NCBI RefSeq assembly: GCF_001636295.1
Contig: NZ_CP014209.1
Span: 1,426,001 to 1,490,000, forward strand
Length of the DNA: 64,000 nucleotides
Origin: Isoptericola dokdonensis DS-3
GTDB taxonomy: Bacteria > Actinomycetota > Actinomycetes > Actinomycetales > Cellulomonadaceae
Direction: 5' to 3'
Shown: positions 1 through 64,000 of the stretch, in pieces
How positions within the stretch are numbered: position 1 is the first letter of the stretch
Layout of the letters: each line of letters starts with the position of its first letter
The notes under the pieces: model-generated
The model's database searches: none
Told to the model about the DNA's origin: nothing
What the model saw: the letters and a program-made list of their open reading frames with translations, nothing else
Position numbers and translations under genes: made by a program

Positions 1-430
1 GGAACCCCCAGTGGAGGTAGGTCTGGCCCATGGCGGCCTGGGCGAGCTGCGGCTCGTCGCCCGAGACCCCGGGCTTCGGCGAGGTGAAGTGCGACAGCGG
101 CTCGGCGACGCCGTAGTAGACGAGGCCGATCCCCATGCCGGTGGCGAACAGCATCGCGAACCACACGGGCAGCTTGAAGTCGGGGACGCCGTCGTCCGGT
201 CCCAGGGTGATCTCGCCGAACCGGCTCACCCCGACCCAGATCGCGAAGATGAGGAACGCCGCGACGATGACGATGTAGTACCAGCCGAACCCGCTGATCA
301 CCCAGCCCTGCAGGGTGCTCATGACGTCGGCCACCCCGTCGGAGAAGACCACCGTCACCAGGACGAAGAGGAGGATCAGTCCGGCGGCCGGGTAGAAGAC
401 CGCGGGGGCGAGTGTCGATCGTCGGGCCAT
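1..430 (-). CDS. BCCT family osmolyte transporter, N-terminal part (cut by window start)
   Basis: Carrier of the betaine/choline/carnitine family, which imports quaternary ammonium osmolytes with Na+ or H+. Only the first 143 residues are in the window and the reading frame is open at base 1. TM segments are seen near residues 9-30 and 47-68. A BCCT-typical stretch with GMGIGLVYYGVAEPL near residue 100 is followed by HFTSP and a Gln/Ala-rich segment ending in GQTYLHWGF. The ATG at 430 has GAGG about 7 bases upstream. It follows the terminator of the first peptide-transport operon on the same strand, so it is probably its own unit. The substrate cannot be told from this fragment. Confidence 0.9.
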   Translation of the reverse strand, partial: MARRSTLAPAVFYPAAGLILLFVLVTVVFSDGVADVMSTLQGWVISGFGWYYIVIVAAFLIFAIWVGVSRFGEITLGPDDGVPDFKLPVWFAMLFATGMGIGLVYYGVAEPLSHFTSPKPGVSGDEPQLAQAAMGQTYLHWGF

Positions 431-470
431 GGCGTCACCCTCACCCGGTTCGTGGTGCCCGGCAAGCGCA

Positions 471-506
471 AGGACGCCGGCAGGCCCGGGGGCCTGCCGG
501 CGTCCT
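471..506 (-). terminator. Intrinsic terminator of the first Dpp-type operon
   Basis: Perfect 16-bp inverted repeat (471-486 with 491-506) and a 4-base loop, 17 bases after the stop of the double-ATPase gene. There is no long U run, as is usual in high-GC actinobacteria. Confidence 0.8.
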
Positions 507-522
507 CGGCCGTGCGGTGGGC

Positions 523-2268
523 TCAGCCGGCGATCTGGTCGCCGACCAGGCCCGCGCCCGGGATGGCCGCGAGGAGGTCGCGCGTGTACTGCTCGCGCGG
601 GCGGTCGAACACCTCGTCGGTGCTCGCCTGCTCCACGACCCTGCCCGACTGCATGACCACCACGTCGTCCGCGATCTGGCGGACGACCGCCAGGTCGTGG
701 GTGATGAACAGGTAGCTCAGGCCCAGGTTCTTCTGCAGGTTGTCCAGCAGCTCGAGGATCTGCGCCTGGACGAGCACGTCGAGCGCGGACACCGCCTCGT
801 CGAGCACGACGACCTCGGGGTTGAGGGCGAGGGCTCGGGCGATGGCGATGCGCTGGCGCTGGCCTCCGGAGAGCTCGTTGGGGAACCGGCGCATGGCGGA
901 CTGCGGCAGGGACACCAGGTCGAGCAGCTCACGGACCCGCTGCTCGCGCTCCTTCGCCGACCCGACGCGGTGCAGCTTCAGCGGCTCCTCGATCGAGCGG
1001 TAGATGGAGAACATGGGGTCGAGCGACCCGTAGGGGTTCTGGAACACCGGCTGGATGCGACGCCGGAACGCGAACGCCTCCTTGGTGTTCAGGGAGGCGA
1101 CGTCGACCCCGTCGAACTCGACGGTGCCGGACGTGGGCTCGAGCAGGCCGAGCACCATGTTCGCGGCGGTCGACTTGCCGGAGCCCGACTCGCCCACCAG
1201 GGCGAGGGTGCGCCCACGGCCGAGGGTGAACGAGACGTCGTCCACGGCCTTGAAGTCGGTCGTCGAGCCCGGGCGGGAGCCGCGGATCTGGAAGACCTTG
1301 GTGAGGTTCTTCGCGACGACGACGTCCTTCGGGCCGGCCGGAGCCTGCTCCACGTCGCCGTGGTGCGCCTTGAGCTCCTCGGACTCCTCGCCGTGCTCGT
1401 GCGCGACCTGGATGCGGCGCGACGCGAGCGACGGGGCCGAGGCCACGAGCCGCTGGGTGTACGGGTGCTGCGGGTCGGCGAGGATCTCCCGGGCGGGCCC
1501 GGACTCGACGATGCGGCCCTTGAACATCACGACGAGGTGCTCGGCGCGCTCGGCGGCCAGGCCCAGGTCGTGGGTGATGAACAGCACGGCGGTGCCGAGG
1601 TCGCGCGTCATGTCCCCGAGGTGGTCGAGGATCTGCCGCTGCACGGTGACGTCGAGCGCCGAGGTGGGCTCGTCGGCGATGAGCAGCCGGGGGCGCGAGG
1701 CCAGGCCGATGCCGATGAGGGCACGCTGGCGCATGCCGCCGGAGAACTCGTGCGGGTACTGCCGGGCGCGGCGCTCGGCGTCGGGCAGGCCGGCCTCGGC
1801 CAGCACCTCCGCCACGCGGGCCCGCAGGTCGGCCTTGGACCCTTGGAAGCCGTTGGCCTTGAGGGCCTCGGTCACCTGGGTGCCGATGCGCCACACCGGG
1901 TTGAGGTTCGACATCGGGTCCTGCGGGACCATGCCGATCTCCCGGCCGCGCAGGGCCTCCTTGGCCTTGCGGGTCGCGCCGACGAGCTCGCGCCCGCCGA
2001 ACGTGATGGACCCGCCGGTCACGCGGCCCGTGCCGGGCAGCAGGTCGATGATCGCCGCGGCGGTCGTCGACTTGCCGGAGCCGGACTCGCCGACGATCGC
2101 GACGCTCTGGCCGGGGTAGACGGTGAGGTCGACGCCGCGCACGGCCTGGACCTCGCCGACGGCGGTGGTGAAGGAGATCTGCAGGTCGCGGATCTCCAGC
2201 AGCGGCGTGCTCGGGTCGACGGGGCGGTCCTCGCCGTCGCCCTCGGTCACGGTGATCTGTGTCGTCAT
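523..2268 (-). CDS. Dpp/Opp-type ABC transporter ATPase, DppD-DppF fusion
   Basis: Energizes uptake of a peptide or other family-5 ligand at the inner face of the membrane. At 581 aa it holds two full ABC domains, where many bacteria have separate DppD and DppF proteins. Domain 1 has Walker A GESGSGKST at residues 60-68, signature SGGMRQR and Walker B LLIADEPTSALD. Domain 2 has a second GESGSGKST near residue 365 and signature SGGQRQR. Its Walker B reads VVVLDEAVSALD, with Ala where Pro is usual. The ATG overlaps the stop of the permease gene by 4 bases (ATGA), so the two are translationally coupled. It is the last gene of the operon. Confidence 0.95.
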   Translation of the reverse strand: MTTQITVTEGDGEDRPVDPSTPLLEIRDLQISFTTAVGEVQAVRGVDLTVYPGQSVAIVGESGSGKSTTAAAIIDLLPGTGRVTGGSITFGGRELVGATRKAKEALRGREIGMVPQDPMSNLNPVWRIGTQVTEALKANGFQGSKADLRARVAEVLAEAGLPDAERRARQYPHEFSGGMRQRALIGIGLASRPRLLIADEPTSALDVTVQRQILDHLGDMTRDLGTAVLFITHDLGLAAERAEHLVVMFKGRIVESGPAREILADPQHPYTQRLVASAPSLASRRIQVAHEHGEESEELKAHHGDVEQAPAGPKDVVVAKNLTKVFQIRGSRPGSTTDFKAVDDVSFTLGRGRTLALVGESGSGKSTAANMVLGLLEPTSGTVEFDGVDVASLNTKEAFAFRRRIQPVFQNPYGSLDPMFSIYRSIEEPLKLHRVGSAKEREQRVRELLDLVSLPQSAMRRFPNELSGGQRQRIAIARALALNPEVVVLDEAVSALDVLVQAQILELLDNLQKNLGLSYLFITHDLAVVRQIADDVVVMQSGRVVEQASTDEVFDRPREQYTRDLLAAIPGAGLVGDQIAG

Positions 2269-3245
2269 CGCTTGCGAGCCTTCGGGTCGAGGGCGTCGCG
2301 CACGACGTCGCCCATCATCATGAATCCGAGCACGGTGATCGCCAGCCCGGCGGCCGGGTAGAGCAGGATCTCCGGCGCGGTGCGGATCGCGCTCTGCGCG
2401 GCGGAGATGTCACCGCCCCAGGAGACCGTGGACGGCGGCAGGCCGATGCCGAGGAAGCTCAGCGTGGCCTCGGCCACGATGAACTGGCCGAGCGCCACCG
2501 TCGCGTAGACGATGATCGGCGCGGCCGAGTTCGGCAGGACGTGCTGGAGCAGGATCCTGCCCTTGCCCATGCCGAGCGACTTCGCGGCGGTGACGTACTC
2601 GTTGTTCTTCACCGACAGCACCGTGCCCCGCGTGATGCGGGCGATCTGTGGCCAGCCGAACACCGCGAGCACGAACGCGACGGTGAAGGCCGTCCGGTTC
2701 TGCGACAGCGACATGATGACGATCGCACCGAGGACCAGCGGGATCGCGAAGAAGATGTCGGTGGTGCGGGACAGGATCGTGTCGAACCACTTGCCGTAGT
2801 AGCCGGCGATGGAGCCCATCGTCGTGCCGATGACGACGACCATGAGGGTGGTCAGCACACCGACGACGACCGACGCGCGGGCGCCGTAGATGGTGCGCGT
2901 GTAGATGTCGCAGCCCTGCCGGTCGAAGCCGAACGGGTGACCCGCCTCCGGCCCGCCGAGGGCCTGGCTGAGGTTGCAGTCGAGGCGCGGGTCCAGCGAG
3001 GTGAACCAGGACGGGAACGCCGCGACGAGCACGACGACCACGATGATCACGCCGGCGACCCAGAACAGCGGGCGGCTGCGCATCTGGTGCCAGGAGTCGC
3101 GCCACAGGCTCGTCGGCGCCTCGTCGGTCCTGACGGCGTCGACGGCGCCGAGGCCGCCCTCGTCGAACGGCGCGGTGTAGCGCTCCTGGCCGGGTCGCGG
3201 GGTGGTGGCCGCGGCGCCCGGGGTGTCGTAGCGGTTCTCAGGCAT
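2265..3245 (-). CDS. Dpp/Opp-type ABC transporter permease, DppC-like
   Basis: Second membrane subunit of the importer, 326 aa. A cytoplasmic N-terminal tail of about 80 residues precedes the first TM helix, as in DppC/OppC, and about six TM segments follow. The coupling loop facing the ATPase reads SLGMGKGRILLQHVLPN, the EAA-type motif of this family. The extracytoplasmic part has the family-typical HPFGFDRQGCD segment. The start overlaps the end of the DppB-like gene by 8 bases, and the stop overlaps the ATPase start. Confidence 0.94.
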   Translation of the reverse strand: MPENRYDTPGAAATTPRPGQERYTAPFDEGGLGAVDAVRTDEAPTSLWRDSWHQMRSRPLFWVAGVIIVVVVLVAAFPSWFTSLDPRLDCNLSQALGGPEAGHPFGFDRQGCDIYTRTIYGARASVVVGVLTTLMVVVIGTTMGSIAGYYGKWFDTILSRTTDIFFAIPLVLGAIVIMSLSQNRTAFTVAFVLAVFGWPQIARITRGTVLSVKNNEYVTAAKSLGMGKGRILLQHVLPNSAAPIIVYATVALGQFIVAEATLSFLGIGLPPSTVSWGGDISAAQSAIRTAPEILLYPAAGLAITVLGFMMMGDVVRDALDPKARKR

Positions 3246-4164
3246 AGCGGATCCTCGGGTCGAGGGCGGCGTACAGCAGGTCCACCAGGAGGTTCGCCCC
3301 GATGTAGACCAGCACCAGCACGGTGGTGAGCGAGACGACGGTGATGGACTCGCCGCGGGTGATCGCGTCGTAGAGCGTCCCGCCGACGCCGTTGATGTTG
3401 AAGATGCCCTCGGTGATGATCGCGCCGCTCATGAGGGCGCCGATGTCGGCGCCGAGGAACGTCACCACGGGGATGAGGGAGTTGCGCAGCACGTGGCGGC
3501 CGGTCACCTGGGACCGGCGCAGGCCGCGGGCGCGCGCCGTGCGCACGTAGTCGGCCGACAGGTTCTCCGCCACCGACGTGCGCGTGAGCCGCAGGACGTA
3601 CGCGAACGACGTCGCCGCCAGCACCATCGCGGGCATGAGCAGACTGACGAAGTCGGGATCTCGTCCCGCGGTGACGGGCAGCCACTCGAGCTTCACACCG
3701 ACGACGATCTGCATGACGAAGCCGACGACGAACGTCGGGACGGCGATGAAGAACAGGCTGACGACCAGCGCCGTGCCGTCGAAGATGCCGCCCTTGCGCA
3801 TGCCGGCCCACAGGCCGAACGCGATGCCGAAGACGGCCTCGATGACGAGCGCCATGAGCGCGAGCTGGATCGTGACGGGGAACGCCGCGGCGATGACGTC
3901 GGCGATCTCGCGACCGCGGAAGTCGACGCCGAAGTCGAGGGTCACGACGCCCTTGAGGAAGAGCAGGTACTGGACGATGAACGGCTGGTCCAGGTTGTAC
4001 TCGGCGCGGATCTGGTCCTGCACCGCCTCGGGCAGACCGCGTTCGCCGCCGAGCGCGGCGACGGGGTCGCCGGGGCGCAGGAACACCAGGGCGTAGAGCA
4101 GGAGGGTGGCCCCCAGGAACACAGGGATCACCTGCAGGAGCCTGCGTCCGAGATACCAGAGCAT
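3238..4164 (-). CDS. Dpp/Opp-type ABC transporter permease, DppB-like
   Basis: First membrane subunit, 308 aa. It begins MLWYLGRRLLQ, the usual amphipathic start of DppB/OppB, followed by TM1. The EAA loop is ARGLRRSQVTGRHVLRNSLIP-like and the protein ends with the family's LDPRIRYA tail. The ATG at 4164 has GAGGAG 10 bases upstream. A 225-base gap packed with hairpins separates it from the binding-protein gene, unlike the overlapping genes downstream of it. Confidence 0.94.
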   Translation of the reverse strand: MLWYLGRRLLQVIPVFLGATLLLYALVFLRPGDPVAALGGERGLPEAVQDQIRAEYNLDQPFIVQYLLFLKGVVTLDFGVDFRGREIADVIAAAFPVTIQLALMALVIEAVFGIAFGLWAGMRKGGIFDGTALVVSLFFIAVPTFVVGFVMQIVVGVKLEWLPVTAGRDPDFVSLLMPAMVLAATSFAYVLRLTRTSVAENLSADYVRTARARGLRRSQVTGRHVLRNSLIPVVTFLGADIGALMSGAIITEGIFNINGVGGTLYDAITRGESITVVSLTTVLVLVYIGANLLVDLLYAALDPRIRYA

Positions 4165-4222
4165 GCGAAAAAGTCTCCTCGTGGGCCCGGGAGGTTCTCC
4201 CCAGGCTACGGGTTACACGGGC

Positions 4223-4333
4223 CCGCGGCCCGGTCGGGCCGCGGTCACAGCGGTGGGCGGGGAGGCCTGGTGGGCCTCCCCGCCCGCGCGACGAGCGGTC
4301 GGCGGGTCCGAGGTGGACCGGGCCGACCGCTCG
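4223..4333 (-). repeat. Array of three GC-rich hairpins before dppB-like gene
   Basis: Three consecutive inverted repeats lie between the binding-protein gene and the DppB-like gene. The first is a perfect 10-bp dyad at 4223-4244. The second pairs 4260-4267 with 4273-4280. The third pairs 4292-4303 with 4322-4333 and has a nested GGTCC/GGACC stem. With the terminator hairpin at 4340-4380 they probably stabilise or attenuate the operon transcript so that the binding protein is made in excess. This role is inferred. Confidence 0.7.
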
Positions 4334-4339
4334 GTGCCC

Positions 4340-4380
4340 GAGGCGGCCGGGCCGGGAGAGTGTCCCGGCCCGACCGCCTC
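4340..4380 (-). terminator. Attenuating terminator after the first binding-protein gene
   Basis: 18-bp inverted repeat (4340-4357 with 4363-4380) with one mismatch and a 5-base loop, 9 bases past the binding-protein stop. It lies inside the operon, so it is likely a partial terminator. Confidence 0.75.
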
Positions 4381-4389
4381 AGGGGGTCG

Positions 4390-6012
4390 TCACTCCTTGG
4401 TGATCTGGTACAGGATCGGGTCGCTGTCCCAGCCGAAGACGACGTTCTCGACGTTCTCGCTGAAGGCGCCGGTCGCGTTCTGGTACCACAGCGGGATGCC
4501 GGGGAGGTCGGAGAACAGGATCTCCTGCGCCTCCTTGTACAGCGCGGTGGCCGTCTCGGCGTCGGGGGCGGAGCCCGCCTCGGCGAGCTTGGCGTCGAAC
4601 TCCTCGGAGGAGTACTGGGCGTCGTTCGAGCCCGCACCCGTGCCGTAGACCGGCCCGAGGAAGTTGCTCATCGACGGCCAGTCGGCCTGCCAGCCACCGC
4701 GGAAGATGCCGTCGACCTCACCGTTGTCACGGGCGTCGAGGAACTCGTCGAACGTCGTGTACGGTGCGAACTCGCACCCGATGCCCAGGTCCTGGCGGAT
4801 CGTGGTGCAGACGGCGTCGATCCAGTCCTGGTGGTCCGAGTCGGCGTTGGAGGCGATGTTCAGCGTGTAGTCGCCGACCGGGTCCATGGACTCGGCCTCG
4901 TCCCACAGCTCCTTGGCCGTGGCCGGGTCGTACGCGAGCATCTCGGAGCCCGGGATGTCGTCCGACCAGCCGTCGATGACCGGCGACGTGAAGTCCTTCG
5001 CCGGGGTGCGCGAGCCGGCGAAGAGCTGCTCGGTGATGGTGTCGCGGTCGATCGCGTGCGAGATGGCCTGGCGGCGCATGTGGCCGGCCTCGCCCTGGAA
5101 CTCGGGCAGCCACTCCGGGACGTTGACGACCTGGATGAGGGCCGACGGCTGGTTGACCGCCCGCTCGCCCAGCTCGTCCTCGAAGGTCGCGAAGGCCGAC
5201 GACGGCACGTTGATGACGACGTCGAGGTTGCCGCCGAGGAGGTCGTTGTACGCGGTGTCCTCCTCGGTGTAGGCGAGGAGGTCGACGCCACCGTTGGCCG
5301 CCGCGCGGGGACCGTTGTAGGACTCGTTCGGGACCAGGTTGATCTCCTGGTCGTGGGTCCACGAGTCGAGGACGTACGGGCCGTTGCCGATCGGGGTCTC
5401 GTCGAAGGTCGACGGGTCCTCGAAGAACGCCTCGGGCAGCGGGGAGAACGCCGAGTAGCCGAGCCACAGCGGGAAGTCGGCCGCCGGCGCGGAGAGCTCC
5501 GCGGTGATCGTCAGCTCGTCGGTGGCCTCGACCGCGATGTCGGAGCTCTCCTCGGCGGAGAAGCCGGCGAAGCCGTTGAAGAAGTACTGCTGGTTCTGGG
5601 CGTTGTCGAGGTCCGCCGTGTACTTCCAGGCGTCCACGAAGGAGCTCGCGGTGACGGGGGTGCCGTCGGAGAAGGTCCAGCCGTCCTGGAGCGTGATCGT
5701 CCAGGTCGTGTTGTCCTCGGACTCGATGGACTCGGCGACCTCGTTCTGGATGCCACCCTCGGCGTCGTAGTAGACGAGGCCCGAGTAGATGTTCTTGACC
5801 ACGAGACCGCCGTAGACCTCGTTGGTCATGCCGGGGGTCAGCGGGTTCTGCGGCTCACCGCTGCTGACGGAGACGACGCCGCTGCTGGCGCCGTCGCCCT
5901 CACCGGTGGCGGTCGAGTCGCCGTCGCCGGAGCCGGAGCTCCCGCACGCGGAGAGCAGGAGTGCCGAGGCAACGGTGAATGCCCCGATCCCTGCGAGTCG
6001 ACGAGGGGTCAC
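4390..6012 (-). CDS. Family-5 extracellular solute-binding lipoprotein of first Dpp-type system
   Basis: Catches the substrate outside the membrane and delivers it to the permeases, 540 aa. The GTG at 6012 is chosen because AGGAGG lies 4 bases upstream and the protein then opens directly with a lipoprotein signal. Its lipobox is LLSAC with Cys23 as the lipidation site, followed by a Ser/Gly/Asp/Thr-rich linker. A longer frame reaches 6135 but adds an Arg/His-rich tail before the signal, unlikely for a secreted protein. The body has family-5 features such as the YNGP segment and a C-terminal IPLWYQN stretch. Members bind di- or oligopeptides, but some bind oligosaccharides, nickel or glutathione. 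The carbon-type operators upstream keep a sugar ligand possible. Confidence 0.93.
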   Translation of the reverse strand: MTPRRLAGIGAFTVASALLLSACGSSGSGDGDSTATGEGDGASSGVVSVSSGEPQNPLTPGMTNEVYGGLVVKNIYSGLVYYDAEGGIQNEVAESIESEDNTTWTITLQDGWTFSDGTPVTASSFVDAWKYTADLDNAQNQQYFFNGFAGFSAEESSDIAVEATDELTITAELSAPAADFPLWLGYSAFSPLPEAFFEDPSTFDETPIGNGPYVLDSWTHDQEINLVPNESYNGPRAAANGGVDLLAYTEEDTAYNDLLGGNLDVVINVPSSAFATFEDELGERAVNQPSALIQVVNVPEWLPEFQGEAGHMRRQAISHAIDRDTITEQLFAGSRTPAKDFTSPVIDGWSDDIPGSEMLAYDPATAKELWDEAESMDPVGDYTLNIASNADSDHQDWIDAVCTTIRQDLGIGCEFAPYTTFDEFLDARDNGEVDGIFRGGWQADWPSMSNFLGPVYGTGAGSNDAQYSSEEFDAKLAEAGSAPDAETATALYKEAQEILFSDLPGIPLWYQNATGAFSENVENVVFGWDSDPILYQITKE

Positions 6013-6103
6013 GTGTCCTCCTGGGTGTGTGTGCCGGTCCCGGGATGGTGCCCGGGCGGCCGGTCGCGGGTGCGGGTCCGCACTCGCGCCATGATCGCGA
6101 AGG

Positions 6104-6109
6104 AGCCTA
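6104..6109 (-). promoter_or_regulatory. Likely -10 element of first Dpp-type operon
   Basis: TAGGCT on the minus strand about 92 bases before the GTG. A TGACGG-like -35 lies about 18 bases upstream. It sits in a short A/T-richer patch. The -35 match is weak. Confidence 0.4.
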
Positions 6110-6196
6110 TCCCCTCGTTTGGTGGCCCCCGTCACCTATCGGGCCGGCTTGGCCCGATCGTGACCTGATTGGAACGCGCCCGACACATGGCGACCA

Positions 6197-6212
6197 GCGC
6201 AAGCGGTTTCGC
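6197..6212. promoter_or_regulatory. LacI/GalR-type operator upstream of first Dpp-type operon
   Basis: Reads GCGAAACCGCTTGCGC on the minus strand. This fits the GCGNAANCGNTTNCGC dyad with central CG typical of LacI-family sites. It lies 185 bases before the binding-protein start and 12 bases from the CRP-type site. Confidence 0.55.
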
Positions 6213-6223
6213 AGATGATTCAC

Positions 6224-6239
6224 TGTGATCTGGGTCACA
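6224..6239. promoter_or_regulatory. CRP/GlxR-type cAMP-receptor binding site
   Basis: TGTGA-N6-TCACA with both half-sites perfect. The dyad extends to 8 bp on each side (CACTGTGA and TCACAGTG, 6221-6242). It overlaps the stop codon of the ATPase gene ending at 6235, so it most likely serves the binding-protein operon downstream on the minus strand. Confidence 0.7.
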
Positions 6240-6981
6240 GTGCGACGGTGGGGCCCCGGAGCGCGCCGTCGTGCAGGTCGACGACCCGGTCCGCCCGCGC
6301 GACCAGCTCGGGGTCGTGGGTGGTCACCACCGCCGCCGTGCCGGCCGTGTGCACCAGCTCGCGCAGCAGGTCCATCACCCGACGGCCGGTCGCCGAGTCG
6401 AGCTGGCCCGTCGGCTCGTCCGCCAGGAGCACCCGCGGCTCCGCGACCAGGGCGCGAGCGATCCCCACCCGTTGCTGCTGACCACCGGACAGCTCGTACG
6501 GGCGCTGGTCCGCGTGACCGGACAGGCCCACACGCTCCAGCGCGTCGGCCACCCGCTCCGCCCGCTCCCCCGCCGGGACCCGGCGCAGGCGCAGCGGCAC
6601 CTCCACGTTCTCCGCGGCCGACAGCACCGGGACGAGCCCGAACGACTGGAAGACGTACCCGATCTCGTCACGTCGCGCGGCCAGCACCTCGTCCGCCGGG
6701 ACCGCGGTGAGCTCCCGCTCCCCCAGCCACACCCGGCCCGACGTCGGGGCGTCCAGCCCGCCGAGCACGTTGAGCAGCGTCGTCTTGCCGGACCCGGACG
6801 GCCCCCGCACCACCAGCAGCTCCCCGGCGGCCACCTCCAGGGTCACCCCCTGGAGGGCGTGCACCTGCGCGTCGCCCCGGCCGAACGTCCGGGTGACGTC
6901 CGCGCAGCGCAGCGCCGCCGTCGGCGCCGTGGTGGCCGCGGCGGCCGACGGGACGGACGGCGGTGTCGTGGGGGTGCTCAT
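6235..6981 (-). CDS. MacB/LolD-type ABC transporter ATP-binding protein
   Basis: ATPase of the MacB/LolD type that works with FtsX-like permeases in export or in mechanotransmission across the membrane, 248 aa. Walker A GPSGSGKTT is at residues 60-68, the signature SGGQQQR and Walker B LLADEPTGQLD follow, and the switch His sits in TTHDPEL. An Ala/Thr/Pro-rich N-terminal tail of about 22 residues precedes the domain. AGGAGG lies before the ATG, which overlaps the stop of the other ATPase gene by 4 bases. It is the last of four coupled genes and probably forms a heterodimer with its neighbour or serves the second permease. Confidence 0.93.
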   Translation of the reverse strand: MSTPTTPPSVPSAAAATTAPTAALRCADVTRTFGRGDAQVHALQGVTLEVAAGELLVVRGPSGSGKTTLLNVLGGLDAPTSGRVWLGERELTAVPADEVLAARRDEIGYVFQSFGLVPVLSAAENVEVPLRLRRVPAGERAERVADALERVGLSGHADQRPYELSGGQQQRVGIARALVAEPRVLLADEPTGQLDSATGRRVMDLLRELVHTAGTAAVVTTHDPELVARADRVVDLHDGALRGPTVAL

Positions 6982-7856
6982 CGGGGGTCCTCCTCGTCGC
7001 GGTCCGGGCGGACCTGCACGTGGTCGGGCTCGAGCGCGAGACGCACGCGCTCGCGCAGGTCCAGGGCCTCGACGAACTCGTGCGGCAGCTGGAGCCGGCC
7101 CACCCGGTCGAGGACCGCGTACTCCTGCGCGTGATGCGTCTCGACGCCGTCGGCGTCGGTCTCGGTGCGGCGCAGCACCTCCGTCGAGGTGCGGCCGTCC
7201 CGGATCTGGATCGTGCGCGCCACGTGCCCCGAGACCGTGGGGTCGTGCGTGACGACCAGGGTCGTGACACCGGTGGCCTCGTTGACGCCGCGCAGCGCCT
7301 CGAGCACCTCGACGCTGGTGGCCTCGTCGAGCTCGCCCGTGGGCTCGTCCGCCAGGAGCACCTGCGGGCGGTTCGCCACGGCGACGGCGATCGCGACGCG
7401 CTGCTGCTGACCACCGGACATCTCGCCCGGCCGCCGGTCGGCGACGTCCGCGACGCCGAGCAGGTCGAGCAGCTCGGCGACCCGGGGGCCGCGCTCGCCG
7501 CGGGGGCCCCGGGCGACGTCGAGCACGAGCCGGACGTTCTGCGCGGCCGTCAGGTACGGCAGCAGGTTCCGCGACGTCTGCTGCCAGACGAACCCGACCC
7601 GGTGCCGCTGGAAGTCGACGCGGCCCGCCCGGGTGAGGGTCGACAGGTCGACGCCGGCGACCGACGCCGACCCGCCCGTGGGGGTGTCCAGCCCGGACAG
7701 GATGCCCAGCAGCGTGGACTTGCCCGAGCCCGAGGCCCCGACGACGGCCACCAGCTCGCCCCGCTCGACGGTGAGGTCGAGGCCCTGGAGGGCCTGCACC
7801 TCGACCCCGTCGGTCGCGAAGATGCGCACCAGGCCGCGGCACACGATGTCGCTCAT
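6978..7856 (-). CDS. MacB-type ABC ATPase with C-terminal AbrB-like domain
   Basis: ATPase of the same exporter, 292 aa. Walker A GASGSGKST is at residues 40-48, signature MSGGQQQR at 146-153 and the Walker B Asp near 170. About 70 residues follow the ATPase core. Residues 245-283 (EYAVLDRVGRLQLP, then RERVRLALEPDHVQVRP) look like the swapped-hairpin AbrB/SpoVT fold, normally a DNA-binding or dimerization module. Here it may pair the two ATPases or sense something; that is inference. AAGGAGGAG precedes the ATG. The gene lies 11 bases after the FtsX-like permease gene and overlaps the next ATPase gene. Confidence 0.9.
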   Translation of the reverse strand: MSDIVCRGLVRIFATDGVEVQALQGLDLTVERGELVAVVGASGSGKSTLLGILSGLDTPTGGSASVAGVDLSTLTRAGRVDFQRHRVGFVWQQTSRNLLPYLTAAQNVRLVLDVARGPRGERGPRVAELLDLLGVADVADRRPGEMSGGQQQRVAIAVAVANRPQVLLADEPTGELDEATSVEVLEALRGVNEATGVTTLVVTHDPTVSGHVARTIQIRDGRTSTEVLRRTETDADGVETHHAQEYAVLDRVGRLQLPHEFVEALDLRERVRLALEPDHVQVRPDRDEEDPR

Positions 7857-7867
7857 GGTCTCCTCCT

Positions 7868-10612
7868 TCAGTCCGTCCCGCCGCGCAGGTGATCGACCTC
7901 GCGGCGTCGTCCGAGCAGCCCGGTCACGGCCGCACCCGCGGCCACGACGACCAGCAGGCCGGCGCCCAGCGCGGCGAGCCACCAGGGGTCGGCCGCCAGG
8001 GTGGGGGCCGTGGCGGCCCCGGTGAGCGGGGTCAGGTCCACCATCGCCACGACGAGGGCGGGGACCGCCCAGGCCAGCACCGCGCCGGTCACCAGGGCGG
8101 CGCCGACCCAGGGCCCGACCTCCCACAGCACGAGGCCGCGCTCGGCGCCGCGCGGCAGGCCGAGGGTGCGCAGCACCGCGAGGAGCCGTGCCCGGGCCGG
8201 TCCTCCGAGCACGAGGGCGAGCACCACCGCGGCCGCGCTGAGCAGGGCGGACGCCACCACCGCGACGACGAACGCCGCCTGGAGCCCGGCGGCCGACGGC
8301 GTGGCGAGCAGCGCCCGCTCCCCCGCCAGCGGGTCGTCGACGACGGCGGTCGGCAGGAGCTCGGCGACCGCGGCGTCCACCTCGGTGCGGTCGGCGCCGG
8401 CGTCGAGACCGACGAGCGCCAGGCGCGCCGTCCCGTCACCCGTGCCGAGCAGCGCGGCGGCCGCCGCCTCGTCGGCCAGCAGCGCGGCGGACGTCGGCGG
8501 CAGGCCTGGCAACCGGTCGACGGTGTCCAGCACGTCCAGCGGCACCGGCGCGCCCGCGGCACCGGCGAGCGCACGGGTGGCGCCCACGTCGCCCGCGGCG
8601 ACGACGGGCAGCCCGTCCCCGGCCGCGGAGAGCCGGTCGAGGTGCTCGGGAGCGCCGGGGACGTCCGTCTGCACCCGGGCGAGAGCATCGCCCGGGGTGA
8701 GGTAGAGGGTCACCTGGACGTCGCCCAGCAGCCAGCGGCCCGCGTCGCGCACGGTGGCGACGTCGTCCACGCCGTCCACGGCGGCGAGGACCGCGGCGGT
8801 GTCCGCGTCGACGACCGGGCCGGCGACCCGGACGTCGGCGCCGACCTCGCCCCACGCCTCGTGGGTGACGCCGGCGCGCACGGTCGAGGCCAGCACGACC
8901 GACGACGCGGCGGTCCCCACGGCGAGCACGAGCGCGACGGCGGGCACGAGCCCGCCCGCGGGGTCGCGGCGCACCCGGGCGGCGCCGAGGAACGGCACGA
9001 GGTCGCGCCGTCGTGCCAGGACCCGCTCGACGGCGTGCAGCACCGGCGGGACGGCGCGGACGGTCAGCAGCGCGGCGGTCAGGGACACGAGCAGCGGGGC
9101 CGCGACGAGCACGGGGTCGAGGCCGCGGCCGTCGGCGGCGCCGCTGACGACGCCCCGGTCGAGCGCGAGCCAGGTGGTCACCGCGGCCGCTGCCGCCACC
9201 GCGACCTCGCCCCCCAGCCGGGCACGCCGACGCCGCGCCGGGGCCGTCCCGAGGTCGCGGCGACGCTCCCGCAGGCCGGCGTCCCCGGCGGACAGCGCGA
9301 GCGCGACGGCGGGTGCGACGCCGCAGGCCAGCGCGGTGGCGACCTGCACCGCCGTCGGTGTCCCGGGCACCACCGCGAGGCCGGCGAGGAGCCCGAGCAG
9401 CGCTCCCGGGACGCCCACGACGAGGCCCTCGGCGGCGACGACGGAGCGCGCCCACGCCCCGGACGCCCCGCGGGCGCGGACGAGGGCGAGGGCGTGCCGC
9501 CGCTGGTCGACGACGAGCCGGGCGGCCAGGGCCAGCACCGCGACGAGGGCGCCCAGCGGCCCGACGGCGAGGACGGCGACGATCGCGTCGACTCCGCGCC
9601 GCTGCCCCAGGGTGGTGGCGAGCACCTCGACGAGGCCGGAGGAGGGCTCCAGCACGGCGGTGTCGGCCTCGACGACGGTCGACGTGGCGGCGGTGAACCC
9701 GCGCAGCTGGGCGAGCAGCTCCTCGGTGTCCGCCGCGGGCACGCCGGTGGCGTCGACGGCGTACCAGACGCGGGCGGAGGGGTCGTCGATCCAGCCTGCG
9801 AGGGTCCCCGGGTCCGCGAACACGGCACCGGTGACGATCCGCCCGACGTTCGGGTCGACCAGCATCTCGGGCGTCACGGCCAGCGGCCCGTGCTGCCAGT
9901 AGTCGGCGGTGGGGTCGACGGGCTCCCAGGTGCCGACGAGGCGCAGCGGTGGCAGCACCGGGTCGGCCGTCTCGTGGACGGACCCGACCGTCCAGCCGAG
10001 CTCGTCCGCGGCGGTCGTGGACATGGTGACCTCGATCGGTGCGACGGTGACGTCCACGACGCCGTCGGACCCGGGCAGCAGCAGGTTCGTGTCGGCGAGC
10101 ACCGTGGTGGGCCGCGGCCACCGACCCTCGACCGTCACGACGCGATCGGCCGCCGTCGGTCCGGCGCGCAGCACCACGCCGGGGTCGGCGACGTCGTTGC
10201 TCTCGACGAGCGCGGTCTCGACGCGCGGCGAGCTGACGAGCAGGTCCGGCTCGCCCAGCACGCCGGCGAGCGGCTCCGGCTGGGCGGCGGCCAGGTCGCG
10301 CAGCCCGTCCAGGTAGGACTCCAGGTCCGGCTGCGGCGGCTCCAGCTCGTCCGGACCATCGGCGAGGTCGAGCCCGTGGTACGGCTCGAACAGTTCGCCG
10401 TACCCGGGGAACGACGTGCTCACGGACACGACATCACGGCTGACCGCCGACGTGGACGCGGTGGCCTGCGCGAGCTGGTCGGCGTGCATCGCGGCCACCG
10501 CGCGGGGGACGGCGGAGGTCACCCCGGCGGCCAGCAGCGCGACGACGCCGAGCGCGAGCGAGGCGGCCACCGCGGTGCGCAGGTGGCGGGCGACCAGGAG
10601 CAGCAGGCTCAT
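7868..10612 (-). CDS. FtsX-like permease (second of pair)
   Basis: Large membrane protein, 914 aa, made with the two ATPases. It starts MSLLLLVARHLRTAV with a first TM at about residues 13-33. A long extracytoplasmic part of roughly 430 residues follows, then three or four TM helices, a second soluble region and a final group of TM helices ending in a short Arg-rich tail. This is the duplicated MacB/FtsX layout (FtsX-like domains near 440-570 and 790-900). GGAGG lies before the ATG, which overlaps the stop of the preceding permease gene by 4 bases. Ala and Val dominate. The substrate is unknown; relatives export peptides or lipoproteins. Confidence 0.9.
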   Translation of the reverse strand: MSLLLLVARHLRTAVAASLALGVVALLAAGVTSAVPRAVAAMHADQLAQATASTSAVSRDVVSVSTSFPGYGELFEPYHGLDLADGPDELEPPQPDLESYLDGLRDLAAAQPEPLAGVLGEPDLLVSSPRVETALVESNDVADPGVVLRAGPTAADRVVTVEGRWPRPTTVLADTNLLLPGSDGVVDVTVAPIEVTMSTTAADELGWTVGSVHETADPVLPPLRLVGTWEPVDPTADYWQHGPLAVTPEMLVDPNVGRIVTGAVFADPGTLAGWIDDPSARVWYAVDATGVPAADTEELLAQLRGFTAATSTVVEADTAVLEPSSGLVEVLATTLGQRRGVDAIVAVLAVGPLGALVAVLALAARLVVDQRRHALALVRARGASGAWARSVVAAEGLVVGVPGALLGLLAGLAVVPGTPTAVQVATALACGVAPAVALALSAGDAGLRERRRDLGTAPARRRRARLGGEVAVAAAAAVTTWLALDRGVVSGAADGRGLDPVLVAAPLLVSLTAALLTVRAVPPVLHAVERVLARRRDLVPFLGAARVRRDPAGGLVPAVALVLAVGTAASSVVLASTVRAGVTHEAWGEVGADVRVAGPVVDADTAAVLAAVDGVDDVATVRDAGRWLLGDVQVTLYLTPGDALARVQTDVPGAPEHLDRLSAAGDGLPVVAAGDVGATRALAGAAGAPVPLDVLDTVDRLPGLPPTSAALLADEAAAAALLGTGDGTARLALVGLDAGADRTEVDAAVAELLPTAVVDDPLAGERALLATPSAAGLQAAFVVAVVASALLSAAAVVLALVLGGPARARLLAVLRTLGLPRGAERGLVLWEVGPWVGAALVTGAVLAWAVPALVVAMVDLTPLTGAATAPTLAADPWWLAALGAGLLVVVAAGAAVTGLLGRRREVDHLRGGTD

Positions 10613-13401
10613 CGCACCTCCGGACGGTAGTCGGTGTCGCGGGCCTGGGCCGCGACGACGGCGGCGACGGCCCCGGCGACCACGGCGGACCCGCCGACGG
10701 CGGCGAGGACGGCGACCAGGACGGGCCCCGGCAGGACGGCGACGGGGGCGGCCGTCCCCGGCACGACGCCCGCGACCAGGCCCGGCACGGCGAGCACCGC
10801 GACCACGCCCCCGGCGAGCAGCCCGGAGAGGGTCCCGGCAACGGCGACGACACCGAGCTCGAGCGCCCGCCCCGCCCCCTGCGCCCGCGGCGGCACGCCC
10901 AGCGCGCGCAGCACGACCACCTCGGCGCGGCGGCCCGCCGTCGTCGTGACGGCGACGGCGGCGAGCCCGAGCAGCGCGACGAGCACCGCGCCGGCGGCGA
11001 CGACGAGGAACACGAGCCGCACCGGGGAGCCCGCGTCCGCCCCGGCGGCGTCGGCGACCGTCGTGACCGTCACTGTGCCGGGCTCCGGCGCTGCGGCCCG
11101 TGCCGTGGCCGCGGCGTCCTGCGCGAGCGCCGGGACGGCGTCCGGCGAGGTCGCGGCCACCCAGACCTCGCCCGGCCGGGGCAGGCCGGGGGCGGTGCGC
11201 AGCAGTGCCGCATCGAGGGTGCCGAGGTCGACGAGGACGGCGGCGGCACGGGACTGGCCGGGGACCTCGGCGACCGTGCCGACGACCTCCAGCGGCACCG
11301 CGGTGCCCGCCCACGTCACCTCGACGACGTCGCCGGCGGTGGCGTCCCACCGGGCTGCGGCCGCGTCGGTCACGAGGGCGGGGACGCCCGGGCCCGGGTC
11401 CGACGACCCGGCCACCAGGCGCGCCCACGACGGTGCGGGCGAGGTGAGGGTCGTGGTGAACCGCGGCACCCGTCCGTCGTCGAGGTCGTCGGCGGGCGCG
11501 GTACCGACCGGCGTCCAGCCGGCGTCGAGGTCGACGGGGACCTCCCCGGCCGCGGTCCGCGCGGTCAGGGCCTCCAGCCGGACGTCCACCCGGGTCGGCA
11601 CGACGGCCGGGCCGAGGTCGAGGCCGACGGCGGCGAGCCGGGACCCGGCGGGCAGGTCCTCGACCGGCACGGACAGGCGGGTCCGCTCCCCCGCCGTGCC
11701 GAGCGCGGGCGAGCCCGCGTCGAGCACCGTCAGCGTGCCGTCGGGCGCGACGAGCCAGAGCGTGACGGCGACGGTCGGCGCGACGTCCGCGTCCTGCACC
11801 TCGGCGATCTCGGCGGCCGCGAGGTCCGGCGTGACGCTGCCGGCGAGGACGAGCTCGAGGCCGCTGGCGTCGTCGGGGAGCACCGGCGCGCCCGCGAACG
11901 GGTCGGTCCCGCGCAGGGGGTCCGCGATCGTCGCCGCGCCGGGAGTGCGCACGACGCCGGGGACGGCGTCCGCGGGCAGGGCGGTGGCCCCCACGTCCTC
12001 GCCCTGCACCGTCGCGTCGCCGACGAGTGCGGGTGCGGCCGCCGCGGCCCCGGGGAGGGCGGCGAACGCCGTCGCGTCGGGCGGCGGGGCCGACGGACCC
12101 AGCATGGCCCCGGCCGTGCCGGGCCCCGGCACGGCGACCCGCACGTCGGTGCCGACCGCCTGCACGGCGGCACCCTCGCGGGCCGCCTCCTCCGTCCCGG
12201 CGTACGCCCCGGCCAGGACCGCCGAACCGATGGCGAGCACGAGCAGCACGACCGGCACGACGGCGAGCCGCAGCCCGCGCGCCGTCCGCCGTGCCACGAG
12301 AACCCCCGTGAGGCGCGGGCCGCGCGCGGCGAGGGTGGCCCAGGCCCGGGTGGCCGGGCCGAGCAGCACGAGCACGGCCAGGCCGAGCGCGACGAGGGCG
12401 ACCGCCGGGCCCGCGGCCGCCAGCGGGTCCGCCACGCCCTGCCCGCCGGGGACCGCCGGCGAGCCGAGGCTGCGCAGCCGCAGCAGGCCCAGCAGCGCGA
12501 CCGCCGCCACGGCGACCACCGTGCCCGCGGTCGCCGCCTGCCGCAGCCGTCCCGACCGGTCCCGCGCACCGCGGGCGGCCACCGCACGGGCCTGCGCCGC
12601 GACGACCCCCGTGAGCACGGCGACGGCCGCGAGTGCCGTCACGGCCCCGGCGGCCACCGGCGGACCGGGCGTCCACGGGCCCCGGCCGGTGAGCAGCAGC
12701 GCGGCCAGCCCGGTCCCGAGCGCCGCCGCCGGCACGCCCACGACCACCGCCTCCACCGCCGCGGCCGCCACGAGGCGACGCGGGGACGCCCCCCGCGCGA
12801 CGAGGATCTCGACCTCGTTCTCCCGCGCCCCCGCGAGCACCCGGCCGACCTGGGCCAGCGCGACGAGCGACACGAGGAGCAGCAGGGCCAGCGGGACGGT
12901 GACGACGGCGCGCGCCGCGCCGAGGGCGGCGAGCTCGACCGCCGCCCGCTCCCCCAGGTCACCGGTGACCGTGATCCCGCGGACGGCGACCGCGTCGTCC
13001 TGGCGCAGGGTGTCGCGCAGCGCGACGCTGCCCGCCGCGAGCCCCGCGAGGTCGTCCGGGACCAGCGCGGAGAGGTCAGGGGTCAGGGTCCACACCACGA
13101 ACGGCGCGTCGCCCTCCGCGGCGGACTCGGTGCGCGCCACGCGCACGGGCGCGCCGCCGAAGAGGTCGTCGACGGCGGCGGTGAGGCCCGCCTCCTGGGC
13201 GGCGGGGTCGTCAGCGACCCGCGTCGTCACGACGAGGGCCGCCGGGTCGGTCCCACCCAGCGCCGCCCGGGCGGACGCCGTCGTCGTCGCGGTGAGCAGA
13301 CCGAGGGCCGCCCCGCCCGTGGTCGCGACGACGACCACGAGCAGGGCGACCAGGGCGAGCAGCCCCCGGCGGGCGAGCGCGCGCCGCGCCGCGAGCGGCA
13401 C
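10609..13401 (-). CDS. FtsX-like permease (first of pair)
   Basis: Partner permease, 930 aa, with the same duplicated layout: TM1 near residues 12-35, an extracytoplasmic domain to about 165, a TM block to about 420, a second large extracytoplasmic domain to about 770 and a final TM block. The GTG at 13401 is 2 bases after the TGA of the upstream Dpp-type ATPase gene (TGACGGTG). No good Shine-Dalgarno sequence is visible, so translation seems to depend on termination-reinitiation from the upstream gene. Together with the next three genes it forms one ABC exporter. Confidence 0.88.
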   Translation of the reverse strand: MPLAARRALARRGLLALVALLVVVVATTGGAALGLLTATTTASARAALGGTDPAALVVTTRVADDPAAQEAGLTAAVDDLFGGAPVRVARTESAAEGDAPFVVWTLTPDLSALVPDDLAGLAAGSVALRDTLRQDDAVAVRGITVTGDLGERAAVELAALGAARAVVTVPLALLLLVSLVALAQVGRVLAGARENEVEILVARGASPRRLVAAAAVEAVVVGVPAAALGTGLAALLLTGRGPWTPGPPVAAGAVTALAAVAVLTGVVAAQARAVAARGARDRSGRLRQAATAGTVVAVAAVALLGLLRLRSLGSPAVPGGQGVADPLAAAGPAVALVALGLAVLVLLGPATRAWATLAARGPRLTGVLVARRTARGLRLAVVPVVLLVLAIGSAVLAGAYAGTEEAAREGAAVQAVGTDVRVAVPGPGTAGAMLGPSAPPPDATAFAALPGAAAAAPALVGDATVQGEDVGATALPADAVPGVVRTPGAATIADPLRGTDPFAGAPVLPDDASGLELVLAGSVTPDLAAAEIAEVQDADVAPTVAVTLWLVAPDGTLTVLDAGSPALGTAGERTRLSVPVEDLPAGSRLAAVGLDLGPAVVPTRVDVRLEALTARTAAGEVPVDLDAGWTPVGTAPADDLDDGRVPRFTTTLTSPAPSWARLVAGSSDPGPGVPALVTDAAAARWDATAGDVVEVTWAGTAVPLEVVGTVAEVPGQSRAAAVLVDLGTLDAALLRTAPGLPRPGEVWVAATSPDAVPALAQDAAATARAAAPEPGTVTVTTVADAAGADAGSPVRLVFLVVAAGAVLVALLGLAAVAVTTTAGRRAEVVVLRALGVPPRAQGAGRALELGVVAVAGTLSGLLAGGVVAVLAVPGLVAGVVPGTAAPVAVLPGPVLVAVLAAVGGSAVVAGAVAAVVAAQARDTDYRPEVR

Positions 13402-13403
13402 CG

Positions 13404-15224
13404 TCAGCCGCCGTGGAAGGCGCCCGTCCCGAGGGGGTTGCCACCCTCGGAGCCGGGGACCTTGCGATCGGCCGGAGCCTCGTCGACGCGCAGCTCGACG
13501 ACCTCGTCACCGAGCTCGGCGAGCAGCCGGTGCCGGTCCTCACGACGCTGCTTCTGCTGCCCGGGGTGCGGCACGGGCGCGGCGGCGAGCAGGCGGCGCG
13601 TGTAGTCCTGCCGCGGCTGGCGCAGCACCTCGTCGCGCGTGCCCTGCTCGACGATGCGACCGTTCTGCAGCACGACGACCCGGTGCGCCAGCATGTCGAT
13701 GACCGCGAGGTCGTGGCTGACGAACAGGCAGGCGAACCCGAACTCCTGCTGGAGGCTGGTGAACATGTCCAGCACGGCGGCCTGCACGGACACGTCGAGC
13801 GCGGACGTCGGCTCGTCGGCGACCAGCAGCTCCGGCTCCAGCGTGAGCGCCCGCGCGATGGAGACGCGCTGGCGCTGACCGCCGGAGAGCTCGTGCGGGT
13901 AGCGGTTGTAGAACGAGCGGGGCAGCTCGACGGCGTCGAGCAGCTCCAGCACCCGCTTCTGCCGCGACTTCGCGTCGCCCACCTCGTGCACGACCAGGGG
14001 CTCGGCGATGGCCTCGCCCACCGGGAACCGGGGGTTGATCGAGGCGGCCGGGTCCTGGAACACGACGCCGATGCGGCGACGCAGCGCCTTGAGCTCCTTC
14101 TTGCTGAGCCGCGCGTAGTCCTGGTCGAGGATCCGCACGGCGCCGGACACGGCCGGGATGAGCCCGAGCGCGCACTTGCCGATCGTGGACTTGCCCGAGC
14201 CGGACTCGCCCACCAGGCCGACGATCTCGCCCGCGCCGACGGTGAACGACACGTCGTCCACGGCCCGGAAGGCCGGCTTGCCGAGGCGGTGGTACTCGAT
14301 GACGAGGTTGTCGAGGGTGAGGGCAGGCACCCCGGCGTCGACGTTCTCCGACTCCACGGCCTTCGCGACCGCGGTGTCGTCCTGTCCGGTGCCCTCGCCG
14401 AGGCGCGGCACCGCGGCCAGCAGCCGCTTGGTGTACTCGTGCTGGGGGTCCGTGAGCACCTGCTCCGCCGTGCCCTGCTCGACGAGGTCACCCTTGTACA
14501 TCACCGCGACGCGGTCGGCCATGTCGGCCACGACGCCCATGTTGTGGGTGATGAGCAGGATGCCGGTGTCGAGCTTGTCCTTGAGCGAGCGCAGCAGGTC
14601 GAGGATGTCGGCCTGCACGGTGACGTCGAGGGCCGTGGTGGGCTCGTCGGCGATGATCACCTTGGGGTCGCAGGAGATCGCCATGGCGATGACGACGCGC
14701 TGGCGCTGCCCCCCGGACAGCTCGTGCGGGTACTGCTTGAGACGCCGCTCCGGCTCCGGGATGCCGACCATGCGCAGCAGCTCGGCGGCGCGGGCGGTGG
14801 CCTGCTTGCCGTAGGCGAGCCCGTGCAGCTGGAGCGACTCGGTGAGCTGGTCACCGATGGTCAGCACCGGGTTGAGCGCCGTCATCGGCTCCTGGAACAC
14901 CATGGCCACGTCGTTGCCGCGCAGCTTGCGCAGGCCGGACGGGTCGAGCTCCGTGACGATCTTGTCGCCCACGCGCACCGACCCGGAGACCCGCGCGTTG
15001 CCGGGCAGCAGACCGAGCGCCGTCGTCGAGGTCACGGACTTGCCGGACCCGGACTCGCCCACGAGGGCCACGACCTCGCCCGGGTGCACCTCCAGGGAGA
15101 TGCCCTTGACGGCGTGGACGTCACCGAACTCGGTGCCGAACGTCACGCGCAGGTCGGTGAACTCCAGGACGGCGTCGCCCGGGGTGGTGGGCTCGGACGA
15201 CGAGGTGATGTCGAGGGTGGTCAT
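13404..15224 (-). CDS. Dpp/Opp-type ABC transporter ATPase, DppD-DppF fusion (second system)
   Basis: Double ATPase of the second importer, 606 aa. Domain 1 has GESGSGKS at residues 56-63, signature SGGQRQRVVIA and DEPTTALD. Domain 2 has GESGSGKST near 375, SGGQRQRVSIA and a standard DEPTSALD. The Opp-type C-terminal motif of each half is present (DPQHEYTKRLL, RQDYTRRLL). The ATG at 15224 overlaps the permease stop by one base (TGATG) and has AGGAGC upstream. The coding part ends 2 bases before the FtsX-like permease starts. It is distinct in sequence from the double ATPase at 523-2268, so this is not a recent duplication. Confidence 0.94.
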   Translation of the reverse strand: MTTLDITSSSEPTTPGDAVLEFTDLRVTFGTEFGDVHAVKGISLEVHPGEVVALVGESGSGKSVTSTTALGLLPGNARVSGSVRVGDKIVTELDPSGLRKLRGNDVAMVFQEPMTALNPVLTIGDQLTESLQLHGLAYGKQATARAAELLRMVGIPEPERRLKQYPHELSGGQRQRVVIAMAISCDPKVIIADEPTTALDVTVQADILDLLRSLKDKLDTGILLITHNMGVVADMADRVAVMYKGDLVEQGTAEQVLTDPQHEYTKRLLAAVPRLGEGTGQDDTAVAKAVESENVDAGVPALTLDNLVIEYHRLGKPAFRAVDDVSFTVGAGEIVGLVGESGSGKSTIGKCALGLIPAVSGAVRILDQDYARLSKKELKALRRRIGVVFQDPAASINPRFPVGEAIAEPLVVHEVGDAKSRQKRVLELLDAVELPRSFYNRYPHELSGGQRQRVSIARALTLEPELLVADEPTSALDVSVQAAVLDMFTSLQQEFGFACLFVSHDLAVIDMLAHRVVVLQNGRIVEQGTRDEVLRQPRQDYTRRLLAAAPVPHPGQQKQRREDRHRLLAELGDEVVELRVDEAPADRKVPGSEGGNPLGTGAFHGG

Positions 15225-16225
15225 CAGCCCTTGCTCCTGTTCTGCCGCGGGTCGAACGCGTCGCGCAGCCCGTCGCCGATGAAGTTCACGCTCAGCGCGA
15301 TGGCGAGGATCATCAGACCCGGCCACCAGAACAGCCAGGGTCGGGTGGTGAACGCCGTCTGGTACTGCGAGATGAGCAGGCCCAGCGAGGTGTCGGGCGG
15401 CTGCACGCCGAACCCGAGGAAGCTCAGGGACGTCTCCAGCAGGATCGCCGAGGAGATCGCCAGCGTGGCCGACACGATGATCGTGCCCACCGCGTTCGGC
15501 AGGATGTGCTTGAAGATGATCCGGCTGTTGCCGGTGCCGACCGCCGTGGCGGCGACGACGAAGTCGCGCTCGCGCAGGGACAGCACCTCGCCGCGCACGA
15601 GCCGGGCGAGCCCGGTCCACGTGACGATGCCCAGCATGAGGGTCAGGCCCCAGATGCCCCACGGGGTCGCGATCTTGCCGAGCACGGCCGCGAGGACCAG
15701 CAGCGGGATGACGATGAGCAGGTCGGTGAGCCGCATGAGCAGCGACTCGACGACGCCGCGGTAGAACCCGGCGACGGCGCCGATCACGGTGCCGATCACG
15801 GTCGAGAGCAGGCCGACGCCGAACGCGATGATGATCGACTTCTGCGTGCCGAGCATGACGAGGGCGAAGTAGTCCTTGCCGATCGTGTCCTGCCCGAACG
15901 GGTGCGCCCAGGTCGGGGCGCCGGTGCCGATCTTCTCGTACTGGGAGAACGGGTCCTTGTCCCACCAGCCGGGGATCGGGCCGATGCCGATCGACGTGAA
16001 CGCGACGACGACGACCACGGCCAGCACGATCATCGCGACGATGGCGCCCCGGTGCCGGAAGAACCGGCGGCGGACGAGCTGGCCCTGGCTGTACGACTTC
16101 TCCTCGCCGGGCAGCGGGGCCGTGTCGAGGCCCGCGCCGACGCCGCCCTGGGCGTCGACCCCGGCCACCGACAGGATCGGCTGGTAGTCCTCCCCGTGCG
16201 GGTCGCTGTTCCTGATGTCACTCAT
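15224..16225 (-). CDS. Dpp/Opp-type ABC transporter permease, DppC-like (second system)
   Basis: Membrane subunit, 333 aa. The cytoplasmic N-terminal tail of about 60 residues is rich in Gly, Asp and Gln, and TM1 is near residues 61-80. The EAA-type loop reads GTGNSRIIFKHILPN. The periplasmic-side segment includes HPFGQDTIGKDYF, typical for the family. GGGAG lies 8 bases before the ATG. The gene is 57 bases after the DppB-like gene and shares a base with the ATPase gene. Confidence 0.93.
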   Translation of the reverse strand: MSDIRNSDPHGEDYQPILSVAGVDAQGGVGAGLDTAPLPGEEKSYSQGQLVRRRFFRHRGAIVAMIVLAVVVVVAFTSIGIGPIPGWWDKDPFSQYEKIGTGAPTWAHPFGQDTIGKDYFALVMLGTQKSIIIAFGVGLLSTVIGTVIGAVAGFYRGVVESLLMRLTDLLIVIPLLVLAAVLGKIATPWGIWGLTLMLGIVTWTGLARLVRGEVLSLRERDFVVAATAVGTGNSRIIFKHILPNAVGTIIVSATLAISSAILLETSLSFLGFGVQPPDTSLGLLISQYQTAFTTRPWLFWWPGLMILAIALSVNFIGDGLRDAFDPRQNRSKG

Positions 16226-16282
16226 GGTGGTCTCCCGCGGTGCGGATGGTCGTGGGGGTCACGGTGCGGTGGCTCACGGGGC

Positions 16283-17803
16283 TCACCGCCGGATCCGCGG
16301 GTCGAGGCCGGCGTACGCGAGGTCCGCGACCATGTTCATGACGATCGCGGCCGTACCGGTCACGAGGAAGAACGCCATGACGGGCGCCGGGTCGACGGCG
16401 TTGAGGGCGTCGGCGAACATCGCGCCCATGCCCTTCCAGCCGAAGACGCGCTCGGTGATGACCGCGCCGCCGATGAGGGCCGCGAAGTCGAACGCCACGA
16501 TGGTGGTGATCGGGATGAGGGCGTTGCGGAACGCGTGCTTGGTGATCACGGCCCGCTCGGACAGGCCCTTGGACCGCGCGGTGCGCACGTAGTCCTGGTT
16601 CATCGTCTCGAGCATCGACGAGCGCGTGTACCGCGAGTAGGACGCGACGGAGACGAGCGTCAGCAGGATGGTGGGCAGGACGAGCTGCATGCCCGTGTCC
16701 AGCACCGACTCCCAGAAGTCACCGGTGAAGTTCGGGGTCTGCGAGCCGATCGTCGAGATCGGCCGCGACTTCAGCGCGAGGAAGCTCGACCAGTTCGCCA
16801 CGAGGATGTCGAAGACGATCACCAGGGAGGTGATGACGCCGGTGACCCCGGCGACGAGCACCGCCTGCTTGCGGGCGTAGCCGCCCCAGGCGGCGCCGAT
16901 GCCGATCGAGACGACGACGGCCACGGCGAACAGGCCGATGAGCACCCACCACGAGCTCGGCTCGAGCAGCAGGCCCGCGAACAGCAGGTAGCTGACGGTG
17001 CCGACCACCGCGGTGGTGAGCGCGCCGTAGAGCACCCGACGGTTGCCGAAGCCCGCGACGAGCGCGGTCATGAGCACGCCGGCGCCGAGCGACGTCAGCA
17101 GCACCATCCCGATGCCGAAGAAGGGGTTGCGGTACCAGTCGAAGATGTTCAGCACGTACAGCACGACCGCGACGAAGACGAAGACACCGGCACCGGTGGC
17201 GAGGCGACGCTTCCAGGTCCCGCCGAGGACCGCCGGGACGACGACCGCGAGCAGCAGCGCGATGCCCAGCACCATCGGTGGTTCCATGTCGCCGCTGGCG
17301 ATCCAGTCGTTGAACCGGATGGCGCCGTACTCCTTGAGGAGCACCGCGGCCCAGAAGACGGGCAGCGAGAAGAAGAGGAAGGCCAGGAACGTCACCACGT
17401 AGTCGAAGCCCGAGTACTGGCGGATGGCCGTGAGGATGCCCAGCGAGATGCCGATGACGATCGCCAGCAGCGTGGCGAGGGTAACGAGGCGCAGGGTGGA
17501 GCCGGCCGCGGTGGCGGTCATGTCCAGCACGCTCTGGCCGTTGATGCTGGTGCCGAGGTCGCACGAGCCCGTGAAGCAGCCGCCCACACCCTTGAGCCAG
17601 TCCCAGTACCGCTCCCACCAGGGATCGTCGAGCCGCATGAGGTCGATGCGCGCCTGGATGAGCTGCTGCTTGTTCTCGGCGTTCGACTCGCGCAGATCCT
17701 TCAGGGGGTCGCCCGAGATCGTCACGAGCCAGTACAGGAGCATCGACGCGAGCCACAGGACGAGGACGGAGACGCCGAGCCGTCGGAGGATGAACTTGAG
17801 CAC
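16283..17803 (-). CDS. Dpp/Opp-type ABC permease, DppB-like, with extra membrane insert
   Basis: Membrane subunit, 506 aa instead of the usual 310-340. The N-terminus (MLKFILRRLGVSVLVLW), the segment with GTSINGQSV and TM2-TM3, and the C-terminal EAA loop SKGLSERAVITKHAFRNALIP are standard. Between TM3 and the EAA region lies an insert of about 180 residues with six or so extra hydrophobic helices. I take the GTG at 17803 because AAGAGG lies 6 bases upstream and the protein then begins as DppB proteins do. A GTG at 17818 would add five residues without a ribosome site. It follows the binding-protein gene after a strong terminator. Confidence 0.9.
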   Translation of the reverse strand: MLKFILRRLGVSVLVLWLASMLLYWLVTISGDPLKDLRESNAENKQQLIQARIDLMRLDDPWWERYWDWLKGVGGCFTGSCDLGTSINGQSVLDMTATAAGSTLRLVTLATLLAIVIGISLGILTAIRQYSGFDYVVTFLAFLFFSLPVFWAAVLLKEYGAIRFNDWIASGDMEPPMVLGIALLLAVVVPAVLGGTWKRRLATGAGVFVFVAVVLYVLNIFDWYRNPFFGIGMVLLTSLGAGVLMTALVAGFGNRRVLYGALTTAVVGTVSYLLFAGLLLEPSSWWVLIGLFAVAVVVSIGIGAAWGGYARKQAVLVAGVTGVITSLVIVFDILVANWSSFLALKSRPISTIGSQTPNFTGDFWESVLDTGMQLVLPTILLTLVSVASYSRYTRSSMLETMNQDYVRTARSKGLSERAVITKHAFRNALIPITTIVAFDFAALIGGAVITERVFGWKGMGAMFADALNAVDPAPVMAFFLVTGTAAIVMNMVADLAYAGLDPRIRR

Positions 17804-17953
17804 GGGGTGCCTCTTCACAGGCGGCGAGATGGTCGCCGCCGATCAACCGGGAGGGACAGGGTCAGCACACTGTACGGCGGGGGACGACGTGCGGATGACA
17901 CGGCCCCGGGGCGCCTGGGTGTGCGGGGGGACGCCACCTGTGCGGTGGCAGAA

Positions 17954-17988
17954 CCGTGGGGCAGGGGGCGCGGCCCCCTGCCCCACGG
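17954..17988 (-). terminator. Terminator/attenuator after second binding-protein gene
   Basis: Perfect 16-bp inverted repeat (17954-17969 with 17973-17988) and a 3-base loop, 20 bases past the stop at 18008. It lies between binding protein and permeases, as in the first system, so it likely lowers permease expression. Confidence 0.8.
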
Positions 17989-18007
17989 CAGGTGTTACCT
18001 CAGACCG

Positions 18008-19831
18008 TCAGGAGGCGCGGGCCCACTGCTCGGCGTTCCACACGATGCCCGACTGGGCGGCGGTGTCACGCACGTTGGTCAGGTCCGAGCTGTAGGCACC
18101 GACGCCCGGGTGGGCGAACAGCGGGATGCCGAACAGCGTGTCCCAGAGCTGCTTCTCGATGATCTTCGTCTGCTCGGTGTGGACGGCCTCGTCCACCGTC
18201 GAGGCGAGGGTGTCCCAGGCCGCGTCGACGGTCTCGTCCGAGTAGCCGCCGTAGTTCTGCGGCTGGCCCGTGGCGTAGATGTTCTGGCCCGAGGCGATCT
18301 GGCCGGAGCCGGCCCACGCGAACAGCGCGACCTCGTAGTCACCGTTCGGCAGGTCCTTGTCGAAGAACTCCGGCGAGCCGGTGTCGACGACGTTGAACCC
18401 GACCTGGTCGCACGACGCCTTGATCGCGGCGACCTCGTCGGCACGACGCGGGTTCGGGGCGGAGTAGCCGATGCGGAGCTCCGTGCCCTCCTCCAGGCCG
18501 GCGGCGGCGAACTTCTCCTTGGCGAGGTCGAGGTCGACCTCGTCGTAGCGGCCGTCGTACGACGCCGAGACGACGTCCTCGTACGAGTCCTGGAAGGGGA
18601 AGACCTCACGGGCGTTCATGACGACCGCGGCCTCGTCGATCGGCTTGATCAGGTCGTCGACGATCTTCTGACGCGGGACGCAGTAGGCGAACGCCTCACG
18701 GGCCTCGAGCGAGTCGGAGAAGATGCCGTTGTTGAAGTTGAAGTCCAGGTGCTCCCAGGTGAGCGTCTGGCCCGTGGTGACGGTGACCGCCGAGCCGAGC
18801 TGCTCGAGCTGGGCGACGGTGTCGACCGTGGCCTGCGGCTCGATGACGTTGAGGTCACCGTTCTGCAGCGCCTGCACGTGGGTGTCCGCGGCGGCGAAGC
18901 GGAACGTGACGTCCTGCGTCGCGGCCGGAGCGCCCCAGAAGTTCTCGTTGGCGGTCAGCGTGATGGACTGACCGGCGACCCAGCCGTCCGGCTTGAAGCC
19001 GTAGGCGGCCGACGACGGCGTGAGGGCGGGGTCGCCCAGCTCGCCGGCGGTCATGAGCCAGCCGGTGTTCCAGAACTCGGCGGCCGGCTCCAGGACCGAC
19101 ATGTCGAGCTCCTGGATCGCGGTGACGAGCTCGTCGGTGGTGACACCGATCTGCTCGGCCACGACGTGGGCGGGGAGCGGGGAGCCGATGAGGATCTTCC
19201 AGTCGGCGTACACGCGCTCGTAGTCGTACTGGAACGACTTGGCCTCCGCGGAGTCCGCGACGGGGCCCTCGGGGACGTAGTCACCCAGCGTCAGACCGGA
19301 GACGTGGTTGAACAGCGGGGTCTCCGAGGCGTCCTCGGTGACCGCACCGTCGGAGGTGATGGCCTGGGTGGCCCAGTCGAGGAGGAAGTCCGCGTAGGAG
19401 ACGGGGGTGCCGTCCGACCAGGCGGCGTCGTCGGCGACCGTGTAGGCGACCTGCAGCGGGTCCTCGGAGACGGCCTCGTAGGTGCCGAACGCGTCGTCCG
19501 TGCAGATGGTGCCGTCGACGCCGAAGTACCAGAACCCACCGAGGATGCGCTCGGTGACGGCGCTGTTGTAGGTCGAGTACGTCTCGGGGGTGTTGGTGTT
19601 GTAGCCGAGGAACTCGTCCTCACCGACCGAGTACTTGACCTCGCCCTCGGCGGTCTCCGTGGTGCCCGTGTCCACCTTGCAGGGGTCGGACGGGGTCTCC
19701 GCGGCAGCGGTCTCGCCGGCGGTGGTGGTCTCCTCCGCCTCGGGCTCAGCAGCCGGGCTGGAGCACGCCGACAGCAGCAGCGCGCCGGCCGCGACGGCCG
19801 CGAAGGCTGCGCCTGAACGCCTGATCTTCAC
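18008..19831 (-). CDS. Family-5 extracellular solute-binding lipoprotein of second Dpp-type system
   Basis: Ligand-catching lipoprotein, 607 aa. It starts at a GTG with GAGGAGG 6 bases upstream. The signal has an Arg pair and a lipobox LLSAC with Cys23. A Glu/Thr/Ala-rich acidic linker of about 35 residues follows, then the mature domain. The family-5 core is seen in FGTYEAVSEDPLQVAYTV, DGTPVSYADF and the C-terminal FGIPLFAHPGVGAYS. Such proteins bind peptides or other organic ligands; nothing here fixes which. It is the promoter-proximal gene of the 13.4-19.8 kb operon. Confidence 0.93.
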   Translation of the reverse strand: MKIRRSGAAFAAVAAGALLLSACSSPAAEPEAEETTTAGETAAAETPSDPCKVDTGTTETAEGEVKYSVGEDEFLGYNTNTPETYSTYNSAVTERILGGFWYFGVDGTICTDDAFGTYEAVSEDPLQVAYTVADDAAWSDGTPVSYADFLLDWATQAITSDGAVTEDASETPLFNHVSGLTLGDYVPEGPVADSAEAKSFQYDYERVYADWKILIGSPLPAHVVAEQIGVTTDELVTAIQELDMSVLEPAAEFWNTGWLMTAGELGDPALTPSSAAYGFKPDGWVAGQSITLTANENFWGAPAATQDVTFRFAAADTHVQALQNGDLNVIEPQATVDTVAQLEQLGSAVTVTTGQTLTWEHLDFNFNNGIFSDSLEAREAFAYCVPRQKIVDDLIKPIDEAAVVMNAREVFPFQDSYEDVVSASYDGRYDEVDLDLAKEKFAAAGLEEGTELRIGYSAPNPRRADEVAAIKASCDQVGFNVVDTGSPEFFDKDLPNGDYEVALFAWAGSGQIASGQNIYATGQPQNYGGYSDETVDAAWDTLASTVDEAVHTEQTKIIEKQLWDTLFGIPLFAHPGVGAYSSDLTNVRDTAAQSGIVWNAEQWARAS

Positions 19832-20222
19832 TGGGTTCCTCCTCAGGGGAAGGGCCCCCCGTCGACGCTGCCCGTCACCCGGGTGCGGGAGACGAACGTC
19901 ACCGCAGGGAGGTCCGTGGTGTTGGACACACGCTACCCATCGCCCGGGCCGACAAATTGCCTGAGACCCCGATCACGTTTGATTGTTATCGATCTGAGAC
20001 TGGTGGGTAGCATGTGGCGCGATTTGGGCGGTTGCGCCGAAACTCAGGGGAAACACCGGTTCCCGCACCATCACTCGACCCCCCCTCTATTCGCGTTATA
20101 TATCGCGAGGAATAGTGCACCGAGGGGATTACCGGAGCGGTCGCGCGCAATTCGTGGCGCACTCATCGTCCGCCACGGGCTCCGCGCCCGCCAGTGCAGC
20201 GAGAGGAACCGTCCCACGCCCG
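19832..20222 (-). promoter_or_regulatory. Upstream control region of second Dpp-type operon
   Basis: A 391-base stretch without a gene. It is much A/T-richer than its surroundings. It holds a GCTACCCA/TGGGTAGC inverted pair (19932-19939 and 20004-20011) and a CTGAGAC direct repeat 33 bases apart (19961 and 19994). A promoter for the binding-protein gene must lie here, but no clear -35/-10 pair stands out. No open frame in it looks like a real protein. Confidence 0.5.
20087..20115. promoter_or_regulatory. A/T-rich dyad, possible operator
   Basis: CTATTC (20087-20092) and GAATAG (20110-20115) flank an inner GCG/CGC pair and a TTATATAT core. This is a strikingly A/T-rich palindrome for this genome, in the control region of the second uptake operon and downstream of a hydrolase gene. 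Confidence 0.4.
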
Positions 20223-21062
20223 TCAGCGGCGCCGGTTCCTCGCCTCAGCAGGCTCACGCGGCACGGCGTCGACCAGCCAGGCACGCAGCACCTCGACCCA
20301 CAGGTCGAACACATCGAGGTGCGCGTCATGACTGCCGCCGACGAGATCGACCCGGTCCGTGGCCGGGCGACGACGGATCAGCTCGTCCTTGTCACCCGCG
20401 GAGAACATGCCGTCCGCAGCGAAGACGGCGAGGGTCGGGACCTCGACCGCCGCCCACTCGGCCCACCGCGGCACGTGGACCGCTGCGATCGTGCGTTCCA
20501 TGACGTCGGCGTCGAAGCACGGACGAAGCCCGTCGGCCGTGACCTCGAGGTCGTCGACCCAGGCGCCCACGACCGCGTCGTGCCCGAGGTGCGCCCGCGC
20601 CGCGGCCCGGTCGACGAACGGCGTCGGCCAGGAGGCGAAGAACCGCCCGAGCCTCGCCGCCTCGTCCGGGTCGGCGCTTCCCGCGACGTGCCCCTCGAGC
20701 ATCACCAGACGCTCGACGAGGTCCGGGCGTGCGGCTGCCGTGAGGAACGCCGTGTGCGCGCCCATCGACTGCCCGACGAGCGTGCAGCGCTCCCCCGGCA
20801 GGCATTGCTCCAGGACGGCGACGACGTCGCCGACGAACGCCTCGCGGGACAGATCGGTCGGACGTCGGGTGCTCCCACCATGGCCCCGCTGGTCCATCAG
20901 GAGGACCCGGAAGGATTCCCGGAGCGCGTCGGCCGTGGGCAGCAGCTCGCGCGAGCTGCCCGCGAGCCCGTGCAGGAGGAGCAGCGGTGGGCCATCACCG
21001 CCACGATCGGTGACCGCGACCGACACGTCACCCCGGGTGACCACCCGGGTCCCGTCGGTCAT
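20223..21062 (-). CDS. Alpha/beta hydrolase
   Basis: Soluble alpha/beta-hydrolase-fold enzyme, 279 aa. The oxyanion-hole motif LLLLHGLAG is at residues 27-35, MDQRGHGGS follows at about 56-64, and the nucleophile elbow GQSMG is at 97-101 with Ser99. A C-terminal GGSHDAHLDVF carries the likely catalytic His. The family includes esterases, lipases, epoxide hydrolases and haloperoxidases; the substrate is not evident. The ATG at 21062 has no clear ribosome site. It sits 33 bases after ychF on the same strand, so it may be cotranscribed. Confidence 0.88.
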   Translation of the reverse strand: MTDGTRVVTRGDVSVAVTDRGGDGPPLLLLHGLAGSSRELLPTADALRESFRVLLMDQRGHGGSTRRPTDLSREAFVGDVVAVLEQCLPGERCTLVGQSMGAHTAFLTAAARPDLVERLVMLEGHVAGSADPDEAARLGRFFASWPTPFVDRAAARAHLGHDAVVGAWVDDLEVTADGLRPCFDADVMERTIAAVHVPRWAEWAAVEVPTLAVFAADGMFSAGDKDELIRRRPATDRVDLVGGSHDAHLDVFDLWVEVLRAWLVDAVPREPAEARNRRR

Positions 21063-21095
21063 GCGGTCCGCAGCGGTGCGATCGCGCGCACCACG

Positions 21096-22181
21096 TCAGA
21101 CGTTGAAGCGGAACTCGACGACGTCGCCGTCGCGCATGACGTAGTCCTTGCCCTCGATGCGGGCCTTGCCGGCCGCCTTGACGGCCGCCACGGACCCGGC
21201 CTCGACGAGGTCGTCGAACGAGATGACCTCGGCCTTGATGAAGCCCCGCTCGAAGTCGGTGTGGATGACGCCCGCGGCCTGCGGCGCGGTCCAGCCCTTG
21301 CGGATCGTCCACGCCCGGGCCTCCTTCGGCCCGGCCGTGAGGTACGTCTGCAGGCCGAGGGTGTCGAACCCGACGCCCGCGAGCTGGTCGAGCCCGGACT
21401 CGGCCTGGCCGGTCTCGGCGAGCATCTCGGCGGCCTCGTCGGGCTCCAGCTCGACGAGCTCGGCCTCGAACTTCGCGTCGAGGAAGATCGCGTGCGCCGG
21501 GGCGACCAGCTCGCGCAGGCGCTCCTGCATCCCCGCGTCCGCGAGACCCGCGTCGTCGGTGTTGAAGACGTAGATGAACGGCTTGGCGGTCATGAGCTGG
21601 AGCGAGGCGATCTCGGCGAGGTCGAGGCCCGCGGCGGCGGCGCCCTGGAAGAGGGTCGCGCCCTCCTCGAGGATGCGCTGCGCCTGCTGGGCGGCGGCGA
21701 ACAGGACCGGGTCGCCCTTCTTGATCTTGACCTCCTTCTCCATCCGCGGCAGCGCCTTCTCCAGCGTCTGGAGGTCGGCGAGGATCAGCTCGGTGGAGAT
21801 GGTCTCGATGTCGCCCGACGCGTCGACGGACCCCTCGACCCGCACGACGTCGCCGTCGTCGAAGGCCCGGGTGACCTGGCAGATCGCGTCCGCCTCGCGG
21901 ATGTTCGCGAGGAACTTGTTGCCCAGGCCCTCGCCCTCGCTGGCGCCCTTGACGATGCCCGCGATGTCGACGAACGACACCGTGGCCGGCAGCACCCGCT
22001 CCGAGGAGAAGATCTCCGCCAGCGTGCCGAGGCGAGCGTCGGGCAGCGGGACGACGCCGACGTTCGGCTCGATCGTCGCGAACGGGTAGTTCGCGGCGAG
22101 CACGGAGTTGCGGGTCAGCGCGTTGAACAGGGTGGACTTGCCGACGTTGGGCAGGCCGACGATGCCGATAGTGAGAGCCAC
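21096..22181 (-). CDS. ychF: Ribosome-binding ATPase YchF (Obg family)
   Basis: Conserved P-loop protein of the Obg family that binds ATP rather than GTP and associates with ribosomes, with roles in translation and oxidative stress. It has 361 aa, the normal length. The P-loop GLPNVGKST is at residues 9-17, NYPFATIEPN follows, the switch region has DIAGIVKGASEGEGLGNKFL, and a C-terminal TGS domain is seen (GPKEARAWTI to the end, with VIHTDFERGFIKAEV). The start is GTG at 22181. Confidence 0.97.
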   Translation of the reverse strand: MALTIGIVGLPNVGKSTLFNALTRNSVLAANYPFATIEPNVGVVPLPDARLGTLAEIFSSERVLPATVSFVDIAGIVKGASEGEGLGNKFLANIREADAICQVTRAFDDGDVVRVEGSVDASGDIETISTELILADLQTLEKALPRMEKEVKIKKGDPVLFAAAQQAQRILEEGATLFQGAAAAGLDLAEIASLQLMTAKPFIYVFNTDDAGLADAGMQERLRELVAPAHAIFLDAKFEAELVELEPDEAAEMLAETGQAESGLDQLAGVGFDTLGLQTYLTAGPKEARAWTIRKGWTAPQAAGVIHTDFERGFIKAEVISFDDLVEAGSVAAVKAAGKARIEGKDYVMRDGDVVEFRFNV

Positions 22182-22189
22182 GTCGGACG

Positions 22190-22195
22190 AGTCTA
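22190..22195 (-). promoter_or_regulatory. -10 element of ychF
   Basis: TAGACT, 8 bases before the GTG, implying a leaderless or nearly leaderless mRNA. Its TAG is also the stop codon of the upstream acetyltransferase gene. Confidence 0.5.
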
Positions 22196-23284
22196 CGCGT
22201 CGGGCGTCTCGCCGCCGTGCTCGGCGACGACGACGTCCCGGTGCCAGGACTCGGTGGTGTACTTCGTGCGCCAGCCGAGGTGCACGTACAGCGACTCGGC
22301 ACCGGTCGGGCTGTCCGCGTCCACCTCGAGGCCCACGCGGTTGCGGCCCCGCGCCGCGGCGTCCGCGACGACGGCGTGCAGCATCGCGGTGGCCACCCCA
22401 CGCCCGCGCGCCACCGGGGTGGCGCCCAGGTAGTCGACGTAGGTGCCCTCGACCCCCGAGGCGTCCGGCGACGAGACCGTGGCGACGAGCGCGCCCGCCG
22501 CGACGGGCTCGCCGTCACCCTCCGCGGTGTCGGTCTCGTCGACGAAGGCGAGCCACCAGTGGTTCCAGCGGTGGCCCGGGTCCTCGCGCAGCCGCTGGAC
22601 GAACTCGGGGAAGCTCTCCAGGTAGGAGTTGAAGTGGTCGCGGAACGCCTCCTCCAGCACCCGGTGGACGGTGTTGAGCTCCTCCGCGACGGGCACGCCG
22701 TTGTCGTGGTGGGCGACCTGGCGCACGGTCACGCCCGGCTTCGGGGCGGGCAGCGCGCCGGGTTCCGCCTCGTCGGGCGTGACCGGGCGGGACATCTGCC
22801 ACCACGTGCGGGCGCGCTCGAACCCGGCCGCGGTCAGCCAGGCCCGGTGCACGTCGTCGCCCGCGAACGCTCCCGCGTCGAGCTGGGTCACCGGCTGCTC
22901 GCGCAGCCGCGCGAAGTCCACGGCGGCCTCGGTGAGCCAGGCGTAGCACCAGGCCGCGACGACGTCCTGGACCTCACGGGGCAGGGTGCGGTCGACCTCG
23001 ACGCCGATGACGGCGCGGCCCGCGGCCCGGTCGTGGGCGTGCGCCCAGGCACGGATCACGCCGTCCGCGTCCTTGAGCACCGTCTGACGACGCGTCCACG
23101 ACATCTGGCCGGCCACCTCGGCCTCGACCGTCGCCGTGTCGAAGCCCGCGGACCCCGTGAAAGGCTCGGCCTGCCGACCTCTGAGCTCCCCCAGCCGGGG
23201 TACGTCGGCGAGCTCGGGGACCACCGCCGTCCAGCGCGCGGGCAGGGTCTCGGACAGGCCGTCGTTCGCGGGGATCACGGGCAC
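22193..23284 (-). CDS. GNAT family N-acetyltransferase (two-domain)
   Basis: 363-aa protein with two GNAT-like halves, as in mycothiol synthase MshD, though I cannot confirm that function. The C-terminal half has the acetyl-CoA site: YLGATPVARGRGVATAML around residues 290-310 fits the Q/RxxGxG/A loop, and it ends with SLYVHLGW. The N-terminal half lacks a clear acetyl-CoA loop. Arg, Trp and His are common. The start is GTG at 23284 with a second GTG two codons on and no clear ribosome site. It lies just upstream of ychF, whose promoter overlaps its stop. Confidence 0.88.
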   Translation of the reverse strand: MPVIPANDGLSETLPARWTAVVPELADVPRLGELRGRQAEPFTGSAGFDTATVEAEVAGQMSWTRRQTVLKDADGVIRAWAHAHDRAAGRAVIGVEVDRTLPREVQDVVAAWCYAWLTEAAVDFARLREQPVTQLDAGAFAGDDVHRAWLTAAGFERARTWWQMSRPVTPDEAEPGALPAPKPGVTVRQVAHHDNGVPVAEELNTVHRVLEEAFRDHFNSYLESFPEFVQRLREDPGHRWNHWWLAFVDETDTAEGDGEPVAAGALVATVSSPDASGVEGTYVDYLGATPVARGRGVATAMLHAVVADAAARGRNRVGLEVDADSPTGAESLYVHLGWRTKYTTESWHRDVVVAEHGGETPDA

Positions 23285-23325
23285 ATTCTGTCAGGGTGCT
23301 GCGACACGCCCGAGCGCGGGGGCCG

Positions 23326-24939
23326 TCAGGAGAACGCCGTGACCTGCGCGAGCAGCTCGGGCAGACGCCGCTCATACGTGCGCGCACCGACCCGGACGCC
23401 GACCACCAGCACCACCACCGCCGTCGCCAGCCCGACCGCGAGCGCCACCGCGCCGAGCGGGGCGCTCGGCAGCAGCAGCGCCGGCAGCCCGACCGCGAGG
23501 GTGGGGACCATGAGGGCGGTCGTGGCGAGGAACGCGACCCCCTGGGCGAGCATCGTCGCCATGGCGGCGCCCTGCACCGTCTTGAAGGCGCTCTCCCCCG
23601 GCTTCGGGACGGGATACACCAGGCGCGTGGACACCGCGCTCGACACGCCGAGCGCCGCGCCGAGGACACCGAGGGTCAGGCCGAGCATCGCGGGCAGGTC
23701 GGCCCAGCGACCCGCGACCGCCACCCCGGCGACGGCGAGCCCCACGACCAGCGGCACGCCGAGGACGACGACCGGCACGACACGGCCCCACCGGTCGGCG
23801 CGGCCCGAGGTCCCGGTGGCGACGTGCAGCGCGAAGGCCGTGTTGTCGTACCCGACGTCGTTCGACAGCCCGAACCCGAGGACGAAGGCCGCCAGCGGCG
23901 CGACGAGCAGCAGCAGTCCGGCGCCCGCGCCGCTGGACACCCCCAGCACCACCACGACGAGCGGCATGAGCGGGACCAGCGCCAGCGACGCGGCGTACCG
24001 CGGGTCGCGCAGCCAGTAGGTGGCGCAGCGTGCGATCACGGCCCCCGTGGGGGTCGCGGGCACGCGGGCGAACCAGCCGAGCCCGCGGGTCCGGCCGGCA
24101 TCACGGCCGCCGCCCCGGGGGGTGACGAGCGTCCGTGCGAGGGCCCGGTCCCACACCACCACGGCCAGGACCAGGGTGGCGACGACGACGAGGACCTGGG
24201 CGGCCAGGCGTCCCCACGCGCCGTCGTGCACCGCTCCGGCCCACGCCCAGGGCGCGCCGAACGGCGTCCAGGCGACGACCGACGCGGCGGCACCCACGGC
24301 GTCCTCCGTGCCCTCCCCGCCGTCGAGCGTGACCGTGGTCCCGCTGCTCCCGGCCGTCACGGAGGACAACCACGCGAAGAACGGGCCGATCGCCAGCAGC
24401 GGCACGATCGCCGCCACCATGAGCACCTCGCGGTAGCGGCGCGAGTCGAGCAGCGGGGCGCACAGCGTGGTGATCGCGCGGGAGCCGACGACGCACAGCG
24501 CGAGCGCCGCGACCGCGCCGAGCAGGGCGGCGACCAGCGCCAGGACGTCGGTGCTCCAGGCGAGCGCCGACCCGAGGGCGGCCAGCGCCGTCACGGCGGC
24601 GGGGACGGACACGAGCCCGGCGACCGCGAGCCCGGTCAGCAGCGTGCGGCGCGGGATCGCGAAGGTCGTGAACCGCATCGGGTCCAGGGTGGAGTCGAGC
24701 CCGAACGCGAAGAGCGGCACGACCCACCAGCCCAGCACGACCAGCGCACCGACGAGCGTCAGCGCGTCACCGGTCAGTCCGGGGTCGGTGCGGCCTCCGA
24801 CGATCGCGGCACCGACGAGCACGGTGACGACCGACAGGCCGTAGAGGACGGCGACCGCCAGGCCGATGGTCTGCCACACGCTGCGCCGCAGCGTGTTGCC
24901 CAGCAGGGTGAGCCTCAGTCGGACGAGGTGCGCAACCAC
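23326..24939 (-). CDS. ABC transporter permease (ABC-2-like)
   Basis: Polytopic membrane protein, 537 aa, with about 14 hydrophobic segments. Most loops are short, with one extracytoplasmic Gly/Thr/Asp loop near residues 205-220. The layout suits the ABC-2 or bacteriocin-type exporter permeases of actinobacteria. The start is GTG at 24939 with GGGAGGG 6 bases upstream. It overlaps the ATPase gene by 25 bases, so the two form one transporter. The cargo is unknown. Confidence 0.85.
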   Translation of the reverse strand: MVAHLVRLRLTLLGNTLRRSVWQTIGLAVAVLYGLSVVTVLVGAAIVGGRTDPGLTGDALTLVGALVVLGWWVVPLFAFGLDSTLDPMRFTTFAIPRRTLLTGLAVAGLVSVPAAVTALAALGSALAWSTDVLALVAALLGAVAALALCVVGSRAITTLCAPLLDSRRYREVLMVAAIVPLLAIGPFFAWLSSVTAGSSGTTVTLDGGEGTEDAVGAAASVVAWTPFGAPWAWAGAVHDGAWGRLAAQVLVVVATLVLAVVVWDRALARTLVTPRGGGRDAGRTRGLGWFARVPATPTGAVIARCATYWLRDPRYAASLALVPLMPLVVVVLGVSSGAGAGLLLLVAPLAAFVLGFGLSNDVGYDNTAFALHVATGTSGRADRWGRVVPVVVLGVPLVVGLAVAGVAVAGRWADLPAMLGLTLGVLGAALGVSSAVSTRLVYPVPKPGESAFKTVQGAAMATMLAQGVAFLATTALMVPTLAVGLPALLLPSAPLGAVALAVGLATAVVVLVVGVRVGARTYERRLPELLAQVTAFS

Positions 24940-25748
24940 TCGAGCCCTCCCGCCTGCCTGCGGCCCCCGACGAGCTCGACGAACCGGTCCTCCAGCGTCT
25001 GGTCGCCGCGCACCTGGTCCACCGTCCCGGTGTCGAGCACGTGGCCGCCGGCGATGATCGCGACGTGCGAGCACATCCGCTGGACGAGGTCCATGACGTG
25101 GCTGGACACGACCACGGTCCCGCCGTCGTCGACGTACCGGCGCAGGATGTCGCGGATGTTCGCGGCGCTGACCGGGTCGACGGCCTCGAACGGCTCGTCG
25201 AGCACGAGCACGCGCGGGGCGTGGATCATCGCGCAGGCCAGGGAGACCTTCTTGGTCATGCCGGCCGAGTAGTCCACGACGACGGTGTCGCGGTCGCCGG
25301 TGAGGTCCATCGCGGCGAGGAGGTCCTCGGTGCGGGCGGCGACGGTGGCCCGGTCCAGGCCGTGCAGCAGCCCGGCGTAGGTGAGGAGCTGGGCGCCGGT
25401 GAGCCGGTCGAAGAGACGCAGCCCGTCGGGCAGGATGCCGAGCCGGGGCTTGGCGACGCCGGGCTCGGCCCACAGGTCCGTGCCGAGCACGTGGGCGGTG
25501 CCGAAGTCGGGGCGCAGCAGGCCCGTCGCCATCGACAGGGTCGTGGTCTTGCCCGCCCCGTTGGGACCGACGAGCCCGAAGAACGACCCGGAGGGGACGT
25601 CCAGGTCGACCCCGGCGACCGCGATCTTGTCGCCGAACCGGCGCCACAGCCCGCGCAGGCTGAGCGCCGCGGCCGGGTCGGGCGGCGGCGGGACGGTGGG
25701 CTCGGGGCGGGGGCCGGGGGCCGGCTCCGGGACGGCAGGTGCGCTCAC
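24915..25748 (-). CDS. ABC transporter ATP-binding protein
   Basis: ATPase of the exporter, 277 aa. A Pro-rich tail of about 30 residues precedes the ABC domain. The domain has Walker [10 protein letters not shown] near residue 65, a YSAGMTKK signature in place of LSGGQ, Walker B VLVLDEPFEAVD and the switch His in SSHVMDL. The C-terminal AIIAGGHVLDTGTVDQ part is typical of ABC-2 exporters such as drug or bacteriocin systems. I take the GTG at 25748 because a TACGGT -10 lies exactly 6 bases upstream and the Pro-rich tail then follows. A longer frame to 25964 would run over rmuC. Confidence 0.9.
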   Translation of the reverse strand: MSAPAVPEPAPGPRPEPTVPPPPDPAAALSLRGLWRRFGDKIAVAGVDLDVPSGSFFGLVGPNGAGKTTTLSMATGLLRPDFGTAHVLGTDLWAEPGVAKPRLGILPDGLRLFDRLTGAQLLTYAGLLHGLDRATVAARTEDLLAAMDLTGDRDTVVVDYSAGMTKKVSLACAMIHAPRVLVLDEPFEAVDPVSAANIRDILRRYVDDGGTVVVSSHVMDLVQRMCSHVAIIAGGHVLDTGTVDQVRGDQTLEDRFVELVGGRRQAGGLEWLRTSSD

Positions 25749-25754
25749 CCCGTC

Positions 25755-25760
25755 ACCGTA
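25755..25760 (-). promoter_or_regulatory. Leaderless -10 of ABC exporter genes
   Basis: TACGGT, six bases (GACGGG) before the GTG at 25748; the predicted first base of the mRNA is the start codon. Confidence 0.55.
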
Positions 25761-25830
25761 GCGGCCCGGGGCGGACCTGCGACGGGGCGCCTCACCGGCC
25801 GTGTCGGTCCCCCGTGACAGCCTGTGCCCC

Positions 25831-27396
25831 ATGGAGACGACGACCGCTCTGCTCATCGCGTTCGGCACCCTCGTGGCCGGCGGGGTGATCGGCTGGCTCT
25901 GGCACGCGCTGCGCACGGCGGGGGCGCACCGGTCCCAGGAGATGGAGGCCGTCCGTGCCCGCACCGAGCTGGACGCCGCCCGGCGGGAGGCCGCGGCGCT
26001 GCGCGAGCAGGTCGAGGCGACGCGCGAGGACGGCGAGCTCCGGCTGGAGCGCGCGGCCGACGACGCCGAGCGGCGGCTCGCGGCCGCCCGCCAGGAGGCC
26101 GACCACCGCCTCGCCGAGGTCCGCGCGGAGGCCGAGCGTCAGCTCGCCGCGGTCAAGGGCGACCAGGAGCGCGCCGCGCAGCAGTTCCGCGCCCTGGCGG
26201 GAGAGGTCCTCACCTCCAGCAACCAGCAGTTCCTCGAGCTCGCCGAGCAGCGCCTCCAGGCGAGCACGGTGAAGAACGACGAGACGCTCGCCCAGCGCGA
26301 GCAGGCGTTCCGTGCGCTGCTCGACCCGATGAGCAAGACCCTCGACCAGGTGAACCGTCGCGTGGACGACGCCGAGAAGGCGCGCCGGGAGGGGCACAGC
26401 ACCCTGACCGAGCACCTGCGCCACCTGCAGTCGGTCAACACCGAGCTCCGCACGGGCACGAACGACCTCGTCGCCGCGCTCCGGTCGAACCAGACGCGCG
26501 GCGTGTGGGGCGAGCTCCAGCTCCGCCGCGTGGTCGAGGCCGCCGGGATGCTGGACCACGTCGACTTCGACGTGCAGGTGCACCGCACCGACGCCGAGGG
26601 GGGCTCCCTCGTCCCCGACCTGGTCGTCAACGTCGCGGGCGGCAAGAACGTCGTCGTCGACTCCAAGGTGCCGCTGACGGCCTACCTGCGGGCCCAGTCC
26701 ACGCACGCTCCCGACGAGGCCGACAAGGAGCTCGACGCGCACGCCAAGGACCTCCTCAAGCACGTCGACGTGCTGGCGGGCAAGGCGTACTGGTCGCAGT
26801 TCGACGCCGCCCCGGAGTTCGTCGTGCTGTTCGTCCCGGCCGAGCCGATCCTGTCCGCGGCCGTCGAGCGGCGACCGGACCTCCTGGAGTACGCCATCCG
26901 CAAGCGCGTCGTGGTGGCGACCCCCATGACGCTCGTCGCGATGCTGAAGACGGTCGCCTACGCGTGGCAGCAGGACGCCGTCGCGGAGGACGCCCAGAAG
27001 GTGCTCCAGACGGGCAAGGAGCTCTACGGCCGCCTGGTCACCATGACGGCGAAGATCACCAAGCTGGGCCGCTCGATGACCCGGGCGACGACCGACTACA
27101 ACGAGTTCGTCGCCACCCTGGAGACGCGCGTCGTGCCGTCCGCGCGCCGGATGGTCGAGCTCAAGGTCGCCGACGCGACGACCCCGCTCGAACCGCTCAA
27201 GGCCGTCGAGGCGACGACCCGCCCGATCGTGCGCCCCGAGCTGCTCGCCGGAGCCGAGGGGGCCGTCGTCGACCTGGGAGACGTCGCGGTGACCACCGAC
27301 CGCACCTCGGTCGAGGCGCTGGTCGAGGCCGACCGTGCCGCCCTGGAGCGCAGCACCGAGGACGACGACAGCGCGTCGAGCGCCGCCGCCGGCTGA
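25831..27396 (+). CDS. rmuC: DNA recombination protein RmuC
   Basis: RmuC-family protein linked to limiting inversions and recombination at repeats, 521 aa. One TM anchor (residues 6-24, LLIAFGTLVAGGVIGWLW) is followed by an Ala/Glu/Arg-rich coiled coil of about 120 residues. The PD-(D/E)XK-like RmuC domain follows: NQTRGVWGELQLRRVVE, LVVNVAGGKNVVVDSKVPL and FVVLFVPAEPIL are the conserved blocks. The ATG at 25831 begins right before the TM anchor; an upstream GTG at 25801 would put 10 extra residues ahead of it. Divergent from the ABC exporter genes. Confidence 0.95.
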   Translation: METTTALLIAFGTLVAGGVIGWLWHALRTAGAHRSQEMEAVRARTELDAARREAAALREQVEATREDGELRLERAADDAERRLAAARQEADHRLAEVRAEAERQLAAVKGDQERAAQQFRALAGEVLTSSNQQFLELAEQRLQASTVKNDETLAQREQAFRALLDPMSKTLDQVNRRVDDAEKARREGHSTLTEHLRHLQSVNTELRTGTNDLVAALRSNQTRGVWGELQLRRVVEAAGMLDHVDFDVQVHRTDAEGGSLVPDLVVNVAGGKNVVVDSKVPLTAYLRAQSTHAPDEADKELDAHAKDLLKHVDVLAGKAYWSQFDAAPEFVVLFVPAEPILSAAVERRPDLLEYAIRKRVVVATPMTLVAMLKTVAYAWQQDAVAEDAQKVLQTGKELYGRLVTMTAKITKLGRSMTRATTDYNEFVATLETRVVPSARRMVELKVADATTPLEPLKAVEATTRPIVRPELLAGAEGAVVDLGDVAVTTDRTSVEALVEADRAALERSTEDDDSASSAAAG

Positions 27397-27409
27397 CGGG
27401 CCGACGGGC

Positions 27410-28447
27410 TCAGACCGGCCGGATCGGCAGGGTCCGGCGCTCGGCGGGCCGGGGGCGGTCGTCCCCGCCGCCGGTCCGGCTCAGGCCCGTGCGCAGCTCG
27501 CGCGGCAGCGAGAACATGAGGTCCTCGGTGGCGGTGCGGACCTCCTCGGGCTCCCCGAACCCGCGGTCGGCGAGCAGGCGCAGCACGTCCTCGACGAGGA
27601 TCTCCGGCACCGACGCCCCGGACGTCACACCGACCGTCGCGGCCCCGGCGAGCCAGGCGTCCTCGACGTCCGCGGCGCGGTCCACCCGGTGCGCGGCGCG
27701 GGCGCCGGCCTGCAGCGCCACCTCCACCAGCCGCACCGAGTTCGACGAGTTCGCGGACCCCACGACGATCACCAGGTCGCACTCGGGCGCCAGCTTCTTC
27801 ACGGCGACCTGCCGGTTCTGGGTGGCGTAGCAGATGTCGTCGCTCGGCGGGTCGGCCAGCAGCGGGAAGCGCTCGCGCAGCCGCCGTACCGTCTCCATCG
27901 TCTCGTCCACCGACAGCGTGGTCTGCGAGACCCACACGACCCGGGCCGGGTCGCGGACCTCCACCCGGTCGGCCTCGTCCGGGGAGCCCACCACCTGCAC
28001 GTGCGCGGGCGCCTCCCCCGCGGTCCCCTCCACCTCCTCGTGACCGTGGTGGCCGATGAGCAGGATGTCGACGTCGTCGCGGGCGAACCGCTGGACCTCC
28101 TTGTGCACCTTCGTCACCAGCGGGCACGTCGCGTCGATCGTGTCGAGGTCCCGGGCGACGGCGGCGTCACGCACCGCGGGCGAGACGCCGTGCGCGGAGA
28201 ACACCAGGCGTGCGCCGCGCGGCACCTCGTCCGTCTCCTCGACGAACACCGCGCCCCGCTCGCGCAACGTCTCCACGACGTGCTTGTTGTGGACGATCTC
28301 CTTGCGCACGTAGACGGGAGCGCCGTACGCCTCGAGCGCCTTCTCGACGGCGACGACGGCGCGGTCGACGCCGGCGCAGTAGCCGCGGGGCGCGGCCAGC
28401 AGCACCCGCCTGGCGCGGTCCGTCCCGGCCGGAAGCGTGTCGGTCAC
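27410..28447 (-). CDS. ispH: 4-hydroxy-3-methylbut-2-enyl diphosphate reductase
   Basis: Last enzyme of the MEP (non-mevalonate) isoprenoid pathway; it makes IPP and DMAPP using a 4Fe-4S cluster. At 345 aa it has the three cluster cysteines in [10 protein letters not shown] (Cys24), [11 protein letters not shown] and [11 protein letters not shown], the HGHEEV histidine motif and the SANSSNS substrate loop. The start is GTG at 28447, placed by a TACACT -10 six bases upstream. A Pro/Arg-rich C-terminal tail of about 25 residues exceeds the usual end. Its 3' end converges with rmuC, 13 bases away. Confidence 0.97.
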
Positions 28448-28453
28448 GCTGCC

Positions 28454-28459
28454 AGTGTA
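28454..28459 (-). promoter_or_regulatory. Leaderless -10 of ispH
   Basis: TACACT, six bases (GGCAGC) before the GTG. A CGGACG -35 may lie 17 bases upstream. Confidence 0.65.
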
Positions 28460-28498
28460 GGAGCGCGTCGGCCGATCGTCCGTGTCGGCGCGGTGCGG

Positions 28499-28504
28499 CA
28501 TGCT
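28499..28504 (+). promoter_or_regulatory. Possible leaderless -10 of xseA
   Basis: CATGCT, seven bases before the GTG at 28512. A weak match that shares the spacing of the neighbouring leaderless genes. Confidence 0.35.
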
Positions 28505-28511
28505 GGACGCC

Positions 28512-29810
28512 GTGACCGATCCGGACCGAGGACCCGACCAGCGCACCGCGCCCGACGCCGACGCCACCGACGTCGCGCTGCCGCTGCCCGAGATGGCGGC
28601 CGACACCACCGCGCACCGCCCGTGGCCCGTGCGGCTGCTCTCGGCGAAGATCCAGGGCTACGTGGCGCGCATGTCGCCGGTGTGGGTCGAGGGGCAGGTC
28701 GTCGAGCACACCTACCGCCGGTCCGCGGGCATGCAGTTCCTCACGCTGCGCGACACCGACGCGGAGGCTTCCCTGCCCGTGCACATGCTCACCCGGGCCT
28801 TCGACGGGCAGCCCGCGCAGCCGCAGGTGGGCGACCACGTCGTCGTGCAGGCCAAGCCGGAGTTCTGGGTGAAGTCGGGCCGGTTGTCGATGCGGGCGTC
28901 CGCGATCCGGCAGGTCGGCGTGGGCGAGCTCCTGGCCCGGATCGACCAGCTCCGCCGCGTGCTCGCCGCCGAGGGCCTGTTCGACCTCGACCGCAAGCGC
29001 CCGCTGCCGTTCCTGCCCGCCGTCGTCGGCCTCGTGTGCGGGCGCGAGTCGAAGGCCGAGCACGACGTCGTGGTCAACGCGCGCGCCCGCTGGCCGCAGG
29101 TGCGGTTCGAGATCCGCGAGGTCGCGGTGCAGGGCGTGGACGCGGTCCGCGAGGTGAGCGCCGCCGTCGCCGAGCTGGACGCCCGCCCCGAGGTCGAGGT
29201 GATCGTCGTGGCGCGCGGCGGCGGCTCCGTGGAGGACCTCCTGCCGTTCAGCAACGAGACGCTGGTGCGGGCCGTCGCGGCGTGTCGGACCCCGCTCGTC
29301 AGCGCGATCGGCCACGAGACCGACACCCCGCTGCTCGACCTCGTCGCCGACCACCGGGCCTCCACCCCGACCGACGCCGCCAAGCGGGTCGTGCCCGACG
29401 TCGGCGAGGAGCGGGCGCGGGTCACCCAGGCCCGGCAGCGCGCCCGGTCGGCGCTGACGGCGCGCGTGGAGCGCGAGCAGCACGGGCTGGACGCGATGCG
29501 CTCCCGCCCGGTGCTCGCCCGGCCGGAGTCGATGGTCGAGGCCCGTGCCCACGACGTCGCCCAGCAGGTGCGGCACGCGCGCCAGCTGGTGCACGCGGCG
29601 CTGCTCACCGCGGCGGGCGACGTCGGCCGGCTCGCCGCCCAGGTGCGGGCACTGTCCCCCGCCTCGACCCTGGAGCGCGGCTACGCCGTGGTGCAGCGCG
29701 CCGACGGCACGGTGGTGCGCGGCGCCGACGACGTCGCGGCGGGCGACGCGGTGCACGTGCGCCTCGCGGCGGGTGCGCTGGACGCGGAGGTCACCGCCGT
29801 CACGTCGTGA
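28512..29810 (+). CDS. xseA: Exodeoxyribonuclease VII large subunit
   Basis: Catalytic subunit of ExoVII, which degrades single-stranded DNA to oligonucleotides, 432 aa. Order: an N-terminal OB-fold ([25 protein letters not shown]), the catalytic domain with [18 protein letters not shown] and [24 protein letters not shown], then a coiled coil and a short C-terminal domain with LERGYAVVQ. The GTG at 28512 fits the leaderless promoter. An ATG at 28500 lies inside the -10. The stop is 12 bases from the convergent ABC-F gene; the small subunit gene is 1.75 kb away. Confidence 0.96.
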
Positions 29811-29822
29811 CGCGGGGTGACG

Positions 29823-31442
29823 TCAGCGGGCGCGGGCCACCCGGCCCTCGTCCCAGACCGCCTCGGGGGTCTCGCGGACCGTGCCGTCGGCGCCGAACAC
29901 GAGGAACCGGTCGAACCCGCGGGCGAACCAGCGGTCGTGGGTGACGGCGAGCACGGTGCCGTCGAACGCCTCCAGGCCCTCCTGCAGCGCCTCGGCGCTC
30001 TCCAGGTCGAGGTTGTCCGTCGGCTCGTCGAGCAGCAACGCCGTGCAGCCGGACAGCTCCAGCAGCAGCACCTGGAACCGCGCCTGCTGCCCGCCGGAGA
30101 GCCGGTCGAACGGCCGCTCGGCCGCCTGCTGGAGCTCGTAGCGGCGCAGCACGGACATCGCGGCACCCCGGTCCTTCGCGTGGTCGGCCCACAGGATGTC
30201 CAGCAGGGTGCGGCCCACCAGCTCGGGGTGGGCGTGCGTCTGGGCGAAGTGGCCCACCACGACCCGCGCCCCGAGCCGCGCGGACCCGGTGTGCGCGACG
30301 TCCTGGCCGGCGAGCAGCCGCAGGAAGTGCGACTTGCCCGAACCGTTCGACCCGAGGACGGCGACCCGCTCGCCGTAGAACACCTCCAGGTCGAACGGCT
30401 TCATCAGGCCCGTGAGCTCCAGCGCCTCGCAGGTGATGGCGCGGGTGCCCGTCCGGCCGCCGCGCAGGCGCATCCGGATGTCCTGCTCGCGGGGCGGCTC
30501 CGGCGGCGGGCCGGCCTCCTCGAACTTGCGCAGGCGCGTCTGGGCGGCCCGGTAGCGCGAGGCCATGTCCGGGCTGCTCGCCGCCTGGGCCCGCAGGGTC
30601 AGCACCAGCTTCTTCAGCTGGGCGTGCTTCTCGTCCCAGCGACGGCGCAGCTCCTCGAAGCGGGCGAACCGTTCTCGGCGCGCGTCATGGAAGGTCGCGA
30701 ACCCGCCGCCGTGCACCCAGGCGTCGGAGCCCGACGGCCCCGGCTCGAGCGCCACGATCCGGTCCGCGACCCGGGACAGCAGCTCGCGGTCGTGCGAGAC
30801 GAAGAGCACCGTCTTGCGGGTGGCGAGCAGCTGCTCCTCCAGCCAGCGCTTGCCGGGCACGTCGAGGTAGTTGTCCGGCTCGTCGAGGAGCAGCACCTCG
30901 TCGGGGCCGCGGAGCAGCGCCTCCAGCACCAGCCGCTTCTGCTCGCCGCCGGACAGGGTGCGCACCTCGCGCCACTGCGCCTGCTCGAACGGCACCCCCA
31001 GGGCCGCCATGGTGCAGACGTCCCACGTCGTCTCGAAGTCGTACCCGTGCACCTCTGCCCAGTCCGCGAGCGCCTGCGCGTACGCCATCTGGGCAGGTTC
31101 GTCGTCGATCTCCATGACGGCGGTCTCGGCGTCCTCCAGCGCGCGGGCGGCCTCCCTCACCGGGGTCGGCGAGACCGAGGCGAGGAGCTGGCGCACGGTG
31201 GTGGCGTCCCGGACGGAGCCGACGAACTGCGGCATGACGCCGAGCCCGCCGCTGACGGTGACCGTCCCGGCGTCGGGCCGCAGGCTTCCGATGACGAGGC
31301 GCAGCAGGGTGGTCTTGCCGGCGCCGTTGGGGCCGACGAGCGCGGTGGCGCTGCCCTCACCGACGCGGAACGAGACGTCGTCGAGCAGCGTGCGACCGTC
31401 GGGCAGCACGTACTCGACGTGCGCCACCTCCAGATGACCCAT
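29823..31442 (-). CDS. ABC-F family ATPase (ribosome-associated type)
   Basis: Soluble double-ABC protein without membrane domains, 539 aa. ABC-F proteins act on ribosomes in translation or antibiotic protection. Domain 1 has GPNGAGKTT, signature LSGGEQKRL and [11 protein letters not shown]. Domain 2 has GSNGSGKSH with His in place of Thr, signature LSGGQQARF and [11 protein letters not shown]. The linker between them is helical and charged (about residues 245-300, [16 protein letters not shown]). The ATG at 31442 has a GACCCT box six bases upstream. Not assignable to a specific resistance type. Confidence 0.92.
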
Positions 31443-31448
31443 GGGGCG

Positions 31449-31454
31449 AGGGTC
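31449..31454 (-). promoter_or_regulatory. Possible leaderless -10 of ABC-F gene
   Basis: GACCCT, six bases before the ATG. The first base departs from T, but position and final T fit the pattern. Confidence 0.35.
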
Positions 31455-31551
31455 GCACGGCCGCCGGTGCCGGGTCGACGCCTTTGGTGCCGGTGTGACG
31501 GGCGGCACCGCGGCGCGGCGAGACGGTTCGGCCGGTGTCGGCACGGTGCGG

Positions 31552-31557
31552 TTGACT
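31552..31557 (+). promoter_or_regulatory. Possible leaderless -10 of xseB operon
   Basis: TTGACT, six bases (GTCCTC) before the GTG at 31564. The second base departs from A. Confidence 0.4.
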
Positions 31558-31563
31558 GTCCTC

Positions 31564-31803
31564 GTGACCGACGAGACGCCGAACACCGACGTGTCCGCCC
31601 TCGGCTACGAGGAGGCCCGCGACGAGCTGGTCCAGGTGGTCGCCCGCCTGGAGGCCGGGGGCGAGCCCCTGGAGGACTCCCTCGCGCTGTGGGAGCGGGG
31701 CGAGGCGCTCGCCGCGCGCTGCCAGCAGTGGCTCGACGGCGCCCGGGAGCGGCTGGCCGCGGCCCAGGCGGGGGCGAGCACCGACGACGGCGAGGACGAC
31801 TGA
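31564..31803 (+). CDS. xseB: Exodeoxyribonuclease VII small subunit
   Basis: Small subunit of ExoVII, 79 aa, a helical hairpin that binds the XseA coiled coil. It shows [20 protein letters not shown], then [18 protein letters not shown], the classic XseB core. A short acidic tail ends in DDGEDD. The GTG at 31564 is the start; a longer frame back to 31441 has no family similarity. The stop overlaps the ATG of the kinase gene by one base, so it leads a three-gene operon. Confidence 0.94.
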
Positions 31804-32726
31804 TGCCCGCGCACGTCCTCGCGGTCGGCGAGGCGCTGGTGGACGTCGTGCGGGGTCGTGACGGCTCGGTCGCCGAGCACCCCGGCGGATCGCCGGCGAA
31901 CGTCGCCCTCACCCTCGGCCGGCTGGGCCGGGACGCCCGGCTGGCGACGTGGCTGGGCACGGACGAGCGCGGTGACACGGTGCGCGCCTGGCTCGCCGGA
32001 TCGGGCGTGACGACGACGCCGGGCAGCGACGCCGCGCCGGTCACCTCGGTGGCGCGGGCGACGCTGGACGCGTCCGGCGCCGCGACGTACGAGTTCGACC
32101 TGGACTGGCGGGTGCCCGCCGGTGCCGCCGCCGCGGCGGACACCCTGGCGGTGCACACCGGGTCCGTGGCGGCCACGCTGGAGCCGGGCGCGTCGCAGGT
32201 GCGCGCGCTGGTCGAGGCGGCCCGGGCGACCGCGACCGTCACCTACGACCCCAACGCCCGCCCCGCCCTCATGGGCGACCCCGCGGACGCCCGCGGCCCG
32301 GTCGAGGCGCTCGTGCGGCTCGCCGACGTCGTCAAGGTCAGCGACGAGGACCTCGGGTGGTTGTCCGACGGCGCGGCCCCGCTGGACGTCGCCCGCCGGT
32401 GGGTCCACGAGCTGGGCGTGCCGCTGGTCGTGGTCACGTTCGGCGGGGAGGGTGCCACGGCCGTCACCACGCAGGGCGAGGTCCACGTGCCGTCGGTGCC
32501 GGTGAGCGTCGTCGACACGGTCGGTGCCGGGGACTCCTTCATGGGCGCGCTCCTGGACGGGCTGTGGCGCGCCGACCTGCTGGGCGCGGACCGCCGGGCG
32601 GCCCTGCGCGGGATCGACCACGCCACCGTCGAGAACCTGCTGTCACGGTGCGTGGCCGTGGCAGCCGTCACCGTCTCCCGCGCCGGGGCGAACCCGCCGT
32701 GGGCGACCGAGCTGGAGGACGCATGA
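31803..32726 (+). CDS. PfkB family carbohydrate kinase (fructokinase-like)
   Basis: ATP-dependent sugar kinase of the ribokinase family, 307 aa. N-terminal signature PGGSPANVALTLGRLG around residues 28-43. C-terminal PfkB signature DTVGAGDSFMGALLDGL near 235-251 with the catalytic Asp in GAGD. It most resembles bacterial fructokinases, but the sugar is not certain. Coupled to xseB (TGATG) and to the carbonic anhydrase gene (ATGA). Confidence 0.92.
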   Translation: MPAHVLAVGEALVDVVRGRDGSVAEHPGGSPANVALTLGRLGRDARLATWLGTDERGDTVRAWLAGSGVTTTPGSDAAPVTSVARATLDASGAATYEFDLDWRVPAGAAAAADTLAVHTGSVAATLEPGASQVRALVEAARATATVTYDPNARPALMGDPADARGPVEALVRLADVVKVSDEDLGWLSDGAAPLDVARRWVHELGVPLVVVTFGGEGATAVTTQGEVHVPSVPVSVVDTVGAGDSFMGALLDGLWRADLLGADRRAALRGIDHATVENLLSRCVAVAAVTVSRAGANPPWATELEDA

Positions 32727-33376
32727 CCACCCCCACCGAGGCCTGGGCCGCGCTGCGCGCCGGCAACGACCGCTTCGTCGCCGACGCACCGATCCACCCG
32801 TCCCAGGGCGCCGCCCGTCGTCGCGAGCTCGCGGCCGCGCAGCACCCGCACACCGTGCTGTTCGGCTGCTCGGACTCCCGCGTCGCCGCGGAGATCGTCT
32901 TCGACCAGGGTCTCGGCGACCTGTTCGTGGTGCGCACGGCCGGGCACGTCGTGGACACCACGGTGCTGGGCTCCATCGAGTACGGCGTCGAGGTGCTCGG
33001 CGCCCCGCTGATCGTGGTGCTCGGCCACGACTCGTGCGGCGCGGTCGCGGCGACGGCGAACACGCTGCGCACGGGCGAGCAGCCGCCCGGCTTCGTGCGG
33101 GCGGTCGTCGACAAGGTGATCCCGTCGATCGCGCACCTCGCCGGCTCCGCGGACGCCGGCTCGACGGAGGACACCGCGAGCGGGCCGTTCGCCGACCGGC
33201 TCCGCACCGCCCACGTCCGCCACACCGTCGGCCTGCTGCGCGGGTACTCCGCCGCGCTCGACCAGGCCGTCACCGACGGGCGCGTCGCGATCGTGGGCGT
33301 CGAGTACGACCTTCAGGACGGCTCCGCCCGCCTCGTCGAGGTCGCCGGCGACGTCGGCGAGCAGCCGCTGTCCTGA
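32723..33376 (+). CDS. Beta-class carbonic anhydrase
   Basis: Converts CO2 and water to bicarbonate and a proton, 217 aa. The zinc ligands are visible: Cys49 and Asp51 in CSDSR, then His102 and Cys105 in GHDSCGA, with the Asp51-Arg53 dyad. It supplies bicarbonate for carboxylations. Last gene of the xseB operon, followed by a strong terminator. Coupled to the kinase by an ATGA overlap. Confidence 0.95.
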   Translation: MTTPTEAWAALRAGNDRFVADAPIHPSQGAARRRELAAAQHPHTVLFGCSDSRVAAEIVFDQGLGDLFVVRTAGHVVDTTVLGSIEYGVEVLGAPLIVVLGHDSCGAVAATANTLRTGEQPPGFVRAVVDKVIPSIAHLAGSADAGSTEDTASGPFADRLRTAHVRHTVGLLRGYSAALDQAVTDGRVAIVGVEYDLQDGSARLVEVAGDVGEQPLS

Positions 33377-33390
33377 CGTCCCTCGCCCGG

Positions 33391-33424
33391 GCGGCCCGGA
33401 CCCCTCGGCGGGGATCCGGGCCGC
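33391..33424 (+). terminator. Terminator of xseB-kinase-carbonic anhydrase operon
   Basis: 10-bp perfect outer stem (33391-33400 with 33415-33424) plus an inner CCCC/GGGG stem with one bulge, 14 bases after the stop. Confidence 0.75.
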
Positions 33425-33427
33425 TCG

Positions 33428-33443
33428 CGTGACACCTCTCACA
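33428..33443. promoter_or_regulatory. CRP/GlxR-type site upstream of fumC
   Basis: CGTGA-N6-TCACA matches 9 of 10 key bases of the CRP-type dyad. Its centre is about 43 bases before the predicted leaderless start of fumC, a usual activator position. Confidence 0.55.
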
Positions 33444-33466
33444 CCGTCCCCGCTCCTGGCGTGCGG

Positions 33467-33472
33467 CACGAT
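33467..33472 (+). promoter_or_regulatory. Leaderless -10 of fumC
   Basis: CACGAT, six bases (GGACGC) before the ATG at 33479. Confidence 0.45.
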
Positions 33473-33478
33473 GGACGC

Positions 33479-34912
33479 ATGACTTCTGACACCGTCGTCC
33501 CCGGCGCCGACGCGCCCGAGGCCGAGTACCGCATCGAGCACGACACGATGGGTGAGGTCCGCGTCCCGGCCCAGGCCCTGTACCGCGCCCAGACGCAGCG
33601 CGCGGTCGAGAACTTCCCCATCTCGGGCACCCCCCTCGAGCGCGGCCACATCGAGGCCCTCGCCCGGGTGAAGAAGGCCGCGGCGCGCGCCAACGCCGAG
33701 CTGGGCGTGCTCGACCAGGACGTCGCGGCCGCCATCGTCGCCGCCGCCGACGAGGTCGCCTCCGGAGCCCTGGACGCCCACTTCCCCGTCGACGTGTTCC
33801 AGACCGGTTCGGGCACCTCGTCGAACATGAACACCAACGAGGTCCTCGCGACCCTCGCCACGCGCTCGCTGGGCAAGGACGTCCACCCGAACGACCACGT
33901 CAACGCCTCGCAGTCGTCCAACGACGTGTTCCCGACCTCGGTGCACGTCGCCGCCACCGCCGGCGTCGTCCGTGACCTCGTGCCCGCCCTGGAGCACCTC
34001 GCCGCGTCGCTCGGCGCGAAGGCCGACGAGTACGCGACCGTCGTGAAGTCGGGCCGCACCCACCTCATGGACGCCACCCCGGTGACGCTCGGCCAGGAGT
34101 TCGGCGGGTACGCCGCCGCGATCCGCTACGGCATCGAGCGCCTGCAGGCCGCGCTCCCCCGCGCCGCCGAGGTCCCGCTGGGCGGCACCGCCGTCGGCAC
34201 CGGCATCAACACCCCCGCCGGGTTCCCGCAGCGCGTCATCGAGCTGCTGCGCGAGGACACCGGCCTGCCCCTGACCGAGGCCCGCGACCACTTCGAGGCG
34301 CAGTCGGCCCGCGACGGCCTCGTCGAGCTGTCCGGCGCGCTGCGCACCATCGCGGTGTCGCTCACCAAGATCTGCAACGACCTGCGCTGGATGGGCTCCG
34401 GCCCCAACACCGGCCTGGGCGAGATCTTCATCCCCGACCTGCAGCCGGGATCCTCGATCATGCCGGGCAAGGTCAACCCCGTCATCCCCGAGGCCGTGCT
34501 CATGGTCGCGGCCCGCGTCGTCGGCAACGACGCGACCGTCGCCTGGGCCGGTGCGAGCGGCTCGTTCGAGCTCAACGTGCAGATCCCCGTCATCGCGCAG
34601 GGCGTCCTGGAGTCGATCCGCCTGCTCGCGAACGCCTCGCGCGTCCTCGCGGACAAGACGGTCGACGGGATCACGGCGAACGTCGACAAGGCCCGCGCCT
34701 TCGCGGAGTCCTCCCCCTCGATCGTCACCCCGCTGAACCGCGTCATCGGCTACGAGGCCGCGGCGAAGGTCGCCAAGCACTCCGTCAAGCAGGGCCTCAC
34801 CGTGCGCGAGGCCGTGATCGACCTGGGCTTCGTGGAGCGCGGCGAGGTCACCGAGGCGCAGCTCGACGAGGCGCTCGACGTGCTGTCGATGACGCGGCCG
34901 CCGCAGGCCTGA
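33479..34912 (+). CDS. fumC: Class II fumarate hydratase
   Basis: TCA-cycle enzyme converting fumarate to malate without a metal, 477 aa. Conserved blocks: [26 protein letters not shown], the active-site [18 protein letters not shown] and the signature loop [15 protein letters not shown]. These fit FumC better than aspartase. The ATG at 33479 is placed by the promoter six bases upstream; an upstream GTG at 33461 would add six residues. It stands alone between two operons, with a CRP-type site before it. Confidence 0.96.
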
Positions 34913-34925
34913 GCTCGTCCGTGCC

Positions 34926-35015
34926 GTGGTGGGGTTGCCCGGGCGCCGTCGCGCTCACGGTCGCTGCGCGACCTGCGCTTTCCGTCTGACGACGGCGCCC
35001 GGGCAACCCCACCAC
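34926..35015. repeat. 90-bp palindromic element, REP/MITE-like
   Basis: A perfect 26-bp inverted repeat (34926-34951 with 34990-35015) encloses 38 bases that contain their own GGTCGC/GCGACC stem. It starts 14 bases after the fumC stop. It could be the fumC terminator or a dispersed palindromic repeat. This and the next features fill the 340-base gap between fumC and marR. Confidence 0.75.
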
Positions 35016-35056
35016 AGCACTCACAGGTGACCTGGGTCTCAGCGGGCGGACAACCC

Positions 35057-35075
35057 TTTGGTAAGCCTTACCTCA
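35057..35075. promoter_or_regulatory. DtxR/IdeR iron box
   Basis: 19-bp dyad TTTGGTAAGCCTTACCTCA matches 15 of 19 positions of the DtxR/IdeR consensus, including both GGT/ACC arms. It overlaps the -35 of a plus-strand promoter whose -10 is TAGTGT at 35081-35086 (spacer 16 from TTGGTA at 35059-35064). Confidence 0.75.
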
Positions 35076-35091
35076 CCTGCTAGTGTCGGGA

Positions 35092-35157
35092 TCAAGCGAA
35101 AGGCGCGCTGCCGGTGCGCGGGGCTGGGGGGTTCCACGAGGCAGCGCGTCTTTTCGC
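35092..35157 (+). ncRNA. Candidate iron-regulated small RNA
   Basis: Transcription from the iron-box promoter would start near 35092. The RNA would fold into a long hairpin: GCGAAAGG plus CGCGCTGCC (35096-35112) pairs with GGCAGCGCG, a bulged T and CTTTTCGC (35140-35157), about 17 pairs. A U run lies in the right arm. No protein gene follows on this strand before marR, which is antisense. This is inferred from the sequence only; it may instead be a remnant promoter of a lost iron gene. Confidence 0.4.
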
Positions 35158-35252
35158 ATTCCCGGCACCTTGCCGGCCGAGGTCCCGACAGGAGCGCCCC
35201 GGAGCGAGGGTCCCGGCACGTCATCCCGCAGGCCTGCCGAGCGCCCTGCCGG

Positions 35253-35741
35253 TCAGTAGTCGACGGGGTCCAGGCGGTGCAGCACGACGGCGAGCAGGCG
35301 GCCGAGCTCGGCCCGCTGGGTCTCGTCGAGGTCGGCCAGCGCGTCACGCTCCCGGTCGACCTGGCGGGGGAACGCCTCGTCGACGAGTCGCTCCCCCGCC
35401 GCCGTGAGGGCGACGACGACCCCGCGGCGGTCGCGCTCCGGCACAGTCCGCTCCACCAGGCCCGCCCGGGCGAGGCGGTCGAGGCGCTTCGTGATGGAGG
35501 CCCCCGGCGCGCCGGTCATCGTCGTGATCTCGCCCGCACGCAGCGGCCGGCCCGCGCGGCGCAGCGCGGTGAGCAGGTCCAGCTCGGGCCGCGTGAGGTC
35601 GCGGCCCGCCAGGTCCGCCTCGGTCGCCGCGTCCAGCAGCGCCGCGATGCGCCGCACCCGGGCGCCGACCTCGGCCGGCGCGGTGTCGACGCCGGGGAGC
35701 CGCTCCGCCCACTGCACCCGCACCCGCTCGATGTAGTCCAC
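35253..35741 (-). CDS. MarR family transcriptional regulator
   Basis: Dimeric winged-helix repressor, 162 aa. The DNA-binding part is LTRPELDLLTALRRAGRPLRAGEI, then TGAPGASITKRLDRLARAGLVER and the wing with RDRRGVVVALTAAG. Helices at both ends form the dimer. Divergent from the FUSC exporter gene, with a dyad between, so it likely controls that exporter and itself in response to an aromatic or lipophilic compound. The start is GTG at 35741 with TATGCT six bases upstream. Confidence 0.93.
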   Translation of the reverse strand: MDYIERVRVQWAERLPGVDTAPAEVGARVRRIAALLDAATEADLAGRDLTRPELDLLTALRRAGRPLRAGEITTMTGAPGASITKRLDRLARAGLVERTVPERDRRGVVVALTAAGERLVDEAFPRQVDRERDALADLDETQRAELGRLLAVVLHRLDPVDY

Positions 35742-35747
35742 GCGCCC

Positions 35748-35753
35748 AGCATA
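35748..35753 (-). promoter_or_regulatory. Leaderless -10 of marR gene
   Basis: TATGCT, six bases (GGGCGC) before the GTG. A good match to TANNNT. Confidence 0.6.
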
Positions 35754-35767
35754 GGTGTGACGACCGC

Positions 35768-35800
35768 GATAGTTTCCTGATGTTTTACTCGTGAACTATC
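35768..35800. promoter_or_regulatory. Candidate MarR operator
   Basis: GATAGTT (35768-35774) and AACTATC (35794-35800) form a perfect 7-bp inverted pair with a 19-bp spacer. It lies between the two divergent genes, in an A/T-rich patch, and covers the -10 of the FUSC gene. Confidence 0.55.
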
Positions 35801-35802
35801 AT
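35797..35802 (+). promoter_or_regulatory. Leaderless -10 of FUSC gene
   Basis: TATCAT, seven bases before the ATG at 35810; it overlaps the right arm of the candidate MarR operator. Confidence 0.55.
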
Positions 35803-35809
35803 CGAGGCG

Positions 35810-36958
35810 ATGACCTCCCCCGTGCTCACCTCCGCCCGGGACGTGCTCGACCGGGGACACCTCCGCGAAGCGCTGCGCGTCCACCCCTCGCCCGCCACCG
35901 CCGCGAGCGTGCTCGCCGCCGTCCGCTGCGGGGCCGCCGTCGCGCTCGCGCTCGGCCTCGCCGCCGCCCTCGGCCGCCAGGACCTCGCCGGCTACGCCGC
36001 CCTCGGGGCCCTCGCCTCCCTCTACGGCCGCTTCGAGCCGTACCGCCGACGCGCCGAGGTCGTCGCCCTCCTGGGTGTCGTGCTGACCGTCGCCTTCACG
36101 GGCGTCGCGGCGCTGACGACCCTCGGCGCCCCCGCCCTCGGGGTGCTCGCCGCCGTCGCCCTCGTCGCCGCCGGGGCGACCGTGCTGTGCCTCCTGGTCC
36201 GCACCGGGCCGCCCGGCGGGACCATCGTCGTCTTCGCCGCGGCGGGCGGGATGGCCGCCGGCACCAGCTGGGCGGACGTCGGCGAGCGCGGGCTCGCCGT
36301 GGCCGCCGGAGCGGCCGTGGCCTGGCTCGTCGCCATGAGCGGGTGGGCCGTCCGCCCGGGCGGTGCCCTGCGGCGGGCCGTCCGCCGGGTCACCCCCGGA
36401 CCGACCGCCACGACGCCGCCCGTCGCCGACACGACGACGCCGGTTCCGTCGGTACGGCAGACGCTCCGGGAGACCTGGCGCGAGCCCGGGTGGCGCCTCG
36501 GCGGGATCCGGGTCGCCGCCGCCGCGCTCGGCGCCGGCGTCGTCGCCCACCTCGCCGGGCTCGCGCACCCGGCCTGGGCGCAGCTGGGTGCCACCGCCAC
36601 CCTCCAGGGGAGCACCACCCGGCACGCCGTCGTCCGGGCGCTCCAGCGCGCCGGCGGCACCGCCGTCGGAGCGCTCCTTGCCTGGCCCCTGCTCGCCGCG
36701 CACCTCGGGTTCGCCGCGACCTGCGTCGTCGTGGTCGTGCTCCAGGTCGTCACCGAGATCGTCGTCGGACGTCACTACGGGCTGGCGATGCTCACCATCA
36801 CGCCCATGGCGCTGCTCATGACCTCCCTCGCCGCCCCCACCGACCCCGGCGGTGCGGCCGCAGCCCGCGCGCTCGACACCGTCCTCGGCGCCGCGCTCGG
36901 CGTGCTCGCCGTCGTCCTGGTCCACGCACGCCGACGGGGCGCCGCGACGACGGTGTGA
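35810..36958 (+). CDS. FUSC family membrane protein (aromatic acid exporter-like)
   Basis: 382-aa integral membrane protein with two groups of about five to six TM helices (residues 35-175 and 235-375) split by a Pro/Thr-rich cytoplasmic linker. This is the short FUSC/fusaric-acid-resistance layout. The second half has the FUSC-type LGATATLQGSTTRHAVVRALQRAGGTAVG stretch. Relatives export aromatic acids or toxic phenolics. Pairing with a divergent MarR repressor supports an inducible efflux role. Some members have no known substrate. Confidence 0.85.
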   Translation: MTSPVLTSARDVLDRGHLREALRVHPSPATAASVLAAVRCGAAVALALGLAAALGRQDLAGYAALGALASLYGRFEPYRRRAEVVALLGVVLTVAFTGVAALTTLGAPALGVLAAVALVAAGATVLCLLVRTGPPGGTIVVFAAAGGMAAGTSWADVGERGLAVAAGAAVAWLVAMSGWAVRPGGALRRAVRRVTPGPTATTPPVADTTTPVPSVRQTLRETWREPGWRLGGIRVAAAALGAGVVAHLAGLAHPAWAQLGATATLQGSTTRHAVVRALQRAGGTAVGALLAWPLLAAHLGFAATCVVVVVLQVVTEIVVGRHYGLAMLTITPMALLMTSLAAPTDPGGAAAARALDTVLGAALGVLAVVLVHARRRGAATTV

Positions 36959-36995
36959 ACCGCCGCCCCGACGCCCCGCCCGCGGTGGCCCCGGG

Positions 36996-38336
36996 TCAGA
37001 TCTCCAGGCCCTCCAGCATCTCCGTGACCAGCGCCGCCACCGGCGACCGCTCCGAACGCGTCAGCGTGACGTGCGCGAACAGCGGGTGACCCTTGAGCGC
37101 CTCGATGACCGCCGCGACGCCGTCGTGGCGCCCCACCCGCAGGTTGTCGCGCTGCGCCACGTCGTGGGTGAGCACCACCCGCGACGACTGCCCGATGCGG
37201 GACAGCACCGTGAGCAGCACGTTGCGCTCCAGCGACTGGGCCTCGTCGACGATGACGAACGCGTCGTGCAGCGAACGCCCCCGGATGTGCGTCAGCGGCA
37301 GCACCTCGAGCATCTCCCGGTCGATCACCTCGTCGAGCACCGCCGGGGAGACCAGCGCACCGAGCGTGTCGTGGACGGCCTGCGCCCACGGGTTCATCTT
37401 CTCGGACTCGCTGCCCGGCAGGTACCCGAGCTCCTGACCGCCGACGGCGTACAACGGGCGGAACACGATGATCTTGCGGTGCTGACGACGCTCCAGCACC
37501 GCCTCCAGCCCGGCGCACAGCGCCAGCGCCGACTTGCCGGTGCCGGCGCGCCCGCCGAGCGAGACGATGCCGATGTCGTCGTCGAGCAGCAGGTCGATCG
37601 CGACGCGCTGCTCGGCCGAGCGGCCGTGGACGCCGAACAGGTCCTGGTCGCCACGCACCAGCCGGACCCGCTTGTCGGCGGTGACCCGTCCCAGCGCCGA
37701 CCCGCTCGCGCTGTGCACCACCAGCCCGGTGTGGCACAGCAGCGGGCCGGCGTCCTCGACCACTCCCGGGTCGAGGGCCGCCAGGTCGACCTCGGTGCCG
37801 TCGTAGAGCTCACCCATCTGGTCGTCCGTCATCGTCAGCTCGCGCATGCCGGTCCAGCCCGAGTCCACGGCTAGCTCGTGCCGGTACTCCTCGGCCCGCA
37901 ACCCCACCGCCGACGCCTTGACCCGCATCGGCAGGTCCTTCGACACGACCGTGACGTCCAGCCCCTCCGAGGCCAGGTTGGCGGCGACGGACAGGATGCG
38001 GGTGTCGTTGTCGCCGAGCCGGAACCCGGCGGGCAGCACCGCCGGGTCGGTGTGGTTCAGCTCGACGCGCAGCGAGCCGCCGTCGGCCCCGACCGGGATC
38101 GGGGCGTCGAGCCTGCCGTGCTCGATCCGCAGGTCGTCGAGCGCCCGCAGCGCACTGCGGGCGAAGTAGCCGAGCTCGGCGTGGTGCCGCTTGGCCTCGA
38201 GCTCCGTGACGACGACGACGGGCAGGACCACGTCGTGCTCGGCGAAGCGGTAGATCGCCCGCGGGTCGGACAACAGGACGGACGTGTCGACGACGAACGT
38301 CCGACGGTCGGTGCTGGGTGTTTCGGTGTGGGCCAC
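36996..38336 (-). CDS. PIN-PhoH family ATPase
   Basis: 446-aa fusion of an N-terminal PIN RNase-like domain (residues 12-150, [12 protein letters not shown] with acidic residues and [10 protein letters not shown]) and a C-terminal PhoH ATPase. The PhoH part has Walker [13 protein letters not shown] near 245, [21 protein letters not shown] and Walker [14 protein letters not shown]. Such PhoH2-type proteins act as RNA helicase-nucleases. The GTG at 38336 has GGGAG 7 bases upstream. A longer frame to 38492 runs through a hairpin-rich region and is less likely. Confidence 0.93.
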
Positions 38337-38492
38337 GATGTGCTCCCTCGCGCAGAGCGGAACGGGGTGTGGGGCGGGCGGCCGGTCCGGAGCGCACAGT
38401 GCGCGAGGACCGGGGCCGGCCCTCCTGCACGGAGCGTGCACTCCATCGGTTGGCCTCCCGGGGACACCCTGGGTGGGTGTCCTGCGCGCCAC
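38337..38492 (-). other. Hairpin-rich leader of PIN-PhoH gene
   Basis: The 5' region of the mRNA holds GGACACCC/GGGTGTCC (38462-38469 with 38475-38482) and further GCGCAC/GTGCGC and GTGCAC-type palindromes. It may be a structured leader. No known RNA family is recognised. Confidence 0.3.
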
Positions 38493-38508
38493 GTTACGAC
38501 CGCCGACC

Positions 38509-38524
38509 GGTGACGGGTGTCACA
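38509..38524. promoter_or_regulatory. CRP/GlxR-type site between phoH-like and DUF1697 genes
   Basis: GGTGA-N6-TCACA matches 9 of 10 key bases of the CRP-type dyad. Its centre is about 76 bases before the DUF1697 start, in the divergent intergenic region. Confidence 0.45.
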
Positions 38525-38580
38525 CCGGCGGCGCGTCGCGAACTCGTCACGCAGAGTTCACACCGCCGTGACCGCGGGGG

Positions 38581-38586
38581 CAGGAT
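38581..38586 (+). promoter_or_regulatory. Leaderless -10 of DUF1697 gene
   Basis: CAGGAT, six bases (GGGACG) before the GTG at 38593. Confidence 0.4.
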
Positions 38587-38592
38587 GGGACG

Positions 38593-39138
38593 GTGACGAC
38601 GTACGCGGTGCTGCTGCGCGGGGTCAACGTCGGAGGCCACCGGCGCGTGCCGGCCGCCGACCTGCGGGCCGCCGCCGACGCCGTCGGGCTGGGCGACCCC
38701 CGCACGTACGCCACCAGCGGCAACCTCGTCGTGACCTGCGACGACGCCGCCACGACGGACCAGGTCGCCCACGACCTGACGACGGCGCTCGCCGACCGGC
38801 TCGGCCTGGAGGTGCAGGTCGTCGCCGTCGCCGCCGACCGGCTCGCCCGGCTCCTCGCGGCGGTCCCCTTCCCCGACGCCGCCCGCGACGAGCCCGCGAA
38901 GGTGCTGCTGCACGTCGGGCCGCGCGACGTGGACGCCGCCGGCGTGGCCCGCCTCGCGGACGAGCACACCGGGCCCGAGCGGGTCGCCGTCGCCGAGGGC
39001 GCCCTGTACGTCCACCACGTCGACGGCGTGGGGCGCAGCCGTCTCACCGGCGACCGGATCGACCGGGCCGCCGGGACGTGGACGACAGGCCGCAGCTGGC
39101 GCACCGTCATCCGGTTGCTGGAGATGGCCGCGCCGTGA
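38593..39138 (+). CDS. DUF1697 family protein
   Basis: Soluble 181-aa protein of the DUF1697 family, whose function is not settled. It begins with YAVLLRGVNVGGHRRVPAADL, the family's conserved start, then YATSGNLVV, and ends with GRSWRTVIRLLEMA, which matches the usual C-terminal NWRTV block. Length is normal. The start is GTG at 38593. Divergent from the PIN-PhoH gene and followed by the nhaA leader. Confidence 0.9.
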   Translation: MTTYAVLLRGVNVGGHRRVPAADLRAAADAVGLGDPRTYATSGNLVVTCDDAATTDQVAHDLTTALADRLGLEVQVVAVAADRLARLLAAVPFPDAARDEPAKVLLHVGPRDVDAAGVARLADEHTGPERVAVAEGALYVHHVDGVGRSRLTGDRIDRAAGTWTTGRSWRTVIRLLEMAAP

Positions 39139-39192
39139 CCGGGTCGACCGCCGCACCGTCCAGCGGGCGGCGTGGCGGCGATCCGGAACCGG

Positions 39193-39198
39193 TAGGGT
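39193..39198 (+). promoter_or_regulatory. -10 element of nhaA
   Basis: TAGGGT. Transcription would begin near 39205 and leave a leader of about 80 bases, unlike the leaderless genes around it. No clear -35. Confidence 0.5.
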
Positions 39199-39204
39199 GT
39201 TCGC

Positions 39205-39286
39205 CAGTGGTGAGCCGGGAAGTCTGGTCGGTGGCACCGGCTGAGACGCCGGTCGACGAACCGACACCTCCTCGAAGGAGCACACC
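39205..39286 (+). ncRNA. Structured nhaA leader, candidate ion-sensing riboswitch
   Basis: About 82 bases before nhaA with competing stems. AGCCGG (39213-39218) can pair with CCGGCT (39237-39242), or ACCGGC (39236-39241) with GCCGGT (39248-39253); the two share bases and exclude each other. Then CTCCT-CGA-AGGAG (39268-39280) hides the Shine-Dalgarno AAGGAG. This is the layout of a translation-control riboswitch. Known nhaA leader motifs (nhaA-I and nhaA-II) are Li+ riboswitches. Whether this RNA belongs to one of them needs a covariance search. Confidence 0.55.
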
Positions 39287-40576
39287 CTGAGCACCGACGT
39301 CTCCACCCCGTCCTTCGGCGCCCGCCTCGCCCGCTGGGTCTCCCGCGAGACCACCGGCGGGGCGCTGCTCATCGGCGCCGCCGTCATCGCGCTGATCTTC
39401 GCCAACTCGCCCTGGCGCGACGCCTACACCTCGCTCACCGAGTTCGTCCCCGGCGGCGACCTGCTGCACCCGCTGCACCTGGACCTCTCCCTCGCGGCCT
39501 GGGCGGCGGACGGGCTGCTCGCGGTCTTCTTCTTCGTCGTCGGCCTCGAGCTCAAGCACGAGTTCGTCGCCGGCTCCCTGCGCAGCCCGAAGCAGGCGGG
39601 CGTCCCGATGCTCGCGGCGGTCGGCGGCATGGTCGTCCCCGCCGCCATCTACGCGGTGCTCGTCGTCGCGCTGGGCGACTCGAGCGCCCTGCACGGGTGG
39701 GCCATCCCGACGGCGACCGACATCGCCTTCGCGCTCGCCGTGCTCGCCGTCTTCGGCAAGGGCCTGCCCGTCGCGATCCGCACGTTCCTGCTGACCCTCG
39801 CCGTCGTCGACGACCTCCTGGCCATCACGGTCATCGCGGTCTTCTACACGTCCGAGATCCACTTCGGCTACCTCGCCGCCTCCCTCGGCGTCATCGCCCT
39901 GTTCGGCTGGTACGTGCGGACCCGGCGCCCCCACTGGTGGCTCCTCGTGCCGCTGTTCGCCGTGGCCTGGACCTTCATGCACGCCTCCGGCGTGCACGCG
40001 ACCGTCGCGGGCGTCCTCATGGGCTTCACCGTGGCCGCCCGGCCGACGCACGGCGAGACCGAGTCCCGCACCCACTACTACGAGCACTGGGTCAAGCCCT
40101 GGTCGCAGGGGATCGCCCTGCCGGTGTTCGCCTTCTTCTCCGCCGGGGTCAACCTGGTCGACGGCGGCGGCCCCGGCGAGCTCCTCGGCCAGCCGATCGT
40201 CGCCGCCATCGTCGCCGGACTCGTCGTGGGCAAGGTGATCGGCGTCCTGGGCACCACGTGGCTCGTCACCCGGGTCACCCCGCTCCGGCTGGCGCAGGGC
40301 ATCGGCGTGCGCGACCTGCTGCCCGTCGCCCTGCTCGCCGGGATCGGGTTCACCGTGTCCCTGCTCATCGCCGAGCTCTCGTTCGAGCACGGCTCCGAGC
40401 ACACCCTCGGCGCGAAGGCCGCCATCCTGCTGGCGTCCGTGATCGCCGCGGTGCTGGGGGCGTTCATGCTGCGCTGGGACGCACGCCAGGAGCGCAGCGC
40501 CGACATGAACCGCGACGACGTGCCCGACGAGGTCACGTCCTACATCGGCGACGAGCAGGACCGCGAGACCCACTGA
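39287..40576 (+). CDS. nhaA: Na+/H+ antiporter NhaA, CTG start
   Basis: Swaps internal Na+ (or Li+) for external H+, 429 aa. The first recognisable NhaA segment (GARLARWVSRETTGGALLIGA, then ALIFANSPW) lies upstream of any in-frame ATG, GTG or TTG. The frame is closed by TGA at 39242, so the start must lie between. AAGGAG at 39275-39280 points to CTG at 39287. The next standard start, 39608, would lose about 107 residues with TM1-TM2. Conserved parts: TDIAFALAVLAVFG, the paired aspartates in TLAVVDDLLAITVIAVF, and GIGFTVSLLIAELSF. A Glu/Asp-rich C-terminal tail follows the last TM. Confidence 0.93.
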   Translation: MSTDVSTPSFGARLARWVSRETTGGALLIGAAVIALIFANSPWRDAYTSLTEFVPGGDLLHPLHLDLSLAAWAADGLLAVFFFVVGLELKHEFVAGSLRSPKQAGVPMLAAVGGMVVPAAIYAVLVVALGDSSALHGWAIPTATDIAFALAVLAVFGKGLPVAIRTFLLTLAVVDDLLAITVIAVFYTSEIHFGYLAASLGVIALFGWYVRTRRPHWWLLVPLFAVAWTFMHASGVHATVAGVLMGFTVAARPTHGETESRTHYYEHWVKPWSQGIALPVFAFFSAGVNLVDGGGPGELLGQPIVAAIVAGLVVGKVIGVLGTTWLVTRVTPLRLAQGIGVRDLLPVALLAGIGFTVSLLIAELSFEHGSEHTLGAKAAILLASVIAAVLGAFMLRWDARQERSADMNRDDVPDEVTSYIGDEQDRETH

Positions 40577-40590
40577 CCGTCGTCCGTGCA

Positions 40591-40623
40591 CGGGCCCGGT
40601 CGGCGACCTGCCGACCGGGCCCG
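40591..40623 (+). terminator. Terminator of nhaA
   Basis: Perfect 14-bp stem (40591-40604 with 40610-40623) and a 5-base loop, 14 bases after the stop. Confidence 0.8.
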
Positions 40624-40678
40624 CTGCCGTCCGTGCGGGGTTACGGTGGACGGGAGGTCCGTGACGAGGAGGTCACCC

Positions 40679-41884
40679 ATGATCAGCGCTCCCGACGACG
40701 TGGTGGTGGTCGCCGCCGCCCGCACCCCGCAGGGTCGCCTGCGCGGTGCGCTCTCGCCCCTGAGCGCCGTCGAGCTGGGGGCGGTCGCCGCCCGGGCCGC
40801 GCTCGCCGCGGCCGGGCCGCTCGCCGAGCAGGTGGACGCCGTCGTGCAGGGCCAGGTGCTCCAGGCGGGGGCCGGTCAGAACCCGGCCCGGCAGACGGCG
40901 GTCGCCGCGGGCGTCGCGCTCGACGTGCCCGCCGTGACGGTCAACAAGGTGTGCCTGTCCGGGCTGACGGCGGTGATCGACGGTGCCCGGCTGCTGCGCA
41001 CCGGGGAGGCGTCGGTGGTGCTCGCCGGCGGGCAGGAGTCCATGACGAACGCCCCGCACCTGCTGCCCGGCGCCCGCGCCGGGTTCGGCTACGGCGACGC
41101 GACCCTCCTCGACGCCGTTGCCCGCGACGGCCTGACGGACGCGTTCGACGGCCGGGCGATGGGGCTGAGCACCGAGGAGCACAACGTCGGCGACGCCTTC
41201 GTGTCCCGGCAGGAGCAGGACGCCGTCGCGGCGGCCTCGCACCAGCGGGCCGCCCGCGCGACGAAGGACGGTGTGCTCGCGGACGAGCTCGTGCCCGTCG
41301 AGGTGCCGCAGCGGCGCGGCGACCCCGTCGTCGTGCGCGCCGACGAGGGCGTGCGCCCGGACACCACCCCCGAGTCGCTCGCACGGCTGCGCCCCGCCTT
41401 CTCCCCGGACGGCACGATCACCGCCGGCAACGCCTCCCAGATCTCCGACGGCGCCGCCGCCCTGGTGCTCACCACGCGCGCTCGCGCGGAGGCCGCCGGG
41501 GTGTCGGTGCTCGCCACCGTGCGGGCCGCCGGGCGGGTCGCCGGCCCCGACCGGTCGCTGCACTCGCAGCCCGCCCGGGCGATCGCCGCCGCCCTCGACC
41601 GGCAGGGCTGGACCGCCGGCGACCTCGACCACGTCGAGATCAACGAGGCGTTCGCCGCCGTCGCGGTGGTCTCGACACGCGCGCTGGGCCTTGACCCGTC
41701 CGTGGTCAACCCGCACGGCGGCGGCATCTCCCTGGGCCACCCGATCGGGGCGTCCGGCGCACGGCTCGTCGTGCACGCGGCGCACGTCCTGGCCCGGCGC
41801 GCGGCCGAGGGGCTGCCCGGCCGCGCCGCCGTCGGGCTGTGCGGCGGCGGCGGTCAGGGCGACGCGCTGCTGCTGGAGGTCTGA
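40679..41884 (+). CDS. Acetyl-CoA C-acyltransferase (thiolase)
   Basis: Thiolase-family enzyme, 401 aa, that joins two acetyl-CoA or cleaves 3-ketoacyl-CoA. Acyl-carrying Cys92 lies in NKVCLSGL. The C-terminal GGGISLGHPIGASGARL holds the catalytic His and GLCGGGGQGDALLLE the second Cys. NEAFA is present too. Both biosynthetic and degradative members share these motifs, so direction is not resolved. The ATG at 40679 has GAGGAGG upstream. It stands alone between the nhaA terminator and a convergent MFS gene. Confidence 0.94.
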   Translation: MISAPDDVVVVAAARTPQGRLRGALSPLSAVELGAVAARAALAAAGPLAEQVDAVVQGQVLQAGAGQNPARQTAVAAGVALDVPAVTVNKVCLSGLTAVIDGARLLRTGEASVVLAGGQESMTNAPHLLPGARAGFGYGDATLLDAVARDGLTDAFDGRAMGLSTEEHNVGDAFVSRQEQDAVAAASHQRAARATKDGVLADELVPVEVPQRRGDPVVVRADEGVRPDTTPESLARLRPAFSPDGTITAGNASQISDGAAALVLTTRARAEAAGVSVLATVRAAGRVAGPDRSLHSQPARAIAAALDRQGWTAGDLDHVEINEAFAAVAVVSTRALGLDPSVVNPHGGGISLGHPIGASGARLVVHAAHVLARRAAEGLPGRAAVGLCGGGGQGDALLLEV

Positions 41885-41893
41885 CCCGGTCGG

Positions 41894-43285
41894 TCAGGCG
41901 GCGACCGGTCGGCGCGCCAGGAGCACGGCGACGACGACGCCCACGACGCCCGCGACGGCGGCCACACCGAAGGCCGCCGTGAACCCGCTCGCCGGGTCCA
42001 CGCCGCCCCGCGCGAGGAGCACGCCCACCACGGGAGCCGCGGCGGCCGAGCCGACGGTCCGCACCACGCTGTTGAGGCCGGTCGCCGCGCCGGTCTCGGT
42101 GGCGGGCGAGAAGTCCACGACGAGGCGGGCGCAGATCGCGTACCCGATGCCGTTGCCCAGACCGAGCACACCGAACGCGACGACGATCCCCCACCCGCTG
42201 GTGGGCCACCCCGCCATGAGCGCGGCACCCACGGCCATCGCGCCCGACGCGACGGCAGCAGTCCTGCCGGCACCGATCCGGGCAACCATCGCGGGGGTCA
42301 GCCGTCCGCCGAGGAACACCATGACGGCGCTGGGCAGCATGGCGAGCGCCGACACCGTCACGGACATGCCGTGCCCGTAGCCGGTCGAGGTCGGCGCCTG
42401 GGTGAGGACCGGGATCGCGACGTAGCAGACGTAGGGCACGAAGCCGACGACGACGGTGAGGACGCTGGTCAGGACCAGGGAGGTGCTGCGGAAGGTTCGC
42501 ACGTCGACGAGCGGTGCCGTGCGGCGCGACTCGACGCGGACGAGGACGGCCAGGAGCAGCAGGCCCACGACGCCGGTCGCGAGCGTGCGGGCGGAGCCCC
42601 ACCCCCACGACGCGCCCTGGGACACGGCGAGGAGCGTCGCGACGAGCCCGACGGCCAGCAGGACGGTGCCGAGCCAGTCGGTGGACCGGCTGACGGCGGG
42701 GGCCCCGCCGCGCGGGACGAGCAGGACGATCGCGACCGCGGACGCGGCGACGAGCACGGTGCCGAGGGCGAAGAGCCAGCGCCAGCCGAGCGCGTCGACG
42801 ACGATGCCACCGACGACGAGCGCGGCGCCGGCCCCGAGACCGATCATGCCGGGGATCCACCCGAAGGCGGCGGCGAGCGACCTGCCGTGCAGGAGCTGTC
42901 GGGCGAGGGCGAGGGCCAGCGGGAAGGTCGCGGTGCTGACGCCCTGCACCGCCCGGGCGGCGAGGAGGACCGACATGTTCGGGGCGGCGGCGGCCGCCGC
43001 CGAGGCGAGGGCGAAGACGGCGAGGGTGCCGAGCAGCACCCGGCGGTGCCCGAAGCGGTCACCGAGGTTGCCCACGACCGGGGCGAGGACGGCGCCGGAG
43101 AGCAGGAACGCGGTGATGACCCAGCCGGTCCCCTGGGCCGTGGCGCCGAGCTCGGCCCCGATGGTCGGCAGCGCGGGCACGACCAGGGTCTGCATGAGCG
43201 AGAAGGCCAGGACGACCAGGCTCAGGGCGACGGTGACGGCTCCCGGGCGCGCGATGTCGCGCGGGCCGAGGGGAGGGGTGGGCAT
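41894..43285 (-). CDS. MFS transporter, DHA2-type drug efflux
   Basis: 463-aa major facilitator with about 14 TM segments, the layout of the DHA2 drug:H+ antiporters such as EmrB and LfrA. Motif A is GNLGDRFGHRRVLLG after TM2. Motif C-like glycines occur in TM5 (PGMIGLGAGAALVVGG). The ATG at 43285 has AGAGG upstream; a longer frame would start in the operator. Divergent from a TetR regulator with a perfect palindrome between them, so it is probably an inducible efflux pump. Confidence 0.92.
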   Translation of the reverse strand: MPTPPLGPRDIARPGAVTVALSLVVLAFSLMQTLVVPALPTIGAELGATAQGTGWVITAFLLSGAVLAPVVGNLGDRFGHRRVLLGTLAVFALASAAAAAAPNMSVLLAARAVQGVSTATFPLALALARQLLHGRSLAAAFGWIPGMIGLGAGAALVVGGIVVDALGWRWLFALGTVLVAASAVAIVLLVPRGGAPAVSRSTDWLGTVLLAVGLVATLLAVSQGASWGWGSARTLATGVVGLLLLAVLVRVESRRTAPLVDVRTFRSTSLVLTSVLTVVVGFVPYVCYVAIPVLTQAPTSTGYGHGMSVTVSALAMLPSAVMVFLGGRLTPAMVARIGAGRTAAVASGAMAVGAALMAGWPTSGWGIVVAFGVLGLGNGIGYAICARLVVDFSPATETGAATGLNSVVRTVGSAAAAPVVGVLLARGGVDPASGFTAAFGVAAVAGVVGVVVAVLLARRPVAA

Positions 43286-43350
43286 GGCGAGGCCTCTCGA
43301 ACGGTACGGGGAGGGGCGCTCGACAGGTTCTCGGCGCACCCGGAGGTTGT

Positions 43351-43371
43351 CGGAACGGAACATCCGTTCCG
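43351..43371. promoter_or_regulatory. TetR operator between MFS and TetR genes
   Basis: Perfect palindrome with 9-bp arms CGGAACGGA and TCCGTTCCG around a 3-bp spacer. It lies 27 bases from the TetR -10 and 66 bases from the MFS start, well placed to control both. Confidence 0.8.
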
Positions 43372-43397
43372 ATTCACCTTAACACCGGCCGTGCGAC

Positions 43398-43403
43398 TAC
43401 CGT
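43398..43403 (+). promoter_or_regulatory. Leaderless -10 of TetR gene
   Basis: TACCGT, six bases (GATCCC) before the ATG at 43410. Confidence 0.6.
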
Positions 43404-43409
43404 GATCCC

Positions 43410-44048
43410 ATGCCCAGCACACCCGGCGACCACCTGCCCGGCCGGCAGCGCGAGGCACGCGCCAACGACTCGGCCGTGCTGGCCGCCGCTCGCGAGGTCT
43501 TCGCCCACCAGGGCCACGGAGCCTCGATGGCCGACGTCGCCCGGCACGCCGGCGTCGGCGTCGGCACCGTGTACCGCCGCTACCCCACCAAGGACGCGCT
43601 CGTCGAGGCGCTGCACACCGAGGCGGTCCGGGTCGCCGCGGCGCTCGCCGCCACCGTGGCCGACGCACCGGGCGCCGACGGGGCCGTCGTGACGTTCCTC
43701 GCCCGCCACGTGCACGAGGCCGAAGGCTCCCTGCTGCGCCCGACCGGGGCGACCACCCCGATCCCGCCCGACCTCGCGGCCGCCACGGCCGACCTGCACG
43801 ACGCGCTCCGCCGACTCGTCGAGCTCGACCAGGACGCCGGCGTCGTGCCGGCCGGGTTCACCGCCGCCGACGTCATGCTGCTCCTGCTCCACCTGCGCCC
43901 GGCGCTCCCCCTCCCCCGCGAGCGTGCCGACGAGCTGCACCTGCGCTACCTCGCGCTCGCCGCGCGAGGACTGCGCGACCAGGCGGCGGACGGCGCGCTC
44001 CACGCCGGACCCGGCTGGGACGAGTGGGTCGGGACCTGGCACGCCTGA
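43410..44048 (+). CDS. TetR family transcriptional regulator
   Basis: 212-aa repressor. An N-terminal tail of about 20 residues precedes the helix-turn-helix: VLAAAREVFAHQGHGASMADVARHAGVGVGTVYRRYPTK-type, about residues 22-62. The helical C-terminal ligand-binding part shows no family-specific signature. It most likely represses the divergent MFS pump gene through the palindrome at 43351-43371. Its 3' end converges with ramB, 7 bases apart. Confidence 0.94.
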   Translation: MPSTPGDHLPGRQREARANDSAVLAAAREVFAHQGHGASMADVARHAGVGVGTVYRRYPTKDALVEALHTEAVRVAAALAATVADAPGADGAVVTFLARHVHEAEGSLLRPTGATTPIPPDLAAATADLHDALRRLVELDQDAGVVPAGFTAADVMLLLLHLRPALPLPRERADELHLRYLALAARGLRDQAADGALHAGPGWDEWVGTWHA

Positions 44049-44054
44049 CCCGCG

Positions 44055-45551
44055 TCACGACGTCGGCGCGTGCCGCTCCAGGAACTCGTACACCTCGGTG
44101 GTGTCCACCCCGGGGAAGGCGCCGGACGGCATCGCCGCCAGCATCGACGCGTGCGGGCGGGCGCTGGGGAACGCCTGACCGTCCCAGCGCTGCGCGAGGG
44201 GCGCGCGGGGCCGGCGGCAGCACGACTCGTCCGGGCAGCGCGACGTCGACCGCGCCGTCGTCTCCCGCCCGAGGAACCACTTGACCTGCGCGTACGGCAC
44301 GCCCACGCTCACCGAGAACCGCCCGTCCGGGGTGTCCGTCACCCGTGAGGTGCACCAGTAGGTGCCCGTCGGGGTGTCCGTGTACTGGTAGTACGGGCTG
44401 AGCCGGTCCGCGATGCCGAACACCACGCGCGCCGTCCACTGCTTGCAGACGTGCTGCCCCTCGACCGTGCCCAGGGCGTCGGCGGGGAACCGCACCCCGT
44501 CGTTCTCGTACGCCTTGTGGATCGCGCCCGACTCGTGGACCTTCATGAAGTGCACGCCGATCCCGAGGTGGCGGGTGGCGAGGTTCGTGAACCGGTGCGC
44601 CGCGGTCTCGTAGGAGACGGCGAACGCGTCGCGCAGGTCCTCGATGGAGATCGCCCGGGCGTCCTTCGCGTCGCGCAGGTGCCGCACCGCCTCCCGCTCG
44701 GGCAGCAGCAGCGCGGCGCACAGGTAGTTCGCCTCGACCCGCTGGCGCAGGAACTCGCCGTAGTCGCGCGGCTCGGCATGCTCCAGCACGTGCGACGACA
44801 GGGCCTGCAGCAGCGCCGACCGGGCGTCCGAGCGCCCGCGGATGCCGTTGCTCGGCAGGTAGACGCGCCGGTGGCGCTGGTCGATGACGGCCCGGGTCGA
44901 GTGCGGCACGTCCGACTCGTAGTGGATCGTGAAGCCCAGGTGGGAGGCGATCTCCACCGCGGCACGCTGCGGCACCGGCCCGTGCGTGTGCCCGACGTCG
45001 TCGAGCAGCGACCGCGCGACGAGCTCCAGGTCGGGGAAGTAGTTGTCCTGCGCGCGCATGTCCGCCCGCAGCTCGGTGTTCGCGCGCCGCGCCTCCTCCG
45101 GGGTGAGCGCCCGCTCCGAGTGCAGGCGCTCCAGCTCCGCCTGGAGCGCGACGATCGCCTCCAGGGCGTCCGTCGGCAGCGACTTGCCGACCCGCACCGA
45201 CTTCACCCCGAGCGCCGAGAAGAGCGGCCCTCTTTGCACGCGCTCCAGCTCGATCTCCAGGGCGTCGCGCCGGGACGGCGCCTCCGGCGACAGCAGCTCG
45301 TCCACCGTGGTGCCCAGCGCGCGGGCGACCGCCTGCAGCCGGGCGATCGTCGGTTCGCGCTTGCCGTTCTCCAGCATGGACACCTGCGACGGCGCACGTC
45401 CGATGGCCTCGGCGAGGTCGCCGAGCGTCATGCCCCGGCGGGCGCGCAGGTGCCGGATCCGCCGCCCGATCGTCAGCGCGTCGGGCTCGGCGTCCGCCGT
45501 GGTCGTGGTCGGCAGGGTCGGTGCCGGCCGCTGGGTCGTCGTCGTGGCCAT
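44055..45551 (-). CDS. ramB: Acetate/short-chain fatty acid response regulator RamB
   Basis: XRE-type regulator, 498 aa. In Corynebacterium RamB represses aceA and aceB on non-acetate carbon. An N-terminal HTH ([21 protein letters not shown], then [16 protein letters not shown], about residues 26-80) is followed by an ImmA/IrrE-like peptidase-type domain. There [14 protein letters not shown] and [13 protein letters not shown] stand in the usual HExxH region, but the zinc motif looks degenerate. A C-terminal DUF2083-like part has Cys-rich stretches such as [11 protein letters not shown]. Divergent from aceA, which supports the assignment. The ATG at 45551 is closest to a CACCCT box. Confidence 0.93.
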
Positions 45552-45558
45552 GCCCCAG

Positions 45559-45574
45559 GGTGACATGCGGCACA
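45559..45574. promoter_or_regulatory. Possible CRP/GlxR-type site at ramB promoter
   Basis: GGTGA-N6-GCACA matches 8 of 10 key bases. It overlaps the likely -10 of ramB (CACCCT, 45557-45562). In Corynebacterium GlxR also acts on glyoxylate genes, so the place is sensible; the match is moderate. Confidence 0.35.
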
Positions 45575-45588
45575 CCTTCTGGGAAGGA

Positions 45589-45609
45589 GAAGAACCGCCG
45601 AAGTTCTTC
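45589..45609. promoter_or_regulatory. Inverted repeat in ramB-aceA region, possible RamB site
   Basis: GAAGAAC (45589-45595) and GTTCTTC (45603-45609) form a perfect 7-bp dyad with a 7-bp spacer, in an A/T-richer patch between the divergent ramB and aceA genes. A RamB site is inferred from position only. Confidence 0.4.
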
Positions 45610-45757
45610 GCCGCGGAGGTGGCCACGGGGGTGGTGCGGGGCCCAGAGTCGTGGTCGAGGGGACGACGACGACGGCCCGGGAGAAGCCCTCCCCGCCTCC
45701 CCCGGGCCGCCGTCGGAACCCCGCACCGCTGGCAACGACGACCGGAAGGCGATCACC

Positions 45758-47083
45758 ATGACCGCGACCCTCGACACCGCGACCGACTCCCGCACCACCG
45801 CCCGCCCGGGTGACCAGGTCGCCACGGCCGAGGCCCTGGCCGAGCAGTGGGCGACCGACCCGCGCTGGGCCGGCGTCACGCGCGACTACTCCGCGCACGA
45901 CGTCGTCGCGCTCCGTGGGTCCGTCGGCGAGGAGCACACCCTCGCCCGCCGCGGCGCCGAGGTGCTCTGGGACCTCCTGCACACCGAGGACTACGTCAAC
46001 GCGCTCGGTGCCCTCACCGGCAACCAGGCCGTGCAGCAGGTCAAGGCCGGGCTGCAGGCCATCTACCTGTCCGGCTGGCAGGTGGCCGGCGACGCGAACC
46101 TGTCCGGGCAGACCTACCCGGACCAGTCGCTCTACCCCGCGAACTCCGTGCCCGCCGTCGTGCGGCGCATCAACAACGCGCTGCTGCGCGCCGACCAGAT
46201 CGAGGTGCAGGAGAAGGGCGCCCCGACCCGCAACTGGCTCGCGCCGATCGTGGCCGACGCCGAGGCCGGGTTCGGCGGCCCCCTCAACGCCTACGAGCTC
46301 ATGCGCTCCATGATCGCGTCGGGCGCCGCGGGCGTGCACTGGGAGGACCAGCTCGCCTCGGAGAAGAAGTGCGGCCACCTCGGCGGCAAGGTGCTCGTGC
46401 CCACCAAGCAGCACGTGCGCACCCTCAACGCCGCCCGGCTCGCGGCCGACGTCTCCGACGTGCCGAGCGTCGTCATCGCCCGCACCGACGCCGAGGCCGC
46501 CACCCTGCTGACCTCCGACGTCGACGAGCGCGACCGCCCGTTCCTCACCGGCGGCCGCACCGGCGAAGGGTTCTACGAGGTGCGCAACGGCATCGAGCCG
46601 TGCATCGCCCGCGCCCACGCCTACGCGCCGTACGCCGACCTCATCTGGATGGAGACCGGCACCCCCGACCTCGACCTGGCCCGCCGGTTCGCCGAGGCGG
46701 TCAAGGCCGAGTTCCCCGACCAGATGCTCGCCTACAACTGCTCGCCGTCGTTCAACTGGAAGAAGCACCTCGACGACGACACCATCGCGAAGTTCCAGCG
46801 CGAGCTCGGCGCCATGGGCTTCAGCTTCCAGTTCATCACCCTGGCCGGGTTCCACGCCCTCAACCACTCGATGTTCGACCTCGCCCACGGCTACGCCCGT
46901 GAGCAGATGACGGCGTACGTCCGGCTCCAGGAGGAGGAGTTCTCCTCCGAGTCCCGCGGCTACACCGCGACCAAGCACCAGCGGGAGGTGGGCACCGGCT
47001 ACTTCGACCGCGTGTCCACGGCGCTCAACCCCGACGCCGCCACCCTCGCCCTCGCCGGCTCCACCGAGGCCGCTCAGTTCTGA
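45758..47083 (+). CDS. aceA: Isocitrate lyase
   Basis: First glyoxylate-bypass enzyme, splitting isocitrate to glyoxylate and succinate, 441 aa. The catalytic signature KKCGH is at residues 203-207 (Cys205), with WEDQLASE before it and Mg-binding acidic residues around [10 protein letters not shown]. The C-terminal half has [12 protein letters not shown], the loop that binds succinate. The ATG at 45758 has a GGAAGG-like site upstream. It heads the aceA-aceB unit, divergent from ramB, for growth on acetate or fatty acids. Confidence 0.97.
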
Positions 47084-47108
47084 CTCGCACCGTGACCGGG
47101 AGACCATC

Positions 47109-48827
47109 ATGACCATCACCGCATCCGCACCCACCAGCACCCGCCCCGACCCGGGATCGCCGCACACGCCGCCCCGCGGCATCGCCCTGGCCGACTCCGG
47201 ATCGGTCGCCGAGGGCACGATCGACGTCGTCGGCCCGATGGAGCCGCGCTTCGCCGAGATCCTCACGCCCGCCGCGCTGGACTTCCTCGCGCTGCTGCAC
47301 GACGCGTACGCCGACGCCCGCACCGAGCTGCTCCTCGCCCGGCAGCGGCGCACCCGGCAGATCGCCGACGGCGCCGACCCCGACTTCCTGCCGAGCACCC
47401 GGCCCGTCCGCGAGGACCCGTCGTGGCGGGTCGCCGGGTCCACCGGCGCCCCGGGGCTGGAGGACCGCCGCGTCGAGATCACCGGGCCCACCGACCCGAA
47501 GATGACCATCAACGCCCTCAACTCCGGGGCGAAGGTGTGGCTCGCCGACGCCGAGGACGCCTCCAGCCCGACGTGGGAGAACGTCGTGGGCGGGCAGCTC
47601 GCCCTGCACGACGCGATCCGCGGCACCCTGACCCACACCAACGAGGCCGGCAAGCAGTACGCGCTGCGCTCCACCGAGCTCACCGACCTGCCGACGATCG
47701 TGTTCCGGCCGCGCGGCTGGCACCTGTTCGAGAAGCACCTCGCGTACACGGGCACCGACGGCTCCACCCAGCCGGCGTCGGGCTCGCTCGTCGACTTCGG
47801 CCTGTACCTCTTCCACAACGCCGCCGAGCTGATCGCCCGCGGGCGGGGGCCGTACTTCTACCTGCCCAAGCTCGAGGGGCACCGCGAGGCCCGCCTCTGG
47901 AACGAGGTCTTCGAGCTCGCGCAGGACACGCTCGGCATCCCCCGCGGCACCATCCGCGCCACGGTGCTCATCGAGACCCTGCCCGCCGCGTTCGAGATGG
48001 AGGAGATCCTCCACGAGCTGCGCGACCACTGCGCCGGCCTCAACGCCGGCCGCTGGGACTACCTGTTCAGCGTCATCAAGTGCTTCCGGTCCCGCGGCGA
48101 CTCCTACGTCCTGCCCGACCGCGCCCAGGTGACGATGACCGCCCCGTTCATGCGCGCCTACACCGAGCTGCTCGTCGCGACCTGCCACCAGCGGGGCGCG
48201 CACGCCATCGGCGGCATGAGCGCCTTCATCCCCGACCGCCGCGACCCGGAGGTCACCGAGGCCGCGTTCGCCAAGGTCCGCGCCGACAAGCAGCGCGAGG
48301 CCGGCGAAGGGTTCGACGGGTCCTGGGTCGCCCACCCCGACCTCATCCCGATCGCCCGCGAGGCGTTCGACGCCGTGCTCGGCGACGCCCCCCACCAGGT
48401 GGCACGCCTCCGCGACGACGTCACCGCCGGTCAGGCCGAGCTCCTCGACATCGCCTCCGCCCGACGCGGCGGCGCCACCGTCACCGAGGCCGGGCTGCGC
48501 ACCAACATCTCGGTGGGCATCCGGTACGTCGCCTCCTGGCTGCGCGGGACCGGCGCCGCCGCGATCGACCACCTCATGGAGGACGCCGCCACCGCGGAGA
48601 TCTCCCGGTCCCAGGTGTGGCAGTGGATCCACTCCGGCACCACGACCGACGACGGCGTCACCATCACCCGCGACCTGTGCGAGGCGATGGTGCGCGAGCT
48701 CCTCACCACCGAGCCCCGCCGTGCCGGGGACCGGCTCGACGACGCCGCCTCGATCTTCCGTGAGATCGCCCTGGGTGACGCCTTCCCGCCGTTCCTCACC
48801 ACCGGCGCGTACGCCCGCCACTTCTAG
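47109..48827 (+). CDS. aceB: Malate synthase A
   Basis: Second glyoxylate-bypass enzyme, joining glyoxylate and acetyl-CoA to malate, 572 aa. It is the AceB (A) form rather than GlcB. It has VWLADAEDASSPTWENVVGGQ, PYFYLPKLEGHREARLWNEVF and IRATVLIETLPAAFEMEEIL. The catalytic Asp lies in the C-terminal DHLMEDAATAEI-type helix. The ATG is 25 bases after aceA, with GGGAG upstream, so the two are cotranscribed. A strong terminator follows. Confidence 0.97.
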   Translation: MTITASAPTSTRPDPGSPHTPPRGIALADSGSVAEGTIDVVGPMEPRFAEILTPAALDFLALLHDAYADARTELLLARQRRTRQIADGADPDFLPSTRPVREDPSWRVAGSTGAPGLEDRRVEITGPTDPKMTINALNSGAKVWLADAEDASSPTWENVVGGQLALHDAIRGTLTHTNEAGKQYALRSTELTDLPTIVFRPRGWHLFEKHLAYTGTDGSTQPASGSLVDFGLYLFHNAAELIARGRGPYFYLPKLEGHREARLWNEVFELAQDTLGIPRGTIRATVLIETLPAAFEMEEILHELRDHCAGLNAGRWDYLFSVIKCFRSRGDSYVLPDRAQVTMTAPFMRAYTELLVATCHQRGAHAIGGMSAFIPDRRDPEVTEAAFAKVRADKQREAGEGFDGSWVAHPDLIPIAREAFDAVLGDAPHQVARLRDDVTAGQAELLDIASARRGGATVTEAGLRTNISVGIRYVASWLRGTGAAAIDHLMEDAATAEISRSQVWQWIHSGTTTDDGVTITRDLCEAMVRELLTTEPRRAGDRLDDAASIFREIALGDAFPPFLTTGAYARHF

Positions 48828-48838
48828 GCCTCGCCCTC

Positions 48839-48873
48839 GGCCCGTCGTCGTCCCACCCGGACGACGGCGGGCC
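48839..48873 (+). terminator. Terminator of aceA-aceB
   Basis: 15-bp stem (48839-48853 with 48859-48873) with one G-T pair and a 5-base loop, 11 bases after the stop. Confidence 0.75.
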
Positions 48874-48930
48874 GTCGTGCTGCCCGGACTTCATCCGCTC
48901 GCCGGCGCTGCGGACGTCCGGCGCCGTGCC

Positions 48931-49884
48931 ATGCTCGCTCCAGCCGTTCGCACATCACGAAAGCCGGGACTGTTGGACTCGATCATTCTGCACAACTACG
49001 CGTACACCGGCCTCGCCGCCGCTCGCGACGGAATCCTGTCCAGAGAGAGCACGGACCTGGCGCGTTCGTGGTCGTGGAACCTCTGGCAGACGAGGCAGTC
49101 ATCCTGGAACTGGGTCGAAGAAGGCCAGGTCATCGGGCTCGTCGCGTCCTGGGGCGCAGATCGACGGCTGGCGTGGCTCGTCCGGATGCACCAGGTGCTG
49201 AAGGTCGAGGTCGTCGGATGGGAATCAGCGGTCAAGGCGCTTCGCTCCCACACGGGCCTTCGCAAGGCAGAGATCCTGAGCGACGGCTACGCCGCGCGGA
49301 AAGCCGCCACCGACGTCAGGTACGTCATGGCGTGGCGATCCGAACCGGTGCGCTTCCTCGACGCCCCCATCCCCACGGACCTCAGACTTCTCGGAAACGG
49401 TTGGGCACGGGCCGACGCCTCGATGCTTGAGGCGGGACAGATCGCCTCGTCGACCTCCACGACGGCAGAGCATGTGCGCCTCGATGCCGAGTCCAGGCGC
49501 GCCGTCGAGCTTCGGGCCGTCGAGGTCGCCCTGGCGTGGTGCCGCGAGAACGGCTGGACGGACGTCCGCCACGTCGGCGACGTCTACGTGGACGGCGAAC
49601 GCCGTTCCTGGGACATCGAGGGACGCGACGGCGACATCCCGCGTCGCATCGAGGTCAAGGGGACGACCGGCAGCCTCGGATCGGTGCAAGTGACGCGTAA
49701 GGAAGTCGACGCGGCACGCGGCAACGTCGACCACCTCATGGCGGGCGTGCACGGCATCGCACTCGGCTTCGACAGCAACGGCGATGTCTTCGCGAGCGCG
49801 GGCAAGCTCCGTGTCTACGACCCTTGGCTGCCCACTGAGGACGAGTTGACCGTCCGGAGCTATACCTGGTCGGCACGCATCTGA
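48931..49884 (+). CDS. DUF3883 domain protein (nuclease-fold relative)
   Basis: 317-aa soluble protein. The C-terminal half (about residues 190-290) fits DUF3883: RRAVELRAVEVALAWCRENG, then DIEGRDGDIPRRIEVKGTTG with the E-V-K triad resembling a PD-(D/E)XK core. DUF3883 occurs in restriction and defence proteins. The N-terminal half (LDSIILHNYAYTGLAAARDG onward) is Trp-rich and unfamiliar. I use the ATG at 48931; a TTG at 48973 is also possible. No methylase or helicase lies nearby. Codon use is visibly richer in A/T than its neighbours, which suggests transfer. Confidence 0.75.
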   Translation: MLAPAVRTSRKPGLLDSIILHNYAYTGLAAARDGILSRESTDLARSWSWNLWQTRQSSWNWVEEGQVIGLVASWGADRRLAWLVRMHQVLKVEVVGWESAVKALRSHTGLRKAEILSDGYAARKAATDVRYVMAWRSEPVRFLDAPIPTDLRLLGNGWARADASMLEAGQIASSTSTTAEHVRLDAESRRAVELRAVEVALAWCRENGWTDVRHVGDVYVDGERRSWDIEGRDGDIPRRIEVKGTTGSLGSVQVTRKEVDAARGNVDHLMAGVHGIALGFDSNGDVFASAGKLRVYDPWLPTEDELTVRSYTWSARI

Positions 49885-49972
49885 CGGGCTCCGGACGACC
49901 GCGCTCGTTGGCTGCGAGCCCCGCCGCGCGGCCCAGCGCGCTCTCACCCGGACCTCAAGGTCGTTCGGAACC

Positions 49973-49981
49973 TGTGGATAA
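49973..49981 (-). promoter_or_regulatory. Perfect DnaA box
   Basis: TTATCCACA on the minus strand, 40 bases before the start of the unknown gene at 50021. Isolated, so probably regulatory or a titration site rather than an origin. Confidence 0.5.
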
Positions 49982-50008
49982 CCCCGGCAAGGTACGCGAG
50001 CCCTCCGG

Positions 50009-50014
50009 CAGGGT
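50009..50014 (+). promoter_or_regulatory. Possible leaderless -10 of unknown gene
   Basis: CAGGGT, six bases (GTCGCC) before the ATG at 50021. Confidence 0.35.
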
Positions 50015-50020
50015 GTCGCC

Positions 50021-50452
50021 ATGAACACCGAGACCGTCCCCGCCGTCCGCACCGGCGACCACGTCCTGACCGACGCCGACCGGCTCCGCCTCGCCCGGAT
50101 GCTCGCCGCCTCGGCGCTCCCCCGCAGCCGCACGCTCTGCCTCGCCTGGATCGACGTCGAGCGCCGGTTCTCCGGCGTCGCCGTGCCCGTGCGCGACGTC
50201 CCCGACCGCCCCGGCACCGACGACGCCGCCCGCTTCGGCATGGTCATCGCGTCGGTCACCGAACGCTCCGTGCCGTACGGCAGCGTCGTCGCCGTCTACG
50301 TCCGCCCCGGTGGCGACGCCATGACCGACGCCGACCGCGCCTGGAACCTCGCCCTGCGCGAGCAGGCCACCACCCACGGTTTCCATCTCCACGGTCTCTT
50401 CGTCTCCGGCGGTGGTGCAGTCCGCCCGCTCACCCTCGACGACGCCGTCTGA
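50021..50452 (+). CDS. Protein of unknown function
   Basis: 143-aa soluble protein, not recognised with confidence. It is mixed alpha/beta: a helical N-terminal part (TDADRLRLARMLAAS), strands around LCLAWIDVERRF and VVAVYVRPGG, then DRAWNLALREQATTHGFHLHGLFVSG near the end. The order of strand, DRAW-like helix and a second strand loosely recalls DUF4192 proteins, but this is a weak impression. Codon use is normal for the genome, so I believe it is real. The ATG is placed by the CAGGGT box six bases upstream. Confidence 0.65.
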   Translation: MNTETVPAVRTGDHVLTDADRLRLARMLAASALPRSRTLCLAWIDVERRFSGVAVPVRDVPDRPGTDDAARFGMVIASVTERSVPYGSVVAVYVRPGGDAMTDADRAWNLALREQATTHGFHLHGLFVSGGGAVRPLTLDDAV

Positions 50453-50461
50453 CCGGCCGCC

Positions 50462-50517
50462 GCGAGTCAGCGCAGGCCCGCGCGGGTCAGCCCAGGCCCG
50501 CGCGGGTCAGCGCTGAC
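50462..50517. repeat. 20-bp periodic repeat, three units (inverted copy)
   Basis: GTCAG recurs at 50466, 50486 and 50506, exactly 20 bases apart, in GC-rich units that end in the palindrome GTCAGCGCTGAC. The first 15 bases of the block, GCGAGTCAGCGCAGG, are the exact reverse complement of 53245-53259 in the larger array. It lies just before the CHAD gene promoter. Confidence 0.7.
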
Positions 50518-50530
50518 CGCGCCGTCCCTC

Positions 50531-50536
50531 TAGCGT
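50531..50536 (+). promoter_or_regulatory. Leaderless -10 of CHAD gene
   Basis: TAGCGT, six bases (GGTGCG) before the ATG at 50543. Confidence 0.6.
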
Positions 50537-50542
50537 GGTGCG

Positions 50543-51487
50543 ATGGCTCCTTCACGTGCGGACGATCTCGCCGGTGACGTCTTCGCGGACGTGCTCGCCG
50601 AGCACGTTCGGCGCATCCAGCAGCGGATCCCGCCTGCCCTCGCAGACGAACCCGACGCCGTGCACCGGCTCCGCACCGCTGTCAGACGGCTGCGCACGAC
50701 GCTCGCCGTCTACCGCCCAGTGTTCGAGCGGCGAGCCAGTGACGACCTGCGCGACCGCCTCGCGGAGCTGGGGCACGTCCTCGGGCCCGCGCGCGACCTC
50801 GAGGTACGGCGTGACGACGTCGAGTCGACCGGTCGCGCGTCACGAACCCCCCTCGCCGCCCGGGAGCGGCTCGTCGTCGAGCTCACCGAGGCGCATGCCG
50901 CCGCGCACCGAGATCTGCTCGAGTGGTGTGCCGGGGAGCGCATGCGCGCGCTGAACGCCGAGCTGGTCCGGTGGGTGGCCGCCCCACCCTGGGCGGAAGC
51001 CGCCGAGAAGCCGGCCCGCAAGGTCGCGCGCAAACGCCTGCGCAAGGCGGTCCGCAGGTCGCTGAGCGCCGCCGACGACGTCGACCTCGGCGTCCTGGCC
51101 GACAGGACGGAAGAGCTGGCGCGCGACACACGCCCCACCGCGGACGACCTCCTCGACGCGGCACATCGGTTGCGCAAGGCCGGACGCCGCCTCACGCATG
51201 CCGCCCGCGACGTCACCAGGAAGCCCACCAAGGTGCTCGGGTCCCACGCCCGAGAGCTGGACATCGCGGGCAAGGCCGTGCAGTCCTCCCTCGGTGACCA
51301 CCGCGACGCTCTGCTGCTCGCTCGTCGAGCCCGTGTCGTCGCTGACGCCGTCGAGACGGAGGGCGGGGACCGCCGGCCCTACGACCGGCTCGCACATGCC
51401 GCCGAGCGGAGGGCGTACGCAGCCCTCGACGACGCCGCACGGGCCGTCGCCGCGTTGCGCGACGTGGCGGGGCGCACCGGCCAATAG
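50543..51487 (+). CDS. CHAD domain protein (polyphosphate-binding)
   Basis: 314-aa helical protein of the CHAD family, whose conserved His and basic residues bind polyphosphate. Two halves repeat the pattern: HRLRTAVRRLRTTLAVYRPVF near residue 42 and HRLRKAGRRLTHAARDV near 210. LGPARDLEV and SLGDHRDALLLARRA fit the usual LGxxRDxxV blocks. It lacks the CYTH (triphosphatase) domain often fused to CHAD, so it is probably a polyphosphate-binding accessory. Arg/Ala-rich. A short leaderless gene preceded by the 20-bp repeats. Confidence 0.9.
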   Translation: MAPSRADDLAGDVFADVLAEHVRRIQQRIPPALADEPDAVHRLRTAVRRLRTTLAVYRPVFERRASDDLRDRLAELGHVLGPARDLEVRRDDVESTGRASRTPLAARERLVVELTEAHAAAHRDLLEWCAGERMRALNAELVRWVAAPPWAEAAEKPARKVARKRLRKAVRRSLSAADDVDLGVLADRTEELARDTRPTADDLLDAAHRLRKAGRRLTHAARDVTRKPTKVLGSHARELDIAGKAVQSSLGDHRDALLLARRARVVADAVETEGGDRRPYDRLAHAAERRAYAALDDAARAVAALRDVAGRTGQ

Positions 51488-51586
51488 CCGTCCGCGCACT
51501 GCGCGGCCCGTCCGGACGAACGAGGCCGCTCGCCATTCCAGCGTCGCCCCGGACCGGAGTCACCGCACCCCGGGGACCACAGGTCG

Positions 51587-51595
51587 TTGTCCACA
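51587..51595 (+). promoter_or_regulatory. Perfect DnaA box
   Basis: TTGTCCACA, the preferred actinobacterial DnaA box, 79 bases before the lipoprotein gene and just upstream of its likely promoter (TTCCGT at 51611, TAGCCT at 51634, 17-bp spacer). Confidence 0.5.
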
Positions 51596-51633
51596 GGTTG
51601 GGACGCACGGTTCCGTCCGATACGTCGGATCGC

Positions 51634-51639
51634 TAGCCT
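51634..51639 (+). promoter_or_regulatory. -10 element of DUF6318 lipoprotein gene
   Basis: TAGCCT with a TTCCGT -35 17 bases upstream at 51611-51616. The leader is about 30 bases, with GGAG before the ATG. Confidence 0.45.
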
Positions 51640-51673
51640 CGGACCGGCCTTGTCCGCTGCCCCTGGAGACGCG

Positions 51674-52291
51674 ATGACGCGCGCACGACAGCACCACCGC
51701 CTCGGCCCGACGACGGCGCTCGCCCTCGCGGCCACGCTCGCCCTCGGCGCGTGCACGTCCGACGATCCGCCGCCCTCGCAGGCTCAATCGCCGGCGCCGG
51801 TTGCCGAGTCACCGACTCCCGACGCGAGCCCGACACCGAGCCCTTCGCCTAGTCCGTCCGATCAGGCAGCCCCCGAACGTCCCGCAGCGATGGATCGTGA
51901 CGACGCCGAGGGTGCTGCTGCTGCGGCGGCACATTTTCTGCGGCTGCGCGCACCAATGATGGCCTCTGGCGAAACTGCCGAGTGGGTCGAGATGTCTCAT
52001 CAGGCCTGCGAGTTCTGCGCATCCGGCCTTGAGCAAGCAGAGACAATCCAAGAACGTAACGACACATATACGGGCGGCGATGCCACCACGGAGGCAGTCG
52101 AGGTGTACGCCATGGACCCGGTCACCGGAACATGGCCCGTTGAAGTCCGCATCACCGAAGACGCCTCACGTATCGTGAATTCGTCCGACGAGGAAGTCTT
52201 CGCCTCCGTCAGATCTACGACCAGACTGCTCGTTGAAGTAGGCCTGAGAGATGGGTCCTGGGTCATAGTTGGAGTCGGAGATGCTAAATGA
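51674..52291 (+). CDS. DUF6318 family lipoprotein
   Basis: Secreted lipoprotein, 205 aa. Lipobox LGAC with Cys27. A Pro/Ser/Thr-rich wall-spanning linker (residues 30-65) precedes a small globular domain. That domain shows AAHFLRLRAPMMASGETAEWVEMSHQACEFCASG, whose WxxMSHxxCxxC pattern marks DUF6318, a family of unknown role in Actinobacteria. The mature part, from about base 51,900, is much A/T-richer than the linker. The stop overlaps the next gene (ATGA), so the two are coupled. Confidence 0.85.
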   Translation: MTRARQHHRLGPTTALALAATLALGACTSDDPPPSQAQSPAPVAESPTPDASPTPSPSPSPSDQAAPERPAAMDRDDAEGAAAAAAHFLRLRAPMMASGETAEWVEMSHQACEFCASGLEQAETIQERNDTYTGGDATTEAVEVYAMDPVTGTWPVEVRITEDASRIVNSSDEEVFASVRSTTRLLVEVGLRDGSWVIVGVGDAK

Positions 52292-53133
52292 ACGCACTCA
52301 TAGCTTCACTGGCGGTGACCACAGCTCTCGCAATGGGCGGCACCTTTGATGACCCTTACACAACTGCAGCCAACGATGTGAAGGACGAGATCTATGCGGA
52401 GCGGCTCAGTCCTGCCGAGCAGCAAGCCCTGATCGAGTCGACCAGCGGCAGCGGCGAGCCTTCGGACACCCGCTACGTCCGCGCCGACGCTGACATGTGC
52501 TGGCTGCGGGACCTGGACACGACGATCCTGGCGGCGGTGTGCGACGACGGCGAAGAGGTCGCGTACACCGGCCCTGATTGCTCCGAGGACTCCTACGAGC
52601 TTCCCGCTCTGTTCTCCGTGACGGTCCGCGACGACGGCTCCACCACGCCGCCGGTCTTCGAAGCCGAAGGCGTGTGCGTCACTCCCGCGGACCTCGCCGA
52701 CGAGGCCCGCCGCGCCTGGCGCACGATGCCGATCGAACCCGCGCAGATCCAGCTCGAGGTCGAACGGGACTGGGCGATCGTCAATCTCGGCGTCCACCCT
52801 CGCACCACGGACGAGCCGCAGATCATGGACACCATGCTCCTCGGCGTCCCGGTCCAGCTCCAGGCCGTACCCACCGAGTACACCTGGGATCCCGGCGACG
52901 ACTCCGATCCCGTCACGACCACACACCCGGGTGACCGCTACGACTCCCCCGACGCCATCCACCTTCCGTACCCCGCGCCTGGCGTCTTCACCCTCACCCT
53001 GACCACGACCTGGGAGGGTCAGTTCCGCATCACGGGGACGCCGTCCTGGACCTCGATCGACGGCACCGTCACGACCGACGACTCCACCGACCCGATCGAG
53101 GTGCACGACGCCGAGGTCCGACTCACCAATTGA
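52288..53133 (+). CDS. Secreted protein with PKD-like C-terminal domain, unknown function
   Basis: 281-aa protein, probably exported. The N-terminus MNALIASLAVTTALAMGG is a short hydrophobic signal lacking a clear basic n-region. The mature part has several Cys residues (MCWLRD, AAVCDDG, GPDCSED, GVCVTP) that could form disulfides. The C-terminal third (PTEYTWDPGDDSD, later YPAPGVFTLTLTTTWEGQFR) has the strand-turn pattern of PKD domains. The first 50 or so codons are A/T-rich; the rest is typical GC-rich. It overlaps the DUF6318 gene, so the proteins likely act together at the cell surface. Confidence 0.75.
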   Translation: MNALIASLAVTTALAMGGTFDDPYTTAANDVKDEIYAERLSPAEQQALIESTSGSGEPSDTRYVRADADMCWLRDLDTTILAAVCDDGEEVAYTGPDCSEDSYELPALFSVTVRDDGSTTPPVFEAEGVCVTPADLADEARRAWRTMPIEPAQIQLEVERDWAIVNLGVHPRTTDEPQIMDTMLLGVPVQLQAVPTEYTWDPGDDSDPVTTTHPGDRYDSPDAIHLPYPAPGVFTLTLTTTWEGQFRITGTPSWTSIDGTVTTDDSTDPIEVHDAEVRLTN

Positions 53134-53186
53134 CGGACAAGGCCTGCGCACCGCCGCACGATGCGAGTGCGTTCCCCTGACATCCC

Positions 53187-53345
53187 TGCGCTGACTCGGC
53201 GCGCGCCACGCTGACTCGCCACGTTCTGCGCTGACTCAACGCGTCCTGCGCTGACTCGCGCCGCCCCGCGCTGACTCGCGCCGCCTTGCGCTGACTCGCG
53301 CCGCCCCGCGCTGACTCGCGCCGCCTTGCGCTGACTCGCGCCGTT
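53187..53345. repeat. 20-bp tandem repeat array, eight units
   Basis: CTGACTC occurs at 53191, 53211, 53231, 53251, 53271, 53291, 53311 and 53331, exactly 20 bases apart. The last five units are nearly identical and alternate CCGCCCC and CCGCCTT before GCG. This fills much of the 462-base gap between the PKD-like gene and the HNH gene; the rest holds the likely promoter of the HNH gene. Spacers are too short and repetitive for a CRISPR. Confidence 0.85.
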
Positions 53346-53595
53346 CCCGGCAACCGGACGAACGGCGCAGAGCGGTGGATCTTGGGCTCGGGAGGCCGTG
53401 GCACGACGCCGGTCGGACCGAAAATGCTGGACTTCCGGGCATCTCACCTCTAGTTTTCATCGTGACGGACGCCACAGCGGCGCCCGTCCGGTGGTTGCTG
53501 AGCGACCGCCGCCGCCCGAGCCATCGACCCGACGAGGAGCCGCCAGCAGCGCACCGACCATCCAGGTCGGGCGCACCACCGGAAGGAGCAGGACC

Positions 53596-54075
53596 GTGGC
53601 CGACGTGCTGGTCCTCAACGCCGGCTACGAGCCGCTGCACCGCGTGTCCGTCAAGCACGCCATCACGATGCTGGTGCGCGAGGTGGCGGTGGTGGAGGAG
53701 TTCGTCGAGGGTGCGTCGTTCGGCCCGTATCCGCTGCCGCGGGTCCTCCGCCTGGTCCGGTACGTGACGATGCGGTGGGTGTACCGAGGTGGTGGGCGTC
53801 CGTCGGTGACGAAGGACGGCGTGAAGCGGCGGGACGGTGCGTGCGCGTACTGCGGTGGTCCGGCGCAGACCGTCGATCACGTGGTCCCGCGGTCCCGGGG
53901 TGGGGACAGCTCGTGGCTGAACCTGGTGGCGGCGTGCGAGCCCTGCAACCATCGCAAGGCGGACCGCACCCCGCTGGAGGCGGGCATGCCGCTGCGGGTG
54001 ACGCCGTACGTGCCGGACGCCGACCACGGTCTGGTCCGACGTCACAGACGCGCGCGGACCCTCGCCGCCGCCTGA
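53596..54075 (+). CDS. HNH endonuclease
   Basis: 159-aa HNH nuclease of the small stand-alone type common in actinobacteria. An N-terminal part (VLVLNAGYEPLHRVSVKHAI) is characteristic of this group. The HNH core follows: zinc pair CAYC (Cys83, Cys86), DHVVPRSRGG with His95, Asn109 in WLNLV, then CEPCNHRKADRTP (Cys114, Cys117, His119). The GTG at 53596 has AAGGAG 8 bases upstream; a longer frame from 53398 has no ribosome site. Its cellular role is not known. A terminator follows directly. Confidence 0.9.
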   Translation: MADVLVLNAGYEPLHRVSVKHAITMLVREVAVVEEFVEGASFGPYPLPRVLRLVRYVTMRWVYRGGGRPSVTKDGVKRRDGACAYCGGPAQTVDHVVPRSRGGDSSWLNLVAACEPCNHRKADRTPLEAGMPLRVTPYVPDADHGLVRRHRRARTLAAA

Positions 54076-54096
54076 CAGCCGGCGGGCCGCCGGCTG
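54076..54096 (+). terminator. Terminator of HNH gene
   Basis: 9-bp perfect stem CAGCCGGCG / CGCCGGCTG with a 3-base loop, starting right after the TGA. Confidence 0.7.
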
Positions 54097-54141
54097 ACGA
54101 CGGACGGCCGTCAGACCGCCGTCCGGACACATCGTCCAGTC

Positions 54142-54173
54142 GCACCGGCAGCACCGGCAGCACCGGCAGCACC
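54142..54173. repeat. Nine-base direct repeat
   Basis: GCACCGGCA in three adjacent copies plus a partial fourth, in the gap between the two HNH genes. It probably arose by slippage. Confidence 0.7.
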
Positions 54174-54248
54174 AAGGAAACCGGCGCCGTCGCACCTCAC
54201 GCATCAGAGCCGGGATCCCGGAGGGACCGCAGCACCGCGCCCACCGAT

Positions 54249-54295
54249 GCCGCAGGACCTCAAGCATCACCCTCCGATGCGTGAGGTCCTGCGGC
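54249..54295. terminator. Bidirectional terminator hairpin between HNH genes
   Basis: Perfect 14-bp outer stem (54249-54262 with 54282-54295), one mismatch, then a 5-bp GCATC/GATGC inner stem. It lies 13 bases past the stop of the minus-strand gene and beyond the HNH gene on the plus strand, so it can serve both. Confidence 0.75.
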
Positions 54296-54307
54296 GTCAG
54301 GCCGGGT

Positions 54308-55318
54308 TCAGCGCCCCTCGACGGGCTCCCAGCGGTCGGCGTCGGCCTCGTCGGCGGCGACGCGCGAGATGGCACCGGTGACGGGCTGCGGCACGGCCGG
54401 GCCCTGGGCGTCGAGCACGCGGGACGCGACGACGGTGCTGCCGAAGTTGGCGTGGCACTCGGTGCAGTACCACTCGGGGGCGGGCACGGGGACCTCGAAG
54501 CCGCCGTAGACGACGTCGGGCTCGGCGCTGACGACGTCGTCGGAGAACGTCATGCCCCACACGATGCGCTTGGTCTTGCCGCGCACGCCGCAACCGGGGC
54601 ACTGGGGGCGCAGGCGGTTGCGCTGCGACGACACGCTGTGGGCGTGCATGAGGTCGTGGCACTGCCCGCACAGCAGGTGGACGTCGCGGATGACCTGGTC
54701 GAGGGTGCGGCCGCCGGCGGTGGTGGTGCCGAGGCGGACGGCGCCGTCGTCGTGGGCCTGCAGCTCGTGGACGTCGACGAACCGCTCGCAGGTGGCGCAG
54801 CGCTCCTCGCGGCGCATGGCCCAGCCGGTGACGGCACGGTGCCCGATGAGGCGCAGCACGTGGACGTCGGGCGCGGTGTGCCCGGCACCGCAGTCGCCGG
54901 GGTCGATGGTGTGCACGGGGCCGTCGTGGAACTGGTTGGCGACGCCGTCGAGCACCGCGCGGGCGTGCTCGGCGGGGAGCCAGCCCGAGGAGCCGATGTA
55001 GGCGTCGGCGCCGTCGAACAGGTCGGCCCAGACGATGGGGCGGTCGGGCCCGAACAGCTCGTCCGTCACCCAGGAGTCACCGTCGGAGGACCCCATGAGC
55101 TCGACCGAGGCGACCACGCCCGCGTCGCCCAGCACGGTCACGACGACGTCGCCGCGCTTGGGTCCGTCCGGCCCGCCGGGCAGCGAGTGCTCGCGGGAGC
55201 GCGTGGCGATGGCCACGGACTCGCGCAGCCAGTCCGTGGACCAGTTCAGGTACACGGACGGCACGAGCCAGGCCGGCAGGGAGGAGACGGACGGGAGGGC
55301 GTCGGCTTCGGTGCTCAC
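54308..55318 (-). CDS. HNH-like protein with extra zinc ribbons
   Basis: 336-aa protein of no recognised full-length family. An N-terminal region of about 150 residues is followed by Cys pairs: CATC (174, 177), LLCGQCHDLMHAH (Cys217, Cys220, His221, His225), CPGC (240, 243) and WYCTEC (285, 288). The pattern CxxC, LQAHD, LCxxCHxxxH fits an HNH nuclease core, and the last two CxxC pairs suit a zinc ribbon. The GTG at 55318 is chosen because TATGTT lies seven bases upstream. An ATG at 55330 lies inside that -10. Confidence 0.75.
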   Translation of the reverse strand: MSTEADALPSVSSLPAWLVPSVYLNWSTDWLRESVAIATRSREHSLPGGPDGPKRGDVVVTVLGDAGVVASVELMGSSDGDSWVTDELFGPDRPIVWADLFDGADAYIGSSGWLPAEHARAVLDGVANQFHDGPVHTIDPGDCGAGHTAPDVHVLRLIGHRAVTGWAMRREERCATCERFVDVHELQAHDDGAVRLGTTTAGGRTLDQVIRDVHLLCGQCHDLMHAHSVSSQRNRLRPQCPGCGVRGKTKRIVWGMTFSDDVVSAEPDVVYGGFEVPVPAPEWYCTECHANFGSTVVASRVLDAQGPAVPQPVTGAISRVAADEADADRWEPVEGR

Positions 55319-55325
55319 GGCCCAG

Positions 55326-55331
55326 AACATA
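55326..55331 (-). promoter_or_regulatory. Leaderless -10 of HNH-like zinc protein gene
   Basis: TATGTT, seven bases before the GTG at 55318. Confidence 0.55.
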
Positions 55332-55402
55332 CCCGTTCGTCCCGTCCGCGCCCAGACCCTTGCCCGCGGCTCCCCTCTCGGCTGCGCCGCCGCCGGCGCC
55401 GC

Positions 55403-55825
55403 TCACCGCCCGGCGAGCGCGTCGGCCTCGTCGTCGGTGAGCAGCCGGGAGCGGATGAGGAACCGGACGCCCTCGGGCGCCTCGACGCTGAACCCGGCGC
55501 CGCGGCCGGGCACGACGTCGATCGTCAGGTGGGTGTGGCTCCAGTACTCGAACTGCGCCCGGGACATCCATACGGGCACGGTGAACGAGGCGTCGTCGTC
55601 GGGGTCGGTGAGCGGAAGGTCGCCGAGGTGGACGTCGGCGTCCCCGACGAGGAAGTCGCCGTCGGGGTAGCACATGGGGCTGGACCCGTCGCAGCAGCCG
55701 CCGGACTGGTGGAACATGAGGTCGCCGTGCCGGCGCCGCAGCCGGGCGAGGAGCCCGGCCGCGGCGTCGGTGACGGCGACGCGGGCCGGGGGCGCCGGGG
55801 CGCCCGCGGTGGCGTCGTCGGACAT
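55403..55825 (-). CDS. DUF779 protein, aldehyde dehydrogenase partner
   Basis: 140-aa protein of the DUF779 family, whose genes usually follow an aldehyde dehydrogenase gene. Its exact role is unknown. Cys-rich block HQSGGCCDGSSPMCYPDGDF (about residues 39-58) and a C-terminal FSVEAPEGVRFLIRSRLLTDDE are family features. Its conserved cysteines could bind a metal or protect the partner enzyme; that is inference. The ATG is 14 bases after the dehydrogenase stop, so the two are cotranscribed. Confidence 0.9.
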   Translation of the reverse strand: MSDDATAGAPAPPARVAVTDAAAGLLARLRRRHGDLMFHQSGGCCDGSSPMCYPDGDFLVGDADVHLGDLPLTDPDDDASFTVPVWMSRAQFEYWSHTHLTIDVVPGRGAGFSVEAPEGVRFLIRSRLLTDDEADALAGR

Positions 55826-55839
55826 CGTGAGCCTCCGGC

Positions 55840-57363
<1,524 letters not shown>

Positions 57364-57438
57364 GGGAGGTGCCTCCTCGCACTGCTCACGCGTCGCCGGG
57401 TCGCAGCGACGACGGCGCCTCGTCGCGCCGTGCGGCCG

Positions 57439-57444
57439 ACGGTA
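57439..57444 (-). promoter_or_regulatory. -10 element of aldehyde dehydrogenase operon
   Basis: TACCGT, 76 bases before the ATG at 57363. The GTTGCAAC sites lie just upstream, at the -35 region. Confidence 0.5.
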
Positions 57445-57453
57445 GGACGGCGA

Positions 57454-57472
57454 GGGTTGCAACCCCGTTGCA
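57454..57472. promoter_or_regulatory. GTTGCAAC palindromes, likely regulator site
   Basis: GGGTTGCAACCC (57454-57465) is a perfect 12-bp palindrome. It shares bases with a second dyad, TGCAAC-CCC-GTTGCA (57458-57472). Their position over the -35 of the dehydrogenase promoter fits control by the adjacent GAF regulator. Confidence 0.6.
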
Positions 57473-57518
57473 GCGCGCCCGCCCGGTCCGGGCCACCGGT
57501 CGGGCGTGCCGGGGCGGT

Positions 57519-58784
57519 TCAGCGCAGGGCGGCGTCGACGACGACGAGGTGGGCGCGGGCGCGGTGCCAGCGGGCGCTGCCGGGGGCGGTCACCTGCACG
57601 AGGCGCTGCCACGCCTCGACGTCGTCGGCGCCGTCGTCGCCGGCCGTCCAGGCCTCGAGGGCGACGGCGTCCCCCCGGGCGAGGACGGCGGCCCGCAGGT
57701 CGGCGGCGAGGTCCGCGCGGGCGCGCTCGACGCCGGGCGCGGTCGACCGGGGCAGCAGGGGCCCGGGGCAGGCGGCGAGCGCACCGTGCAGGTCACCGCG
57801 GGCGAGGCGCTCGCGGACGACGTCGACGTCGCTGCGCAGCCCGGGTGCCCGCCGGTAGGGCCGGGAGCCGGTGACGACGTCCCCGGCGGCGCGGCGCAGC
57901 CGGGAGATCTCGGCGCGGACGGTGACCTCGGACAGGTCACCGGGGTGCAGCAGGACGGCGAGCTCCTCGCTGGTGAGGCCGCGCGGGTGCTCGCCGAGCA
58001 GGGCGAGGATCTCGGCGTGCCGCCCGGACAGGCGGTGGGGGCCGTCGGGCAGGTGCAGCAGCGGTGCGGGGCCGAGCAGGACGACGGCGGGGCGGCGCGG
58101 GTCGACGGCGGGGCCGGGCGCGCCGGCGGCGGCGAGCTCGCGCTCGATGCTGGCGACGGCGGCGCGGACGAGGGAGAGGGCGACGTGGGAGCCGGCGGCC
58201 CGTCCCCCGGTGACGTCGAGGACGCCGAGCACGCGCCCGGTGGCGTCGTGGACGGGGGCGGCGACGCAGTTGAGGGACTGCACGGGGCGCGCGAAGTGCT
58301 CGGCGCCGAGCACCTGCACGGCGCGACGGGTCGCCAGGGCGGTGCCGGGAGCGTTGGTGCCGACGTCCTGCTCCCGCCAGACGGCGCCCGGCAGGAAGCC
58401 GACGTGCTCGGCGGTGCGGCGGGTGCGGGTGTCGCCCTCGACCCACAGCAGGCGGCCGACGTCGTCGGAGACCGCGACGACGAGACCGTCGTCGGCGGCG
58501 CCGTCGACGACGAGGTCGCGCACGAGCGGCATGAGCGGCGCGAGGGGGTGGGTGGAGCGGTAGGCGTCGAGCTCGGCGGCGGTGAGGCCGGTGGGCGCGC
58601 CGGGGCCGTCGGGGTCGACGCCGGACGTGCGGCTGCGGCGCCACGACTCCGCCACGAGCGGGTCGAGGTGCGGTGGCAGCAGGCCGGTGTCGAGGAACGT
58701 CCCGTGGGCGTCGAGCACCCAGCGGCGGTCCCGCCGGACGTCCGCGCGCGGACGCTCCGTGGACGGTGTGCCACGACCCTGCAC
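57519..58784 (-). CDS. GAF domain transcriptional regulator of aldehyde dehydrogenase
   Basis: 421-aa regulator related in its N-terminal half to AcoR-type activators but without the AAA+ (sigma-54) domain. Residues 25-60 ([22 protein letters not shown]) and the GAF region ([25 protein letters not shown] to [22 protein letters not shown]) are typical. Near residue 245 a winged-helix-like part begins ([29 protein letters not shown], then [17 protein letters not shown]). The C-terminus is Arg/Ala-rich. The GTG at 58784 has GGAGG 6 bases upstream. Upstream of, and on the same strand as, the dehydrogenase genes it probably controls. Confidence 0.85.
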
Positions 58785-58820
58785 CGAGAACCTCCGACGT
58801 CGTCGTGCGGTGGTGCCGCC

Positions 58821-58826
58821 AGTGTA
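58821..58826 (-). promoter_or_regulatory. -10 element of GAF regulator gene
   Basis: TACACT, with a leader of about 30 bases before the GTG. Confidence 0.5.
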
Positions 58827-58915
58827 GGCACGGCACCGCCGCACGCTCGCCGAGCGGTCTCACATCGTGGTCCCACATGATGGACGACGGGTGTCGCCCC
58901 CGGTGAGGGCATGTC

Positions 58916-58921
58916 TAGGGT
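58916..58921 (+). promoter_or_regulatory. -10 element of rhodanese-sufE pair
   Basis: TAGGGT, 35 bases before the ATG, which has its own AGGAGG. -35 weak. Confidence 0.45.
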
Positions 58922-58956
58922 GGGCCCAGGAACCCGCCACGGACCAGGAGGACACC

Positions 58957-59868
58957 ATGTCCGCACCGCTCGACCCGAACCCCCGCCTCCAGGAGTACGC
59001 CCACCCGGAGCGCCTCGTCACCACGGAGTGGCTCGCCGCCAACCTCGGCAACCCCGACCTCGTCGTCGTCGAGTCGGACGAGGACGTCCTGCTCTACGAG
59101 ACCGGCCACATCCCCGGCGCCGTGAAGGTCGACTGGCACACCGACCTGCTCCTGCCCGTCGAGCGCGACTACCTCGACGGCCCCGGCTTCGCCGACCTGC
59201 TCGGCTCCAAGGGCATCGGCCGCGACACCACGATCGTGCTCTACGGCGACAAGAACAACTGGTGGGCCGCCTACACCGCCTGGGTCTTCACCCTGTTCGG
59301 CCACGAGGACGTCCGCCTCCTCGACGGCGGCCGCAACCTCTGGGTCGCCGAGGGCCGCGAGCTCACCACCGACGTCCCCGCCCCGGCGCACGTCGCCTAC
59401 CCGCACGTCGACCGCGACGACACCACGTTCCGCGCCTTCAAGGAGGACGTGCTCGCCCACCTCGGCCACGGACCCCTCGTCGACATCCGCTCCCCGCAGG
59501 AGTTCACCGGCGAGCGCCTCCACATCCCGGACTACCCCGAGGAGGGCGTGCTCCGCGGCGGCCACATCCCCACCGCGCACAACGTCCCCTGGGCCACCGC
59601 CGTGTCCGAGGACGGCACCTACAAGCCCCGCGCCGAGCTCGAGGCCATCTACCGCGAGGGCGGCCTCGGCCTGCAGCTCGACGACAAGGTCATCACCTAC
59701 TGCCGCATCGGCGAGCGCTCCAGCCACACCTGGTTCGCGCTGCGCTACCTCCTCGGCATCGACGACGTCCGCAACTACGACGGCTCCTGGACCGAGTGGG
59801 GCAACGCCGTGCGCGTGCCGATCGTCGCCGGCGACCAGCCGGGCGAGGCTCCCGGGCGCGCCGCCTGA
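58957..59868 (+). CDS. Sulfurtransferase (thiosulfate/mercaptopyruvate type, tandem rhodanese)
   Basis: 303-aa protein with two rhodanese domains. The N-terminal one is inactive-like ([27 protein letters not shown]). The C-terminal one carries the active-site loop [13 protein letters not shown] with the Cys near residue 248. CRIGERS matches actinobacterial thiosulfate sulfurtransferases (CysA/SseA type). It is followed within 14 bases by sufE, which also handles sulfur. AGGAGG lies before the ATG. Confidence 0.94.
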
Positions 59869-59870
59869 GA

Positions 59871-59876
59871 GACACT
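59871..59876 (+). promoter_or_regulatory. Possible internal leaderless -10 of sufE
   Basis: GACACT, six bases before the ATG at 59883, right after the rhodanese stop. It may give sufE its own promoter. Confidence 0.3.
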
Positions 59877-59882
59877 GGGACC

Positions 59883-60338
59883 ATGACCGACCACGCGCCC
59901 ACCACGCCCGAGCTGCCCGCCCAGCTCGCCGCGATCCGCGAGGACTTCCTGGCGCTCACCGAGCCCGACCGGCTGCAGCTCCTGCTCGAGTTCTCGCGCG
60001 AGCTCCCCGAGCTGCCCGAGCGCTACGCGCTGGCACCGGGGCTGCTGGAGAAGGTCGAGGAGTGCCAGTCCCCCGTCCGCGCCTTCGCGGAGGTGGACGA
60101 CGGCGTGGTGCACTTCTACGCCTCGGCACCGCAGGAGGCACCCACCACGCGGGGCTTCGCCTCGATCCTCGCCCAGGGGCTGTCCGGCCTCACCGCTCGG
60201 GAGGTGCTCGACGTCCCCGAGGAGTTCCCCCTCCAGCTCGGGCTGACCCGCGCGGTCAGCGCGCTGCGGCTCAACGGCATGGCCGGCATGCTGACGCGGG
60301 CCAAGCGCCAGGTCGTGGAGCAGCTCGCCGCGTCCTGA
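59883..60338 (+). CDS. sufE: Cysteine desulfuration protein SufE
   Basis: Sulfur-carrier for iron-sulfur cluster assembly; it accepts persulfide sulfur from a SufS-type desulfurase. It has 151 aa, a usual length. Conserved part: LLEFSRELPELPER, then KVEECQSPVRAFAEV with the sulfur-accepting Cys61, and a C-terminal half with GLSGLTAREVLDVPEEF and LRLNGMAGML. Pairing with a rhodanese is common in actinobacteria. Its terminator overlaps the promoter of the next gene. Confidence 0.95.
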   Translation: MTDHAPTTPELPAQLAAIREDFLALTEPDRLQLLLEFSRELPELPERYALAPGLLEKVEECQSPVRAFAEVDDGVVHFYASAPQEAPTTRGFASILAQGLSGLTAREVLDVPEEFPLQLGLTRAVSALRLNGMAGMLTRAKRQVVEQLAAS

Positions 60339-60361
60339 CCCCGCCCGCCGCGACCCACCCC

Positions 60362-60404
60362 CGAGAGGCTCGCGCGCCCGTACCCTGGGCGCGTGAGCCT
60401 CTCG
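60362..60404. terminator. 18-bp inverted repeat over antiporter promoter and start
   Basis: Arms 60362-60379 and 60387-60404 match in 17 of 18 positions; the 7-base loop contains TACCCT, the antiporter -10. The right arm covers the GTG start. It can end the sufE transcript and may also be an operator for the antiporter gene. Confidence 0.65.
60381..60386 (+). promoter_or_regulatory. Leaderless -10 of cation exchanger gene
   Basis: TACCCT, six bases (GGGCGC) before the GTG at 60393, in the loop of the inverted repeat. Confidence 0.55.
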
Positions 60405-61502
60405 AGCGCGCTGCTCGTCCTGTCCGGATTCGTGCTGCTCGTCGGCGGCGGGGAGGCGCTGGTCCGTGGCGCGGCGTCGCTCGCGCGGACGATGGGCATG
60501 TCCGCCCTCGTCGTCGGACTCACCGTCGTGTCCTTCGCGACCTCCAGCCCCGAGCTCGCCGTCAGCGCCGGCGCCGCCCTGTCGGGATCCCCCGGGCTGG
60601 CCGTCGGCAACGTCGTCGGCAGCAACATCGCCAACGTCCTGCTCGTCCTCGGCCTCTGCGCGATCGTCGTCCCCCTGGTGGTGACGTCGCGCGTCGTGCG
60701 CACCGACATCCCCGTGATGATCGGGCTGTCCGTCCTCACCCTGCTCCTGGCGCTCGACGGGACGATCAGCACCATCGACGGCGTCCTCCTGCTCGCGCTC
60801 GTGGTCGCGTACACGGTCGTCACGGTCGTCCTGTCCCGCCGCGAACGTCCCGCCGAGCCGCCGCGGCCGCTCCCCGGGGCCGAGGAGCCGACGAGCCGGT
60901 TCCGGGCGACCCGGGCCCGCTCGATCCTGCTCGACGTGGTGCTCGTCGCCGTCGGCGTCGCCCTGCTCGTGGTCGGGGCACAGCTGCTGGTCCGTGGTGC
61001 GACGCAGGTCGCCACCAGCCTCGGGGTGAGCGACCTCGTGATCGGTCTGACCGTCGTGGCGGTCGGCACCTCGCTGCCGGAGCTCGCCACGAGCATCATC
61101 GCGGTGCGGCGCGGCGAGGGCGACCTGGCGGTGGGCAACATCGTGGGCAGCAACATCTTCAACATCGGCGCGGTGCTGGGCCTGACCGCCGTCATCGCCC
61201 CGGGCGGCGTCGGCGTCGACCCCGCCGCGGTGCACCTCGACCTCCCCCTCATGATCGCCGCCGCCCTCGCCCTGCTGCCCCTGGCGTTCACCGGCCAGAT
61301 CATCAAGCGTTGGGAGGGCGCGCTGCTCGTCGTGCTGTACCTCGCCTACGTCGCGTTCGTGCTGCTCGCCGCGGCGGACCACGACGCGGCCCGGCCCTTC
61401 AGCTCCGCGATGCTCGGGTTCGTCCTGCCGGTCACGGCCGTGTGGCTGGTGGCCCTGGCCGCGTACGAGCTCGGCCTGCGGCGAGGCCGTCGGCAGGTGT
61501 GA
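60393..61502 (+). CDS. Calcium/sodium antiporter, CaCA family
   Basis: 369-aa membrane protein of the CaCA/YrbG type, exchanging Ca2+ for Na+ or H+. About ten TM helices in two homologous halves. The alpha-repeats are [10 protein letters not shown] with [11 protein letters not shown] (about residues 50-85) and [11 protein letters not shown] with [11 protein letters not shown] (about 230-260), both with the conserved Glu and Asn. A cytoplasmic Pro/Arg linker near residues 150-175 joins the halves. Followed within 13 bases by a universal stress protein gene. Confidence 0.94.
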
Positions 61503-61508
61503 CAGAGT
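61503..61508 (+). promoter_or_regulatory. Possible leaderless -10 of stress protein gene
   Basis: CAGAGT, six bases (TGGGCC) before the ATG at 61515; its first bases overlap the antiporter stop region. Confidence 0.3.
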
Positions 61509-61514
61509 TGGGCC

Positions 61515-61889
61515 ATGACGGTGCTCGTGGCCTACCACGCCTCCCCGCACGGCGAGGCGGCTGTCCGGACGGCACTGGAGGAGTCGCAGGGCCGCGACGT
61601 CCCCCTCCACGTGCTGGTGCTCGACCCGCAGCCCGCGGAGGCGCCGACGCCGGACGCGCTGGCGTCGCTGCTCGGGCCGGCGGACGTCGCGGTCACCTAC
61701 CGCGGGGAGCACGACGAACCGGCCGACGCCATCCTCGACACGGCCGACGCGGTCGGTGCGACCCTCGTGGTCGTCGGGTCGCGCAAGCGGTCCAGCCAGG
61801 GCACGTTCCTCATGGGCACGACGACGCAGCGGGTGCTGCTGGACGCGTCGGTGCCGGTCCTGGTCGTCAAGGACGTGTACGACGCCTGA
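61515..61889 (+). CDS. Universal stress protein (UspA-like)
   Basis: 124-aa small UspA-domain protein. Starts MTVLVAYHASPHGEAAVRTAL with the Asp of the first strand replaced by His. The ATP-binding loop VVGSRKRSSQGTFLMGTTTQRVLLDASVPVLVV is nearly complete (GxRxRS-like then Gx9GS/T). So nucleotide binding is likely. The role, stress tolerance, is general for the family. It is close behind the cation exchanger and may be cotranscribed. Confidence 0.93.
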   Translation: MTVLVAYHASPHGEAAVRTALEESQGRDVPLHVLVLDPQPAEAPTPDALASLLGPADVAVTYRGEHDEPADAILDTADAVGATLVVVGSRKRSSQGTFLMGTTTQRVLLDASVPVLVVKDVYDA

Positions 61890-61892
61890 CGC

Positions 61893-63110
61893 TCACGCGG
61901 TGAGCAGGTGCCGGTCGTCGTCCGGCGGTACGCCCACGTCGACGGTGGGGACGAGCTCGAGGCCGCCCGCGGCCTCCACCCACCAGGAGAGGTTGCGCGC
62001 CCGTTCGGCGTACCGGTCCCGCACGGCGTAGCGCACGGCCGTCTCCGCGAGGAGGACGGCGTCGGGCCAGCGCCCGTCTCCCGCGCCGGACGGCGGTGCG
62101 TCCTGGACCTCCGCCGTCGTCGACCGGGCCGGAGCACCGTCGGCGGACGTGAGCGCGAGGACGCGCAGACCGTCGCGGAACACCTGTCGGCCGTCGACGA
62201 CCCCGGACCGGGACACGACGCGGCGGCCGAGGTTGAGGGCACGGAACAGCACGTTCGGGCCGGGGTCCAGGACGAGGGGGTCGTTGCCGCGCTGGCGGGC
62301 GAGCCGGGCACGGTCGAGCACGAGGCCGGCCCGTTCGAGCTCGTCGGCCATCCACTCGAGCGCCACGTCGGACAGCCCGGTGCGGGGCGCCCCTCCCCCG
62401 ACGTCGCTGTGCGCGCCGGGGAACCACACCTGCTGCACGCGGCCGGGCGGGTCGCCGGCGGGAACCCGCCACAGGCACGGTGTGAACGTCATGCGGCGCT
62501 CGTCGATGGCGAGTCCCTGCCGGGCGACGTCGACGATGCTCGACAGGACGACGTCGTGGAACCCGCTGCGGCCCCGGGTGAGACCGGGGACGCCGAGCGC
62601 CCCGACGGTGTCGTAGACGCCGAGGAACCGCACGCGCGGGCTGCTGGAGTGCGCGGCCCGGAAGGTGTCCTTCGTCCGGCGTGCCCCCGGCTCGTCGAGC
62701 GACAGCCGGTAGGTGCTCAGCGCCTCGCCCAGCATCCCGGCGTCGACCGCCTCCGGGGTGAGCAGCCCCACCTGCGCGATCATCCCGACGACGCTGCGGG
62801 CGGTGAACGCGCCGCGGGAGAACCCCACGACGTAGATCTCGTCGCCGGGCGACCACGTGGTCGCCAGGAAGCGGTAGCCGTCGACGACGTTGCGGGTGAG
62901 CCCGTACCCGAACGCGCCGCCGAGCACCTGGTCCACCTTGTACCCGCGAGCCCCGACGCCGCCGACGTAGCCGACGATCTGCACGACGTCGTCGTCGGCT
63001 CCGGGGACGAGGCCCTGGACGACGCACCGCTGGAGCTTCTCCACGTTCGTCACCCGCGGGTTGACCGCGTGGTTCCACGTGCCGTCGCAGCACAGGACGA
63101 TCCGTTTCAT
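61893..63110 (-). CDS. DUF2235 alpha/beta hydrolase-like protein
   Basis: 405-aa protein of the DUF2235 family. The N-terminus MKRIVLCCDGTWN is its hallmark. A nucleophile elbow GFSRGAF is at residues 96-102 (Ser98), then FLGVYDTVGALGVPG and WFPGAHSDVGGGA. In Gram-negative bacteria such domains are type VI phospholipase effectors. Here no secretion genes are near, so an intracellular or membrane-lipid hydrolase role is more likely. AGGAGG lies 6 bases before the ATG. The gene converges with the stress protein gene, 3 bases apart. Confidence 0.9.
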   Translation of the reverse strand: MKRIVLCCDGTWNHAVNPRVTNVEKLQRCVVQGLVPGADDDVVQIVGYVGGVGARGYKVDQVLGGAFGYGLTRNVVDGYRFLATTWSPGDEIYVVGFSRGAFTARSVVGMIAQVGLLTPEAVDAGMLGEALSTYRLSLDEPGARRTKDTFRAAHSSSPRVRFLGVYDTVGALGVPGLTRGRSGFHDVVLSSIVDVARQGLAIDERRMTFTPCLWRVPAGDPPGRVQQVWFPGAHSDVGGGAPRTGLSDVALEWMADELERAGLVLDRARLARQRGNDPLVLDPGPNVLFRALNLGRRVVSRSGVVDGRQVFRDGLRVLALTSADGAPARSTTAEVQDAPPSGAGDGRWPDAVLLAETAVRYAVRDRYAERARNLSWWVEAAGGLELVPTVDVGVPPDDDRHLLTA

Positions 63111-63207
63111 GGCGCACCTCCTGCCCGGAGGGAGGCTCGTCGGGGGCGTGTAGATACAGTCCGGTCCCGCCGGTGCGGCACCCGGCGCGGGGCGGACGGC
63201 GAAGGAC

Positions 63208-63237
63208 GCGCCGGACCCCTCGGGGAAGGTCCGGCGC
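63208..63237 (-). terminator. Terminator of the right-end gene
   Basis: 10-bp perfect stem GCGCCGGACC / GGTCCGGCGC with a 10-base loop, about 65 bases after the stop at 63302. The rest of this 191-base gap holds the hydrolase promoter region and nothing else I can see. Confidence 0.6.
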
Positions 63238-63301
63238 GCCCGGTCCAGGTGGACGCCCTCGCGGGCGGTCCGGGGCCGACGGCGGGTCGGCCGGGAGGCG
63301 G

Positions 63302-64000
63302 TCAGCGCGCGGTGGCGAAGAACACCGGGTCGGAGAACCAGCCGGCGGTGAGCGTCCAGGCGCCCGGAGCGCCGGCGGGCACGGCCACGCAGACGTTGCC
63401 CTGCGCGGTGCCGCCCTCGTAGAGCTCGTCGGTGTCCATGAGGTCGTCCGGGATCACGCCGCAGTAGTCGCTGTAGGTGACGGAGTCGTCCCCGACGAAC
63501 TCGACGGTGAGGTCGACCCACGGGGTGCCGGTCTCGGTGCCGGTGTAGGTGGCCCGCACGGGCACGATCCAGAACTCCGTGCCGTCGGCGGGGGCGTCGT
63601 TGAACTCGTTCTCGGCACGGATCTCGTCCCACGCCTCGTACGGCCTGCCCAGGTCGACGGTCCAGTCGTCGGTGCTGACGTCCTGCGAGAACCGGTACGG
63701 GTGCTCCCGCGTCCCGTCGGCCGCCGCGGCGGGCGCGGCGTCCTGCGCGGTGTCCTGCACGTCGTCCTGCGCGGTGCCGGCCGGCGGGGCGTCGGCCGCC
63801 GCGTCCTCGACGGCGGTGCCGTCGTCGTCCGCCGTCGGGAGGTCCGACAGCTCGGCGGAGACCTCGTCGACCACCTTGCCGTAGAACGCCTGCGAGGCGA
63901 GCACGCCGATCCCGGCGAGGACGGCCAGCACGACGCCGGCCACGGCCAGGCCGCCACGGGGCGCCCCCTTGCGGGCCTTGACGACCCCCACGACCGCCAG
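63302..64000 (-). CDS. Membrane-anchored secreted protein, DUF4352-like (cut by window end)
   Basis: At least 229 aa are visible. The frame is still open at base 64000, so the N-terminus is probably missing; a GTG at 63991 is the only start inside. A TM segment (GGLAVAGVVLAVLAGIGVLASQ) is followed by an Asp/Ala-rich linker (about residues 45-95). A beta-rich domain begins at YRFSQDVSTDDWTVDLGRP. It has the spacing of DUF4352/immunoglobulin-like secreted proteins: FWIVPVRATYTG, DLTVEFVGDD, and Cys residues in YCGVI and GNVCVAVP. Function unknown. Confidence 0.8.
   Translation of the reverse strand: MAVVGVVKARKGAPRGGLAVAGVVLAVLAGIGVLASQAFYGKVVDEVSAELSDLPTADDDGTAVEDAAADAPPAGTAQDDVQDTAQDAAPAAAADGTREHPYRFSQDVSTDDWTVDLGRPYEAWDEIRAENEFNDAPADGTEFWIVPVRATYTGTETGTPWVDLTVEFVGDDSVTYSDYCGVIPDDLMDTDELYEGGTAQGNVCVAVPAGAPGAWTLTAGWFSDPVFFATAR

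Follow-up and report, generated by a model that had tools for sequence, protein, structure and literature searches.

The nhaA leader of Isoptericola dokdonensis DS-3 carries at its predicted 5′ end a 25-nt sequence belonging to what is almost certainly a real and widespread leader RNA element, absent from the Rfam copy searched here. The element itself is well supported; as to its function, a new class of small 5′-terminal translational riboswitch, sensing Na+ and acting as an ON switch, is in our judgement an evenly balanced interpretation, in which we infer the ligand Na+, its direct binding without a protein, and the ON direction. The features of the window (the whole 64-kb stretch of DNA that was analysed) on which the argument is built are as follows.

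39193..39198, forward strand: putative −10 box TAGGGT, from sequence, with a predicted transcript start at ~39205-39209
39209..39233, forward strand: conserved 5′-terminal RNA element GGNGN-GCCG-GGAAGNCUGGU-CGGC/U-R (nt 1-25), from the consensus of 130 copies
39213..39233, forward strand: closing non-Watson–Crick pair nt 5.25, usually U.G or C.A, from coupled columns
39214..39232, forward strand: stem P1, 39214-39217 with 39229-39232, and its 11-nt loop 39218-39228, from compensatory double changes
39227..39265, forward strand: alternative helix GUCGGU 39227-39232 / ACCGAC 39260-39265, from sequence and excess complementarity
39236..39253, forward strand: family-specific hairpin P2 ACCGGC/GCCGGT, kept in ten family leaders
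39268..39280, forward strand: local hairpin CUCCU-CGA-AGGAG pairing the Shine–Dalgarno (SD) sequence, from sequence, not general among relatives
39287..40576, forward strand: nhaA, Na+/H+ antiporter, from TIGR00773, with a CTG start codon

The product of nhaA scores 306.3 bits with TIGR00773 (cut-off 254), which identifies it as NhaA, and CTG 39287 is the earliest possible start in its frame; a CTG stands at the same position in 16 of 17 genus leaders compared (L002-L014, L016, L019 and L020 among them), with ATG in locus L004. The leader runs from ~39205 to 39286, 3′ of the −10 box, which begins 16 nt ahead of the element's first G, ~3 nt beyond the commonest spacing. Folding energy alone gives no signal in this leader (z 0.05; 96 of 200 shuffles fold equally well or better). 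The original prediction of a special leader in front of nhaA is borne out, with a conserved part that differs from the structures it named. The pairings AGCCGG 39213-39218 / CCGGCT 39237-39242 and ACCGGC 39236-39241 / GCCGGT 39248-39253, described there as mutually exclusive stems, are present in the sequence and do share bases. So is the proposed SD-burying hairpin (CTCCT 39268-39272, loop CGA, AGGAG 39276-39280), but it is not conserved in several same-genus leaders (it is absent, for example, from L003, L005 and L006) and is accordingly rejected as a general mechanism. The suggested alignment of related leaders separates these structures: ten family leaders retain ACCGGC/GCCGGT, with one of its pairs double-changed in two of them, and several same-genus leaders lack CTCCT/AGGAG. 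The conserved core is neither the overlapping stems nor the SD hairpin but the element at 39209-39233, whose supported main stem (GCCG 39214-39217 / CGGU 39229-39232) is not among the structures named in the original prediction.

Across 130 copies the element has the consensus GG-T-G-[TC]-GCCGGGAAG-N-CTGGTCGGC-[AG], with sharp edges. At the DNA level, the leader finds matches in 85 of 200 family genomes (E ≤ 0.001), and among the matches listed 17 of 18 same-genus genomes are represented, its own genome counted. A covariance model of the element (26 positions), searched against the class with strict filters, matches 294 of 394 genomes at E ≤ 1, a figure in which matches near E 1 will include chance hits; the best matches listed have E values near 1e-5. 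The 18-nt core with ≤2 mismatches occurs in 156 of 396 phylum genomes, several of the two-mismatch matches being chance occurrences inside coding sequence and the reversed-pattern control being sparser, not empty. An exact core scan of named species genomes gives at least 119 loci; among the matches listed, 77 of 80 lie under names that we take to be actinobacterial, the others being two Chloroflexi metagenome-assembled genomes (MAGs) and one Mesorhizobium. The element in the Chloroflexi MAG contigs (L068 and L135, the downstream frame of L135 clustering with Na_H_Exchanger proteins) may reflect transfer, a deep origin or a binning error. Some contigs (L081, L084, L126, L130 and L140) hold two or three copies, some of them divergent between two genes. 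The plasmid search returned no match, and of five exact core matches in viral contigs none has GGNGN in front.

A conserved leader RNA with covarying structure, as riboswitches require, is what the comparison of copies gives. Of the four pairs of P1 (GCCG/CGGC; the first is G.U in the window copy), three have compensatory double changes, a result reached by 0 of 500 shuffles, and all four pairs are present in 195 of 208 pattern matches among the loci collected. These locus sets are partly selected, because several searches required the exact core; stem variants were found with a pattern leaving the stem positions free together with 20 sequence stretches, and all eight promoter-linked variants retain P1 through double changes, namely GUCG/CGAC (L215, L217, L218 and L219), GCUG/CAGC (L216) and UCCG/CGGA (L220-L222). 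A further locus, L226, has the stem GGCG/CGCC and lacks a clear promoter. RNAalifold, applied to ten leaders, predicts a different hairpin at the element instead of P1; it was rejected, having 0 double changes in the 89 rows that were also used for P1 and 87% of cells paired, like its shuffles. The energy model practically never folds P1 unaided; if P1 is the active form, a role must therefore fall to a ligand or to the order of folding.

At the base of P1, the columns of positions 5 and 25 share more mutual information than any others of the 50 compared (196 copies), and the coupling is seen again in 98 other copies. Pooled over 228 copies, the pair is U.G in 89, C.A in 60, A.G in 27 (the window copy, A39213.G39233, being of this type), A.A in 18, U-A in 13 and U.C in 9, followed by C.C (4), U.U (3), C-G (2), A.C (2) and C.U (1). 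The Fisher value of 3e-29 ignores relatedness; the coupling nevertheless arose more than once, since both U.G and C.A are present within 7 of the 12 genera that could be named and had at least two copies each. U.G and C.A pairs share a common wobble geometry, something for which an operator in the DNA would have no need.

The element is at or near the 5′ end of its RNA and in one orientation, as follows from the fixed spacing of a TANNNT promoter motif 15-11 nt before its first G in 86 of 129 copies of the first set and 85 of 112 in the other loci, against 6 and 2, respectively, in the control region, and 1 and 1 at the mirrored position. In the loci outside L061-L179, stem and promoter occur together in 90 cases, the stem alone in 8, neither in 14, and a promoter without the stem in 0. 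An upstream peptide starting at the GTG of GGTG was considered and rejected: the codon is lost where position 3 is not T, and with ~20% of the 130 copies thus lacking GTG there is no conserved upstream-peptide frame.

The 3′ arm of P1 is also the part of the element that is complementary to the downstream leader; the alternative helix and P1 are hence mutually exclusive. When nine-nt windows of the element were compared with the next 55 nt against shuffled controls, the first set gave z values of −7.4 (nt 15-23), −6.7 (nt 16-24) and −3.3 (nt 14-22), the remaining 13 windows ranging from −1.3 to +2.9. In the other loci, for which 7 of the 16 windows were evaluated, nt 15-23 and nt 16-24 again stand out (z −5.3 and −8.6), nt 14-22 does not (0.1), an unexpected signal appears at nt 1-9 (−3.2), for which hairpin P2 may be the cause, and the rest are positive. 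The motif CCGACC, expected in 10.9 of 130 leaders, occurs in 32 of them. An SD was called in 112 leaders; in 27 of these the end of the paired stretch lies three nt into the SD, and in the others the stretch adjoins it, lies elsewhere or is weak. The base opposite U15 is A in 21, G in 12, C in 7 and U in 2, and that opposite C15 is G in 7, C in 4, A in 2 and U in 1, which is only suggestive of coupling between loop base 15 and its downstream partner.

How the exchange of the two helices would affect the ribosome is less clear-cut, the modelled accessibility giving mixed evidence on direction. In 130 of 178 promoter-linked copies an SD could be called; forcing P1 in these leaders makes the predicted SD slightly less free (mean −0.052 versus −0.004 in spacer-shuffled controls, p 0.0015), the freedom falling by >0.1 in 44 and rising by >0.1 in 15, a result at odds with a simple ON model; for the window leader, the calculation has the SD buried either way (0.051 and 0.059). 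Opening the ribosome site together with 8 or 14 upstream nt is predicted to cost 3.1 and 4.0 kcal/mol less with P1, compared with savings of 1.6 and 1.9 kcal/mol with shuffled spacers (p 8e-7 and 7e-10), a test in part predisposed to this outcome, as the partner lies within the stretch being opened; opening the SD and start alone shows no gain from P1 (1.03 versus 1.07 in controls).

The genes behind the element share one physiological theme, NhaA and other cation transporters, with a minority of other genes. About half of the copies precede nhaA: 71 of 129 downstream frames (≥60 aa) of the first set cluster with NhaA, as do 49 of 92 in the other loci with repeats kept in the count. The rest of the first set comprises Na_H_Exchanger clusters of 7 and 6 (named via representatives), CBS (5), a membrane cluster (4), alpha/beta hydrolase (4), CitMHS/ArsB-type (3), ABC (3), PPDK (3), DUF2254 (2), one other cluster of 2, and 19 singletons, TrkH, TrkA_N and a Na/Ca exchanger among them. 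Because each cluster takes its name from one or two members, and the frames were selected with a simple coding score, single assignments may be wrong. Scans of other loci identified Proton_antipo_M proteins (L035, L047 and L207), a P-type ATPase (L037), H_PPase (L044), Na_H_Exchanger (L237 and L245), CitMHS_2 (L253), a Na/Ca exchanger (L261) and an ABC protein (L210); in the fragments scanned, NCBIfam matches below cut-off were to Na+/H+ antiporter subunit A (L040) and sodium-translocating pyrophosphatase (L044). Mrp and pyrophosphatase genes are also among the targets. Counting against a Na+ switch, some targets are not obviously related to Na+, namely the alpha/beta hydrolase, PPDK, CBS, DUF2254 and TrkH genes. 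A small CBS-domain family follows the element at L074, L152, L161, L167 and L175 (one member scanned), with further CBS-type cases seen by eye at L235, L236, L238 and L258, of which L236 has no NCBIfam match. Genes with a PPDK_N domain (phosphoenolpyruvate synthase-like), whose sodium function is not obvious, follow it at L100, L128 and L140 (minus strand). The UCCG/CGGA copies are followed by ABC-transporter genes, identified at L210 in a scan and at L214 and L221 from the resemblance of their protein starts; two of L220, L221 and L222 are the same places as L210 and L214. These copies are perhaps a subfamily with its own targets. With its wide conservation, covariation and gene context, the structured, switch-like leader tied to ion transport that had been foreseen is upheld as a putative switch.

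It is worth comparing the element with the ion-responsive RNAs already described. The Rfam copy used holds 4227 models, DUF1646 presumably included. It gave no match at gathering level within the 64-kb window, no nhaA family match in the 501 nt around the leader (E ≤ 10), and no nhaA-I, nhaA-II or DUF1646 match at the element in 17 related loci (E ≤ 5). Two other matches were taken as chance, AS-traG near the window leader (E 3) and, in L031 alone, radC at the element (29.3 bits, threshold 40), both sub-threshold. Membership in nhaA-I (Li+-I) or nhaA-II (Li+-II) was rejected because their covariance models found no match, and membership in DUF1646 (Na+-I) likewise for want of an Rfam match, its model being presumed part of the set. 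Searches of the main texts in the literature collection used, including sequence-based ones, found no description of the element, nor is it described in the portions consulted of PMC9337991, PMC9646797, PMC11109978, PMC12892944, PMC6106888 and PMC3765725. According to the available part of PMC9337991, the Na+-I riboswitch (DUF1646 motif) is likewise a leader RNA of cation transporter genes, and controls the same kind of genes; an ON switch for a monovalent ion is the parallel proposed here. The Na+-I riboswitch differs in its pair of extended stems, P1 and P2, and, in the case tested, a transcription terminator, whereas the element has one 4-bp 5′ hairpin. The nhaA-I and nhaA-II RNAs, as the accessible part of PMC9646797 presents them, sense Li+, lie mostly before nhaA, and respond to Li+ in translational reporter fusions; the element differs from them in its range of targets (Mrp, CPA-type exchangers, pyrophosphatase) and its lineage. 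The preQ1-I riboswitch likewise combines a hairpin aptamer of very small size with a 3′ partner close to the SD site, and differs in sequence, genes and layout.

In the predicted mechanism, the first ~25 nt of the mRNA would form the hairpin P1 with its almost invariant loop and the 5′ GGNG, and the wobble-type pair 5.25 would close the base of P1, the resulting fold being a putative ion pocket. Without ligand, nt 15-24 would pair with the CCGACC-type stretch beside or overlapping the SD, keeping translation low; the ligand would stabilise P1, leaving the downstream strand free for ribosome entry. The fuller proposal, that a ~25-nt 5′-end aptamer, among the smallest natural ones, serves Actinomycetota as a main Na+ sensor, with several copies in many of their genomes and a closing pair that favours wobble (U.G/C.A) over Watson–Crick geometry, is one we hold tentatively, at a little under even likelihood.

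Among other explanations, it is less likely, though the most probable of the rivals, that the same RNA switch answers to something other than Na+, be it pH, Li+, K+ or a second messenger, for instance c-di-AMP. The C.A pair at 5.25, carried by 60 of 228 copies, would suit a pH signal. C.A pairs can depend on protonation. Most copies, however, have U.G, A.G or another combination, and with C.A in the minority the pair alone is no general pH sensor. The presence of TrkH and TrkA_N genes behind the element, the link of NhaA to alkaline stress in Streptomyces (SCO3564; available part of PMC12892944) and the sensing of Li+ by nhaA-I and nhaA-II RNAs (PMC9646797, in part) all leave room for such signals, against which Na+ is the best common factor of Mrp, pyrophosphatase, the Na/Ca exchanger and NhaA. 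A highly divergent nhaA-I, nhaA-II or DUF1646 RNA has only a minute probability: the target genes are of the same kind, as the parts consulted of PMC9337991 and PMC9646797 indicate, but at the thresholds given above neither the window, the leader nor the related loci match the Rfam models of these families, the term 'actinobacteri' is absent from the main texts of both papers, and DUF1646 RNAs have two extended stems (PMC9337991, in part). Of the two forms of ion riboswitch originally envisaged, a new class therefore fits better than a divergent member, ion binding being putative.

Two further readings dispense with a small ligand. An RNA-binding protein or trans RNA might act on translation or decay through the leader hairpin, which we consider improbable; the element is a short stem with an invariant loop, a kind of structure that proteins also recognise, and ligand binding by it is itself a prediction, but a compact fold is suggested by the GGNG at the 5′ end together with the coupling at 5.25, and one 3′ half is used by both helices. 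Still more improbable is a DNA operator just 3′ of the promoter to which a dimeric regulator binds, with the stem no more than an inverted repeat. GCCG...CGGC does form such a repeat, and its distance from the −10 box is fixed; symmetric changes of half-sites would look compensatory too; yet neither both orientations nor symmetric half-sites, as expected of an operator, were found, the element occurring in one orientation only (mirrored promoter in 1 of 129 and 1 of 112 copies), with an invariant, asymmetric loop and a 5.25 pair that avoids symmetric combinations (C-G in 2 and U-A in 13 of 228), and an operator would have no use for complementarity to the leader.

If the Na+ riboswitch interpretation is true, an RNA of ~25 nt would be the sensor of Na+, or of a close signal, for much of the phylum, including antibiotic-producing Streptomyces, and would show how small an RNA can be and still read a monovalent ion. 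It would also supply a list of target genes to test, the unexplained ones included, and make Na+ sensing in these bacteria directly testable.
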